Below are positions 1-64,000 of a stretch of 64,000 nucleotides of DNA, piece by piece. The translations under genes were made by a program, and so were the position numbers. The stretch comes from Argopecten irradians (taxonomy: Eukaryota > Mollusca > Bivalvia > Pectinida > Pectinidae): the NCBI RefSeq assembly GCF_041381155.1, contig NC_091135.1:68719418-68783417 (forward strand), read 5' to 3'. Each line of letters opens with the position of its first letter. Positions within the stretch are counted from its first letter, which is position 1. The notes under the pieces were generated by a model, which saw nothing but the letters and a program-made list of their open reading frames with translations, was not told the origin of the DNA and did not search any database.

Positions 1-191
1 GCTGACGATGCAAGTTTAAAAACTATACATTTGAGATTTAAAACAATAATATTTTTTTCAGAAATCGTTTCAGAGATTACCCTTTGCGTTTTTAAGGATG
101 GGCAGTCGCCATTTTGTTTTAACTCTGCTTGGATAGAACACGCCTACCGGCCCTCAAATACAGCGCATCTATATTTTTGCATCGTCAGCTT
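1..191. mobile_element. Short foldback copy of a TIR DNA element (cut by window start)
   Basis: The segment opens with GCTGACGATGCAAGTTTAAA and closes with TTGCATCGTCAGC, so its ends are inverted repeats. The left ~160 bases are the reverse complement of the right end of the larger element at 7065-7972 and of the copy ending at 9782. It therefore looks like an internally deleted, non-autonomous derivative that is mostly terminal repeat. No coding capacity is seen; the short open frames here are by-products of repeat sequence. Confidence 0.6.
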
Positions 192-710
192 TACCATGGA
201 ATTTGCAAACGTGCGGTTAAAAGGAACTCAGGTCTGGTTCCTATTTTTGGTATAATCTTAAACGGATCTGGGACCTGGTTTTCGGCTCCGTTTAAAGAAA
301 TCGACGATATATTGAATTTAACTGTGATTACATGTTCTTGAAGGTTCAGAAGACTATTCCTGTAAAAAAACTAAAACACTGACACATCAGAAAATGTCGA
401 ACATTACGAATAGAAAAAGTAATATCTTGAAAATGGAATACTCGAAAATGACTGATGATAGTATAGTTCAAAAGATCCCAGAGAATTATCGGCGCCTACC
501 AAAGTATTATATATTTCTGAAAATGGAAAGAGTGATCTTTTCTCTGTTTTTTTAACAGTAAATATCAAACTACAAGATGGCTGCCACTTGGCCATCTTGT
601 TGAATTTGTTTGAACGAGTTTTATGGCCCATCGACAACTAATGTCCTTCAGAGCAATTGTTTTGATAGATCTATCCAAAAATACCATATGTACAAGATCC
701 TAAGGGAAAT
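192..710 (+). repeat. Dispersed repeat, direct copy of 9783-10320
   Basis: After the TIR element the sequence (TTTACCATGGAATTTGCAAA, then the ACTCAGGTCTGGTTCC block, then a segment with CCCATCGACAACTAATGTCC) runs parallel to 9783-10320 almost base for base. Both copies end at the same CTAAGGGAAAT. A shorter relative of the CCCATCGACAACTAA block lies near 16105-16160. No gene is seen. The copy continues into the palindromic array at 711 here but into unrelated sequence at 10321, so 710/711 is a true junction. Confidence 0.7.
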
Positions 711-3250
711 CGGGAGGCTGAAGTTGGTTCCGAGTTCCGAGTTCCGAGTTCCGTTTAAGAAATTTTTCTATCATTTTAGATAAAATCATTCAATATGCCT
801 AAGACATATGAATAATGTTGCCTGTTGTCATTTTTCATGGGTTACTAGTGGCAAATCCACTTTAATTTAGTTTTCGATCGACATCCATTTCCCAGTTCCG
901 TTTAAGTAAAACGGAACTCGGAACCAGTTCCGAGTTCCGTTTAAGGAAATTTTCTATCATTTTTTAGATAAAATCATTCAATATGCCAAAGACATATGAG
1001 AAATGTTGCCTGTTGTCTTTTTTAATGGATAAATATTGGTAAATCTACTTTAATTTAGTTTACGATCGACTTCCATTTCCGAGTTCAGTTTAAGTAAAAC
1101 GAGTTCCGTTTAAGGAAATTTTCTATCATTTTAGATAAAATCATTCAATATGCCTAAGGCATATGAATAATGTTGCCTGTTGTCATTTTTCATGGGTTAC
1201 TAGTGGCAAATCCACTTTAATTTAGTTTTCGATCGACTTCCATTTCCCAGTTCCGTTTAAGTAAAACGGAACTCGGAACCAGTTCCGAGTTCCGTTTAAG
1301 AAAATTTTCTATCATTTTAGATAAAATCATTCAATATGCCTAAGACATATGAATAATGTTGCCTGTTGTCATTTTTCATGGGTTACTAGTGGCAAATCCA
1401 CTTTAATTTAGTTTTCGATCGACTTCCATTTCCCAGTTCCGTTTAAGTAAAACGGAACTCGGAACCAGTTCCGAGTTCCATTTAAGGAAATTTTCTATCA
1501 TTTTAGATAAAATCATTCAATATGCCTAAGACATATGAATAATGTTGCCTGTTGTCATTTTTCATGGGTTACCAGTGGCAAATCCACTTTAATTTAGTTT
1601 TCGATCGACATCCATTTCCCAGTTCCGTTTTAAGTAAAACGGAACTCGGAACCAGTTCCGAGTTCCGTTTAAGGAAATTTTCTATCATTTTAGATAAAAT
1701 CATTCAATATGCCAAAGACATATGTGAAATGTTGCCTGTTGTCTTTTTTAATGGATAAATATTGGTAAATTCACTTTAATTTAGTTTTCGATCGACTTCC
1801 GTTTCCCAGTTCCGTTTAAGTAAAACGGAACTCGGAACCAGTTCCGAGTTCCGTTTAAGAAAATTTTCTATCATTTTAGATAAAATCATTCAATATGCCT
1901 AAGACATATGAATAATGTTGCCTGTTGTCATTTTTCATGGGTTACTAGTGGCAAATCCACTTTAATTTAGTTTTCGATCGACTTCCATTTCCCAGTTCCG
2001 TTTAAGTAAAACGGAACTCGGAACCAGTTCCGAGTTCCATTTAAGGAAATTTTCTATCATTTTAGATAAAATCATTCAATATGCCTAAGACATATGAATG
2101 TTCCGTTTAAGTAAAACGGAACTCGGAACCAGTTCCGAGTTCCGTTTAAGGAAATTTTCTATCATTTTAGATAAAATCATTCAATATGCCAAAGACATAT
2201 GAGAAATGTTGCCTGTTGTCTTTTTTAATGGATAAATATTGGTAAATCCACTTTAATTTAGTTTACGATCGACTTCCATTTCCGAGTTCAGTTTAAGTAA
2301 AACGAGTTCCGTTTAAGGAAATTTTCTATCATTTTAGATAAAATCATTCAATATGCCTAAGACATATGAATAATGTTGCCTGTTGTCATTTTTCATGGGT
2401 TACTAGTGGCAAATCCACTTTAATTTAGTTTTCGATCGACTTCCATTTCCCAGTTCCGTTTAAGTAAAACGGAACTCGGAACCAGTTCCGAGTTCCGTTT
2501 AAGAAAATTTTCTATCATTTTAGATAAAATCATTCAATATGCCTAAGACATATGAATAATGTTGCCTGTTGTCATTTTTCATGGGTTACTAGTGGCAAAT
2601 CCACTTTAATTTAGTTTTCGATCGACTTCCATTTCCCAGTTCCGTTTAAGTAAAACGGAACTCGGAACCAGTTCCGAGTTCCATTTAAGGAAATTTTCTA
2701 TCATTTTAGATAAAATCATTCAATATGCCTCAGACATATGAATAATGTTGCCTGTTGTCATTTTTCATGGATTAATATTGGCAAATCCACTTTAATTTAG
2801 TTTTCGATCAACTCCTATTTCCCAGTTCCGTTTAAGTAAAACGGAACTCGGAACCAGTTCGGTGTTCCGTTTAAGGAAATTTTCCCTCTATTTAGATAAA
2901 ATCATTCTATATGCCTAAGACATATGAGAAATGTTGCCTGTTGTCTTTTTTCATGGGTACTAGTGATGAATCCACTTTAATTCAGTTTTCGATCAACTCC
3001 TATTTCCCAGTTCCGTTTAAGAACCAGTTCCGAGTTCCGTTTAAGGGAATTCTCTATCATTTTAAATGAAAACAGTCAATGTGCTTTGGACATATTAGAA
3101 ATGTTGTCTGTTGGCTTTTTTCATTGATTACTATTGGTAGATCCACATTGATTTAGTTTTCGATCGACTTCCAGTTCCGAGTTCCGTTTAAGCAAAATGG
3201 AACTAGGAACCAGACCCGAGTACGTTTAACACGAATACTTTGCAACGAGC
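711..3250 (+). repeat. Left array of ~186 bp palindromic satellite
   Basis: About thirteen units of ~186 bp. Each contains a near-perfect 32 bp palindrome (arms AACGGAACTCGGAAC and GTTCCGAGTTCCGTT around two central bases), the block TTTTAGATAAAATCATTCAA, and GGTTACTAGTGGCAAATCC. Units near 2100 are shortened and those after about 2800 diverge increasingly. The outer edge starts CGGGAGGCTGAAGTTGG, which recurs inverted at the far edge of the array ending at 13034. Short open frames are present but are not conserved across units. Confidence 0.9.
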
Positions 3251-4349
3251 CGAGTTCCGTTTAATAGGTTTCCTACCTCTAATTGCATGTTTAATTACAT
3301 ATATTATATTGGAATCGAACTCTGGATTTTGCTGCAATGATACAACTCAGAATTAATCACTTTAGCACATAATGTATTTTCTGAAACATATCTAACACCC
3401 ATACCCCAGTTCCGTTTAAGCTTAGACGTAACTCGGAACTAGACCCGAGTTCCGTTTAACCTCACGCTTGCATCCTTGATCAGCTAGCGGGGTTCTGTTT
3501 ATTATTAATTCTACTTATGATAGGATGCGTAATTACAAATGTAATCAATTAATTGTAATTGAAGCATTTATCATCGATAAACAGTGGAAATCTCTATAGC
3601 GTTGAGCTTTTAAACGAAGCTGACACACAAACCTGAGTTTCTTTAAAAATTCTTTAAAATCCATTTTCTTCTGTAGGAATGAAGAAAAGTTTTAATTTAG
3701 TCTAAAGCTTCATTGGAGAGATGTGGAACCATTTTTTTTATAAACGGGGGGTTCTGAACCCAAGGACGTCAGCTACACCATTTGCATAATTTTGAATCCC
3801 CATCCAATAAAGATGCTACCATTGCAAGAAGTCTTTCATATATACATTTGAGGTGTATCAATGTAAAACCACTCTTCATGATATACAGTAATATTAACCA
3901 TACGTTTAGAATGTAAACACGCTATCTGTCCAATCTTTGTAGCCTTGACAAAAATAAGATTTGTGAACCCCGTTACCCTACCGTACCTTATCTCGTATTT
4001 GACCAGAGTAACATAGAGTGGTATCCCTTATTCTAAAATCTTTATGTAGCCATAAGAGGAAAATGACTGAGGAGGAAAGGGGATAAACTACTGTGGGACC
4101 CCATAAAGTATTACATTGTGAAAATTGGTTTTTCACTGAAAAATCTCAATTTCATTTCAGCAATACGCTGCCACAACTTTAGTATACGAAAGCGTCTTTC
4201 CGTAGTAGAGAGTCCGAAGCAAGTCAGCCTAGTCAAATGGCAAATTAACCCCGGAAGGAAAGGAATAAAAAGTGGATATACCTCCTTGTGAAAAGAGGTG
4301 CACCATTGTGAAACCTGCTCGTATACAGTTAAAAACCACAAATGTATAT
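3251..4349. other. Decayed array edge and sequence without a recognised gene
   Basis: To about 3470 isolated degenerate copies of the GAGTTCCGTTTAA motif persist, so this is the eroded inner edge of the left array. From 3470 to 4350 I see AT-rich unique-looking sequence with no supported exon, RNA gene or clear repeat. Confidence 0.5.
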
Positions 4350-6930
4350 AATGTCTACTGAGGAGGAGCAGTCAGAGACTGAGTCACCACAACCGCACCC
4401 AAGGAAATCCGCCCATCTGAATGGGAGGACATAGACAGTGAAGGTCAGTGAAAGCAGACTGACCACGTCAACCGGTAGATGATGTTATGGAACAAGGACC
4501 TATCGAGGAGAAACGACATGATAAGTGAGAATGGTAATGGCAGAGGTATCTCTAGCCCAACGAAGGCGCGAAGAGCGAATAGGCAATGCATATATATCAC
4601 TCCTCCCGCGGCATCAGGCAAGAGTAAGAAGGAACACAGTATTAAACGTTACAAACATTATGGTGCCCCCATAACACGTGTTCTATGTTCCACTGTGGAG
4701 CTAACTACTGTACCATATGCCTGTCGAGACTGAACCCCCAAATCAAGGCAGACAAAGAAATGGAAGTTTCTACCTCTGGTCTACCATGAAAAGTGCACTG
4801 GCAGTTTCTGTGCGATAGTCTGCAATACTACCAGGGAGAGGGTGGCGCTCACTAGTCAACAAGAATAAGGAAACTCGCAAGCAGCTGGGCAGAGGCCATG
4901 ACCGGATCAATCTTTCTGAAGATACACCACTCACAGAAGATCTTTCATCGTGACTGGTAGACGGCAGAAGAGGAAGACCTTATTGATCGGGCGATGCGAG
5001 CTGACATATCCGAATAAAAGCCTGTCTGAGAGAGGACTCATGAAAAAACTTCCATGAGTGAAGGTAGAGGATCTCAGGACGTGAATGTAACGTCTCGGGC
5101 CTAGGCTTGCGCAGGAGAATGATTCTGGGTGGGAAAACCAGAGAACATCCACCAGAAACGACAAGAGCTCCGGAAACCAGTGTTGTCTCGGACACAGTGG
5201 CGCTATCGGAAGGAGGGACAATGATGCTTTCGATATATAGAACCCTGTCCACCAGGTTGAATGACGGGGATACATAAGCATGCATTGACGGGACTGCATA
5301 AGCATGCAATTCCTACCAATTCAGAGATAGTGCGTCCACAGCCCAAGCCATTTGGTTTGGCACTGAGAGACAAAGGTTGGCAACTGGTTATTCAGGAAAG
5401 TGGCAAAAAGGTTTATGTGAGGCCTTTTCCAAGCATGACAAATGCCCTCGAAGATCGAAGGATTTAGCTGCCGTTCTGTTAGAACCGGCTAGTGGCGTCT
5501 GGAGAGATTATCCGCCAGATCATTCAACCTTCCTGGAAGATGCTTGTCTAAAATAGTCAACTGCATTTCCTGACAGATGGGAAGAATACGGAAATACGGA
5601 TAGCGAGGGCACAAAGGACGTGATATCGTATCTCCCTTTCTCTCTATATACGCGACATCTGTAGAGTTGTTCGTAGTCACACAAACCCCCTTGTAATGCA
5701 GAATCTTCATTTAAGCATGCAGAGCAAACAGAAAAGCCATCATCTCCAGCATGTCGTTGTGCTCTGTCAAGGTAAGCCAACAACCTTCCCATGAACGCAT
5801 CCGTGAACATGGTCATGGTTGGAGCTGGCCTACACAACGAAACCCCCTGCAGGATATTTTAAATTGCCTTTCAGAGTACACCACCGAGAAACCCCATGCG
5901 TTGATATAACACAAAACACCGAAACCAACGAATATGGACGTTGGACCAGCCGAGATGAAAGTAAGAGGCATTTTCGAATTTCTCCAAAGGTGGAAGGACA
6001 ATACCCTGAATTGTGTTGAAACGGTTTCTGAAGACAAAGTCCTGGAAGGGTACATCTCGGAGTCTTGAAGGAATGAAGCCGACTTTGATCAAACTTTTCA
6101 GGACCAGACGGGTGTTCCGCTCCAAAGAATAGATGTGAACATGTCTTCCCCGTTGTGCAGAAATCCCGTAAAAACAAGCAGCTTCTGATGGGACGCTCCC
6201 AATTTCTTGTGGATAAGAAACATTCTTGAATAGAAGCCGGATGTATAGTCTACCATAGGTACCTCCTCGACCGCACCCTTTTAAAGCGTGGTCCTTACTT
6301 CCTTCTGAATGGCAAGTGCTTTCTCTGGATCCCCCGATGGATGAAAGATGATAAACCTTGACGCAAATGGTGGATCTCGTGTGTGATTTCCTTCTAATGA
6401 CTTTGGGAGGAAGGCGAACAGCCGATCTGCTACAACAAGATGGTGACGAGGAAGATAGAGACCCTCCTAGGTGGGAAATTGTTTCCTAACCCGAAGACTC
6501 ATCTGCGGGAGAAGGAGCAGTATCTGAGTCCTCCAGAAGAGACCTTTCGTATGGAACGATCAAGGAGGGGAAAATTAATCAGGAACTTTTCTTCCTGTCC
6601 CCTTGAGGGTTTATACTCTTCTTACCCTTCCTTCTCTTCAGTACACTTGGGAGCTGAAGATCTAGCCTTCTTCTTGGGTGGTGCTGACCCCTGCGAGGTA
6701 ATGGCCTTCAATGTCTGAATTTTCTTCAAAACAAGACAGAAAGGACCGAGTCCTCATTCAAATCAGCGTGTCGCATGCGAAATCTTCGGTGTGGTTGATT
6801 TCCTCGAAAACGGCTACTGGCTGCATAAAGTATATCCCGATATGCTCTGATTCTTGGCCAGAGGTCATGCGGTTTGGCTAACCCATGCGTGCGAGATGAA
6901 GAAGAATTCGTCTTCAAAAGAGTTTAAATA
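4350..6930 (-). mobile_element. DIRS-like tyrosine-recombinase retrotransposon, broken fossil
   Basis: On the minus strand, from high to low coordinates, short stretches resemble in order: a basic Gag-like tail (about 6600-6720), the end of a reverse transcriptase (near 5870-6180, with the VLPPLEKFE block), an RNase H segment (near 5490-5840, with MFTDAFMG and HLPGRLNDLADNLSR), a linker rich in W/F/P typical of DIRS polyproteins (near 4930-5310), and the start of a tyrosine recombinase (near 4800-4950). The order fits DIRS-type elements. It is badly broken, with roughly ten or more interruptions, and no intact frame exceeds about 125 codons, so it is old and inactive. Terminal repeats were not identified, so the ends are approximate. 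Base composition is more GC-rich than the surroundings. Confidence 0.68.
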
Positions 6931-7064
6931 TGAATGACCTTGACTGTTATTCCTTGTTGGATAAGAAAACGTCAAAATTGTCCAATAAAATATTCTAATT
7001 AAACATTTGGGAATCACAATAAACGAACTCCGCTCATTGGCCAGTAAAAAGCACGTAAACTTAA

Positions 7065-7972
7065 AGCTGACAATGCAAGTTGAAAACCATGCATTTGAAA
7101 CTAAATAAATATACATGTATATATATAATGAAATATTTTTGTCGAAAATTGTTTTTGAGATATCCCCTAGTTACATTGTATAACGGTGCCGTATCCAAGA
7201 AAGTGGCAGCCATTTTTCTTTTGCTCTGCTTAGTAACCACCACTGGCCACCCCTTATAAAAAAGCACGGGACTTGACACACGTGCATCATTCTAAACATA
7301 CCTGGTCTAAGATACACATGCCGTGATATTGCAAATAACAATGTCAAACTGAAGATAAACACTGCACTCACCTGACAAGATTTCAGTGAAGAAATACATA
7401 AATGTGTTGTCAGCTAGATCCCAAAATATGTATAATACTAACTAATAAAACACTTCAATATATACAAAATTTACACTTGCATCGACACGTGTGTGTCCTT
7501 GGTAGTTGTCGCCCGTTTGTGACAGCTACGTCACGTGTATATAGCCAGTCGAGAGCATCGAGTACGATGATATACGTGGAGATTTGTGGACGGATTATCA
7601 ATTTGGATTTCTATTCACTTGTGTTGGAATTTTATTTTGTCAAGCATCTAAATGACAACTTAGAGGATTTGACATGTATTCTTGCTAAAATAAGCCCCAC
7701 ACAGATTTACAGGTAAGTGGGATTTTTACGTATAAGTAGGTGATACACAGTGGACAGCTGCTTGGTCTATATGTACATGACTGAGCGCAAGTGTGTTGAT
7801 CCATGCGCTTTATTTAGGGGCCGGTAGGCGTGTTCTATCCAAGCAGAGTTAATACAAAATGGCGACTGCCCGTCCTTAGAAACGCAAAGGGTTATCTCAG
7901 AAACGATATTTGAAAAAAAAAATATTGTTTTAAATCTCAAATGTATATTTTTTTAAACTTGCATCGTCAGCT
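7065..7972. mobile_element. Non-autonomous DNA transposon with long TIRs and TTAA flanks
   Basis: The ends are AGCTGACAATGCAAGTT and AACTTGCATCGTCAGCT, and each is bounded by TTAA (7061-7064 and 7973-7976). The similarity between the ends extends imperfectly for ~190 bp and includes an inverted pair of segments around GCTCTGCTTAGTAAC and AAGCAGAGTTAATAC. The interior holds no transposase. A second full-length relative lies at 54768-56091, and partial copies lie at 1-191 and 9455-9782. A TTAA target duplication suggests the piggyBac superfamily, but the tips do not start with the CCC typical of it, so the family is uncertain. Confidence 0.75.
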
Positions 7973-8023
7973 TTAACATGGAATTTGCAAGCATGGGGTT
8001 AAAAGGAACTCAGGTCTGGTTCC

Positions 8024-9445
8024 GTGGCTCCTAGCATTCGTCTGACGTGGCCGCGCACATAATATGAGGTTACAACAACGACAGTAGAGGCACTGGAAAG
8101 AACCATCAGCAAGTTCTTGCGAAGATGGCTAGCAGTACCCACAAGCTTTACGAGCGTTGGCCTGTACAGCTCATCAGCCAAACTACAGATCCCAATTTCA
8201 TCACTGGTTGAGGAGTTCATGGTGATTAAGGCAAGACAGGTGATGCCTGTGAGGCACTCAAAAGACGATAACATCAGATTCGCGGGCATAGAGACGAGAA
8301 CGGAGAGGAAAATGGTCTGCAAGCAACGCAGTAGAGGCAGCTGAGAGCCGCCTGAGATATCAAGGTATCGTTGGTACAACGTGCGTATGATGCCAGGGTC
8401 TGGTTACAAGTCATGTGCAGCGCTGGGGGACATCAGAAAAAGCCGGCAAGAGGAAGATGGTACAGGACAACATCAGGAAAAGGGTGGAGGAAATCAGGAA
8501 GGCCAAAGTGGTGGATATTGGGAGCCCAGGGAGCATGGACGAGGTGGGGAACTAAAGACAGAAGACTGTCTTGGTCGGACATCTGGTTTATGGAACCTTG
8601 CCGAATCCAGTTCCTGCTGAGGTCAGTTTACGACCTGCTTCCCTCGCCTACTAACCTTCATAGGTGGGGCTTGACTGAGACTCCAGACTGTCCATTGTGC
8701 AACCGACCAGGGAACCTTGCGCTTGTACTATCAGGATACAATGTCGCCCTTACGCAAGGACGCTACAGATGGCGCCATGACAAGGTGCTAAATGAACTGG
8801 CTGACATCCTGGAGAGGGAGAGGATTAGAAGCGGAAGCCTGTTAAGGGTTGTACATTCATCAACTTTGTACAAGGCGGGAAGGGAGGACACACTTCTTCA
8901 ACTGTTCACCAGGGGGGTATCCTTGACGGCGCACAGAACTGGGAGATGAGGGTCGATCTAGACAGAAGACTGGTATCCCCCGAAATCATCCAGACCAATC
9001 TGCGTCCAGATATCCTCATATGGTCAACGCAGGGAAAGAAAATGGTCACTGTGGAATTGACAGTTCCATGGGAAGAAAGATGTGAGGAGGCATTTGAGCG
9101 AAAGAAGGGGAAGTATGAAGAATGTGTAGGAGACATCGGGGCCCTAGGGTGGAGATAGGATGCAGAGGATTACCTGCACATTCCACATGAAGCATGTTTG
9201 CAGCACTGGGTGTGAAGGGCAGAGACAGAAAATCAGCAGTGGACCGACTGTCAAGAACAGCAGAGAAGTCGTCCAGCTGGCTGTGGTGGAGACGACAACA
9301 CATGAGCTGGACACTATCCACAGACGGGCAGTGATTTGGCCAACCTTTGTCGACTCGCCATCTTGGGGACGTTCAAAGTCGAAACGTTCAAGGAAAGGTG
9401 GACCTGGCTGATGACGTCTGTGGAGCTGCAATCCAGGGATTGTAT
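8024..9445 (+). mobile_element. RLE-type (R2-like) LINE, 5'-truncated 3' end
   Basis: Frames in order resemble the C-terminal part of R2-like non-LTR retrotransposon polyproteins. There is a post-RT helical region (8117-8370, with the block KARQVMPVRHS) and a lysine-rich stretch. Next comes a zinc-binding region at about 8600-8760 with PDCPLC, then the block GRYRWRHDKVLNELAD. The restriction-like endonuclease region at 8946-9158 carries RPDILIWS and VELTVPWEERCEEAFE. Then comes the usual C-terminal tail with SSWLWWRR. The frame changes at least three times and contains stops. In the zinc region the expected His and last Cys are replaced (LALVLSGY). The RT core is missing, so this is a dead 5'-truncated copy. 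It is bracketed by direct copies of 7640-8023 and 9455-9830. Confidence 0.82.
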
Positions 9446-9782
9446 TTAGGTTATGACAAGCATCTAAATGACAACTTAGAGGATTTGACATGTATTCTTG
9501 CTAAAATAAGCCCTACACAGATTTACAGGTTAGTGGTTTTTTACGTATTAGTAGGTGATACACAGTGGACAACTGCTAGGTCTATATGTACATGATAGAG
9601 CGCAAGTGTGTCGATCCATGCGCTTTATTTAGGGGCCGGTAGGCGTTTTCTATCCAAGCAGAGTTAATACAAAATGGCGACTGCCCGTCCTTAGAAACGC
9701 AAAGGGTTGTCTCAGAAACGATATTTGAAAAAAAAATTGTTTTAAATCTCAAATATATATATTTTAACTTGCATCGTCAGCT
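9446..9782. mobile_element. Partial second copy of the TTAA/TIR DNA element
   Basis: From about 9455 the sequence repeats 7640-7972 (CAAGCATCTAAATGACAACT onward) and ends with AACTTGCATCGTCAGCT followed by TTAA at 9783-9786. The left half of the element is absent and is replaced by the LINE fragment. This means either a duplication spanning the LINE insertion or recombination between two copies. Confidence 0.7.
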
Positions 9783-10320
9783 TTAACATGGAATTTGCAA
9801 GCGTGGGGTTAAAAGGAACTCAGGTCTGGTTCCTATTTTTGATATACATGTAATCTAAAACGGAACGGGGACCTCGTTTTTGGCTCCGTTTAAGAAATCG
9901 ACGGTATATAGAATTTTACTGTGACTTTATGTTATTGAAGGTTCAGAAGACGATTCCTGTAAAAAAACTAAAACACTGACATATCAGAAAAGGCCCCGCT
10001 CAATCTACATTACGATTAGAAAATGGAATATACAATTGAAGCTATCACTCGAAAAAGATTGATGACAGTATAGTACAAAAGGTCCCAGAGAATTATCGGC
10101 GCCTACCAAAGTAGGATATATTTCTGACAATTGAAAAAGAGATCTTTTCTTTTTTTTTTAAACTGTAAATATCAAAATACAAGATGGCTGCCTCTTGGCC
10201 ATCTTGATGAATTTGCTTGAACGAGTTTTATGGCCCATCGACAACTAATGTCCTTCAGAGCCATTGTTTTAATAGATCTATCCAAAAACGTCATATGCAC
10301 AACAAGATCCTAAGGGAAAT
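9783..10320 (+). repeat. Dispersed repeat, direct copy of 192-710
   Basis: It carries the same blocks in the same order as 192-710, ending at CTAAGGGAAAT, with scattered substitutions and small indels. No gene is seen. It serves as a natural comparison for the junction at 710/711. Confidence 0.7.
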
Positions 10321-10680
10321 CTACCTATAAAATTTGAGACCGATCCAGTTGGTACTTTCTAAGATAAAAGGGTAACAATTTTCAACTATCAAAATCCTAA
10401 ATATATGCTTATCGGCCATCATGTTGACCAATTGGTCCCAAAATGCAGTATACAAAACATGGGCGCCGGGGTAACCTACAAATGAAATTTGAAACAGTTC
10501 CTTGTCTTTTGATAAATAGTGGTAACAAAAAGAGAGACAGCCGGACGGACAGGCGGACAGACAACCATACAGACCGACGGACCGATCGACAGGCAGACGG
10601 ACAACCTGATTACTAAAAGGCACCCGTATTGCGATGCGATTATAAGCATCAGGATATTCAGTCTTTAACAGCAATGTCTA
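10321..10680. repeat. Interspersed repeat with GACGGACN-rich tract
   Basis: AT-rich sequence beginning AAAATTTGAGACCGATCC leads to a purine-rich run of GACGGACAGGCGGACAG-type repeats at about 10540-10600. This resembles a common interspersed repeat of molluscan genomes (inference from memory). There is no coding evidence; the minus-strand 117-codon frame across it follows repeat sequence. Confidence 0.45.
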
Positions 10681-10689
10681 CGCCAACAT

Positions 10690-13034
10690 CGGCCTAAACG
10701 GAACTCAGGTCTGGTTCGTAGTCTATTCATTAAAAAATTCTTCAACGTAACTCGGAACAGGCAACATTTCTATAATGTCCCAAGCACATTGACTGCTTTT
10801 ATCTAAAATGATAGAAAATTTCTTATATGTCTTAGGCATATAGAATGATTTTATCTAAATAGATAGAAAATTACCTTAAACGGAACTCGGAACTGGTTCC
10901 GAGTTCCGTTTTACTTAAACGGAACTCGGAAATGGGAGTTGATCGAAAACTGAATTAAAGTGAATTCATCACTAGTAACCCATGAAAAAAGACAACTGGC
11001 AACATTTCTCATATGTCTTTGGCATATAGAATGATTTCATCTAAATAGATGGAAAATTTCCCTAAACGGAACTCAGAACTGGTTCCGAGTTCCGTTTTAC
11101 TTAAACGGAACTGGGAGATAGGAGTTGATCAAAAACTGAATTAAAGTAGATCCATCACTAGTAACCCATGAAAAAAGACAACTGGCAACATTTCTCATAG
11201 GTCTTAGGCATATAGAATGATTTCATCTAAATAGATGGAAAATTTCCCTAAACGGAACTCGGAACTGGTTCCGAGTTCCGAACTGGGAGATAGGAGTTGA
11301 CCGAAAACTGAATTAAAGTAGATTCATCACTAGTAACCCATGAAAAAAGACAACTGGCAACATTTCTCATAAGTTTTAGGCATATAGAATGATTTATCCA
11401 AAATGATAGAAAATTTCCTTTAACAGAACTCGGAACTGGTTCCGAGTTCCGTTTTACTTAAACGGAACTCGGAAATGGGAGTTGATCGAAAACTGAATTA
11501 AAGTGAATTCATCACTAGTAACCCATGAAAAAAGACAACTGGCAACATTTCTCATATGTCTTAGGCATATAGAATGATTTTATCTAAATAAATAGAAAAT
11601 TTCCTTAAACGGAACTCGGAACTGGTTCCGAGTTCCGTTTTACTTAAACGGAACTCGGAAATGGGAGTTGATCGAAAACTGAATTAAAGTGGATTCATCA
11701 CTAGTAACCCATGAAAAAAGACAACTGGCAACATTTCTCATATGTCTTAGGCATATAGAATGATTTTATCTAAAATGATAGAAAATTTCCTTAAACGGAA
11801 CTCGGAAATGGGAGTTGATCGAAAACTGAATTAAAGTGAATTCATCACTAGTAACCCATTAAAAAAGACAACTGGCAACATTTCTCATATGTCTTAGGCA
11901 TATAGAATGATTTTATCTAAATAAATAGAAAATTTCCTTAAACGGAACTCGGAACTGGTTCCGAGTTCCGTTTTACTTAAACGGAACTCGGAAATGGGAG
12001 TTGATCGAAAACTGAATTAAAGTGGATTCATCACTAGTAACCCATGAAAAAAGACAACTGGCAACATTTCTCATATGTCTTAGGCATATAGAATGATTTT
12101 ATCCAAAATGATAGAAAATTTCCTTAAACGGAACTCGGAACTGGTTCCGAGTTCCGTTTTACTTAAACGGAACTCGGAAATGGGAGTTGATCGAAAACTG
12201 AATTAAAGTGGATTCATCACTAGTAACCCATGAAAAAAGACCACTGGCAACATTTCTTATATGTCTTAGGCATATAGAATGATTTTATCTAAATAGATAG
12301 AAAATTTCCTTAAACGGAACTCGGAACTGGTTCCGAGTTCCGTTTTACTTAAACGGAACTCGGAAATGGGAGTTGATCGAAAACTGAATTAAAGTGGATT
12401 CATCACTAGTAACCCATGAAAAAAGACAACTGGCAACATTTCTCATATGTCTTAGGCATATAGAATGATTTCATCTAAATAGATGGAAAATTTCCCTAAA
12501 CGGAACTCAGAACTGGTTCCGAGTTCCGTTTTACTTAAACGGAACTGGGAGATAGGAGTTGATCAAAAACTGAATTAAAGTAGATCCATCACTAGTTACC
12601 CATGAAAAAAGACAACTGGCAACATTTCTCATATGTCTTAGGCATATAGAATGATTTTATCCAAAATGATAGAAAATTTCCTTAAACGGAACTGGGAAAT
12701 GGAAGTCGATCGAAAACTAAATTAAAGAGGATTTACCAATATTAATCCATTAAAAAAGCCAACAGGCAACATTTCTAATATGTCCAAAGCACATTGACAA
12801 CTTTTATCTAAAAAGATAGAGAATTTCCTTAAACGGAACTCGGAACTGGTTCCGAGTTCCGTTTTACTTAAACGGAAATAGATGTTATTTGAAAACGTAT
12901 TTAAACTAGCTCTATCACAAATTATACATGAAAAAAAACACAACAGAAAACCGGTTCCGAGTTCCGTTTAGCTTAAACTCGGATAACTGAACTCGGAACT
13001 CGAACTCGAACTCGGAACCAACTTCAGCCTCCCG
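10690..13034 (-). repeat. Right array of the ~186 bp satellite, inverted
   Basis: This is the reverse complement of the unit at 711-3250, with about twelve copies. Each contains the same 32 bp palindrome, CACTAGTAACCCATGAAAAA and ATATAGAATGATTT blocks. The outer end at 13034 is the inverse of CGGGAGGCTGAAGTTGG at 711, and identity there extends about 27 bases. The two arrays form a very long inverted repeat around 7.4 kb of transposon remnants. Confidence 0.9.
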
Positions 13035-13149
13035 GCATCCACGGGAAAGAAACAACCAGTAAATCTCTGGGAGTTTAAGGTAAGAGAGGCAGTCATGAGT
13101 CATTACACAAGGACAAAAACATAAGTAAACTTTACATTTTGTTTTTATC

Positions 13150-13374
13150 TTACTACATTTAGTACCAGTCTTATGTTTAGTTAGTGAATGTTTCATTAAA
13201 AGACCAATGTTATGTTTAGTAAGTGAATACGTCATTAAAGACCAATATTATGTTTAGTTAGTGAATATTAGATTAAAAAAAACAATATTTTGTTTAGATA
13301 GTGAATACGTCATTAAAGACCAATGTTATGTTTAGTTAGTGAATACGTCATTAAAGACCAATATCATATTTCAG
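13150..13374 (+). repeat. ~37 bp minisatellite abutting a splice acceptor
   Basis: About six units of GTTATGTTTAGTTAGTGAAT followed by ACGTCATTAAAGACCAAT. The last unit grades into the real acceptor (CAATATCATATTTCAG) at 13374. In the other units the equivalent position reads CAATGTTATGTTTAG, so each unit carries a decoy TTTAG. Confidence 0.85.
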
Positions 13375-15889
13375 TCGGTGTATCCTTACTACGTACTGTT
13401 CCTGTTGTTTGGGTTTTACTACCCTCGGATGACGATTGTCTACCTTTACCTCTTTGAGTATGATGCAATCTTTTCCCCCTTCATGAAGTATGCTTACCCA
13501 GATTTTCCCGAGACAGAAATGGGTGAATATATAAGTGTAAGTAAGACTAGCTGTCATTCCTGCGTTAACATAATTATCTGTTTCCTACAATACAAAGTCA
13601 ATCAGTGCTTTGATTAACACTTATGTCGTCCACAAACGTCACGTTACTGTGACGAATAGTTTGGATATTCAACCTTTGTCTGTATAACATATGCTTGTTA
13701 TATTGCATAGCGATATCGTATTGCCTTTGAAATGAGTCTTGGTGGATGTGTATTACGTCACGTACTCTGTTACCTATTGTTAACACACAGGATTGGCTGA
13801 CTGTTCATAGACCATGAAGCCAAAACCACCAACAAAATAAGCACACGAATTGAATACAAATGAGTTTAAGAGAGATTTCGAGGGCTAATCGTTATCTCCT
13901 GGTGACTTAGCACATTTGAAAGTATCATATGGACAGGAGGATTCCCTAGAAAGCCAACCAATCACACACCACGTTAGAATGACATAAAGTGTTGCATCAT
14001 TCTCATACAACGCAACAAACAATTGGTTAAGAGTGAGAAGTCACTGATCGCCCTAGGGGTAGTGTGTTAGCCATGATACATACAAATCTGGTTCGCACTG
14101 GTAATAAAAGCTGTCACAAAACACTGAAGATATGACCACTTGTTGCAACAATATAATTTGTAAGCATATTTTTTGATATACTAGAATGACTCTGTTGAGA
14201 CTTATCTGTTTACCCATTTACACTTGTTTTCATACAGTTAGTAATGATATGACACATGCATTTAAGTCCAGTCATTATTCAATTCTTATCTACATAATAC
14301 AATGTAATGTAATGCTATGGTAGATTGTAACTTCCTATTTCTCATTAGTATTCCAGGTTGACTTACACCTTGTTTACGCCGTACTGGCTGGTAGGACAGT
14401 ATATCTATAAAAGTACGTGGTTTTCTACCCACTACTACATAAGTTGTTACATTCTGCTCGCTTGTGTTGCCAATAGCCTTCAGGAAATGACGTGGATATG
14501 GTTAGTTTGTACCAAGTCAATGTCAAAAGGGTAAGTTTTCAGGAAAGGTTTAATATCCAATATTTCCAATTTAAAACATTTGGGTATTACTTCTTTTTGG
14601 GATATAGAAATGTATGTTTTTTCGCAATTAAGATTGGTTTTTTTATTCGACCACATTTGGCCTATTCCACTCTCAGTCAGCGGGGTGTTGGATGAATTTA
14701 TTGATACCCCAAGACTGGTAGTTGCTGTGCAATGCACTATATAACATATCAGGATAGTTTTTGAACTCTGTCACAATAAATATATGAGGCGGAATACTAC
14801 GTTTGTATATGATGGTTATCAACCCTTCCTTTGCGATGTAAGTCTTATTGTCTTTCTATAGTGACGTCACCAAACATCAGCAGTGCCGTAGGCTGTCCCT
14901 TCTCGTTGTGTACTAACGATTTCAAATATAATTCAAACGGAACACTTCATATTAGAAATACTTACAAATGTACACATAAGCGGTAGATATCATTCTGGCC
15001 CGTTTTATTATGTTATAATTAGAAAAATGACTACAGACAAATAGTCAAAACGCGCAAATATGCATTATCAAATTTGTCTGTAGTCTTCGGAGTTATAGGG
15101 TCGATCAAAACACGGATTAGAGTGTAGAACAAGTAGTTTTGTGTTCAAAAAACTGTTTAAATTTAATCTGCGTTTTAGGTGACTGTGCTATATTACTGTT
15201 GCATCTAGTGATCTAAACAAACATGTAGACGACACGCTGTGTAACTGTTATTTGGACTGAACAAGGCCCTATAGTGGCTGAATATCAATTCCATAGAAAT
15301 GATTTTGGCTCTTTATTTCGGATCATTAATCTACTAGCTTTATAACGTGTCTATCTCATTATATTACTTTAGAAATCTTTTCGTTTTAGATGACTGTGTT
15401 ATATTCACATTGTGTCTCTTTGTGATAGTAGAATTCTGTCCACTATATATACTGAAATATACCACCAACGATAGCCAGCAGGCCGCCCCATCCGGACACA
15501 TTATACTAAATATGATTTAGTCATTTAAAATCATCTAACGCCAAGTGTCAAGAACAGAAGAATGAGTACTCTTAATGAGGACAGAATCTACAGCTGTCGT
15601 TCTATATCATAGTGGTAAGCACAGTATGGAAGGTTGTGTAAAAGTCATAACCAGTTGTGTATAATTGTCTTTTGTTTCTCCCTACTAGGTTGATTAAAGA
15701 AAAGCTGCTGATTCTGTTTGGAGAAATGATCCTGTTTGCCGCATCGTCTGTACTGCCATGGTTTTTTTTACACCTTTTTGTTTTATGATCACGTCGTGTC
15801 ACTTGTCAGTAGAGGCTGCGTGGATACCTATAAACTGTGGAGAGGATATGTCAAACCAGCAAACATGTACCGACCTTAATGCATTGATC
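13375..15889 (+). pseudogene. BFAR-like paralogue, 3' membrane exons only, frameshifted
   Basis: Three exons match the last three exons of the intact gene at 21486-26208 in size and phase. They are 13375-13536 (54 codons, includes PRMTIVYLYLFEY), 14349-14530 (includes PYWLVGQY and THYYISCYILLACV; ends in phase 2 at AAAGG|GTAAGT), and 15689-15889 (LIKEKLLILFGEMILFAASS then PWFF). All have canonical AG and GTAAGT borders. In the last exon an eight-T run at 15762-15769 shifts the frame and gives an early TGA at 15786-15788. With one fewer T the frame would continue as FYDHVVSLV to TAA at 15887. RING and SAM exons are absent from the upstream 13 kb, which is filled by the large inverted array. 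They may lie beyond the window or be lost. It is either a decaying duplicate or a functional gene with a homopolymer sequencing error. Confidence 0.72.
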
Positions 15890-18139
15890 TCAGAACGGCT
15901 CATATTTCAAAAAATTTAGGAAATGATGTCATATGGACATCAGTCAATAACTGAATGCTTGTTCAAACTGTTATAGGGATATAAGAAAACACATTATGGG
16001 TTCTCTACCATTAAGTCACAGTTCATCTGAATATTCACAACAGTTGTAGTTTTAGGGTCGGAATGCTGATGATTACCACAATAATACGTTTGTTTGAGTT
16101 TTACAGCCCATCGACAACTAAGATCATTTAGGGCTAAACTAATATCAATGATCCAGACAGAATGTAAAAAATGATTGCATCTAAAAGATCAGAAAAACGC
16201 AAGTAAGAACTAAAACACAGATTGTAAATGTTGATGTTATAAAAGGAGTGTATGGAATAAAATAACTTTGGCTAAAACCCATGAGAAAACTCGGGCACAA
16301 TGTTGTTGAAACGATAAAATGTTGCGTTGATACCATGATAAGATTGGGAAACGTTTGTATTTTTTCAAATGCCGATTTCTTTGGTTTTATTTAAAATATG
16401 ATTATGTTTCACGATTTAGAGCTATGTTTCACGATTTAGAGCAAAATATACTTATCTCATATGTGTTTAAAATCAATACAGTGCACTGTGAGAAGAGAAT
16501 CACAAACATAGCATGTAGGAGGAGCATCCCCTCTGAATAGATAGGGATGACTTAAGTATGTGTGTCCAGTTCGAGAAACTTCCAACAACTTCCTCTCTGC
16601 GGTCTCTCCGACTGGACAGTTTGGGATTAAGTGTACGTAGGTTGTATTTTAAACAGTTTATTGTTTGTTTCGGTACCTGTGTTCTGGAATACACAATAAT
16701 TTTGGTCACTTTGTTCGAATAAACCAAAACCAACATATTATAGTATTGATTCCGATGATGTTATCAATTATGTCGTGATGTTTTATTTTAGTTAAATTCT
16801 AGCTGTTTACTATGGTATTACAACAATTGATGATAGCATTATAAATATACCATCTTATTTGGCTTGATATTGTAATGAAAAGTGAAAACAGTTTTAAATG
16901 GGGGTATGATACCTCCTGTATCACTAAGATATATACCATAGGCTTATATGTCACCCTGTTTTACACTTTATTAATGGTTATGTCATTGTAGTGTCATCCA
17001 ACTCAATTACTAACATGCTATTGTTAATTAGTTTTTAATGCATTGTTGAGACAGACAACAGAAGAGTTGTTTAAAATCGTTTATAACATTTTTTTGTTAT
17101 GGTTGTACCCTAGATTGAACGTTTTCGTATGTTATCTTGATAATGTATTGTTTTTAATAATTTGTATGTATCTATACAGTATAGAGAGTGTGAAATGGAT
17201 TTATACTAGAGATCATTATATGTATATCGTATCGTAAGCTAAGAAATAGTTTGATTATTTTTTAGAATTTCGTTGGATGACTTGTTTGTAATTTTCTTTA
17301 TTATTTCACCAATATTAATTATGGTGGTATGTGATTGAGAAGAGACGTGACTTTCTCCGTGTGTAGTGTGCACGTCTACCAGACAGTAATGATACTATTT
17401 GTTAGTTTACATTCAATTATGTCTAATAAACTTTTTTTATTTCCTACATTTGGTGTTTTCCTCTTCTGTAATAAAAAGAAGACATCTGTTGATTCCTAAA
17501 ATCAGGTGCGATACCAGAACTCTAATGTCATCCGTACTTTTATTTCTTTTACAATTTTGTCGTCAAAAATGCTAAAAAGAAAATTGGGCAAAACAAGGAT
17601 ATATGTAAATAAACAATTCATTGAAACAAATTATGTATGTTCCGAAATGATAATTGGCATTACTGAAGTGATACAAAACCACAACCAAGGCGAGGTCAAT
17701 TCTAATCACATTTGGTGCTAAATGTATAAAAGAGTCATATTTTTTGCAATATCATAATAAGATAGCGCTAGAATCCGTTCCCCTTCAATGTGTTTCCACA
17801 CATGATTCTTTTAATAAAAAACAAAGATTTAGTCGAGGATAGAAGTGATCCAGGACACTGGTTTGGCTAGTTAGTAATTCCCTAAATAAAGGCGTTTTCT
17901 GACAGGAAAAATCCTTGGTAACAAGGATATAAAATTGGAGAATTTGAGTTTGAAATGAAAGAACCGCGTTTGTTCTATCTTCTAGTTGATGGGAACCAAG
18001 ACTTTAGTTAAGGTAAAAAAAGTTAAGGCTTAAACTTAAGGTTAATATTGCATTTCAAAACTTTATAGGTTTGGTCTATGGAAAATCTTCTAAATGGTTT
18101 GACATTAACACGACTCGTGTTCTGGCTCTATTCAGCTTC
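15890..18139. other. Intergenic, no gene supported
   Basis: AT-rich. A short relative of the dispersed repeat of 192-710 lies near 16090-16160 (CCCATCGACAACTAAGATC). The small open frames (61-78 codons) lack domains, splice context or coding bias. No RNA gene or array is seen. Confidence 0.5.
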
Positions 18140-19150
18140 AATCATTCAACTGATCTCTGATCCGATATTTGACCACTAAACACAATACCTGGTCAATACG
18201 TCCGATATTTGACCACAAGACATCATACCTGGTCAATACGTCCGATATTTGACCATAAGACATCATACCCGATCAATATGTCCGATATTTGACCACCAGA
18301 CAACATACCTGGTCAATACGTCCGATATTTGACCACCAGACACCATACCTGGTCAATACGTCCGATATTTGACCATAAGACATCATATCTGATCCATACA
18401 TCTGATATTTTACAACAAGACACCATACGTGATCAAAACGTCCGATATTTGACCACTAGACACCATACCTGATCAATACGTCCGATATTTGACCACTAGA
18501 CACCATACCTGGTCAATACGTCCGATATTTGACCATAAGACATCATATCTGATCCATACATCTGATATTTTACAACAAGACACCATACGTGATCAAAACG
18601 TCCGATATTTGACCACAAGACACCATACCTGATCAATACGTCCGATATTTGACCACTAGACACCATATCTCGTCAATACATCCAATATTTGACCACTAGA
18701 CATCATACGTGATCAATATATACGATATTTGCCCACAAGACACCATACCTGATCAATACGTCCGATATTTGACCACTAGACACCATATCTCGTCAATTCA
18801 TCCGATATTTGACCGCTAGACATTATAACTGGTTAATACGTCCGATATTTGACCACTAGACACCATACCTGGTCAATACATCCAATATTTGACCACAAGA
18901 CACCATACCTGATCAATACGTCCGATATTTGACCACTAGACACCATATCTCGTCAATTCATCCGATATTTGACCGCTAGACATTATAACTGGTTAATACG
19001 TCCGATATTTGACCACTAGACACCATACCTGGTCAATACATCCAATATTTGACCACTAGACATCATACGTGATCAATACATCCGATATTTGACCACAATA
19101 CACCATACCTGATCAATACGTCCGATTTTTGACCACTAGACAATATACCT
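18140..19150 (+). repeat. 40 bp satellite with 160 bp higher-order period
   Basis: About 25 units of TCCGATATTTGACCACTAGA plus CACCATACCTGGTCAATACG. Variant units recur exactly four units apart: the CATCATATCTGATCCATACA variant at 18381 and 18541, and the CACCATATCTCGTCAATTCA variant at 18781 and 18941. This shows that blocks of four were duplicated. No coding frame. Confidence 0.93.
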
Positions 19151-19189
19151 AGGTAATGGTTGATACAGACTTTTTTGTGACAGGAGAGA

Positions 19190-19310
19190 AAATGTAGCGG
19201 CCAGACCGGGATTGGAACCTGGGACAATCCGAACACTAGCCGAGTTCTCTACCGACTCAGCTACCTGGTCACCGATAATCGACCCAGTTTAATCCCGCTA
19301 CACTCCTCCC
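19190..19310 (-). repeat. tRNA-derived SINE-like element, copy 1
   Basis: On the minus strand it contains A-box-like TAGCTGAGTCGGTAGAGAAC and a degraded B box (GGTTCCAATCCC), flanked by CCAGGTAGC and GGTCTGGCCGCTACA. It is about 85% like the copy at 19415-19531. The outer TGTAGCGG and CCGCTACA form a short inverted pair. The anticodon arm cannot pair properly, so it is not a functional tRNA gene. Confidence 0.6.
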
Positions 19311-19414
19311 TCCTTTCTCGAAGTCTTCGCCCTCGAGGACATACGAGACCCTTCCAAACACCACCACGGTGATTTATTAAGTTCAGCGCCAATTCTGTAA
19401 CAGGAGAAGAGAAA

Positions 19415-19531
19415 ATGTAGCGGCCAGACCGGGATTCGAACCCGGAACCCTCCGAATACTAACCGAGTGCTCTACCGACTGAGCTACCTGGTCACCGATG
19501 ATCGATCCAGTCCAATCCTGCTACATTTGAT
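19415..19531 (-). repeat. tRNA-derived SINE-like element, copy 2
   Basis: The minus strand reads GACCAGG, TAGCTCAGTCGGTAGAGC (A box), then GGTTCGAATCCCGG (B box) and TCTGGCC. The D and T arms pair well. The acceptor stem has one mismatch. The anticodon stem pairs weakly, and the loop would place AGT as anticodon. It is better preserved than copy 1. A fragment of the same family (GCCAGACCGGCATTCGAAC) lies at 58649-58667. Confidence 0.6.
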
Positions 19532-21485
19532 ATGTTTGTAGTATCCAAGTATTCTAAACAGATATAATAACAATTGAAGCAACCAAATAGCCACTTACTT
19601 AGGCATTGCACATTCACATAAGATCACGCACTGTCGGTTATAACACGTAGTAAGGAGTTTTGATGATACCCAGCGAATTTCATAAAATACATTGTACCAT
19701 TGACAACACGTAGAGTGGTGGTGTAAATACCAAAAACATATTTACAACAATGTTGTCTATGTTGACAGGCAGAGGGACCTCCAGTTTAAAGGCATTTCCC
19801 CTTGGCTAACTACTTTTAAGCGTATTCTTTTAAACATGATATTTTTGCATCAACACGAACTTTAAACATTATATCATGATTTGATGTGATCAGTTTTCCA
19901 AATTGATGTTATTTAATATGATTTTTGAAAAAATGAAAATGAGCATTTTTACCTATTTTTTCGAAAATCAGGCATTCAAAACCTAAGTGCATTTTGTTTT
20001 ATCAATATATAAGTTGAAATATTATTTTTTTTCTTTCAAAAATTGTACTCAAACCATCTGAAAATTACTTAACTTTTATAACATATCAAAGTTATTCTGC
20101 TGTTTTAACTATTTAAGAGTTTATCTAAAAGCCCCTTTAGGGACATACAGAGGTACATCTGCCTATCGTAAAAATGACGAAGTTGTCAATTTCTATGTAT
20201 ATATGTTTCTGTATATACACACACACTACCTCACCCATTAGTCAAAGCACTCAACCGGAACGAATACATACCCGATAATAAAACAACCCGTCACTGACTA
20301 CTATAAACATGACGAAAGAAAAAAACCCTGAAAATCCCTACTTTCGGTTTGGCTTACAAATACGTAAAATACACGTCCTTATAACATAAGTAAAGCGGCA
20401 GTAAATGTGAGTATTATCTAATATGTCTTACCTGTATATAAGGTATAGTTCAAGGCTCATATTCTTATGTCTTCAGTTGATATTCTGTATATGCGAGTGT
20501 ATCTCTATTATTAGCGTTGTACTCTGGAAACTATTGGTTTGTATCACATGGGACCACTCTATGTTCCCCAGCCTAAGAAAATGTCTGATCAGAAACACTG
20601 TAGAAGTTTGTTACATTAACAAGTCAGTTATACATACTTATGCTACAGTATATTGGCGTTTAAGTTTGTTACGACACTACCCTGTTTACATTTCTGATCA
20701 GCCATGAATCCTCGTAAATGTCACTCACCTGTTACTAAACAATAATAACATATATCTTCAGGGAGTAAGACGTATGCATGTACTGTATTCGATATATCAC
20801 ACCTGGGGATAGCTCCTTATAACCATCACAAAGACTAAATGTAAAACAATCAGCACTCTGGTGTAAAGTATGGTCGCATCGAACTAGTTAGACATATCAT
20901 GCAATAAGTAAGGTACTGATATATAATCTAACTTTATAAATATAATTAACTAAGGCCCATTTCGGAAGGTAATAATTACAACAATGAATGGGAATTATTG
21001 GAATGTATCTATTGGAGTGACTCAAGTATGATAAACCAACCAGAAATATTTATTGCTTAAAATTTTAGGTCAGACTTTGATATACTTGATTGGTGTCACT
21101 GTCCATATTAAGGTGAAGGCGTCTCAGGTAAAATTGTCTACATTCTGTAAATTTATTGGAATACTGCCACAGTGAGGAATTCCACTGTGAACACAATACA
21201 TGGTATTGGTTACGTGTGTATAGTCAACACAGTCAACCATTCGTGTCGGGTTAAGTGGTGATTATAAATAAAGATTGCGTGGATTTATACATATATGGTT
21301 TCCATTTTGTGTTTGATTTACGAATTGTCATTTTTAATTTTAGACAATAATGATTAAACATTAATCACTAATTCAAAGTAACTTACTTATAGTGTTTAGG
21401 GATTTGGGTACCGCAGTTTCTCCGTATGACCCTAGACTAAACTATTCAATCAAGTAATGACTGGTTTTCAGGATAAAGCCCTGCT
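19532..21485. other. Upstream region of the BFAR gene
   Basis: No protein-coding exon is supported. A good acceptor (GACTGGTTTTCAG) ends at 21471, fourteen bases before the start codon of the BFAR gene, so a non-coding first exon and the promoter probably lie in this interval. An AT-rich block at 19780-20130 looks like an old dispersed repeat. I cannot locate a TATA box or initiator with confidence. Confidence 0.4.
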
Positions 21486-24400
21486 ATGTTGACAGAGGAA
21501 CATGGGGATGCGCAGTGTGGAATCTGCTTTGAGCTGCTGGTTGAGCCCACCACACTGGTTTGTGGTCACACGTTTTGTAGACATTGTCTGGCCCAGTGGA
21601 CTGTCTCCAGTGGTAAACGATTATGTCCTAACTGTAAAGTGGAATGGCGGGGCTCACCAAAAGTTAACATCCTTATCAGGTAGACGGGCCATTTAAAGTC
21701 TTCTATGACCTGTCACACTCCTTGTTTGCTGTCAGTAGAATTTGGTATTTTTACGACTGTAATTTTACCTTTGATATAAATTTGTTTACACTATTTGTGT
21801 TCTTTGCTGAACAATATATCAAGCGTTTAATTGACTTTCATTATCACCATGTAATGGTCCATACATTCATTGCCTTTGCTATCATTTACTAAAATTCTTG
21901 TTATGCGAATAATTACATTTGTTTCAGGCAATGTTAGTTGACATTCACTTGTCTCAAGATATACGAGTTTATATATCATTCAATACCACTTCCAATATCA
22001 CGATACAAATCATAGACGTAAATACTATGTCATTTTGAGTTTTGGTTCATAACATTTGTGATTGGCTCAAGTCAGGGGGAACTAAAGATGTAACTAATAA
22101 CCATTCATTAGACATTTGCTTTATAATCTACATTAAATTCAAAATATAATTTTTGATCGATCAGTCACAAATTTCTGTTTATAGAAATATGTTGGAGAAT
22201 GCCTACTCTCAAAAGCTAGCACAAAGGATACGAGAGGTGAAAACAGACGAGAATCGACGTCTAATTGCAATGTTTGATACTATGACAAGTGATGCTGCTC
22301 GTCGTGAAATAATGCTTATGTTGCAAAATGGCGTCCAAGCAGGCCGCGGTACCCTCGAACAAAACAATGACGCAAGATGCAAGTATTTCTCCACGGGAAT
22401 CGCCATAGGAGTCCTGGTTAGTATCGTTAAGATAACTGATTATACGGTGTTGTAGATCTCACATGTCATCGGTTTATCATACGAATCTTTAAAAGGTTAT
22501 TTCACGATATGTAATGGTGTATCAGTGTAAGTTATGGTCAATTAACACGAAAGTTGGTGATTCCCCGCTGATCACCTAGACGACCAAGGTTCGTTTACCT
22601 TGGCTGATGTTAAACGATATAGGGCTACGTACGGGGCTCCAGTTTGCAACTACAATATCATCGTGTGTTTTCAAGTGAACCAATCAGTGAGATAAATCTG
22701 ACATCACTTTCTTTTTGTTGTATTGTATCAAAATGAAAAAAAGAGGGGCATTAAAATATCTGTCAGAAGGCAGTCGTCGTCGTTTTCTACGAATGAAGAA
22801 TGGGGAATATTCTACTTTAGATTTTCATTCAGTGTTATTTTACATGATGATATATAATGAAATCCTGTATATCCACAATGATAATGGCCGCTATTGTCTT
22901 TCAAATGCACAATTTATTGTTTTTATCTTGTGCTAATAAATCAATCCCACTTATCTGCAGGCATTTCTTATTTTTATTTACGGTTCGTTTCACACCTGTC
23001 TATTGATAGGTCATCTGTATCCTTGCCTATATTAGGAATCTCGGCCAGAGGAACCTCATCGACACACCAGTGAAGGAATGGAACACTGATGACGTCATAC
23101 AGTGGATGGGTCAGCTTGGTTCGTGGGCAGAGCGTTACTCCGACACGATCAGAAACAACGGCATTGGTACAGTCACCTTAATCAGACATGTTCGCCATTC
23201 ATAACTAACATTATGCTAGATGACATTTTATTCGCGCCAAATAAGTTAAGACTTAACCCAGAAAATGACATATCTTTGTACTTAAGCTGTTTTTGACAAA
23301 ACAGACAACGCTTACTATTTTTGGACGTATGGTTGTTTTCTCTTGTTACACGTCTCAGATAAAAAATTTTATCTGATCTGACGATTTTGTAGATTTTCGT
23401 TGTTTAAATATCTGAATTCTGTAAAAAATGACAAAGTGAAAGAATTATTTTTTTAGGAATACAATTGTATATGTAAAATTGTGCGCCTTTTAAGATCAGA
23501 TAATTTATGAAAAACGAAACGATTAAGAATTATCTAATATAAAAATTTCATTGGTAAGATCCCTGGTTATATATAGGATCTTATATGAGTGTTCATTTCA
23601 TATGAGATTGTATGAAACAAGTCTAAGAAGAATGTTGCGAGCCTTGGCGAGCAAAAATTAAAACCTCGAGACGAGTTTCATAAAATCTCATATGAAATTA
23701 ACACAAATTTAAGATACTTTTTATCACATAACTACAAAAACCTGCATAATAAAGAATTTCACGTCGAAATGTTTTCCGAAAATCCAGCACAGACTGCAAT
23801 TTTGTCCCGCCGTCCTCGTTATCCTGACGTTATTTTATTATTTATGTCTGACGTCACAATGAATTTCCAGCTAAAGAATATCGCTCAAGGTCATATTACA
23901 CTAGTGACATGCGTAGAAAATATTACACGGGTGAAATCACTGGATATCAGGCGGATAATGTGATAAAAAAAGTGTTGAAAGTTGTTCTATTACTTGTTTT
24001 CTTCATTCAGTATCGATATATTTGCTAAATACTTCTGACGGCCTATATTGTTGCAGCAACATAACGCCTTATACGGAACTAGCCTATCAATTACACCAGA
24101 CCTATGATTAATATGTATCTATGTCGTGTTGGAGACTCCTATACCCGTGTCTATTGCAGACGGCAGAATGTTGTTAGTGATGAAGGAGTCTGATGTAATA
24201 CATACACTTCACCTGACTGATGAGTTACAGAGACGAGTATTTCTCAGTGAAATAGCTGTACTAGCGTCTACAGGAAACAAGCCACCTAAAGATCTGTGGG
24301 AGTATAAGGTATGTAGTCATGTTATGATAAAGGCATACGAATGTCTCTGGTATCCTTTATTCACACTTATTATGTTATTTTCAGCTCAAGAAGGAAATGA

Positions 24401-26208
24401 AAATTTTCCTTGGCTGTCAACAACGTTTGATTTAATTAGCTTTTGTTGGTTAACATTGGGAATAACCAGGGTTATTTAAGGAAAGCCTGGAAACTTTGAG
24501 AAATAGGTGTTACGTGATAACTACATAACTATCCCGCACGGGTTTCGAACTTGCTAAACAGTGTTGAAGGGCTTATAGCAATATGCCGGTACACCATGCC
24601 ATCTGGAAACCGCGGTCCGAAAGTACTTCAACAATGTTTGATAATATAAGTGTTCATAGGCTGAGGTTCTAATGAAACACAAACAAGTTTTAAATGTGCA
24701 AATTTTTCTTCCATTTTCAGTCGAAGTATCCTTTCTTCACACTTGTCATGTTCTTCGGCTTCAAGCTTTGCCCTCGTGTCACCATAGCATACCTCTACCT
24801 GTTTGAATACACCACTGTCTATCTGCCGTTCATGAACTACGCTTGTCCAGAGTTTACTAACCAGGGAATGACACACGCAACTGCTGTAAGTAGCATCATA
24901 CATCTACATTATAAATTATCAATCATGCTTATGAGAAAATTATATAATCTAAACTTGTGATTAGTGATTCTTTGTATCAAGTGATGTACTTGTAACCAAA
25001 AATTAAAAAATCCGCTTTTGCATAGATTTATGTCGTGTGGAATGTGCGGAATCTGCCTTTATCGAAGAAGCCACATTCCGTCATAGTTGTAATTGTTTTG
25101 TTTTATGTGGCATATTCGTCAGGGCATGTAGTTAGGTTACAGTCTGAGTTGTGTGACCGCACTAAGTTTCATTAGTTTCGGTATGTAAGATATGTTATGA
25201 AAAACCCAAACGAACAAACAAAAATAACGGAAAAACCAAAAAAAACAAAATATGCGTAACATTAAATTCCACATTGATTTTGGCAAACAATAATAAAAAA
25301 ATGTATGCATACGAATGTTGCAATATGAATAGAATACAATTGTAATGTTGCAAAAAACTATCATGCCAATCGAAAACTTTTGTCAGTTTTCCAGAGTAGT
25401 CAGCACGATTTGTCAGCAGTACTGGTTATTTGGAAGATATGATGGTAATCGTTAAAGTTTTTTTTCAGTTTTCCAGAGTGGCCACCACGATTTGTCTGCC
25501 GTACTGGTTATTTGGAAGATATGCCTTAGCATGGTCGAGTACTCATTACTTTGTCAGTAGATACATCGTACTGATCTGTGTCCTCGCAACTGTTTATGAT
25601 GTCATGTGGTATCTTCCAATCTTCATGCGCAAATGGACCTTAAAGTAAGTAGTGTTACCTGGATATGACGTACACATGAAACAGACTTACAAAATACTTT
25701 ATGTAATATCACATGGATTGCAATTTTCTGTTATTAAACCATGCTGTGTACAGTTTAAACATAAATTTGAACACAAAGGGTATACTTTAAAATGGCCATG
25801 TTTATTGTATTATTTTATACAATCAAACCGTGTTATCTCAGAGCAAAAACTCTTATCAACAAATGCACTTATTTACCGGTAATCGTAATCGCCACAGGAA
25901 AGTCAATTAATGATTTCAATGATAATATGGATTATTTTGCATTTAAAATCAACAGTTTTATGTATAACAGATTCCCGTGATCCTCACAATAGAAACTAAA
26001 ACTGGTATTTGTGTATTTCAGAGACGTACATGCCCATGTCGTAGTCTACCTGAGGGTGCTGCTATTAATCCTGCTCTCTACCATAATGCCTTGGTTCGTG
26101 TATAACTTCTACTTCTATGACCATCTCTTGTCCTTGGTTCTCCTGTACCCCACAAGTATCCACACAATTTGGAAAAGATTGACGACAGTGACAGTGCCCA
26201 TACTGTAA
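21486..26208 (+). CDS. BFAR: BFAR-type RING/SAM multi-pass membrane protein (7 exons)
   Basis: Exons: 21486-21679, 22185-22416, 23010-23166, 24160-24308, 24721-24885, 25469-25644, 26022-26208. All have GT/AG borders and agreeing phases; the total is 1260 nt and 419 residues (human BFAR has 450). An in-frame TAA at 21474 fixes the start. Residues 11-50 are a C3HC4 RING finger (C11, C14, C26, H28, C31, C34, C47, C50). Residues ~133-150 form a membrane helix split by intron 2 (GIAIGVL/VICILAYI). A SAM domain spans ~160-225 (VKEWNTDDVIQWM to LQRRVFLSEI). Residues ~247-405 form several membrane helices. Known family members are ER-membrane E3 ubiquitin ligases that also bind Bcl-2 family proteins and restrain cell death; the same role is inferred here. 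The SAM domain is split after NNGI by intron 3. A partial paralogue lies upstream at 13375-15889. A truncated copy of exon 6 lies just before exon 6. Confidence 0.93.
23589..23703. repeat. Foldback (hairpin) MITE in intron 3 of BFAR
   Basis: The ~30 base arms TTTCATATGAGATTGTATGA and TCATAAAATCTCATATGAAA are inverted around ~55 bases containing GCGAGCCTTGGCGAGC. No coding content. Confidence 0.65.
25378..25441 (+). repeat. Truncated duplicate of BFAR exon 6 acceptor and exon start
   Basis: The sequence TTTTGTCAGTTTTCCAGAGT to TTATTTGGAAGATATG repeats the acceptor and first ~60 bases of exon 6 (25461-25528) with about five differences, then stops at ATGATGG. It carries a usable-looking acceptor (CAG at about 25383) but no matching donor, so it is a decoy or a dead exon fragment. 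Confidence 0.85.
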
Positions 26209-27282
26209 TGAGTTACATATTATAACACCCCCACCTCACCTTCTTGCTTCTCTGTTAATATTTATAGCATAATTCCAAAGGCATCCAATGACTTCGTCAT
26301 ATGTCACTAGTGTACTAACCTGGAGATATTTTCATTGGTTCTAAATTCATTTTGACGTCATAGATTGACCTTTATAAAAAATGACGTGACGTCATGATTC
26401 AGGGACGTTGGTACAAAACACATTTTGACGTTGAGATTTCTCAAAATATAGGTGATTGTAGCTATGTGATAAAACATACCTTAAATGTGTGTTCATTTCA
26501 TATGTATTGTTGTTGTTTACATAGTAGTAGTGATAATGGTCTTCATTCTGATTAACATCTCAATATATCTTTGGCCAAGGAAATTAATATACATGTAACT
26601 GCAAATATATGCAAAACATTAATTTGGGAAAAGAAAATCGCTCTGTGAGTTTTCTTTGTCTGGATGTCTAGATTACCTACATTAGTTTAAATATTCTAGT
26701 GCTAATGGTAATATTCATGATTCATATGTCTTTCATACCTACGGGTGTAATACTGGCTGGTCTAGGGCAATGCACTCATGTTGCATGAGGCTGCATTGCA
26801 TGGCTACCGATGCAATTAAGCCTCGTGACGTCACAGCGTCAACAAAATTACTATTTCCTCGGTAAAATTTTAACAATTTTTTTCACAAACTTGCCTGGTT
26901 GTGCACAAGAAGATGCAAACAACGGAATTTGTGTTGAAAATATCACGTTATTCTTCATGTATAAAATATTGACTTGCAGTCGAGGTATTCTTCGAATTTA
27001 TTTCAAAATGGTGTGATATTATAGCTGTAAAATTACAATAAAAAGTCGAGGTATGAAAGAAAAATACTCTTTCATAAGTGGATATGAAGGATAGGGATAT
27101 TCTACCCGAGGGTCACAAAATGTAGTTAAACCCGAGGCTTCCTATCCTTCATATCCACATATAAAAGAGTCTTATATTACTTCACCACTGGAGATTGTCT
27201 ATCAAGTTTAAAAATAGATATTTAAATCATAAGCCAACTACGTCAAACAGACGTAAATAAAATTATGTGCCACACAAAAAGA
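26209..27282. other. 3' flank of BFAR, no gene; one foldback element
   Basis: No clear poly(A) signal is seen close to the stop. At 27065-27170 arms ACTCTTTCATAAGTGGATAT and ATATCCACATATAAAAGAGT form a foldback element (CCCGAGGG/CCCGAGG core). Otherwise AT-rich sequence with no supported exon; the 68-codon frame at 26810 lacks recognisable features. Confidence 0.5.
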
Positions 27283-30200
27283 CACGTACACTTATATAAC
27301 AAGGATGGTTAGCTAGCAAGTAATACCTGTAAGGCTTTAAGGTCGACTTATATAACACGGATTGTTAGCTAGCAAGCATTATTTGTATGGCTTTAGGTCG
27401 ACTTATATAACACGGATGGTTAGCTAGCAAGTATTACCTGTATGGCTTTAGGTCGACGTAATTACAATGGATCGTTAGCTAGCAAGTAATACCTGTATGG
27501 CTTTAGGTCGACTTATATAACACGGATGGTTAACTAGCAAGTAATACCTGTAGGGCTTTTGGTCGACTTATATAACCCCGATGGTTAGCTATCAAGTAAT
27601 ACATGTAGGGCTTAAGGTCGACTTATATACAACGGATCGTTAGCTATCAAGTAATACCTGTATGACTTTAGGTCGACTTATATTACACGGATGGTTAGCT
27701 AGCAAGTATTACCTGTATGACTTTTGGTCGACTTATATACAATGGATCGTTAGCTATCAAGTAATACCTGTATGACTTTAGGTCGACTTATATAACACGG
27801 ATGTTTAGCTAGCAAGTATTACCTGTATGACTATTGGTCGACTTATATACAACGGATGGTTAGCTATCAAGTAATACCTGTATGACTGTAGGTCGACTTA
27901 TATAATACGGATCGTTAGCTAGCAAGTAATACATGTATGGCTTTAGGTCGACTTATATAATACGGATCGTTAGCTAGCAAGTAATGCATGTATGGCTTTT
28001 TGTCGACTTATATAACAAGGATGGTTAGCTAGCGAGTATTAACTGTAAGGCTATAGGTTAACTTATATACAACGGACGGTTAGTTATCAAGTAATACCTG
28101 TATGACTGTAGGTCGACTTATATAACACGGATCGTTAGCAAGCAAGTAATACATGTATGGCTTTTTGTCGACTTATATATCACGGATGGTTAGCTAGCAA
28201 GTAATACCTGTAGGGCTTTAGGTCGACTTATATAACTCGGATTGTTAGTTAGCAAGTAATACTTGTATTGCTTTAGGTCGACTTATATAACACGGATGGT
28301 TTGCTAGCAAGTATTACCTGTATGGCTTTAGGTCGACTTATATATCACGGATGGTTAGCTAGCAAGTAATACCTGTAGGGCTTTAGGTCGACTTATATAC
28401 AATGGATCGTTAGCTAGCAAGTAATATATGTATGGCTTTAGGTCGACTTATATAACACGGATGGTTAGCTAGCAAGTATTACCTGTATGGCTTTAGGTCG
28501 ACTTATATAACACGGATCGTTAGTTAGCAAGTAATACCTGTATGGCTTTAGGTCGAGTTATATAACACGGATCGTTAGTTAACAAGTATTACCTGTATGG
28601 CTTTAGGTCGAGTTATATAACACGGATGGTTAACTAGCAAGTAATACCTGTATGGCTTTAGGTCGACTTATATAACACGGATCGTTAGCTAGCAAGTATT
28701 ACCTGTATGGCTTTACGTCGACTTATATAACACGGATCGTTAGCTAGCAAGTATTACCTGTATGGCTTTACGTCGACTTATATAACACGGATCGTTAGCT
28801 AGCAAGTATTACCTGTATGGCTTTAGGTCGACTTATATAACACGGATCGTTAGTTAGCAAGTATTACCTGTATGGCTTTAGGTCGACTTATATAACACGG
28901 ATCGTTAGCTAGCAAGTAATACTTGTATGGCTTTACGTCGACTTATATAACACGGATCGTTAGCTAGCAAGTATTACCTGTATGGCTTTAGGTCGACTTA
29001 TATAACACGCATCGTTAGCTAGCAAGTATTACCTGTATGGCTTTACGTCGACTTATATAACACGGATCGTTAGCTAGCAAGTATTACCTGTATGGCTTTA
29101 GGTCGACTTATATAACACGGATCGTTAGCTAGCAAGTATTACCTGTATGGCTTTAGGTCGACTTATATAACACGGATCGTTAGTTAGCAAGTATTACCTG
29201 TATGGCTTTACGTCGACTTATATAACACGGATCGTTAGCTAGCAAGTATTACCTGTATGGCTTTAGGTCGACTTATATAACACGGATCGTTAACTAGCAA
29301 GTAATACCTGTATGGCTTTAGGTCGACTTATATAACACGGATCGTTAGCTAGCAAGTAATACCTGTATGGCTTTAGGTCGAGTTATATAACACGGATGGT
29401 TAACTAGCAAGTAATACCTGTATGGCTTTTGGTCGACTTATATAACACGGATGTTTAGCTAGCAAGTAATATATGTATGGCTTTAGGTCGACTTATATAC
29501 AACGGATGGTTATCAAGCAAGTAATACCTGCATAACTTTAGGTCGACTTATATAACACGGATGGTTAGCTATCAAGTAATACCTGTATGGCTTTAGGTCG
29601 ACTTATATACAACGGATCGTTAGATTGCATGTAATACATTTATGCTGTAGGTCGACCTATTGCAACGGATGGTTAGCTAGCAAGTATTACCTGTATGACT
29701 TTTGGTCGACTTATATACAACGGATGGTTAGCTAGCAAGTTATACCTGTATGGCTTTAGGTCGACTTATATACAACGGATGGTTAGCTAGCAAGTATTAC
29801 CTGTATGGCTTTAGGTCGACTTATATAACACGGATGTTTAGCTAGCAAGTATTACCTGTATGACTTTTGGTCGACTTATATACAACGGATGGTTAGCTAG
29901 CAAGTTATACCTGTATGGCTTTAGGTCGACTTATATACAACGGATGGTTAGCTAGCAAGTAATACCTGTATGGCTTTAGGTCGACTTATATAACACGGAT
30001 CGTTAGCTAGCAAGTAATACATGTATGGCTTTAGGTCGACTTATTTACAACGGATGGTTAGCTATCAAGTAATACCTGTATGGCTTCACGTCGACTTATA
30101 TAACACGGATGGTTAGCTAGCAAGTATTACCTGTATGACTTTTGGTCGACTTATATACAACGGATGGTTAGCTAACGAGTATTACCTGTATGGCTTTAGG

Positions 30201-30420
30201 TTAAGTTATATAACACGGATGGTTAACTAGCAAGTAATACCTGTATGGCTTTAGGTCGACTTATATAACACGGATCGTTAGCTAGCAAGTAATACCTGTA
30301 TGACTTTAGGTCGACTTATATAATACGGATCGTTAGCTAGCAAGTAATACATGTATGGCTTTTTGTCGACTTATATAACAAGGATGGTTAGCTAGCGAGT
30401 AATACCTGTATGGCTTTTGG
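27283..30420 (+). repeat. 55 bp satellite, ~57 copies
   Basis: The unit is GGTCGACTTATATAACACGG, ATGGTTAGCTAGCAAGTAAT, ACCTGTATGGCTTTA. The array is continuous for 3.1 kb. Interior copies (28650-29350) are nearly identical to one another, and the edges diverge more, as expected from unequal exchange. No reading frame persists. Confidence 0.95.
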
Positions 30421-31065
30421 TAGAACATTCTTGTAAATCATCTAACATGGTATATCCATGTATGCATCCGTTCCATGCAGTTAAAGTACTTATGTGCTGT
30501 GTGTATGGGTAGTAGGTTACGCGTGGTATGACAGTTGTGTGCATGCATGAATGAGAATATGTAAGGTAGAATGACGTCTTCATATACAAGTAAAACTATT
30601 TATAAAAAACATGCATTTCTGTATCTTTGATCTATGAATAGACAACATGTTGTTGTATTGGAATGTGATAAAGGTTTTTGTTATAGAATGTGAAAGTAAG
30701 GTGAGAGCTGGCTTGGGTGACGACATTGTTCATATTCTTGAAAATGTGACATTGTTCATATTCTTGAAGATGTTTACCTGTTCTGGGAATTACATTTTTG
30801 TCTGTGTTAAGATAAATAGATAATTTCTAGTACATTACAACTTAATCATCTATCTTTAATGCATGTGTTATAATACATTCTTTTTATTCTTTCTTACTTT
30901 TGTGTATCTGTTACAAGTGATATGTTACATAACAATTTGTGAATGTTATTGATACATCCTTACTGTGATATTTTATGTAAAAAATTGAAATGAGGTGTAG
31001 TGCGTATAGGCTGTATTAAAATATGCTGTATCATGTCTTGTTACTTATATATATATACAAGTACG
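30421..31065. other. Unique-looking spacer, no gene
   Basis: AT-rich. One small direct duplication (GTGACATTGTTCATATTCTT region, 30719-30772) is the only structure I see. Confidence 0.5.
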
Positions 31066-31426
31066 TTTAAAGATGCTCCACTGCTGAAAAATGGTATTGT
31101 TTTTCTAGTAAAATCATAAGCAGTCAAATTAGTATTATTCTTCAGTTACAAAATTTACTTTCATTACACCATTATCACCAATGAAAAGTTTGACCTTCTA
31201 ATTTAATTCACGATGAAAATATCAAAAATAAGTAATTGCATACCAAAAAAATCCATGGCTTTATGTCCTATATAGAATGAAGTACTGAATGCGCATGCAC
31301 AAAAAGCAAAATAAATTATTTTATATTTTTTGTGTTTCTTTGGCATATATATATACGATTTAACACCAATTATTGTTCAAATGATGAGTAAATTTTATCC
31401 TCTATCGACGGAGGAGCATCTTTAAA
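31066..31426. mobile_element. MITE with TTTAAAGATGCTCC terminal inverted repeats
   Basis: The 361 bp element begins TTTAAAGATGCTCC and ends GGAGCATCTTTAAA. The interior is AT-rich and non-coding. The terminal 14 bases are perfect inverted repeats. Confidence 0.8.
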
Positions 31427-31869
31427 ATTAAAATTATTATCCGAATTACTGCAATGTGGTTATGTGATCCGAACTGACAGAAACAAATTACTTGCCTATA
31501 CCAATTTTAGGATTCAAAATCTCTTACTGTTATCTTATGATACCTGCAAGAAAATTTGGAGTACGTATTTTGGATGAACAACATGAATTTTTTTCTACAA
31601 TACGTTTTCCTACTAGACAATTCATGAATTATAATATTTTTTTTTGTTTTGCGCGCGAGACTGCATTACAACTTCTTTATTGGGGATAGGCTGATTAAGG
31701 CTGCTCGTGTCGCGTTTTATGAAATAGTTGTCATGTGATGTAGATTCATTCCTGGAGACCCTGTCACTGATGTCATTATACAATTCGCAGTAATCCATTT
31801 TACACCTATTTAAGACACTTGGAATATCATCACGTATATTACCGTTGTTTTCCACAACCTGCATAGGAA
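31427..31869. other. No gene supported
   Basis: Small frames on both strands without domain or splice evidence. It may be the 5' flank or an eroded upstream part of the LINE fragment that follows. Confidence 0.35.
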
Positions 31870-32390
31870 TTAGATGCTTCCTTTCATGGGCGATACACGA
31901 AATTGCCAGTGGAGCAGCGTGAATGTCCTTTTTGTCCAGATAAAGTGGGAGATGAACCTCGTATTCTCTGTGACTGTCCTGTCTATAGCGATATCAGACT
32001 ATATCTGTTCGAAAAAGCAGCGAACTGTTACAGTAATTTTAATGAGCTCACTTCAATTGAAAAGATGTTTTATTTATTCTGTGATAATGAACTTCAATTT
32101 CTATTATTTAAAACAATCTATCAAATGATGAAACAAAGAAGGCTAATTTTAAGAATATAAAGAATTATTTTTAATGATACCATGGTGCAATTTTATTTTT
32201 GTACTTCACATGTGATTTTTAACATAGTTTTTATTTGTATAACAATGAGGATTTTTAACTTTATGTACATTTTCATAAGTGTTTTATAAGCCTACATATC
32301 TGGGCATAAAAATTACTTGTAAATTTATTTTATCAATGGCTGTATATGTTTGCGATGCGTGACACTTAAATAAAATAATGATTGATTGAT
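31870..32390 (+). mobile_element. LINE 3' end fragment (RT C-terminal zinc-knuckle)
   Basis: The frame covering about 31885-32160 reads KLPVEQRECPFC, then DEPRILCDCPVYSDIRLYLF and EKMFYLF, then TAA. This is the pattern seen at the C-terminus of non-LTR retrotransposon proteins in many invertebrates. The 3' end at about 32370-32390 carries ATGATTGATTGATT, a LINE-type simple tail. It is strongly 5'-truncated. Confidence 0.7.
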
Positions 32391-33159
32391 TTATCGTAAA
32401 AAAAATTTTAAAATGTTAAAGCAACGACATTTAGACGTCAAACTCTCATAAATTGTATCATTTCTGCAAACGCCCAATATTAGTAGAAGTCGCCATTTCT
32501 GACTCTTGCTGAACCACTGAGATATATTATCCACGTGGTGACCTATCCGCTCACTAGGTCAACTTTTATTGCTTGATCAATACCAAATAAACCTTTCAAC
32601 AATAAAATAGTTATTGTGGATTTAGGGTGTGGTGCGTCACAAAAAGAAATACAGCTGCTGTGTGATGGATCGACTATGACTGTACTGGAGTCACTGTCAT
32701 CGATTACAAGTTCAAAATTTGAACAATAAATAAGAAATTGTTTCACAAAATTCCAATAACTTTCAAGCTTTCTTCATTTTCAGTGGGCCATACCAGTCCC
32801 ATTCTTTAGCGTTTAGTAATGATATTCTACTCCTAACATACATTTTTATTATTTATCGTTTTCTTTTTTAATATCAACCAATAACCAAAGTTTCTTGTGA
32901 ATGTTATACAGTTATATAAATAGCAGCGAAACCATTTGTATTTAAAAAAGTACGTTTGTGATTCTTTTGTGATAGTTTTTCTACAGATTTCTTTGATTTT
33001 TTATTAAAACATTATTTACAGTCAAAAGTGCTTGAAATACACAGTAAAGCAACACATGTTTCATAAAAATTGAAGCGAGCAAAGAACTACCACGTTACGG
33101 TTTATCGCGAATTTTCATTTTAATGTATTACAAGAAGTATCTGTTTCCTCTTAACAACA
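32391..33159. other. No gene supported
   Basis: AT-rich sequence. The 67-codon minus-strand frame at 32543-32746 has no recognisable domain. Confidence 0.45.
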
Positions 33160-33465
33160 CTTAATCCGATTCGGAAAGTACTATTTCATATATTGCGTGA
33201 CAAAAAGTACTTTATTATTTCTTATATAGCATATGATACTCACCGTGACAAAATTTAAGACTAATATATAATTCCTTATTTAACATATGGTTCTTTCTAT
33301 GTCAACAAGTTAGACTTATTTACAATTCCTGATGTAACATAGGATACTATCCATGACAAAACGTATTCATAACTCCTTATATAACCACGATACTTTACGT
33401 GACAAAATGTTAGACACTTTTATAATTCCTTATACAACCTAGGGTACTTTCCATGACAAAACAAT
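33160..33465 (+). repeat. Degenerate ~60 bp tandem repeat, ~5 copies
   Basis: Units share TTATAATTCCTTATATAAC, a GATACTTTCC-like block and ATGACAAAA, with many substitutions. It is an old minisatellite. Confidence 0.65.
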
Positions 33466-33919
33466 CAAGCAATTCTCTTTATTCAGTGATAGCCCATAGT
33501 ACATGTAAAGTTAAAAAAAATTTATTTCAAAATACACAGTCAATTTGCTCTGTAAACCGACCACAGTGTCGATAAACCAGCATATCTTCAGCATAAAGCA
33601 GTAATACAATATTGTCTATACAACTGTTTACAAATACATCTTTTATGTCTTTGCATCTCATGAAATTCGTTTAAAATTATACAAAAACCAGAAGACTTAC
33701 CAAACAGCCTTGCCTGGTACCGACTGTACAGTGGAAATGCTCTGATAACCTTAACCTATCTACTTTCACACATGATGTTGATTTTGACTACATTGATGAT
33801 ATGACGTCAAAAATTTGCAAGTTATACTATTTTTCAGTAATACATACTTAAAAAGTGTGTGCATGACACTATTAAATGCCAAAAACCTATAAAACGACAG
33901 TATATTCTCCCTTACTTCA
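33466..33919. other. No gene supported
   Basis: AT-rich sequence with no exon, RNA gene or repeat that I can support. Confidence 0.4.
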
Positions 33920-34275
33920 CAGGGATATCCCGTGGTTGCTAGAGGAAAGATTAATAGAATCTTACATGGGCCTGTCAGGTGGACAGGGATTATTCAACCC
34001 GAGTGAAATATTTTGGCTGGTCAACCCGAGGCTTGCCGAGGGTTGATGGTCAAAATCTTTCACGAGGGTTGAGATATCCCTGTCCACCTGACAGCCATGT
34101 AAGATTCTTTTTCTCTCACACTTTAACGAGAAATGGTGAAGAACGTCACTGAGCGTAAAAATAGTCGCCGCATTTGTATGATGACGTCACCATCTAGCGC
34201 GTATGAGCTGTCTTTTCCCTACCCCGGTAAAAGACAGAGTTATTTATTCCCCAGCAACCGCGGGATAACCCTGTT
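33920..34275. mobile_element. Nested foldback MITE
   Basis: The outer inverted pair AGGGATATCCCGTGGTTGCT (33921) and AGCAACCGCGGGATAACCCT (34253) encloses an inner hairpin at 33957-34107. The inner arms run from AATCTTACATGGGCCTGTCA to TGACAGCCATGTAAGATT, each ~33 bases. No protein is encoded. Confidence 0.65.
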
Positions 34276-34509
34276 AAGTATGGGAGAAAACTCTATTTTA
34301 CACATGGGATGTAAGACAGCTAACACGCGCTTGACAATAACGTCACGTCATCAAAATATTGTACATGCGGTGTAGCTGCGGCGTGTATTGTCGATGATGT
34401 CATGAATTTTGAAGCATAACGACGTTCCTGTGATTATGACGCGGTGAAAAAGCTGGCAAGCAACAAGAATTTCATATTTTTTCCAATAACTAAGTGGTAA
34501 AATGAATCA

Positions 34510-34660
34510 AAAATGGGTCTGTCAAGTGGAAAGGGATATCTAGACCCTCGTGAAAGATCTTGGCCGTCAAACATTGACAAGGCTCAGGTTGACATGCCAA
34601 AATCTTCCAAGATGGTTGAGATATCCCTGTCCACTTGACATGTCCATGTAAGATTGTATT
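34510..34660. repeat. Degraded second copy of the foldback hairpin
   Basis: It matches 33957-34107 in layout (GGGTCTGTCAAGTGGAAAGG, then ATATCCCTGTCCACTTGACA and CATGTAAGATT) with more mismatches. It is an older copy of the same family. Confidence 0.6.
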
Positions 34661-34689
34661 AGAGTGTGTCCTTTGATCTTGATATATGC

Positions 34690-35240
34690 TTTTGAATTAG
34701 AACATGTAATACAAATATGTTATCTGCAATGTTACAGCCTGCCCTACATCTATAACCAATCTGGTCTTCAACCAGTTTTTCATGAACATTAGACCAATAC
34801 TTAAATCTAAAGAAATACCACGATAGTTTTTTGGGATTTGAAGATCACCCATTTTATGAAGGGTCGGGATAATTGCCTCACACCTGGCTTCTGGAAATAA
34901 AACATGACTTATCACAGAGTTAAATAATGTGACTAAAAAGGACTTAGCATAGAACAAACTTGTCTAATATGTTCATTCATTATGTCGTCAGGCCCCGGGC
35001 CCTCCCTCTAGGCTTGATTGCTATATTAAGACCCTCCTCAGACATTCAAGCATTAAGTTTCTTATCATCGTTGGGTCTTGGCCGCATATTACGATATTGC
35101 AGCTAATTCCAGAAAATCTTGTCAGCATTGAAATTTGCTGTACTTAACATACCAGCCGTCTGCCGGAATAGAAATGTATGGAACTGTTCTATTCCTCTTA
35201 AACTCTTTACCGTGGTCCTTTACAACATTTCTTGAAAATA
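34690..35240 (-). mobile_element. LINE reverse-transcriptase fragment
   Basis: The minus strand encodes GPDDIMNEHI, FPEARCEAIIPTLHKMGD and IPKNYRGISL. This is the conserved N-terminal RT block of non-LTR retrotransposons (goal 'NYRPISL'). The frame degrades upstream and stops shortly after KNWLKTRL. The 55-base-scale catalytic core (YADD) is absent, so it is an internal relic. Confidence 0.78.
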
Positions 35241-35319
35241 TTCCGAGCATTTCTGTTACATAAATAAAGGTCCTCTCTGGAGTCGAACGTAATAACTCGA
35301 TTCCAGACTCCTTTTAGGA

Positions 35320-36915
35320 TCAGATCGTGTAGGCTAATAATCTAGAGATGTTGTCTGGAGTGTCACGCTTCATTTATCTGGATCAGGTCGTTAGGGTGAT
35401 AACATAGAGATGTTGTCTGGAGTGTCACGCTTCATTTGTCTTGATCAGGTCGTGTAGGCTGATAATCTAGAGTTGTTGTCTGGAGTGTCACGCTTCATTT
35501 GTCTTGATCAGGTCGTAAGGGTGATAACATAGAGATGTTGTCTGGAGTGTCACGCTTCAATTGTCTGTATCAGGTCGTCAAGGGTGATAATCTAGGGATG
35601 TTTTCTGGAGTGTCACGCTTCATTTATCTGGATCAGGTCGTTAAGGGTGATAACATAGAGATGTTGTCTGGAGTGTCACGCTTCATTTGTCTGGATCAGG
35701 TCGTTAAGGCTGATAATCTAGAGTTGTTGTCTAGAGTGTCACGCTTCATTTGTCTGGATCAGGTCTTGTAGGCTAATAATCTAGAGATGTTGTCTGGAGT
35801 GTCACGCTTCATTTGTCTTGATCAGGTTGTAAGGGTGATAACATAGAGATGTTGTCTGGAGTGTCACGCTTCATTTGTCTTGATCGGGTCGTGTAGGCTG
35901 ATAATCTAGAGTTGTTGTCTTGAGTGTCACGCTTCAATTGTCTGGATCAGGTCGTCAAGGGTGATAATCTAGGGGTGTTTTCAGGAGTGTCACGCTTCAT
36001 TTGTCTTGATCATGTCGTTAAGGGTGATAATCTAGAGATGTTGTCTGGAGTGTCACGCTTCATTTGTCTTGATAAGGTCGTTAAGGGAGATAATCTAGAG
36101 ATGTTGTCTGGAGTGTCACGCTTCATTTGTCTGGATCAGGTCGTGTAGGCTGATAATCTAGAGATGTTGTCTGGAGTGTCACGCTTCATTTGTCTGGATC
36201 TGGTCGTAAGGGTGATAACATAGAGATGTTGTCTGGAGTGTCACGCTTCATTTGTCTGGATCAGGTCGTAAGGGTGATAACATAGAGATGTTGTCTGGAG
36301 TGTCACGCTTCATTTGTCTGGATCTGGTCGTAAGGGTGATAACATAGAGATGTTGTCTGGAGTGTCACGCTTCATTTGTCTGGATCAGGTCGTGTAGGCT
36401 GATAATCTAGAGATGTTGTCTGGAGTGTCACGCTTCATTTGTTGGATCTGGTCTGGATAACATAGAGATGTTGTCTGAGTGTACGCTGTCGTGATAATCA
36501 TAGAGATGTTGTCTGGAGTGTCACGCTTCATTTGTCTGGATCTGGTCGTAAGGGTGATAACATAGAGATGTTGTCTGGAGTGTCACGCTTCATTTGTCTT
36601 GATCATGTCGTTAAGGGTGATAACATAGAGATGTTGTCTGGAGTGTCACGCTTCATTTGTCTGGATCTGGTCGTAAGGGTGATAACATAGAGATGTTGTC
36701 TGGAGTGTCACGCTTCATTTGTCTGGATCTGGTCGTAAGGGTGATAACATAGAGATGTTGTCTGGAGTGTCACGCTTCATTTGTCTGGATCAGGTCGTGT
36801 AGGCTGATAACATAGAGATGTTGTCTGGAGTGTCACGAATCATTTGTCTTGATAAGGTCGTTAAGGGAGATAATCTAGAGATGTTGTCTGAAGTGTCACG
36901 CTTCATTGGCTGGTA
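35320..36915 (+). repeat. ~62 bp satellite, ~25 copies
   Basis: The unit is AGAGATGTTGTCTGGAGTGT, CACGCTTCATTTGTCTGGAT, CAGGTCGTTAAGGGTGATAA, CAT, with 61-63 base variants. One compressed unit lies near 36440-36500. Open frames of 74-78 codons arise where consecutive units happen to be 63 bases long; I do not treat them as genes. Confidence 0.94.
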
Positions 36916-37641
36916 ATGTCAAAGAGTTTTATTGTGTTCTGTTCTCCGATGTGGATGTATTAATTTATTTTAATGATTCCCATATTTGGTATTCGTCATT
37001 ATTTCGTCTATTGTTTTCGATGGATATGTCTTAAATGTTGTTTTGTTCAGAATACTTTTTCATAAGATTACATTTATAAGCAGCAATCACACAACTACCC
37101 GTTATTTGATGTAGCTTCAATAGCACGCTGGTCTGCATGCTACATCAGACGGCAGTAACAGCCGAGGGTAGACACAAGTATTAATTATATGTCTTTACGT
37201 ATTGATTAGAGCTAAAACTGGTGTAAGTGACTCGATAAACACAGCGTTAAATAAAGAGGATTGGTGTAAACGATGAAAGATTATATCGATATCACTCCTG
37301 TGCACTAAGGAAATAATAGTTCAATATACACATCAACATTTTGTCTTACCATTGTCTCTAATTTCTTTATTTTATATATATATATCGTAAACGGCATTTT
37401 TAAATTCCTAGCAATGATCATGATAACAACATAATGGGTTTTTTTTAAATAATGCGTTTAAGCATTATTATTTTTGTTACTGAATAGTTGACAATGAAAG
37501 ACAGATGCATATGATTGTAAATGGTAGTTATTAGATATTCCATTTTAAGTGTATCGCACGAGTTGCCTGGAGGTCACGTGGTTAGTTTATTAGGACGATA
37601 AAAGTGTGAGACTGGTGTGAAAGGGGGCTACTTCTGCGAGG
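36916..37641. promoter_or_regulatory. Upstream region of the cysteine-module gene
   Basis: No exon is seen. A weak TATA-like GATAAAAG lies at about 37597, roughly 45 bases before the ATG, following a CACGTG E-box-type hexamer near 37576. Either could be part of the promoter, but neither is decisive. Confidence 0.3.
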
Positions 37642-40600
37642 ATGTTCACGGCATACTTAGCTGTAACTGCAATCATCATTGTGCCGATAATTTCGGCATA
37701 TAACGAGGACTGCTCCGCATCAGGTGCGTATGGTATCACAAACTAAAGTGGTAGTTACATACTAGTTGTCTGCTTCAATGCCAATATGTATCCACTAGCA
37801 TGATATAATGTAAATTGCTCGAATTTTTTTATCATGAAACGAAACGTTATAACATTTGGGTGAATATAATTTTTTTATATAAATATCGTCAAATTACCAT
37901 TCTTCTTTTCTAAGCAAATTTCAAAATATTGGAGTGTATATTTTACCTAAGATAATTAGAACTATTCCGCCGTTTTATCGACTTTTAGATATCTTAACTA
38001 TAAACATGCAAGTAAATTAATGGTAGATCGAATGAACATATCGCGATATATACAACTACAGCTCGTCTGTATGAAAACCTAATTTGAAGTTAGATACTAT
38101 CAAACATTATCTAGAAAGTTAAACACCTCAAGACTGTCTCATAATGGAAGTCAAACGCTTAATAGATAAAGGACAGAGACATGTAACATTTATCATATAG
38201 AAAAAACAATCATTATGGTAATTATTCCTTGATGATAGATATGTTGGCAACATCTTCTTTAGATGAGAGAAAAAAATCATCGCCGAAATTTACAAGTCTT
38301 TCTGAATAAACATTTCGTTAGCTTTGAATGTGTAACTAATTTGTGCAGTTTTGCTTTGAAATAATGAGAAAATCGTATCCACTAAATGAATTACTACGTT
38401 TAAAGCTAGGTAATGAAAAACTTTTTTTTATATTCAGGCCTATGTACAGCCCTAGACGGTACCACATGTGTGTCACCTGGCACCACGAACCAGGAAGGAT
38501 GTAAAGTCTACCTGTGTGACCTAGTTAACGACACTCTTACATACGGAATAGACCCCGCTTCTAGTAGGTGAACAATGTTGACAAACAAACAGGAGTGGTC
38601 TGAAAGTTCATTCTGAACAGACTACTGAACAATGTTGACAAACAAACAGGAGTGGTCTGAAAGTTCATTCTGAACAGACTGCTGAACAATGTTGACAAAC
38701 AAACATAGGTGGTCTGAAAGTTCATTCTAAACAGACTGCTGAACAATGTTGACAAACAAACAGGAGTGGTCTAAAAGTTCATTCTGAACAGACTGCTGAA
38801 CAATGTTGACAAACAAACAGGAGTGGTCTAAAAGTTCATTCTGAATAGACTGCTGAACAATGTTGACAAACAAACAGGAGTGGTCTGAAAGTTTGTTCTG
38901 AACAGACTGCTGAACAATGTTGACAAACAAACAGGAGTGGTCTGAAAGTTTATTCTGAACAGACTGCTGAACAATGTTGACAAACAAACAGGAGTGGTCT
39001 GAAAGTTCATTCTGAACAGACTGCTGAACAATGTTGACAAACAAACAGGAGTGGTCTGAAAATTCATTCTGAACAGACTGCTGAACAATGTTGACAAACA
39101 AACAGGAGTGGTCTAAAAGTTCATTCTGAACAGACTGCTGAACAATGTTGACAAACAAACAGGAGTGGTCTGAAAGTTCATTCTGAACAGACTGCTGAAC
39201 AATGTTGACAAACAAACAGGAGTGGTCTAAAAGTTCATTCTGAACAGACTGCTGAACAATGTTGACAAACAAACAAGAGTGGTCTGAAAGTTCATTCTGA
39301 ACAGACTGCTGAACAATGTTGACAAACAAACAGGAGTGGTCTAAAATTCATTCTGAACAGACTGCTGAACAATGTTGACAAACAAACAGGAGTGGTATGA
39401 AAGTTCATTCTGAACAGACTGCTGAACAATGTTGACAAACAAACAGGAGTGGTATGAAAGTTCATTCTGAACAGACTGCTGAACAATGTTGACAAACAAA
39501 CAGGAGTGGTATGAAAGTTCATTCTGAACAGACTGCTGAACAATGTTGACAAACAAACAAGAGTGGTATGAAAGTTCATTCTGAACAGACTGCTGAACAA
39601 TGTTGACAAACAAACAGGAGTGGTATGAAAGTTCATTCTGAACAGACTGCTGAACAATGTTGACAAACAAACAGGAGTGGTCTGAAAGTTCATTCTGAAC
39701 AGACTGCTGAACAATGTTGACAAACAAACAGGAGTGGTCTAAAAGTTCATTCTGAACAGACTGCTGAACAATGTTGACAAACAAACAAGAGTGGTATGAA
39801 AGTTCATTCTGAACAGACTGCTGAACAATGTTGACAAACAAACAGGAGTGGTCTGAAAGTTCATTCTGAACAGACTGCTGAACAATGTTGACAAACAAAC
39901 AAGAGTGGTCTGAAAATTCATTCTGAACAGACTGCTGAACAATGTTGACAAACAAACAGGAGTGGTCTAAAAGTTCATTCTGAACAGACTGCTGAACAAT
40001 GTTGACAAACAAACAGGAGTGGTCTAAAAGTTCATTCTGAACAGACTGCTGAACAATGTTGACAAACAAACAGGAGTGGTCTGAAAGTTCATTCTGAACA
40101 GACTGCTGAACAATGTTGACAAACAAACAAGAGTGGTCTGAAAGTTCATTCTGAACAGACTGCTGAACAATGTTGACAAACAAACAGGAGTGGTCTAAAA
40201 GTTCATTCTGAACAGACTGCTGAACAATGTTGACAAACAAACAAGAGTGGTATGAAAGTTCATTCTGAACAGACTGCTGAACAATGTTGACAAACAAACA
40301 GGAGTGGTATGAAAGTTCATTCTGAACAGACTGCTGAACAATGTTGACAAACAAACAAGAGTGGTATGAAAGTTCATTCTGAACAGACTGCTGAACAATG
40401 TTGACAAACAAACAGGAGTGGTCTGAAAGTTCATTCTGAACAGACTGCTGAACAATGTTGACAAACAAACAAGAGTGGTCTGAAAGTTCATTCTGAACAG
40501 ACTGCTGAACAATGTTGACAAACAAACAAGAGTGATATGAAAGTTCATTCTGAACAGATTGCTGAACAATGTTGACAAACAAACAAGAGTGGTCTGAAAG

Positions 40601-43600
40601 TTCATTCTGAACAGACTGCTGAACAATGTTGACAAACAAGAGTGGTCTGAAAGTTCATTCTGCTATACAACATGACTTAATTCTTTAGACATTTTCCGCA
40701 GCGGACTTTAATTGAAAGGAAGAGAGTTTGCTATAGATATATCATTCACCAATGTATGCTACTAAATAATCCTCTAGCACTTTAATTCATAAAGAAAATA
40801 TCAAATCTATTATTATCACTAATCACTTGACTAAAATCCTGTCTGAACTACGTTTTCCCTATCCATTTAGATTGAAATATGGCGACATTTACTGTTCTTG
40901 GGATTGCAGGCACTTAAAAAATATCATTAAAAACAGTCCACAGTGAAAAAACAATATATATACAAGATTAATGAACGTTATATGCCAAGTTGATTGAATA
41001 AGTAAAATCATTGCCCAAACGCCGACATAGGGAAAAGTCACAAAACATCGCTTATTTAAGTACGACATATAATCAGATGTATCTGTATAGTGGGGTCATC
41101 AATTTGGACTAGTTGATTTACTGAACAATAATTATTTTTCTGTATTTTCATGCAAAACCCGATTTTCGGTTTGGCCTATTCTTTTTTGTCAACTGTAATC
41201 GTACGTTATTTTAGATGAATCTATGTCACATTTTTAGACCAATCTATGTCATATATTTAGACCAATCTATGTCACATTTTAGGACAATCTATGTCATATT
41301 TTTAAACCAATCTATGTCATATTTTAAACCAATCTATGTCACATTTTTAGACCATTCTATGTCATATCTTTAAACCAATCTATGTCACATTTTTAGACCA
41401 ATCTATGTCACATTTTTAGACCATTCTATGTCATATCTTTAAACCAATCTATGTCACATTTTTAGACCATTCTATGTCATATCTTTAAACCAATCTATGT
41501 CACATTTCAGACCATTCTATGTCATATCTTTAGACCAATCTATGGCATATTTTTAGACCAATCTATGTCACATTTTTAAACCCATTCTGTGTCACATGTT
41601 TTTGAAGTCATTTATTATATAAATTTTGTGAGTTACAAAAATAAAATGACATTATCCTCCTAATTATTCCACAGGTCAATGTACTGCTATGGACGGTACC
41701 ACGTGTGTGGCCCTAGGAAGTACTAACCAGGAGGGATGCGACATCTACCGGTGTGAATTCGTGGACGATAATCTGGACTACGTAATTGATGAATTAAGTA
41801 AGTCATAAAGTTAGGGATAATAAGGATAACTTGATATTAACAGTTACTTAAATGGTTATAAACAAAAACAAACTTTTTCATGATGCCATTATGAATTGGG
41901 GTAGATATGTGATTGTTTTTTTTTTTAATTTTTAATTATTGTCCATTGAAGGGTGCCGACATCCTAATGGAACGTGTTTACCAGAAGGCTACGAAGAGCG
42001 AAATAAGAAGACTTGCATCTTCACTTCGTGTATAAAACAAACAGAAATGGACGAATCAATTACCATGAGAGTACGCCATAGGCCTTATGGTACGTGAATG
42101 GTTAAATTTTTTCATCCAAAAATATTCAGAAGCGTGTTATATAGCTTTCTCCCATTTAAATCATCAATTGGGAAAATCTAAGCATATATATGGATAAATT
42201 TGTAATAGGATCAAAGATTGAATGGATTTGATTCCTTTTAAATAAGTTTTCAATCAAGGTTTTGTCACTTTATAAAGCATATCTCTGTCCAATCCGATTG
42301 TGTCCAGTTAAATACCTTAAGGAACGTTTTTTCTGATTGTGCCTAGCTAAAAACCTTGAGAAACGTTTTTTCTTGTTTAATGTAGCTAAAAACCTTGAGA
42401 AATGTCTGATTGTGACTAGTTAAATATCCTAATGAACGTTGTGTCTGATTTACAGGATGTTTACATTCGAATGGCACCTGTTTAGAAGAGAACTACATAG
42501 AGTGGAATATCAGAACCTGTGATTTAATAACATGTAGAAAGGAAGCTGATCCGAACGGCATGCTCCGAATGAATCTCCGCATCAGACAGCATGGTAGGTT
42601 TCCAACATATAGACTGCCTTACAATATCTACCAATAATAATCGACCTCATATTTTATAAAGTTTGATTTCAGAATCTACATTTCCTATATTAATGCATTA
42701 TTCATTTTGTGTACTGCTTAGTGCATCCTGTCTTTCAGAATATACTATTTCCATATACATGTAGTAGTATCAATGCTATATTTTCCAGGCTGTATGCTGC
42801 CCAGTGGATCCTGCCTTGCTCCCAACATACCACTTTACAAGGACCTGGAACGTTGTTGCAGCCCAGTCTGTAGGAGATCTTTAGGGGGATTCATACTAAA
42901 ACGAAACTATCAGGGTAAGTGCCTTGCTGACTAGTATGTTTGCTCTTTTAAAATCTACATGCGGTTTTTTAATCTTAGTGCTTTTATTTTGTTATATGTA
43001 TTTTCATATATTATTTATTATCATATCATATTAAAAAATCAAACAGAATATCAAAATTCATAAAATGATAATGATAAAAACCTACAAATGTGTCTTCTAA
43101 ATTGTTCCTCAGTCTGATATTTCGAAAATAGTGGCGTGTTTATGTCCTGCTATTCTAACATTAGTCTTCATTCAAGTGATGTACAGTTGTCCAGAACTAC
43201 TCGAAAGGCGGTTGTTGTCTTATTGAAATATGAAATTCTGCCGCCAAATCTAAGTTCTAATTAGTTTTTACGTAATTTACGGCCAATGTTTAACAACTCT
43301 CCCAATGGAGTTTAGAACACGTAATCGTGAGGTGGGTTCTGGCCTCAGTTTCACGAACATTCCTTAATTTTAAGGAATTCCTTAACTTAAAAGTCTCCAT
43401 TGGATACCATTAGAAATTCTAAGGCAGGTTCCATAACTTAAGGTGTTTTCTATAACTCGTGTAATGCTTTCCTATTGGGAATTTCAAGTTTAAGAAGTTC
43501 CTTAAAGTTAAGGAATGTTCATGAAACTGGGCCCAGAGGTAACAAGCAGAACTCCTTCGCCACCAATGACTACGGCCCCTTTAATGTTCAATAATCGATG

Positions 43601-46600
43601 ATCTACAGCGAACCATGGGAATATTGGTGTAAACTGGTTATTGGTTTACAACAGGGTGTCCTCGGAACGGAAAATGTGAGTTGGTTGATACCGTAGTGGA
43701 TGTGGGATGCATGAGATACATATGTAAAGTGTCAAACTTTGGATCGACAATGCAGTGGAAGCCAATAGGTAACGTATCACAAGAAAAAGTTGTCGGTAAT
43801 TCCTCGTCATTACTTTATAGTTTGCTCGTATATTAGATACTTTATTTATATGCGGCTTAATCATGGGTTTGGACGTAGAATAGTGTACCTCACACATTTT
43901 ATGTCAAAACTCAAATATTGTCTACGGAATGAAATGACAGCTACCTCTGCTCACAGTTACGGTTAGGTTTTTAATCTTTCCTTATTGGATTCCGTTTATA
44001 GAACAACACGAAAGCCACATAGATTAAAAGCATTGTCGACTTCAATTAATCAATTAAATAAATATTTATCTTTGGCTAAATCTTTGGCTGAATTTCGCAT
44101 CGAAGGAAGCTAGTATTAGCTTGTGATGATGCCTCTTGATTGTCTTGGCTGATTGTAGCTGCGGATCCGGTGTGACGCATACAAGGCGGAAGCTTGAAAA
44201 CTCGACGTTGCGGAACAACTTTGTCATCCAGCTGTTCCATTAATTTTGTTTCTCGTCGTATATAGGTGTCATAATTTTAAATATGATATAATAACCATTC
44301 AATAATTTTTATTTTCATAAATTATTTTAATGTTTACATATGGATTGAATGTATTTTTCTAATTTTCATAGCGGCTATGAAAATTAGAAAAATACATTCA
44401 ATCCCTATATGTACAGATTTTCGACGGGCAGATATTGTAGTATATTATTACGATTTGTAAATAATATATTAAAATGTTGACTGAGTATATTATTACTATT
44501 TGTAACTGATATGTATAGATGTTGACATAGTATATTATTACTATTTGTAAATGATCTATTTAGTATTGACTTAGTATATTATTACTATTTGTAAATGACA
44601 TATTTAGATATCGAGTTAGTATATTGTTACTATTTGTAAATGATATATATAGATGTTGATTTAGTATATTGTTACTATTTGTAAATGATATGTATAGATG
44701 TTGACATAGTATATTATTACTATTTGTAAATGACATATTTAGATATTGACTTAGCATATTGTTACTATTTGTAAATGATATGTATAGATGTTGATATTGT
44801 ATATTATTACTATTTGTAACTGATGTATATAGATGTTGACATAGTATATTATTACTATTTGTAAATGACATATTTAGATATTGACTTAGCATATTGTTAC
44901 TATTTGTAAATGATATGTATAGATGTTGACATAGTATATTATTACTATTTGTAAATGATCTATTTAGATATTGACTTAGTATATTATTACTATTTGTAAA
45001 TGATATATTTAGATATTGACTTAGTATATTATTACTATTTGTAAATGATATATATAGATGTTGAATGCGTATATTATTACTATATGTAAATGATATATTT
45101 AGATATCGAGTTAGTATATTGTTACTATTTGTAAATGATATATATAGATGTTGATATTGTATATTATTACTATTTGTAAATGATGTATATAGATGTTGAC
45201 ATAGTATATTATTACTATTTGTAAATGACATGTTTAGATATTGACTTAGCATATTGTTACTATTTGTAAATGATATATATAGATGTTGAATGAGTATATT
45301 ATTACTATATGTAAATGATATATTTAGATATCGAGTTAGTATATTGTTACTATTTGTAAATGATATATATAGATGTTGATATTGTATATTATTACTATTT
45401 GTAACTGATGTATATAGATGTTGACATAGTATATTATTACTATTTGTAAATGACATATTTAGATATTGACTTAGCATATTGTTACTATTTGTAAATGATA
45501 TGTATAGATGTTGATATTGTATATTATTACTATTTGTAACTGATGTATATAGATGTTGACATAGTATATTATTACTATTTGTAAATGACATATTTAGATA
45601 TTGACTTAGCATATTGTTACTATTTGTAAATGATATGTATAGATGTTGACATAGTATATTATTACTATTTGTAAATGATCTATTTAGATATTGACTTAGT
45701 ATATTATTACTATTTGTAAATGATATATTTAGATATTGACTTAGTATATTATTACTATTTGTAAATGATATATATAGATGTTGAATGCGTATATTATTAC
45801 TATATGTAAATGATATATATAGATGTTGACATAGTATATTATTACTATTTGTAAATGACATGTTTAGATATTGACTTAGCATATTGTTACTATTTGTAAA
45901 TGATATATATAGATGTTGAATGAGTATATTATTACTATATGTAAATGATATATTTAGATATCGAGTTAGTATATTATTACTATTTGTAAATGATATATAT
46001 ATATGTTGACATAGTAAATTATTACTTTTTGTATATGATCAATTTATGAAATGATCTATTTAGATATCGACTAAGTATATTATTACAATATGTAAATGAT
46101 CTATTTAGATTGTGACTTGGGTGATGGAACGTGTCATCGTAGAGAGGACACCGTACGCAACGAAACGTCATGTCTTGAAAAAGTATGCAGACCTTTCAAA
46201 GCTGATAACGGCACGTTTGTAACAAAAACCGTGGAAATCTATTATGGTAGGTCTTTTATTGATTATTTGCATTTTAGATCGATTTGGGTATGCCTTAATT
46301 TGCTTTTTCTTCATTATGCAAATAAATACATAGCCCCCCAAAAGTTGTGTTACTTATGTTAAAATTTGTTTTACAATTAATCTCTGAGAAAACTCTTGAA
46401 AAATAAATTAATAAGTTAGAGAAGATAAAATATACATACTGATGCCTATATCAACAAGGTTTACATATTTCTATATTTTATGTATAATTGTAAAATGTCC
46501 ATCTGTAAAACAACTTTTCGGGGGCAGTGTATGATAAAAGTATTTATTCTTCGCGAGATTAAATAACGCATGATCAATCCCGGAATATACATTATAAATA

Positions 46601-49593
46601 GTAATTATTTGACACGTTTTCAGAACTTACTACGGAAACCTAAATTTCTCTTGTTTGTTATCCTAATAAGCAAATTCTGTCCGGTATAAAAATCGATTCT
46701 AGGATCTAGATGTGTAAACAAATAAGATTGAGTAAGTAAAATAGCTAATCAATTTCCTTGAATATATAAAATTGATGCAGTTATATCATTTAAAAAGGGC
46801 AACACAACATGGAATGTTTCGTTGAACTGTAAAGATAATAAAGGTTTGATAAGCTTATGTCTATTTCAGTACAAAAAGGTCATTGTTATTTTAGGGTGCC
46901 CTCACAATGGCGGATGTGAAGAAGATCAGTCTACCATACTGGACACACAGACCTGCACAACTAAACAATGCAGGTTATACAACAGAGGTCGGAAAATGGC
47001 CTGGATTCCAATTCAGCAAGGTAAAGTTTTTCATATATCCGGTACATTTTACGATAAAATAAAGCCTGTGTCGTTGCAACCAGATAAATATTCAAAATCA
47101 TACGGTTTATTCTATAATTGTATGAGAAGAAGTAATACATGTGTTTGGGATTTACTTGTTGATGAGTAATATTTGTGGTCATTGTAAATGTGTGAAACGG
47201 GTTCATTGCTCAAGAAATTGAATGAATATTTACTTTTATCACTATGTAAGGTAACTCTTAATTGGATGTCTTGTTGATGGAGAGTGTCGCTAAATTTACA
47301 GGATGTGTTGTTGACGGAGAGTGTCGGTGAAACCGGAGGGGACTATAGTGTTTATACCCGTTCGTCTGGATTTCGTTAGCAGATGATAACTTGAGAATGA
47401 AATGATGGATTTTGATTAAACTTCACACAATGGTTGCATATTGAAAAATACAGCTTATGATTGAATTTTGTAAACAGACGATAATTTGAACAAACATCAA
47501 CTGATTTTGATCAAACTTCATGCAATGGTAGCATATGAAAGAAAACAGCTTGGGATGAACTTGGCGTCAAAATGTCTACTACAAAGGTCACTTTTACTAA
47601 AAAGAGATTGTTTCAGAAAGTTTAGTTTACGGACAATAACTTGAGAACACATCAACAGAATGTGTTAAAACTTCATACAATGATAACATAACTAATCAAT
47701 AATAACTTGTCACAGATCAGAAACTGTAATTGACGGCAGAGGACGTGTGTTGCTTGCAATACTTACCGTAAGCTTGTTTTACATTATGTGTTGTTGATGG
47801 AGAGTGTCGCTTATTTTACAGGATATGATGTTGATGATGAAGAGTGTCGCTTATTTTACAGGATGTGTTGTTGATGAAGAGTGTCGCTTATTTTACAGGA
47901 TGTGTTGTTGATGAAGAGTGTCGCTTATTTTACAGGATGTGTTGTTGATGAAGAGTGTCGCTTATTTTACAGGATGTGTTGTTGATGAAGAGTGTCGCTT
48001 ATTTTACAGGATGTGTTGTTGATGGAGAGTGTCGCTTATTTTACAGGATATGATGTTGATGATGAAGAGTGTCGCTTATTTTACAGGATGTGTTGTTGAT
48101 GAAGAGTGTCGCTTATTTTACAGGATGTGTTGTTGATGAAGAGTGTCGCTTATTTTACAGGATGTGTTGTTGATGGAGAGTGTCGCTTATTTTACAGGAT
48201 ATGATGTTGATGGAGAGTGTCGCTTATTTTACAGGATGTGTTGTTGATGAAGAGTGTCGCTTATTTTACAGGATGTGTTGTTGATGGAGAGTGTCGCTTA
48301 TTTTACAGGATGTGTTGTTGATGATGAAGAGTGTCGCTTATTTTACAGGATGTGTTGTTGATGGAGAGTGTCGCTTATTTTACAGGATGTGTTGTTGATG
48401 ATGAAGAGTGTCGCTTATTTTACAGGATGTGTTGTTGATGAAGAGTGTCGCTTATTTTACAGGATGTGTTGTTGATGGAGAGTGTCGCTTATTTTACAGG
48501 ATGTGTTGTTGATGAAGAGTGGTTTTTTTTTATTTTGCAGTATGTGTTGTTGAAAACGAGTTGCTTATTTTGCAGGATGTGTTGTTGAAGGCGAATGCAA
48601 AAATGACACCAACGTTTGGCATGAAAATACAGAGTTCATGTGTGTTGAGAAACGTTGTAACGTAGAGGGTAACAAGAATGGAGGTTTCAAGTGGGACACG
48701 GAAATCGTCCATCAAGGTATATAAACACATATATGTTTCTCCAACAGTCGTTAGCCAAGATCTACACTGACTATGTTAAACATTTATTCATCAATCAATT
48801 GTTTTATCCTACACGTTTCTGTTTTCTCAGGGTGTCGTTACAATGACACATGTTACTACAATGGAGATACCTGGATGGAAGAGAGCTGCTTCACTAAAAA
48901 CTGTACAGTCAGTGAGACGACTAACGGAGGAAGTGTAAGAACAGATACCGTGAGTGGGGGTACGTATCTACAAAACGTGGCTTGATTTGTAATTCATTTA
49001 ACGCCCTATTCACAGCCAGAGTCATATAAACACGTGAGAACAACATTCATGACGAATACAGGGTAAGCAACTCTTCACATCAAAGAAAGTAGTATACGTT
49101 TATTTCTTATACTCAGCGTTTTGTAGTACAGTTCCTCAAAAATACCGAGGACTATCATCTAAATACATCGGTTTACTGTCATTGAAGAGAATCCGTTTGT
49201 ACGAGAAATGCTGATTAAGTTGTGAGTTATGTATCAGTAAGACACCAGTGTATTATTGAAATATGGGTATGACGAGACGTGTCAGAAATAGTAAATATTA
49301 CCTTTTTATAATATTAAAATTTCTTATTGATTTTTACGATAGGAATTGTGCAATCGATCACGCCTTTAAAAACTGCCTTCTTATTCCATTCACCCCATTC
49401 TATACCAATTATTCCCTGATGTTTTTAGTTGACCACCTTTATGTTTGTAGTGTGTAAAGCAGCAGACGGTTCCTGTGTGCCGTATGGGGGAGACGTTATC
49501 CAGGAGGACGGGGCGATGTGTGTCTGTAGTCAGACTGTCTCGCCTTCAGGCTATCTCATTGGTCAGACCACATGTCCAGTTCCAGCAAAATAG
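37642..49593 (+). CDS. Secreted multi-module cysteine-rich (VWC-like) protein, 12 exons
   Basis: Exons: 37642-37723, 38438-38563, 41675-41797, 41952-42089, 42456-42593, 42789-42914, 43655-43768, 46109-46246, 46895-47020, 48576-48716, 48831-48959, 49451-49593. Every intron is phase 1 with GT/AG borders; the total is 1524 nt and 507 residues. Residues 1-19 are a signal peptide (MFTAYLAVTAIIIVPIISA). Exons 2-12 each encode one 38-47 residue module with spacing C-x(5-9)-C-x(~11-16)-C-x(3-4)-C. Examples are GCPHNGGCEED and GCLHSNGTCLEE. The later modules (CYYNGDTWMEESC) resemble the first half of a von Willebrand C domain. The last module ends CVCSQTVSPSGYL with two extra Cys. A secreted extracellular role is inferred; no specific function is recognised. 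Four introns and one donor carry minisatellites. A paralogue starts at 57787. Confidence 0.88.
38567..40660 (+). repeat. 57 bp minisatellite in intron 2, starting at the splice donor
   Basis: About 37 copies of TGTTGACAAACAAACAGGAG, TGGTCTGAAAGTTCATTCTG, AACAGACTGCTGAACAA. The first unit begins three bases after the GTAGG of the exon 2 donor. Copies differ by only a few recurrent substitutions (CTG/CTA/ATG before AAAG, CAGG/CAAG). Because 57 is divisible by three, long open frames appear on the minus strand; these are a repeat artefact. Confidence 0.96.
41213..41600 (+). repeat. ~23 bp minisatellite in intron 2
   Basis: About seventeen units of ACCAATCTATGTCACATTTTTAG with variants (CATATCTTTAA, CATTC). 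It ends about 75 bases before exon 3, and its units are not copies of the exon 3 acceptor. Confidence 0.9.
42290..42455 (+). repeat. Short ~50 bp repeat containing acceptor-like copies before exon 5
   Basis: Three to four units, each with AACGTTTTTTCTGATTGTG followed by a TAG and then a TTAAATACCTTAAG-like spacer. The last unit reads AACGTTGTGTCTGATTTACAG and is the real acceptor of exon 5 at 42455. Confidence 0.75.
43340..43533. mobile_element. MITE in intron 6
   Basis: The inverted termini CAGTTTCACGAACATTCCTT and AAGGAATGTTCATGAAACTG span ~27 bases. The interior has additional TTAAGGAATTCCTTAA palindromic motifs. No coding content. Confidence 0.8.
44336..44412. repeat. Near-perfect palindrome in intron 7
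   Basis: Arms of ~37 bases (GGATTGAATGTATTTTTCTA and TAGAAAAATACATTCAATCC) meet at ATAGCGGCTAT with one central base. It would extrude as a hairpin with essentially no loop. Confidence 0.85.
44440..46108 (+). repeat. 45 bp minisatellite grading into the exon 8 acceptor
   Basis: About 37 units of TATATTATTACTATTTGTAA, ATGATATATTTAGATATTGA, CTTAG. The final unit ATGATCTATTTAG|ATTGTGACTTGG is the true exon 8 border. The repeat therefore includes both the acceptor and the first ~12 bases of the exon. Several repeat variants alternate in a fixed order, which shows block duplications. The 440-codon minus-strand frame is a by-product of the period being divisible by three. Confidence 0.95.
47263..48575 (+). 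repeat. 37-40 bp minisatellite copying the exon 10 acceptor and start
   Basis: There are two early degenerate units (47266-47330), then from 47785 about 21 units of GATGTGTTGTTGATGAAGAG, TGTCGCTTATTTTACAG. The true border is CTTATTTTGCAG|GATGTGTTGTTGAAGGCGAA at 48575/48576. Each unit therefore reproduces the acceptor and the first ~27 bases of exon 10 (C-V-V-x-x-E-C). Unit length varies by a GAT triplet. Confidence 0.96.
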
Positions 49594-49613
49594 AACATCA
49601 TCCACAAACAGTT

Positions 49614-49619
49614 AATAAA
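49614..49619 (+). terminator. Poly(A) signal of the cysteine-module gene
   Basis: AATAAA lies 21 bases after the TAG stop, in GTTAATAAATCATAATTC. This implies a very short 3' UTR. Confidence 0.6.
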
Positions 49620-50401
49620 TCATAATTCACGTACTTATTGGTTACTGTTTTTCTTTAATTGATTTTTATTCACATATTTAAATTACATTTCTAGAATGTA
49701 GAGTTATATATGATTCTTTCACGGACGGCACAAATGGAACATTTACTGATTAAATAAAGCCCTAGTCAAGCTGGAAATGTTATGAAACATCCAGTGTTTG
49801 AAGATATTCGGAACACTTTCAAATAATTCTTAAATCATTGGCAATAATCATGATTTCGAGTTGAATTAAACACGTTTATCTTTGACATCAAGCTTCCAGT
49901 CGCCACTTGTTAATTCTTCACTATCATTTCGAACATATTGGTTTTAAATCCACTTTGAGACCCAATACGATCCACAGCATATATACGAAAACTACGTTTA
50001 TGGACCTTCACTTGATATATTGAATATCAATTTTTGGCATAAATTATGTCAACTTTGCAAGAGCAAACTTAAAATATCGTAATTTAAAAGTCGACATGTT
50101 AAGATTATATCTCAAGTTATTATTTGAATTTAAACAAGAAATGCAGGATATTGTAAGTCGAGGTAGATGTGAAGTCGATAAACTTAATTCGATGTTATCT
50201 ATCAATAATTCAATTTTGCTTGTTACGAGCATTTTCATTGGCTTAAAAATTTACTTTATCAGCCCATAAAGGAAAAAATGGCGTCGCCGTTTATAACGTT
50301 GCTTCTGATTGGCTAAGATGACGGCGTAATGATTTCATAGACAAAAGAGTCCCAAAATGATTTTTGAATATTGAAGAGATTATCTTTAGTAAATTGAATT
50401 A
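49620..50401. other. Intergenic; one dispersed-repeat fragment
   Basis: No gene is supported. The stretch near 50150-50230 (AGATGTGAAGTCGATAAACT) recurs inverted near 57307-57345, so it is part of a dispersed element. Confidence 0.45.
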
Positions 50402-50558
50402 TAAGGATTAATTTGAATATATTTTTTATGTTATGGAGATATAACACAAAAATCTGAGTGTACTCTCATCATAAACCGCTTCTCGGTTTATTTAGAGTAC
50501 ACTCAGATTTTTGTGTTATATCTCCATAACATAAAAAATATATTCAAGTTAATCCTTA
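50402..50558. mobile_element. Foldback MITE with ~65 base arms
   Basis: The left arm runs TAAGGATTAATTTGAATATA to CTGAGTGTACTCT and the right arm is its nearly exact inverse, with a ~27 base centre holding AAACCGCTTCTCGGTTT. A diverged relative lies at 59048-59185. Confidence 0.85.
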
Positions 50559-51436
50559 AATATTGCAATATATTTTTTTATTATTTTTCTGGATTTTTGT
50601 CACATCTCATTGGTCAAAAACATGCCACGTGATCGCCGATAAACCTATATTGCAAGATTTTTCCGGAAGTAGTTTATAGAAAAAAGTATATTGCATGGTT
50701 ATTTTTTAGATAACGTTATCGTCTCCGTTACCAAAACGCTTCGTGTTCCTGGCGCTTTGAAACAAACGCTTTGATGACCTGAATTTGAAGCGTAACCACA
50801 AAATGTGACAGACGACGTTGATTGTTTCGGTTTCTAACAAAGATGATGATGACTTCCAGCTGAACTAGGCAGTTTAAACTTTTAAATTTCCAACATAAAC
50901 ACGGTAGAAGAGTAGGAAATAATCGCATAACATTCATTAAGCGTCTGGAGCCGTTGAATAGTGAATACGTTTGATATTTATTTTTAAAATTCCACCTAGG
51001 CTACTTACAACATTAGGCCTAGGCTAATCCTACTGTATGTATACGATTTTTATTTTACGGAATGGAGTACTTAGCATAAGATAATGTACATGTATCTTAA
51101 TGTCAATCTGAATCTGTGAAATATATGTTTGACGTGGAAGTATATTATTTCAACGGAGAACAAACTATACATTTAATTGACTGTGTCCTTAAGACATGGA
51201 GCTACATGTATAATGGAGTACATGGACATGTATGCAATTTACAAACACGCATGTACCGGGTTCATGTAATAAAGATTTGAAGTGCTTCAATTGATACTGT
51301 TTTCATATATTGTTTTTTAATTATACTTGTTACAAAATTATAGGATTATAACTGTCATCAAGAAAGCAGAATTTACAATGCGATGCTCATTTAATTTCAC
51401 AATCGTTTCAAAATGTAAAAAATCCAGAAAAATAAT
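50559..51436. other. No gene supported
   Basis: AT-rich sequence with short frames only; no splice-consistent exon or RNA gene is seen. Confidence 0.45.
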
Positions 51437-51584
51437 AAAACAAATATAGCATTTTGATTTCGGTCATTACATGGTTATATCGATCACAGAAAAAATATCG
51501 ACCTCGGACTGCGTCCTCGGTCAATATTCTTTTCTTTGGTCGATATAACCATGTATCGACCTCATCAAAATGTTATATTTCTAT
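51437..51584. mobile_element. Foldback MITE
   Basis: The arms contain TACATGGTTATATCGATCAC and GGTCGATATAACCATGTA, and extend outward to AAATATAGCATTTTGAT and ATCAAAATGTTATATTT. The sequence just after (51585-51665) recurs inverted at about 57195-57290. Confidence 0.75.
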
Positions 51585-51926
51585 AATATTTTACTTGCAA
51601 AAATAAAAACATGATTGAAATATTGAAATGTTATATCGATAAGTATTAATCGACTTGTTGCGGTGAATATGGTACCATCGAAAAGCATGTCGAGAAACTG
51701 TGTTGTTTCTTACTTTTATCACTTGGATATCAAAAGTAAAGACACGAAGGACGATGTAGTTAGAAGGTTAACTAATAAAAAGACCAGAATGTACATTTCC
51801 GGACGGAGACAGGGCACTTTATATAAAGGCTTGGTCACCTTTTGATATGGTGTCATTTGAATGAGAGCCATAGGACGGTCGCCATATTGGAGTCCATGAT
51901 AGCCGTGATAGTAATATCCATGATAT

Positions 51927-53998
51927 TAAAGTTGTATTGCTGCTAATTTCACTGTAACGATATGTAACTTAAACATTTGATATTTAAACATTGATATGTA
52001 ACTTGATGATTTAGCTCCCCAAAAGCATATGTCGGCCTAAAAGAGAGCCGAAATCTAGGAATCATATATTCCTGGTTTTGAATAAAGCGCCTTCAATCAC
52101 CGCCATGTTCAGTGACTTCGGGTTTTGTCGGATTCCTAATCGTATCACGTGACTGACGTTCGACACGACCTGCACGTGGTCAGCCAGGTAACTAGCGTAA
52201 GCACACATGTGTTTGTTTACGTTTTCCTTCTGGCCTATATGAGCAAATCATGCTAGTATATGTCCACAGATTGAGTATTTGAAACATCCAATTTACACAT
52301 TACCGTAAAATGTTGTGTGTATCAAATATTGTTATGTGCGAGCATTATTTTCTTTGTAGATAGAGTCTGATGAGGTCGACCACATATTTTGTTTATGAAA
52401 AATTGTTGATATATTCTCTTGGTCTCACAACTCTCGTTTTACTTCGAGATTGTCGCGACGATGTTCGGAAGAGTTCGGAATGATTCGGCATCTTTCGAGC
52501 CTATTTTTCACGTGTACACGTTAAAAAGATTTTTTTATTTTTATAATTTAAGATACTTCCAGTGCTGCAACTTTATAAAAAGTGGTAAAATTAGAAAGTT
52601 TAAACCTCAGACAGTGTAAAATAGCGTAAAGGAAAGCAGAAATTACGAAAGTAGCTTTAGATGGTTAATGGGTAGCAGTTTATCTTAGATGCCTTAATTT
52701 TAGTGGAAACTTGGCTATCTTAAGAAGGTGTCAGATGGGGTTAAAGATTAAAAAAAGGTAGATTGATAAAGGGTGGTGTTTATAAGAATTGGTTATATGG
52801 CGAAGTGTTTTATATTACAACCAATGGGTTGTTTTGGGGAGACTGTTGGTTAATATGTAAAATCACCTACAAGTCTGTCCTACTAAAGCAGAGGTTTGTA
52901 TACAAATCACGTTGGATAGAAATAAAGGAAGAATAGCATCATAATAAAATTTACTGACCTCTTATAAAGTGTTAGGGGGGTCACCACGTGACGGCTCTCC
53001 GCCAATCATTTGAGGACATTTCTGTCCAAGGTGCTATAAGAATTCACAGAATGATGTTACTATTGTGAAAACATTATGTTTAATTACAACTGGTACAACA
53101 ACACCACCTGTTGCTGTATATAACCCAATTTTCACCTGTGTGTTAGTACTGTACAAATCAGTACATGTAGCAACAGTCCACTGACGCGCTGGACAAGTGA
53201 TTTTTGTTCGACATAGTTGCTTGGACTGTCTTAAAGTTGTATGGTCTATCACTTTCGCTCTTTTTGTCATAGTAAAAACTGTATAAGTGTTATACACATT
53301 TTTCTCCGTCTGTCCGAGGTTTAAACTTTCTACTTTTACCACTTTTTATTAAGTTGCAGCACTTGAAGTATTTTAATTATAGAAGTGAAAAAATTTTTTA
53401 ACGTGTACACGTGAAAAATAGACTCGAAAGATGCCGAATCATTCCGAACTCTTTCGAACATCGTCGCGACAATCTCGAAGTAACACGAGAGTTGTGAAAC
53501 CATGAGAGATGTCAACAATTTTCGTAAACAAAAGACGTGGTCGACCTCAGCAGACTCAATTTACAAAGAAAAATTAATTCTCGCACATTACAATTTTTAA
53601 TACACACAATATTGAATTATGGCAATGTGTGAATTAGATGTTTCAAATACTCGCTCTGTGGACATAAACCAGCACGATTTGCTCATATTAGCCAGAAGGA
53701 AAACGTAAACAAACACATGTGCGCTTACGCTAGTTACCTGGATCACCACGTGCAGGACGTGTGGACGTCAGTCACGTGATACGATTCGGAATTCCGACAA
53801 AACCCGAAGGTACTGAATATGGCGGAGATTGAAGACGTTTTATTCAAAACCAGGAATATATGATCCCTAGATTTAGGCTCTTTTATAGACTGACATATGG
53901 TTTTGGGGAGCTAAATCATCAAGGTACATATTCAAATGTCGAATGTTAAAACGACATATCGTTACAGTGAAAATTACAAGAAATACAATTTTAATTAC
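51927..53998. mobile_element. Non-autonomous DNA element with ~0.65 kb TIRs
   Basis: The left half (51927-52615) and the right half (53330-53998) are inverted copies. Landmarks are TCACTGTAACGATATG near the left tip against CATATCGTTACAGTGA near the right tip, TTTGGGGAGCTAAATCATCA, CACATGTGTTTGTTTACGTT, and CGAGATTGTCGCGACGATGT. The ~0.7 kb interior has no recognisable transposase; one 102-codon minus frame (53034-53342) lacks domains. Exact tips and target duplication are uncertain. Confidence 0.78.
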
Positions 53999-54767
53999 TT
54001 CGACTCAGAAAATGTCGACTTATTTCATATCAACAAATTCTTTTATTACACACAAAAGCACATATCAACGTATTATAAAACATGGTAAGCCTATATAAAT
54101 CTTCTCCGTAGTTGTGCAAATACATATATCAACTAAATAAATTATTTTTATTAGTTTTAGTTGACTCATAAGTGGTTAGATAACTATTATTATAAAGGAG
54201 TAAATATCAGACCGAAATATATGTTCGATGAAGGTTAAGGCGTACATAATGTATATTCAGTATTGTTCGATGTGTCAGAATCATAACTCAGAGTCAACTT
54301 CGCTATTGAAATTTTAATATTTTCACAGCTGATATGATGGCCTGTTTTATCCACAAGTCAGAGTCAGCTCCCAATCCGCTTCTGTGAAAAACAGTACATT
54401 GAATGCTTAGATCAGGTTAAAAGTTTTGTATTACTACGTTTGTTTATATGTGAAATTGACACTCATTGAATCCTACCTATTCCATTTTACAGCACACGTA
54501 CGCAGACGATATTCCCGTCTTCTCGTTATTTGTGATACCCGGTCACGTGGACAAAACAATCCAACACAGTTTGTCGATCAACTTTTCGGCGGTACCATAT
54601 GTATATTAATCCTTATCGATATGACATTTCGGGTGTGTTCCACATCTTAAAGTTTTCCATATTTCAAATATAACGATAAATTTCTGTATTAATAGACAAT
54701 GTCGACATTCTGTATTTTTTGTTTATGACTACATTATGATATTGTGGTAATTGTGATATTACCTTAA
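53999..54767. other. No gene supported
   Basis: AT-rich. A possible acceptor TTCCATTTTACAG lies at about 54492 before a short open stretch, but no matching donor or homology supports an exon. Confidence 0.4.
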
Positions 54768-56091
54768 AGCTGAAAATGCAAGTTAAAAAACATGCATTTG
54801 AAAAAAACACATTGAAATATTTTTTCGAAAATTATTTTTGAGAATCCCCTTATTATGACAGTGTCGTATCCAAGGAAGTGGCAGTCATTTTCTTTTAGCG
54901 CTGCTTAGTAATTATAAACTTCACTGGCCAACCCCCTATATAAAGCACGGGACTTGACACACGTGAGTAAAATAACTCACGAGCATGCGCATGCAACCAC
55001 TAAATACTTACACTCAGTCCGTCGGATGGGACTTAAAGACTATGTCCCGTGTGAGGATGCCCAGCCTCGCACGATAAAAACCCCTCGTAGTGGAGCAGAT
55101 AAGTGCAGAAATATGGCCAAATTGTGCACATTAAGATAAAAGTATGAAACTCGGTGGTGTACTAGTAGGTGTGACAACGCCGGCCCAGAGGATAGGTATA
55201 GGTATATGTTATACATTAGATATTTTACACAGATAATTAGAAGGGCTTCAAAATTATATAATCTATATACAAAATTTAAATGCTAAGCTCTTCCCTTTGC
55301 GCCTGCTCTTGATGGGTTAGGCTTGTTACTGACAGATATATAGGTATAACAGACGACTCCTTTCACTCTATACTTTCTCTTCATATTTTACTCTTCCTAC
55401 TTCTTTTCCTGTCTTTTCTTGTACCATGAAACGTTTAGATGACGTTACGTTAAACTAACTCAACTCAACACACGTGCGTCATTCTAAACATATCTTGTCT
55501 CAGATACACATGCCCCGATTTATAAACATAAACCGAAATAAACACTGTATTCACCTGACAAGGTTTTCTTGGAGTAATACATGACTGTGTTGTCAGCTTT
55601 ATCCCAAAATTTGTCCAATATGAGCTCATAAAACACTTAATATACACTAGGTTTTACACGTACATCGACACGTGTGTATCCTTGATATTTGTCGCTCGTA
55701 CATGGTCAGTTCAGTGCATTGAGTACGATAATATATATACGTGGAGATACGTGGACGGATTATTGTTTGGATTTCTATTCACTTGTGTTGAAATTTTATT
55801 TTGACAAACATCTAAATGACAGTTTAGAGGAGTTAACATGTTTTCTTGCTAAAACAAGCCCCATATAGTTTTACAGGTGAGGGCTTTGTCAACCTATTTG
55901 TAGGTGAGTACATGACTGAGCGCACGTGTGTCGATTCACGGGCTTTATGTACGTAGGAGTCGGTGAGTCGTCGGAATGTAAAACAAAAATGGCTGTCCTC
56001 AACAGGGAATGTCTCATAAACGATTCTTGAAATACAGGTATACTTATTTAATAAAAATCATTTTAATAATTTTTAACTTGCATTGTCAGCT
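54768..56091. mobile_element. Second copy of the TTAA/TIR DNA element, interrupted
   Basis: It runs from AGCTGAAAATGCAAGTT (after TTAA at 54764) to AACTTGCATTGTCAGCT (before TTAA at 56092). It is collinear with 7065-7972, including GCACGGGACTTGACACACGTG and ATTCACTTGTGTTG blocks, apart from a 502 base insertion at 54966-55467. Confidence 0.8.
54966..55467 (+). mobile_element. SINE/LINE-tail retroposon insertion with 9 bp TSD
   Basis: The insert is flanked by ACACACGTG on both sides (54957-54965 and 55468-55476). The uninterrupted copy at 7065-7972 has one ACACACGTG at the same place. The insert ends in an AACTCAACTCA-type tail. It contains GGATGGGACTTAAAGACTAT and GTCCCGTGTGAGGATG, which can fold as a hairpin often seen in 3' ends of invertebrate retroposons. 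Confidence 0.78.
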
Positions 56092-57786
56092 TTAACATGC
56101 AGGTATTCAAATGATGCTTTGTTTATTCATATGGTGTCAAACAGAGTTTTGTCGAATAAAATTACATTAACACAACAAGCGAGAATCCATATATGTAACA
56201 TATATCATCAGTATTTTCATTGATATAGAACTTCGTTTTCAAACGCAGCGTTTGTTAGGAAATCAGTTTGGGTTAGTCTGATGTTCAACATTTTATTCCG
56301 GAGGCTTTAGCATAAAATTGTGCACTTTGTGATACAAGTATGAAATTTGGTACACCGTTACTATGACCTAATACAAGGTATTTGAGAACGAGACCCCAAG
56401 CGGATCTTGCTACTGACGGCCATGGCGCCCATTTTTCAAAATGGCCGCCATAAAAATATTTAAAGGCGAATGTCTTGAAAACCAAATGATGAAGAGTCCT
56501 ATTTTTTTTCTATACTTATATTTTCAGGGTTACTGAATAAAAAGATAAACATTAGAAATTGGTAAAAGACGTCGGCCATCTTGTTTTTTCAAAATGGCCG
56601 ACATTGAAATGTTAATATTCTAATATCTTGAAAACTTATCGATGTATCGAAAACGTATACCTTAATATCTGCTATTTGGATTAGACATAGACAACTTCAG
56701 ACTCATTTTTTTCCTCTGACCCATGCATGATTTATTTTTCAAGTAAAGACACTAATCGATGTACTGTATTATATGAAAGCTGAATGTATTTCGTCAAAAA
56801 AAACAAATGGATTCAAAAATATTACTCCCGAAAAATTATATATATCTGTGATATGCCGGTTCTCATAACTTGGTATATAGAATTAAATCCGCCAAATCAC
56901 AGTAGAATTAAATGACAATAAATATGTATAAATAATACAAAAATACTGGCAATGGTATTAAATTATATTAAGTCAAACGATCGATTGAAGACATAACACA
57001 ATTGGTAGATGCATTCACATATGTGCAATAAATTCAGTTTATAATCATACCTTAATTCGTATGTGCAGGTTTTATGAAAAAGTCAGAATTTTGTAAAGAG
57101 GATTTGACCAGTAGACATTAGACGACCCGAGTCGGGTGTTGGATAACATAATCAAGAACAGAGTTTCTCGATATGCTTTTCTATGGTAACATATATATTA
57201 ACCGCAACAAGTCGATTAATACTTATTGATATAACATTTCAACATTTCAATCATGTTTTTATTTCTGCGAGTAAAATATAACAATAAATTGCAGTATTAA
57301 TAGACAACATCGAATTAAGTTTATCGACTTCACATCTAGCTCGACTTTCAATATCAAAAACACTATCTACAACAGATGAAAAATATCACATCAAAACATT
57401 ATATATACCAGATGTAGAAGATCACATCAAAAACAATGTCTACTACAGATGTAAAAGATCAACATTAACTAACCCTGGTGATGTGATGCTAAGAAAGACA
57501 GTGGCGTGTCGATGCATTGACAAAAGTTTGGTCAAATGTCAGTGACTTGTACATACATGTATAATGAAATCCGCAGATAGAAAAACACCAAAGAAATGCG
57601 ATACAATTGATATGACGGGTATCCCATAACCCGATTTATTTCTATTGTTAATTGAGATAGATAAAAAGAACAAATGTTACAAACAGAAGAATGTCTGTGT
57701 GTATGCCATTGTAACAAGATTAAATCCTTGGGGATAAGTATCGTGCTGACAACCTCGATATCTTCACATGTTATACCACTGTCAAC
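56092..57786. other. Intergenic, repeat fragments only
   Basis: 56285-56620 carries CAAAATGGCCGCCAT and CAAAATGGCCGACATT blocks typical of an old dispersed repeat. 57195-57345 is the inverse of pieces near 51585-51665 and 50150-50230. No exon is supported before the ATG at 57787. Confidence 0.45.
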
Positions 57787-60700
57787 ATGAATGCTTTTAC
57801 ACTGACTCTCGTGGTTTTGACTTGTCCTGCAATATTTGCTGCTAATGAAGAATGTTCATCAAAAGGTAGGTTTTCCGTATTAATGACACGGAGGGCGTTT
57901 TTCGCGATATTTCGAAACATTATGGGTTTTTTTTTTCTACTGACGCAAAAATGGTTTATTGTTTTACAATTCGGTGAAATTTTCTAACCAGATTTATAAT
58001 TACGTTTTTGTTTTGTATATCCTTATTTCACTTATAAGATATAAAATAATCAAAATAGTTGTAAAATAAACAAGTTCATTATATCATAGCAATTAATTCG
58101 GTCAATCAGTCGTTTTCCAATTTGGACATTTGATTACATGGTAGTTAAAATGGCGTTATTCTTGATATTTGAGCAAATTTTGAACACTAGTATCGAAGAT
58201 TAATTATTATATTCTAATATATAATTGATGAACTGGAAAACGCTCTCTTGTTTTTGGTGATTCTGTAATTTCACAGTGTCTCCTATATAATGTCCTCTTT
58301 ACCAATATCTTATAAGTGACGACGTCATTACAACGTCAATGTTTTTCTGCACAATCGAAATATTTGTTTTGATGCTCGTGAATGTCAAAAGTAATAATAC
58401 TTTGAATGTGTAACATGATTCATGGGATAACCTGTATATACACTGACAGAACAATGCACGGCCGTCGACGGTGTCACCCTGGAGGAATGCAATACATACA
58501 AATGTAGGAAAGAGCGACAAGGTTTTGAAATACCAAATCGTCAAAAAACTGCTAAATATGTCATAGATTGATGATTACAAACTTTCACCAGAATTCAATT
58601 CTAGGGTTTTATTTTATTTGTCATTAACCCGAATAATATATTTATAGCAGAAGTCGCCAGACCGGCATTCGAACACTAGCCGCATACTCTTATCAAATAC
58701 AGAGACTTATTTGTGGTTATAAAATTGTAGAGTGTAAAAAGACCAGACGGGACGTGTATGAAAAAAGGAATGGGCGAGAATAATGAAGAAAGGTGTATTT
58801 TTGAGACTTGTCGGCGTAGGAAGAATGACGGAAGCTTTACTATGGTGTATAAAGAAAGAGCGTATGGTATGTATAGCATTACTATTGCAACTATTAACAT
58901 TTTATCTATATATAATTCAGTTTAGCTTGCAAAGAACATTTTCATAGTCCTCACAATTAAGTTTGAGAATTTCTTCTTTTTCATAGAGAAAAGCAATCAA
59001 TGCATTTGAAACAGTCGAGAGATTATATAAATTGGTGATATAATATTTAGGATTAATTTAAATAGATGTTTTATATAATGGAGGTATGCTATTATTGTTA
59101 TCACAATAAACTGCGAAGTGGTGGTCGGTTTATGATCAGAGAACACACACATGTTTGTGTTATATTTCCAACATAATAAGGTTCCATCGCAAACAAATAT
59201 ATTTCAATTTCCATTGTTCAAAATATTTCGTTTAAAATCTTATGTGTAAAATCAGTCTTATTCAGTAGCTGCCTTTATACTATAACAATGATGTTTGTGT
59301 TATTGCTGTGTATAGCGAGTAAGAGCCTCCTTGGACGTCGCTTTCCATTTGTGCAGGTTGTCCTATGGATGATAGAACATGTTTACGATTCGGGAAGAGA
59401 AATGCACTACCAAACCCAGACAAATGTACAGTGACGACCTGTAATAAAAGGAGAAATAAGAAAGGAGTGCCAAGTACTCTTTTAAAAGAGAATTATTTTG
59501 GTAAGAGTACATGCGATTTGGTTTTTTCCACGTGATTTGTAGGTTATGTTTTAATATTGAAACCAAAGCTTAGCAAATGCTGTACTCGTATAACAGTTAG
59601 CCATTATACTGTGTTGAACAGTTGTGAAAGGGATTACGGTCATATGGCATAAGTCATCGCCCGTTATGTGCCAGACTTTCCGGCAAGATGTTACAAAGCC
59701 ATGGGTGTGATATATGTCCAAGTCAATGAAAACAATGTAACGCTATCTCGGAGAATTCCTTTGTATTCTTGATTTGGTGGAATAATTAATGAGTGATATG
59801 TGCGTGCTAAATAAGCAAATATTTTAGTAGACGTAATGGAATTAAGACATTGTTAATTTGTTACTTTTTCCTCAGATCTTTAATCAGACAAACTAAGAGA
59901 ACGATATCGTGATCATGTGACAAAAATTTGACTAAGTTCATTCCCTACCACTTGTACTCACGTGACAAAAAGATCTGACGGAAGGTCAATACCTGACCAC
60001 CTGTACTCACGTGACCTTGTTTTGTAACCTGGACCTGGAAATTAAAGGCTTACCTTTGCCACATTTTCGAAATAATATCTAAACCTATTTTCCACACACA
60101 TATTGGCATAAATGTAAGCGTGTGCGAAATTTAAATGATGCTCTGAAAAAAAGTACCATTTATTTGTCGTGATATGAACGCGTCAGTGGATGTTACCGAG
60201 GAAGATTGATTGATTTCTATCATGTATTTGAATAAAATACCACCCGGTGCTATACACATATCGTACTAAACTTGTTCACGTGTACCAATTGTTTGCTGTG
60301 TCTGTCAGGGTGTCCACATGATGGGAAGTGTATGACGGACGATGAGACCAGGACCGAGAATTGTACTACCTATCGGTGTGAGCTAACAAAAGGACGCACG
60401 ATGATGAAGTGGGCGATAATCCAAACAGGTAATCAACTGGAAACTAATGACATGGTATACACGTATAAATATACCAACATCAACACTACAAAAAATTAAG
60501 AGTTTAATATATGCTTTAATGTTTTAATATTATTCCGTATTTTAAAGTGAAAATTAAACGGCAAATAATCATACTGTTACACAAACATGAACTGAACACT
60601 AATCCATAACCATTGTATCAGACAATACCACAATGACCTGTGTTGTATTCCGGCTATAGTAACAATGAGGCCTACATTTTTGTAAAAATTAAAAAAACAG

Positions 60701-61095
60701 GCTGTAACACTGAAGAGGGCTGTAAGTACGATGGCGAGGAATGGTCCGACCTTGACGCTCCTTCCTGTGTTAAGAGACGCTGTGACGTCACGTATGACGG
60801 AAACAAATATACCAGATCAAATACTGTGGCAAAGCACGGTAAGATAAGAAAATATCTGAGAGTTGTCAAATTATTCCAAACCCATATAATCAAGATCATT
60901 TACGAAAAAGCTTTTACTTTCTATAATACAATATAAGAGGATGATTTACCCTTTGTGAAGGCTGCAGAGCAACTAGCGGTATGTGTTACTATGATGGCGA
61001 GACGTGGTCTGAAAGTGACTGTTACACAAGACGATGTGAAGTCAGTGAGACGGAGGATGGTAAATCGATGGCATCCACTAAAATTGATAGTGGAG
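57787..61095 (+). CDS. Paralogous secreted cysteine-module gene (5' part, exons 1-7)
   Basis: Exons: 57787-57865, 58450-58521 (alternative, see below), 58731-58866, 59357-59500, 60309-60428, 60701-60838, 60961-61095. All are phase 1. Exon 1 encodes a signal peptide (MNAFTLTLVVLTCPAIFA). Exons 4-7 encode modules GCPMDDRTC, GCPHDGKC, GCNTEEGC and GCRATSGMC, which pair in order with modules of the 37642 gene. Exon 2 lacks the TTC-to-TNQ part of its counterparts and runs open to a TGA at 58569 unless the weak donor AAG|GTTTTG at 58521 is used. Exon 3 carries one extra A in a five-A run near 58736, which breaks CKRPDGTC out of frame. Skipping both symmetrical exons would keep the frame. A terminal exon like VCKAADGSC is not found before the 61605 array and is expected past the window. 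Confidence 0.75.
58641..58680 (-). repeat. Fragment of the tRNA-like repeat
   Basis: GCCAGACCGGCATTCGAACA followed by CTAGCCGCATACTC resembles the B-box half of the elements at 19190 and 19415. It lies just upstream of exon 3 of the second cysteine-module gene. Confidence 0.45.
59048..59185. repeat. Diverged foldback MITE, relative of 50402-50558
   Basis: It shares AGGATTAATTTAAATA, a central AAACTGCGAAGTGG to CGGTTTATGATC, and TTTGTGTTATATTTCCAACA with the element at 50402. The arms are degraded. Confidence 0.6.
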
Positions 61096-61604
61096 GTAAG
61101 TTAAGTACATAGAGATTCCCCAAAACAAACTCGAGATTGATAAACATAAAACAGTCACTTAGTAACCGTAGTCTCGGATATCACACAAAACAAAAGTAAA
61201 TAAAATATGCCAAAAATCTGATCAAAAGTAGACTCGCAATTCTGCTCCACTACGATGATCTTCATTACGCTCCAATACAAGTAATCCTAAACAATTGTAA
61301 TTAGATTTAATAAAATGATTTATTCAAATGTCCAAACTTGTTTTACTTGTACAAGGATATACGTCACTGATTTGTCTCAACAGATACATAGTATTTCTCC
61401 ACTTGTGGGTCCTTGATGTTCCACATCAATTTTACATCGTCAAAGAAGCTGTTAGGCATGTTAAAATATCACTTTCACACATAACATGATTTCAGGAGTT
61501 CCACATCAAAGGTTTCAGGTAACAGGGAACATCAAATTAATTTAGTCTTTTTAAAAAACTTAATCGCATGATAAGATACGCGCTTTCGACACTACGTTAT
61601 CATA

Positions 61605-64000
61605 GAGATATGCAGGGCTGGTGCTACCATAGCGATGTTCAGAGCTGATTTTACCATAGCGATGTTCAGGGCTGATATTAACCTAACGATGTTCAGGTCT
61701 GATGTTACCATAGCGATGTTCAGGTCTAATGTTACCATAGCGATATTCAGGGCTGATGTTACCATAGCGATGTTCAGGGCTGACGTTACCATAGCGATGT
61801 TCAGGGCTGATGTTATCCTATCGATGTTCAGGTCTGATGTTACCATAGCGATGTTCAGGTCTGATGTTACTATATGATCAGGGCTGATGTTTCCATAGCG
61901 ACGTTAAGGCTGATGTTACCATAGCGATGTTAAGAGCTGATGTTACCATAGTGATGTTCAGGGCTGATCTTACCATAAGCGATATTCAGGGCTGTTGTAA
62001 CCATAGTGATGTTCAGGTCTAATGTTACCAAAGCAATGATTAGGGCTGTTGATACTATTGGGATGTTCAGGGCTGATGTTAACATAGCGATGTCCAGGTC
62101 TGATGTTACCACAACGATGTTCAGGGCCGATGTTACTATAACGATATTCAGGTCTGATGTTACGATAATGATGTTCAGGGATGATGTTACCATAGCGATG
62201 TTAAGGTCTGATGTAATCATAGCGATGTTCAGGTCTGATGTAACCATAGCGATGTTCAGGCCTGATGTTACCATAGCGTTGTTCAGGGCTTATGTGTTAC
62301 TATAACGATGTTCTGGGCTGATGTTACCATAACAATGTTTAGGGCTAATGATACCATATCGATGTTCAGGGCTGATGTTACCATAGCGATGTTTGCAGCT
62401 GATATTACCATAAAGATGTTCAGGGCTGATGTTACCATAGCGATGGTCAGGGCTAATGTTACCAAAGCGATGATCAGGGCTGATGTTACAATAGAGATGT
62501 TCAAAGCGTATGTTACCATAGCGATGTTCAGAGCTTATGTTACCATAGCGATGTTCAGAGCTGATGTTTACCATAGCGATTTTTAGGGCTGATGTTACCA
62601 TAGCGATGTTCAGATCTGGTGGTAAAATAACGATGTTCAGGGCTGATGTTTACTATAGTGATATTAAGGATTGATGTTACTATAACGGTGTTCAGGGCTG
62701 ATGTTACTATAGCGATGGTCAGAGCTGATGTTACCATAGCGATGTTCAGGTCTGATGTTACCATAACGATGGTCAGGTCTGATGTTACTTTAACGATGTT
62801 CAGGTCTGATGGTACTATAACGATGTTCAAAGTTGATGTTATGTTAACAATGTTCAGGGCTGATGTTACCATCGCGATGTTCAGGGCTGTTTTTTACTAT
62901 AAGGATGTTCAGGGCTGATATTACTATAGCGATGTTCTAGGCTGATGTTAACATAGCGATAATCAGAGCTGATGTAACCATAGCGATGTTCAGGTCGCAT
63001 GTTGTTATAGCGATGTTCAGGGCTGATGTTACCATAGCGATGTTCAGAGCTTATGTTACCATAGCGATGTTCAGAGCTTATGTTACCATAGCGATGTTCA
63101 GAGTTTATGTTACCATAGCGATGTTCAGAGCTTATGTTACCATAGCAATGTTCAGAGCTGATTTTACCATAGCGATGTTCAGGGCTGATTTTAATATAGT
63201 GATGTTCAGGGCTGATGTTACCATAGCGATGTTCAGGTCTGATGCTACTATAGCAATGTTCAGAGCTGATGTTACCATAGCGATGTTCAGGGCTAATGTT
63301 ACCATAGCGCTGTTCAGAGCTGATGATACCATAGCAATGTTCAGAGCTTATGTTACCATAGCGATATTCAGGGCTGATGTTACCATAGCGATGTTCAGGG
63401 CTGGTGTTACCATAGAGATGTTCAGAGTTTATGTTACCATAGCGATGTTCAGAGCTTATGTTACCATAGCAATGTTCAGAGCCGATGTTACCATAGCGAT
63501 GTTCAGGGCTGATTTTACTATAGTGATGTTCAAGGCTGATGTTACCATAGCGATGTTCATGTCTGATGGTACTATAGCAATGTTTAGAGCTGATGTTACC
63601 ATAGCGATGTTCAGGTCTGATGTTACTATAGTGATGTTCAGGGCTGATGTTACTATAGCGATGTTCAGGGTTGATGTAACCATAGCGATGGTCAGAGCTG
63701 ATGTAACCATAGCGATGTTCAGGTCTGATGTTACCATAACGATGTTCAGGTCTTATGTTACTATAACGATGTTCAGGGCTGATGTTACCATAACGATGTT
63801 CAGGGCTGATGTTACTATGGTGATGTTCAGGGCTGATGTTACCATCGCGATGTTCAGGGCTGTTGGTACTATAGGGATGTTCAGGTCTGTTGTTACTTTA
63901 TCGATATGCAGGGCTGATGTTACCATAGCGATGTTCAGGACTGATGTTATTATAGCGATGTTCAGGACTGATGTTATTATAGCGATGTTCAGGTCTGATG
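61605..64000 (+). repeat. 27 bp minisatellite, ~89 copies, continues past the window
   Basis: The unit is GATGTTCAGGGCTGATGTTA, CCATAGC with frequent single-base variants (GGTC, GAGC, TATAG). A period of 27 bases and the absence of stops in some frames give open frames on both strands (9-residue repeats such as MVTSALNIA). It probably lies in the last intron, or the 3' flank, of the second cysteine-module gene. Confidence 0.95.

Follow-up and report, generated by a model that had tools for sequence, protein, structure and literature searches.

Minisatellites that copy an exon-intron border are best described in amphioxus, in which the so-called mirage repeats occur in Adh3 and in the globin genes BflGb6 and BflGb9 (PMC3087553), with similar repeats in PGBD5 in a second report that also cites Adh and TnC (PMC3902484). 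In these reports, the repeats copy the end of an intron together with the start of the exon, or the end of an exon together with the start of the intron, beside the real border, and the authors infer that splicing is normal (PMC3087553, PMC3902484); somatic instability is also reported for amphioxus Adh3. Here we describe an array that covers the acceptor of exon 10 in a gene of the scallop Argopecten irradians, located in the window, i.e., the whole stretch of 64,000 nucleotides of DNA that was analysed (Table 1). In keeping with this source, a myosin exon of the genome is identical over 107 residues to the chain of 1dfk/1b7t/1kk7, which is from bay scallop, and matches 2os8 and 2ec6, from other scallops, less well.

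Exons 2-11 of this gene (gene 1) are flanked by phase-1 introns, as read from exon lengths and frame, and each contributes one of about ten four-cysteine domains to the product, with the four cysteines invariant across 15 aligned domains of gene 1 and the neighbouring gene 2; the N-terminal start of the protein looks, by eye, like a signal peptide. No Pfam family scored above its cut-off in the Cys-rich stretches of gene 1 that were searched, and Pfam and PDB profile searches gave the domain no name, returning scattered weak single-member matches, with VWC and Fn1_2 (Pfam profiles) matching one each of the 15 members. Searches for the COX1, GFP and molluscan haemocyanin families gave no match, which for GFP and haemocyanin does not show absence. 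Gene 2 contains a counterpart similar to exon 10 of gene 1. Its exon 3 (58731-58866) is frame-shifted in the window near GTGTAAAAAG, either genuinely or through a sequencing error, and a copy at positions 6443-6730 of locus L019 reads through. L019 lies beyond a very long 39-bp satellite, downstream of the window, that starts at position 2086 of locus L010 (window coordinate about 65686) and fills most of L020 and L021; it carries an inverted copy of gene 2, including the 27-bp array of that gene, as would result from a large palindrome or from an assembly that joined two haplotypes.

Table 1. Coordinates of the gene 1 features discussed in the text (window positions unless a chromosome is given).
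Feature	Position	Strand	Description	Basis or match
Window	C2:68719418-68783417		Genome total 845.8 Mb	
Gene 1	37642..49593	+	12 exons, 507-residue predicted Cys-rich protein	GT-AG borders, lengths, one continuous frame
45-bp array	44438..46107	+	Units end ...TATAG/TTTAG; last is the exon 8 acceptor	
Exon 8	46109..46246	+	138 nt	Gene model
Two decayed units	47263..47310	+	GCTAAATTTACAG; GATGTGTTGTTGACGGAGAGTGTCGG	DNA match C2:68766682-68766743
Acceptor array	47772..48588	+	TRF period 37, 21.7 copies; unit of exon-10-like start (~26 nt) plus TTATTTTACAG	
Penultimate unit	48500..48540	+	41 bp, nine-T run preceding ATTTTGCAG	
Last unit	48541..48575	+	35 bp, abuts exon 10, ends GCTTATTTTGCAG, presumed working acceptor	
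Exon 10	48576..48716	+	141 nt, donor CAAG/gtatat	Same sequence in haplotig

Both TRF and cutting of the units agree with the initial annotation in placing the array at the intron 9/exon 10 border, 48575/48576, over which it runs in register. Cut at every CAG, the array resolves into repeated GATGTGTTGTTGATGRAGAGTGTCGC plus TTATTTTACAG, with some GATATGATG and some forms 3 bp longer, and the final cut is the exon 10 acceptor. Within 47263-48716, exact TTATTTTACAG occurs 19 times, the exact 20-mer GATGTGTTGTTGATGAAGAG nine times and its GGAGAG variant five times, and two more acceptors, at 48540/48541 and at the true border, carry the ending ...TTTTGCAG. Upstream of the true exon 10 acceptor lie 20 acceptors in the window and 20 in contig C1150 (17,470 bp), a second copy (haplotig) of the gene 1 region; the initial count of about 21 units is therefore right, with the true acceptor included. 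The 37-base period holds as the TRF period, but the units of the window measure 37 or 40 bp, the last ones 41 and 35 bp, and C1150 has in addition two of 39 bp. The single minisatellite originally drawn over 47263-48716 is likewise narrower, comprising the acceptor array of Table 1 and, apart from it, the two decayed units, separated by ~460 bp without a TRF-reported array. When the unit sequence was compared with the genome, the sole match beyond the gene 1 locus and its haplotig was C6:37667307 (E 3e-6), a 35-bp minisatellite sharing TTGTTGATGAAGAG at an unannotated locus, taken as a chance match. A donor-like GTATGT (48540-48545) shares bases with the penultimate acceptor.

The acceptor and exon start do recur in the units, of which the first 13 nt are identical to exon 10, but the earlier description of the unit as the first ~27 bases of the exon is too strict: no exact copy is present, and the following 13 nt have diverged, with 7 base differences for the closest variant (GGAGAG) and 8 for the commonest (GAAGAG). 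Read in phase 1, the units give GCVVDGECR or GCVVDEECR, and exon 10 gives GCVVEGECK. All of the next five codons are changed between the GGAGAG variant and the exon; in four of them the change is confined to the third base, silently in three and exchanging E for D in the other, and the fifth is AAA/CGC. In the commonest variant (CVVDEECR) one further base differs, turning G into E, and in a third variant (B) C and V are changed too. Over these five codons only, the closest variant resembles an earlier version of the coding exon start.

Copies of each border were sought across the gene region with a 26-nt window (14 intron and 12 exon nt), allowing at most 7 mismatches. The exon 10 border has 22 further copies, with the AG kept in 21, and the exon 8 acceptor border 31, with the AG kept in 30, and none was found by this test at the remaining 20 of the 22 gene 1 borders or at the 12 tested borders of gene 2, its last exon lying outside the test. 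None of 1176 exon-internal windows of gene 1 had two or more copies, as against 1010 of 1998 sampled intron windows. Since half of the intron sequence is repetitive and two of 22 borders are covered, arrays appear to arise throughout introns; the covered borders would then be a tolerated minority, and a special attraction to splice sites would be unneeded.

The array at exon 8 went unnoticed in the initial annotation as one that ends at an acceptor, its terminus being ...AATGATCTATTTAG/ATTGTGACTTGG (exon 8). It covers the acceptor clearly and the exon itself weakly, with 7-9 matches to the exon 8 start in the 12 nt after the AG in 33 of 34 units and 3 in one. Other candidates were rejected, including (i) the 27-bp array of gene 2 (61596 onward), whose unit has TTCAG and which stops ~570 bp before the next exon; (ii) the 57-bp array at 38569-40662 as a donor array, negative in the donor test; and (iii) the 23-bp array at 41209-41602 as an acceptor array, which ends 72 bp before exon 3 and was negative in the acceptor test. 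The 57-bp array (~37 copies) starts at base 6 of intron 2 and abuts the donor without copying it. At 740-3229 and 10818-12877 lie two arrays with a ~186-bp unit, the TRF consensuses of which look mutually reverse-complementary.

The exon 10 array is changing far more rapidly than the sequence that flanks it. Both haplotypes comprise 20 units from the first intact acceptor to the true border, in the orders CAAAAGCAAGBAGDGDAG.. and BCGBDGCGBBB.. (letters denote unit variants), and the flanks differ by 6 substitutions in 2,096 bp, of which 46110-47770 contributes 5, along with 15 gap positions, and 48576-49010 contributes 1. Exons 3-6, 9, 10 and 11 are the same in both haplotypes; a single silent change separates the two versions of exon 2, and one base, with one residue, those of exon 8. 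With one search pattern, exon 8 has 34 upstream acceptors in the window and 33 in C1150. Around exon 7 (43655-43768), identity to C1150 falls to 77% over ~1.4 kb and only part of the exon peptide is recovered there, whereas 44030-44430 is 100% identical; the exon 7 stretch is either of low quality or really different.

Border arrays or two-copy repeats also lie at acceptors and donors of other exons in this minisatellite-rich genome, as shown for a sample comprising the top 30 of 138 CUB domain matches and the top 10 of 59 CCT matches, each with 1.5 kb flank. The sample is score-ranked and non-random, and its exon borders are candidates without annotation, namely AG/GT near the edges of the matched frame, at which in-register copies with at most 6 mismatches were sought, one copy being enough. 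Four of the 30 CUB loci carry border copies (three donors, one acceptor), including 20 further donor copies at L049, in 41-57 bp units of exon end (up to ~47 nt) plus GTATGTA, 6 at L041, one at L035, and, at L045, one additional copy of an acceptor that takes in about 30 nt of exon. All four belong to a gene cluster at C4:1.29-1.43 Mb, the source of 16 of the 30 loci, and the 14 CUB loci outside this cluster have no border copies. Among the CCT loci one of 10 was positive (L060, with two copies of an acceptor and ~24 nt of exon), and L055, on contig C451, was counted negative because the whole CCT exon is repeated ~1.1 kb away. In the CUB set, controls placed inside exons scored positive at one L030 site and at two L049 sites, the latter within the arrayed exon end. 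Minisatellite cover amounts to 38% in the C4 cluster, 7.7% at the other CUB loci, 4.8% at the CCT loci and 28.6% in the window. Within L049, the units at 1681-2797 (CTACAG/GTATGT) join an acceptor-like end and a donor in every copy.

The probable explanation, in our judgement, is a tandem duplication over the splice border that was amplified in the intron, with the last copy serving as the working acceptor and the array tolerated rather than used. A short tandem duplication would once have extended across the intron 9/exon 10 border. Its exon-adjacent copy would have remained under coding and splicing selection, whereas the intron-side copies, being free, may have multiplied through slippage, unequal exchange or conversion to form a rapidly changing minisatellite, in which every unit, homologous to the border, would retain an older exon start and 3' splice site. 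Duplication of the border is favoured by (i) the in-register copies at exons 10 (22) and 8 (31), where the remaining 20 of the 22 gene 1 borders have no copy; (ii) the GGAGAG variant, with four of five changed codons differing at the third base only, three silently; (iii) the intact exon 10, identical in both haplotypes, and the similar exon in gene 2; (iv) a unit order that differs between haplotypes beside 2,096 bp of flank with 6 substitutions; and (v) the two-copy cases L035, L045 and L060 together with the fuller arrays L041 and L049. Against it count the confinement of the third-base pattern to one unit variant and the weak overlap with exon 8 (7-9 of 12 nt). The spliceosome would be expected to use the last exon 10 acceptor, which lies 141 nt from the exon donor and has the top score of 21; occasional use of an upstream acceptor would lead to a stop, and the frame would survive skipping of the exon.

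These expectations can be set beside the predicted splicing consequences, for which the frame was followed in phase 1 from each upstream acceptor, taking pattern-found acceptors only, as far as the donor of the exon. For exon 10, all 20 upstream starts in each haplotype run into a stop (41-125 nt in), and stops also follow after 26 nt from the decayed unit at 47302 and from 34/34 (window) and 33/33 (haplotig) upstream acceptors of exon 8, so that the stop initially predicted for upstream units is borne out. The alternative posed with it, either the last acceptor or destroyed isoforms, is incomplete: exons 10 (141 nt) and 8 (138 nt) are multiples of three nucleotides long and sit between phase-1 introns, and skipping them, a third outcome, therefore keeps the frame. 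Acceptors were scored with a weight matrix built on 15 other acceptors of the two genes, which themselves average 4.8 when left out one at a time (range -2.7 to 11.6). The matrix gives 14.8 for the true exon 10 site, 11.6 for 19 of 20 decoys and 9.4 for the penultimate one, and, for exon 8, -4.8 to -1.2 for the decoys and -1.3 for the true site, although the matrix is small and score differences should not be pressed. Exon 10 decoys that equal the leave-one-out maximum of real acceptors, and one exon 8 decoy slightly above its true site, speak against simple toleration. If the first AG after the branch point is taken, splicing could favour upstream units. At the four exon 10 acceptors examined, the closest AG upstream, leaving out the first 12 nt, is 13-19 nt away and, on the scanning view, AGs less than ~12-15 nt from the branch point can be bypassed (PMC1431707), so that each unit could be a complete acceptor. 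TTGAT/TTGAA is our guess for the branch point in each unit. The last four acceptors define candidate exon 10 lengths of 141, 176, 217 and 254 nt, of which exon definition would favour the shorter ones.

An array that lowers or tunes exon 10 output through decoy binding, stop isoforms or skipping, with its composition mattering, would account for 19 decoys with intact, high-scoring acceptors, for the stop from every upstream use tested and for the possible in-frame skipping of exon 10. We nevertheless consider it unlikely, in view of a unit order that varies widely between haplotypes, though acceptor number is equal, of the poor exon 8 decoy scores and of the amphioxus arrays of the same type, said to splice undisturbed (PMC3087553, PMC3902484), which support toleration. 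It is quite doubtful, in turn, that border minisatellites form a large and actively turning-over class in scallop genomes, at acceptors and donors alike, with an array composition that acts as a heritable splicing rheostat and a nursery of new exons and introns, so that exons such as 8 and 10 are included to different degrees in different individuals. Many units retain the coding form CVVDGECR or CVVDEECR, and a donor-like GTATGT stands at the end-unit border at 48540, as if the units served as additional exons, or extended an exon, and so gave the protein several CVVDGEC motifs; this is very improbable, given the stop after every upstream start and the scarcity of donors, GT with G at +5 occurring once in 47772-48580, at 48540, versus 8 of 11 gene 1 donors, and its use leaving a 36-nt intron before exon 10. 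Misassembly is frequent for tandem arrays, and the initial annotation had allowed for an artefact absent from raw reads; C1150, however, has the array between the same flanks in another unit order, and the border copies are in register, with none such inside exons, which makes an assembly artefact or a chance neighbour of exon 10 scarcely credible.

As far as the DNA goes, the exon 10 array has the structural features of the mirage class: (i) the unit spans the real border, less fully so at exon 8, where the acceptor is covered; (ii) the copies are intronic and end with the authentic border, the use of which is predicted from the frame; and (iii) the arrays differ between haplotypes, in unit order at exon 10 (20 vs 20) and in number at exon 8 (34 vs 33). 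Haplotype differences, splice signals kept in many units and the involvement of both kinds of border are common to the scallop and amphioxus (PMC3087553, PMC3902484). The hosts differ, one a mollusc and the other a cephalochordate, and so do the copy numbers, with 6 and 3 units of 150-160 bp in BflGb6 versus 20 and ~34 copies of 37-45 bp in gene 1 and about 6 and 20 copies at two scallop CUB donors, whereas unit size is no real difference, Adh3 units measuring 10-72 bp. In human segmental duplications, variable minisatellites at exon-intron boundaries can alter splicing, changing exons or forming new introns with RNA support (PMC2812944); the scallop copies are intronic and read from DNA. Likeness to Dscam-like tandem cassette exons, in which every unit is a complete exon with an acceptor, a donor and an open frame of its own, was rejected on the stops in 20 of 20 upstream starts and the single +5 G GT at 48540. 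Human IFI6 (6-16/G1P3) reportedly has a minisatellite with multiple splice donor sites, and the likeness would be that minisatellite units repeat a splice signal in the transcript, on the donor side in IFI6 and on the acceptor side in gene 1, with L035, L041 and L049 as the scallop donor cases. A literature search including mollusc terms gave no mollusc border minisatellite among the matches listed, most subscription papers being outside its coverage. Compared with the described systems, what is new is the mollusc host, the 19 decoys with intact acceptors, the second array in gene 1 and the recurrence in several genes. The scallop arrays suggest that minisatellites of the border-copying kind extend beyond amphioxus. 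With ~20 nearly identical acceptors following one another, and an open frame from the last one alone, exon 10 offers a natural test of 3' splice-site choice, and the two-, six- and twenty-copy cases in one genome possibly represent a stage series from first duplication to full array.
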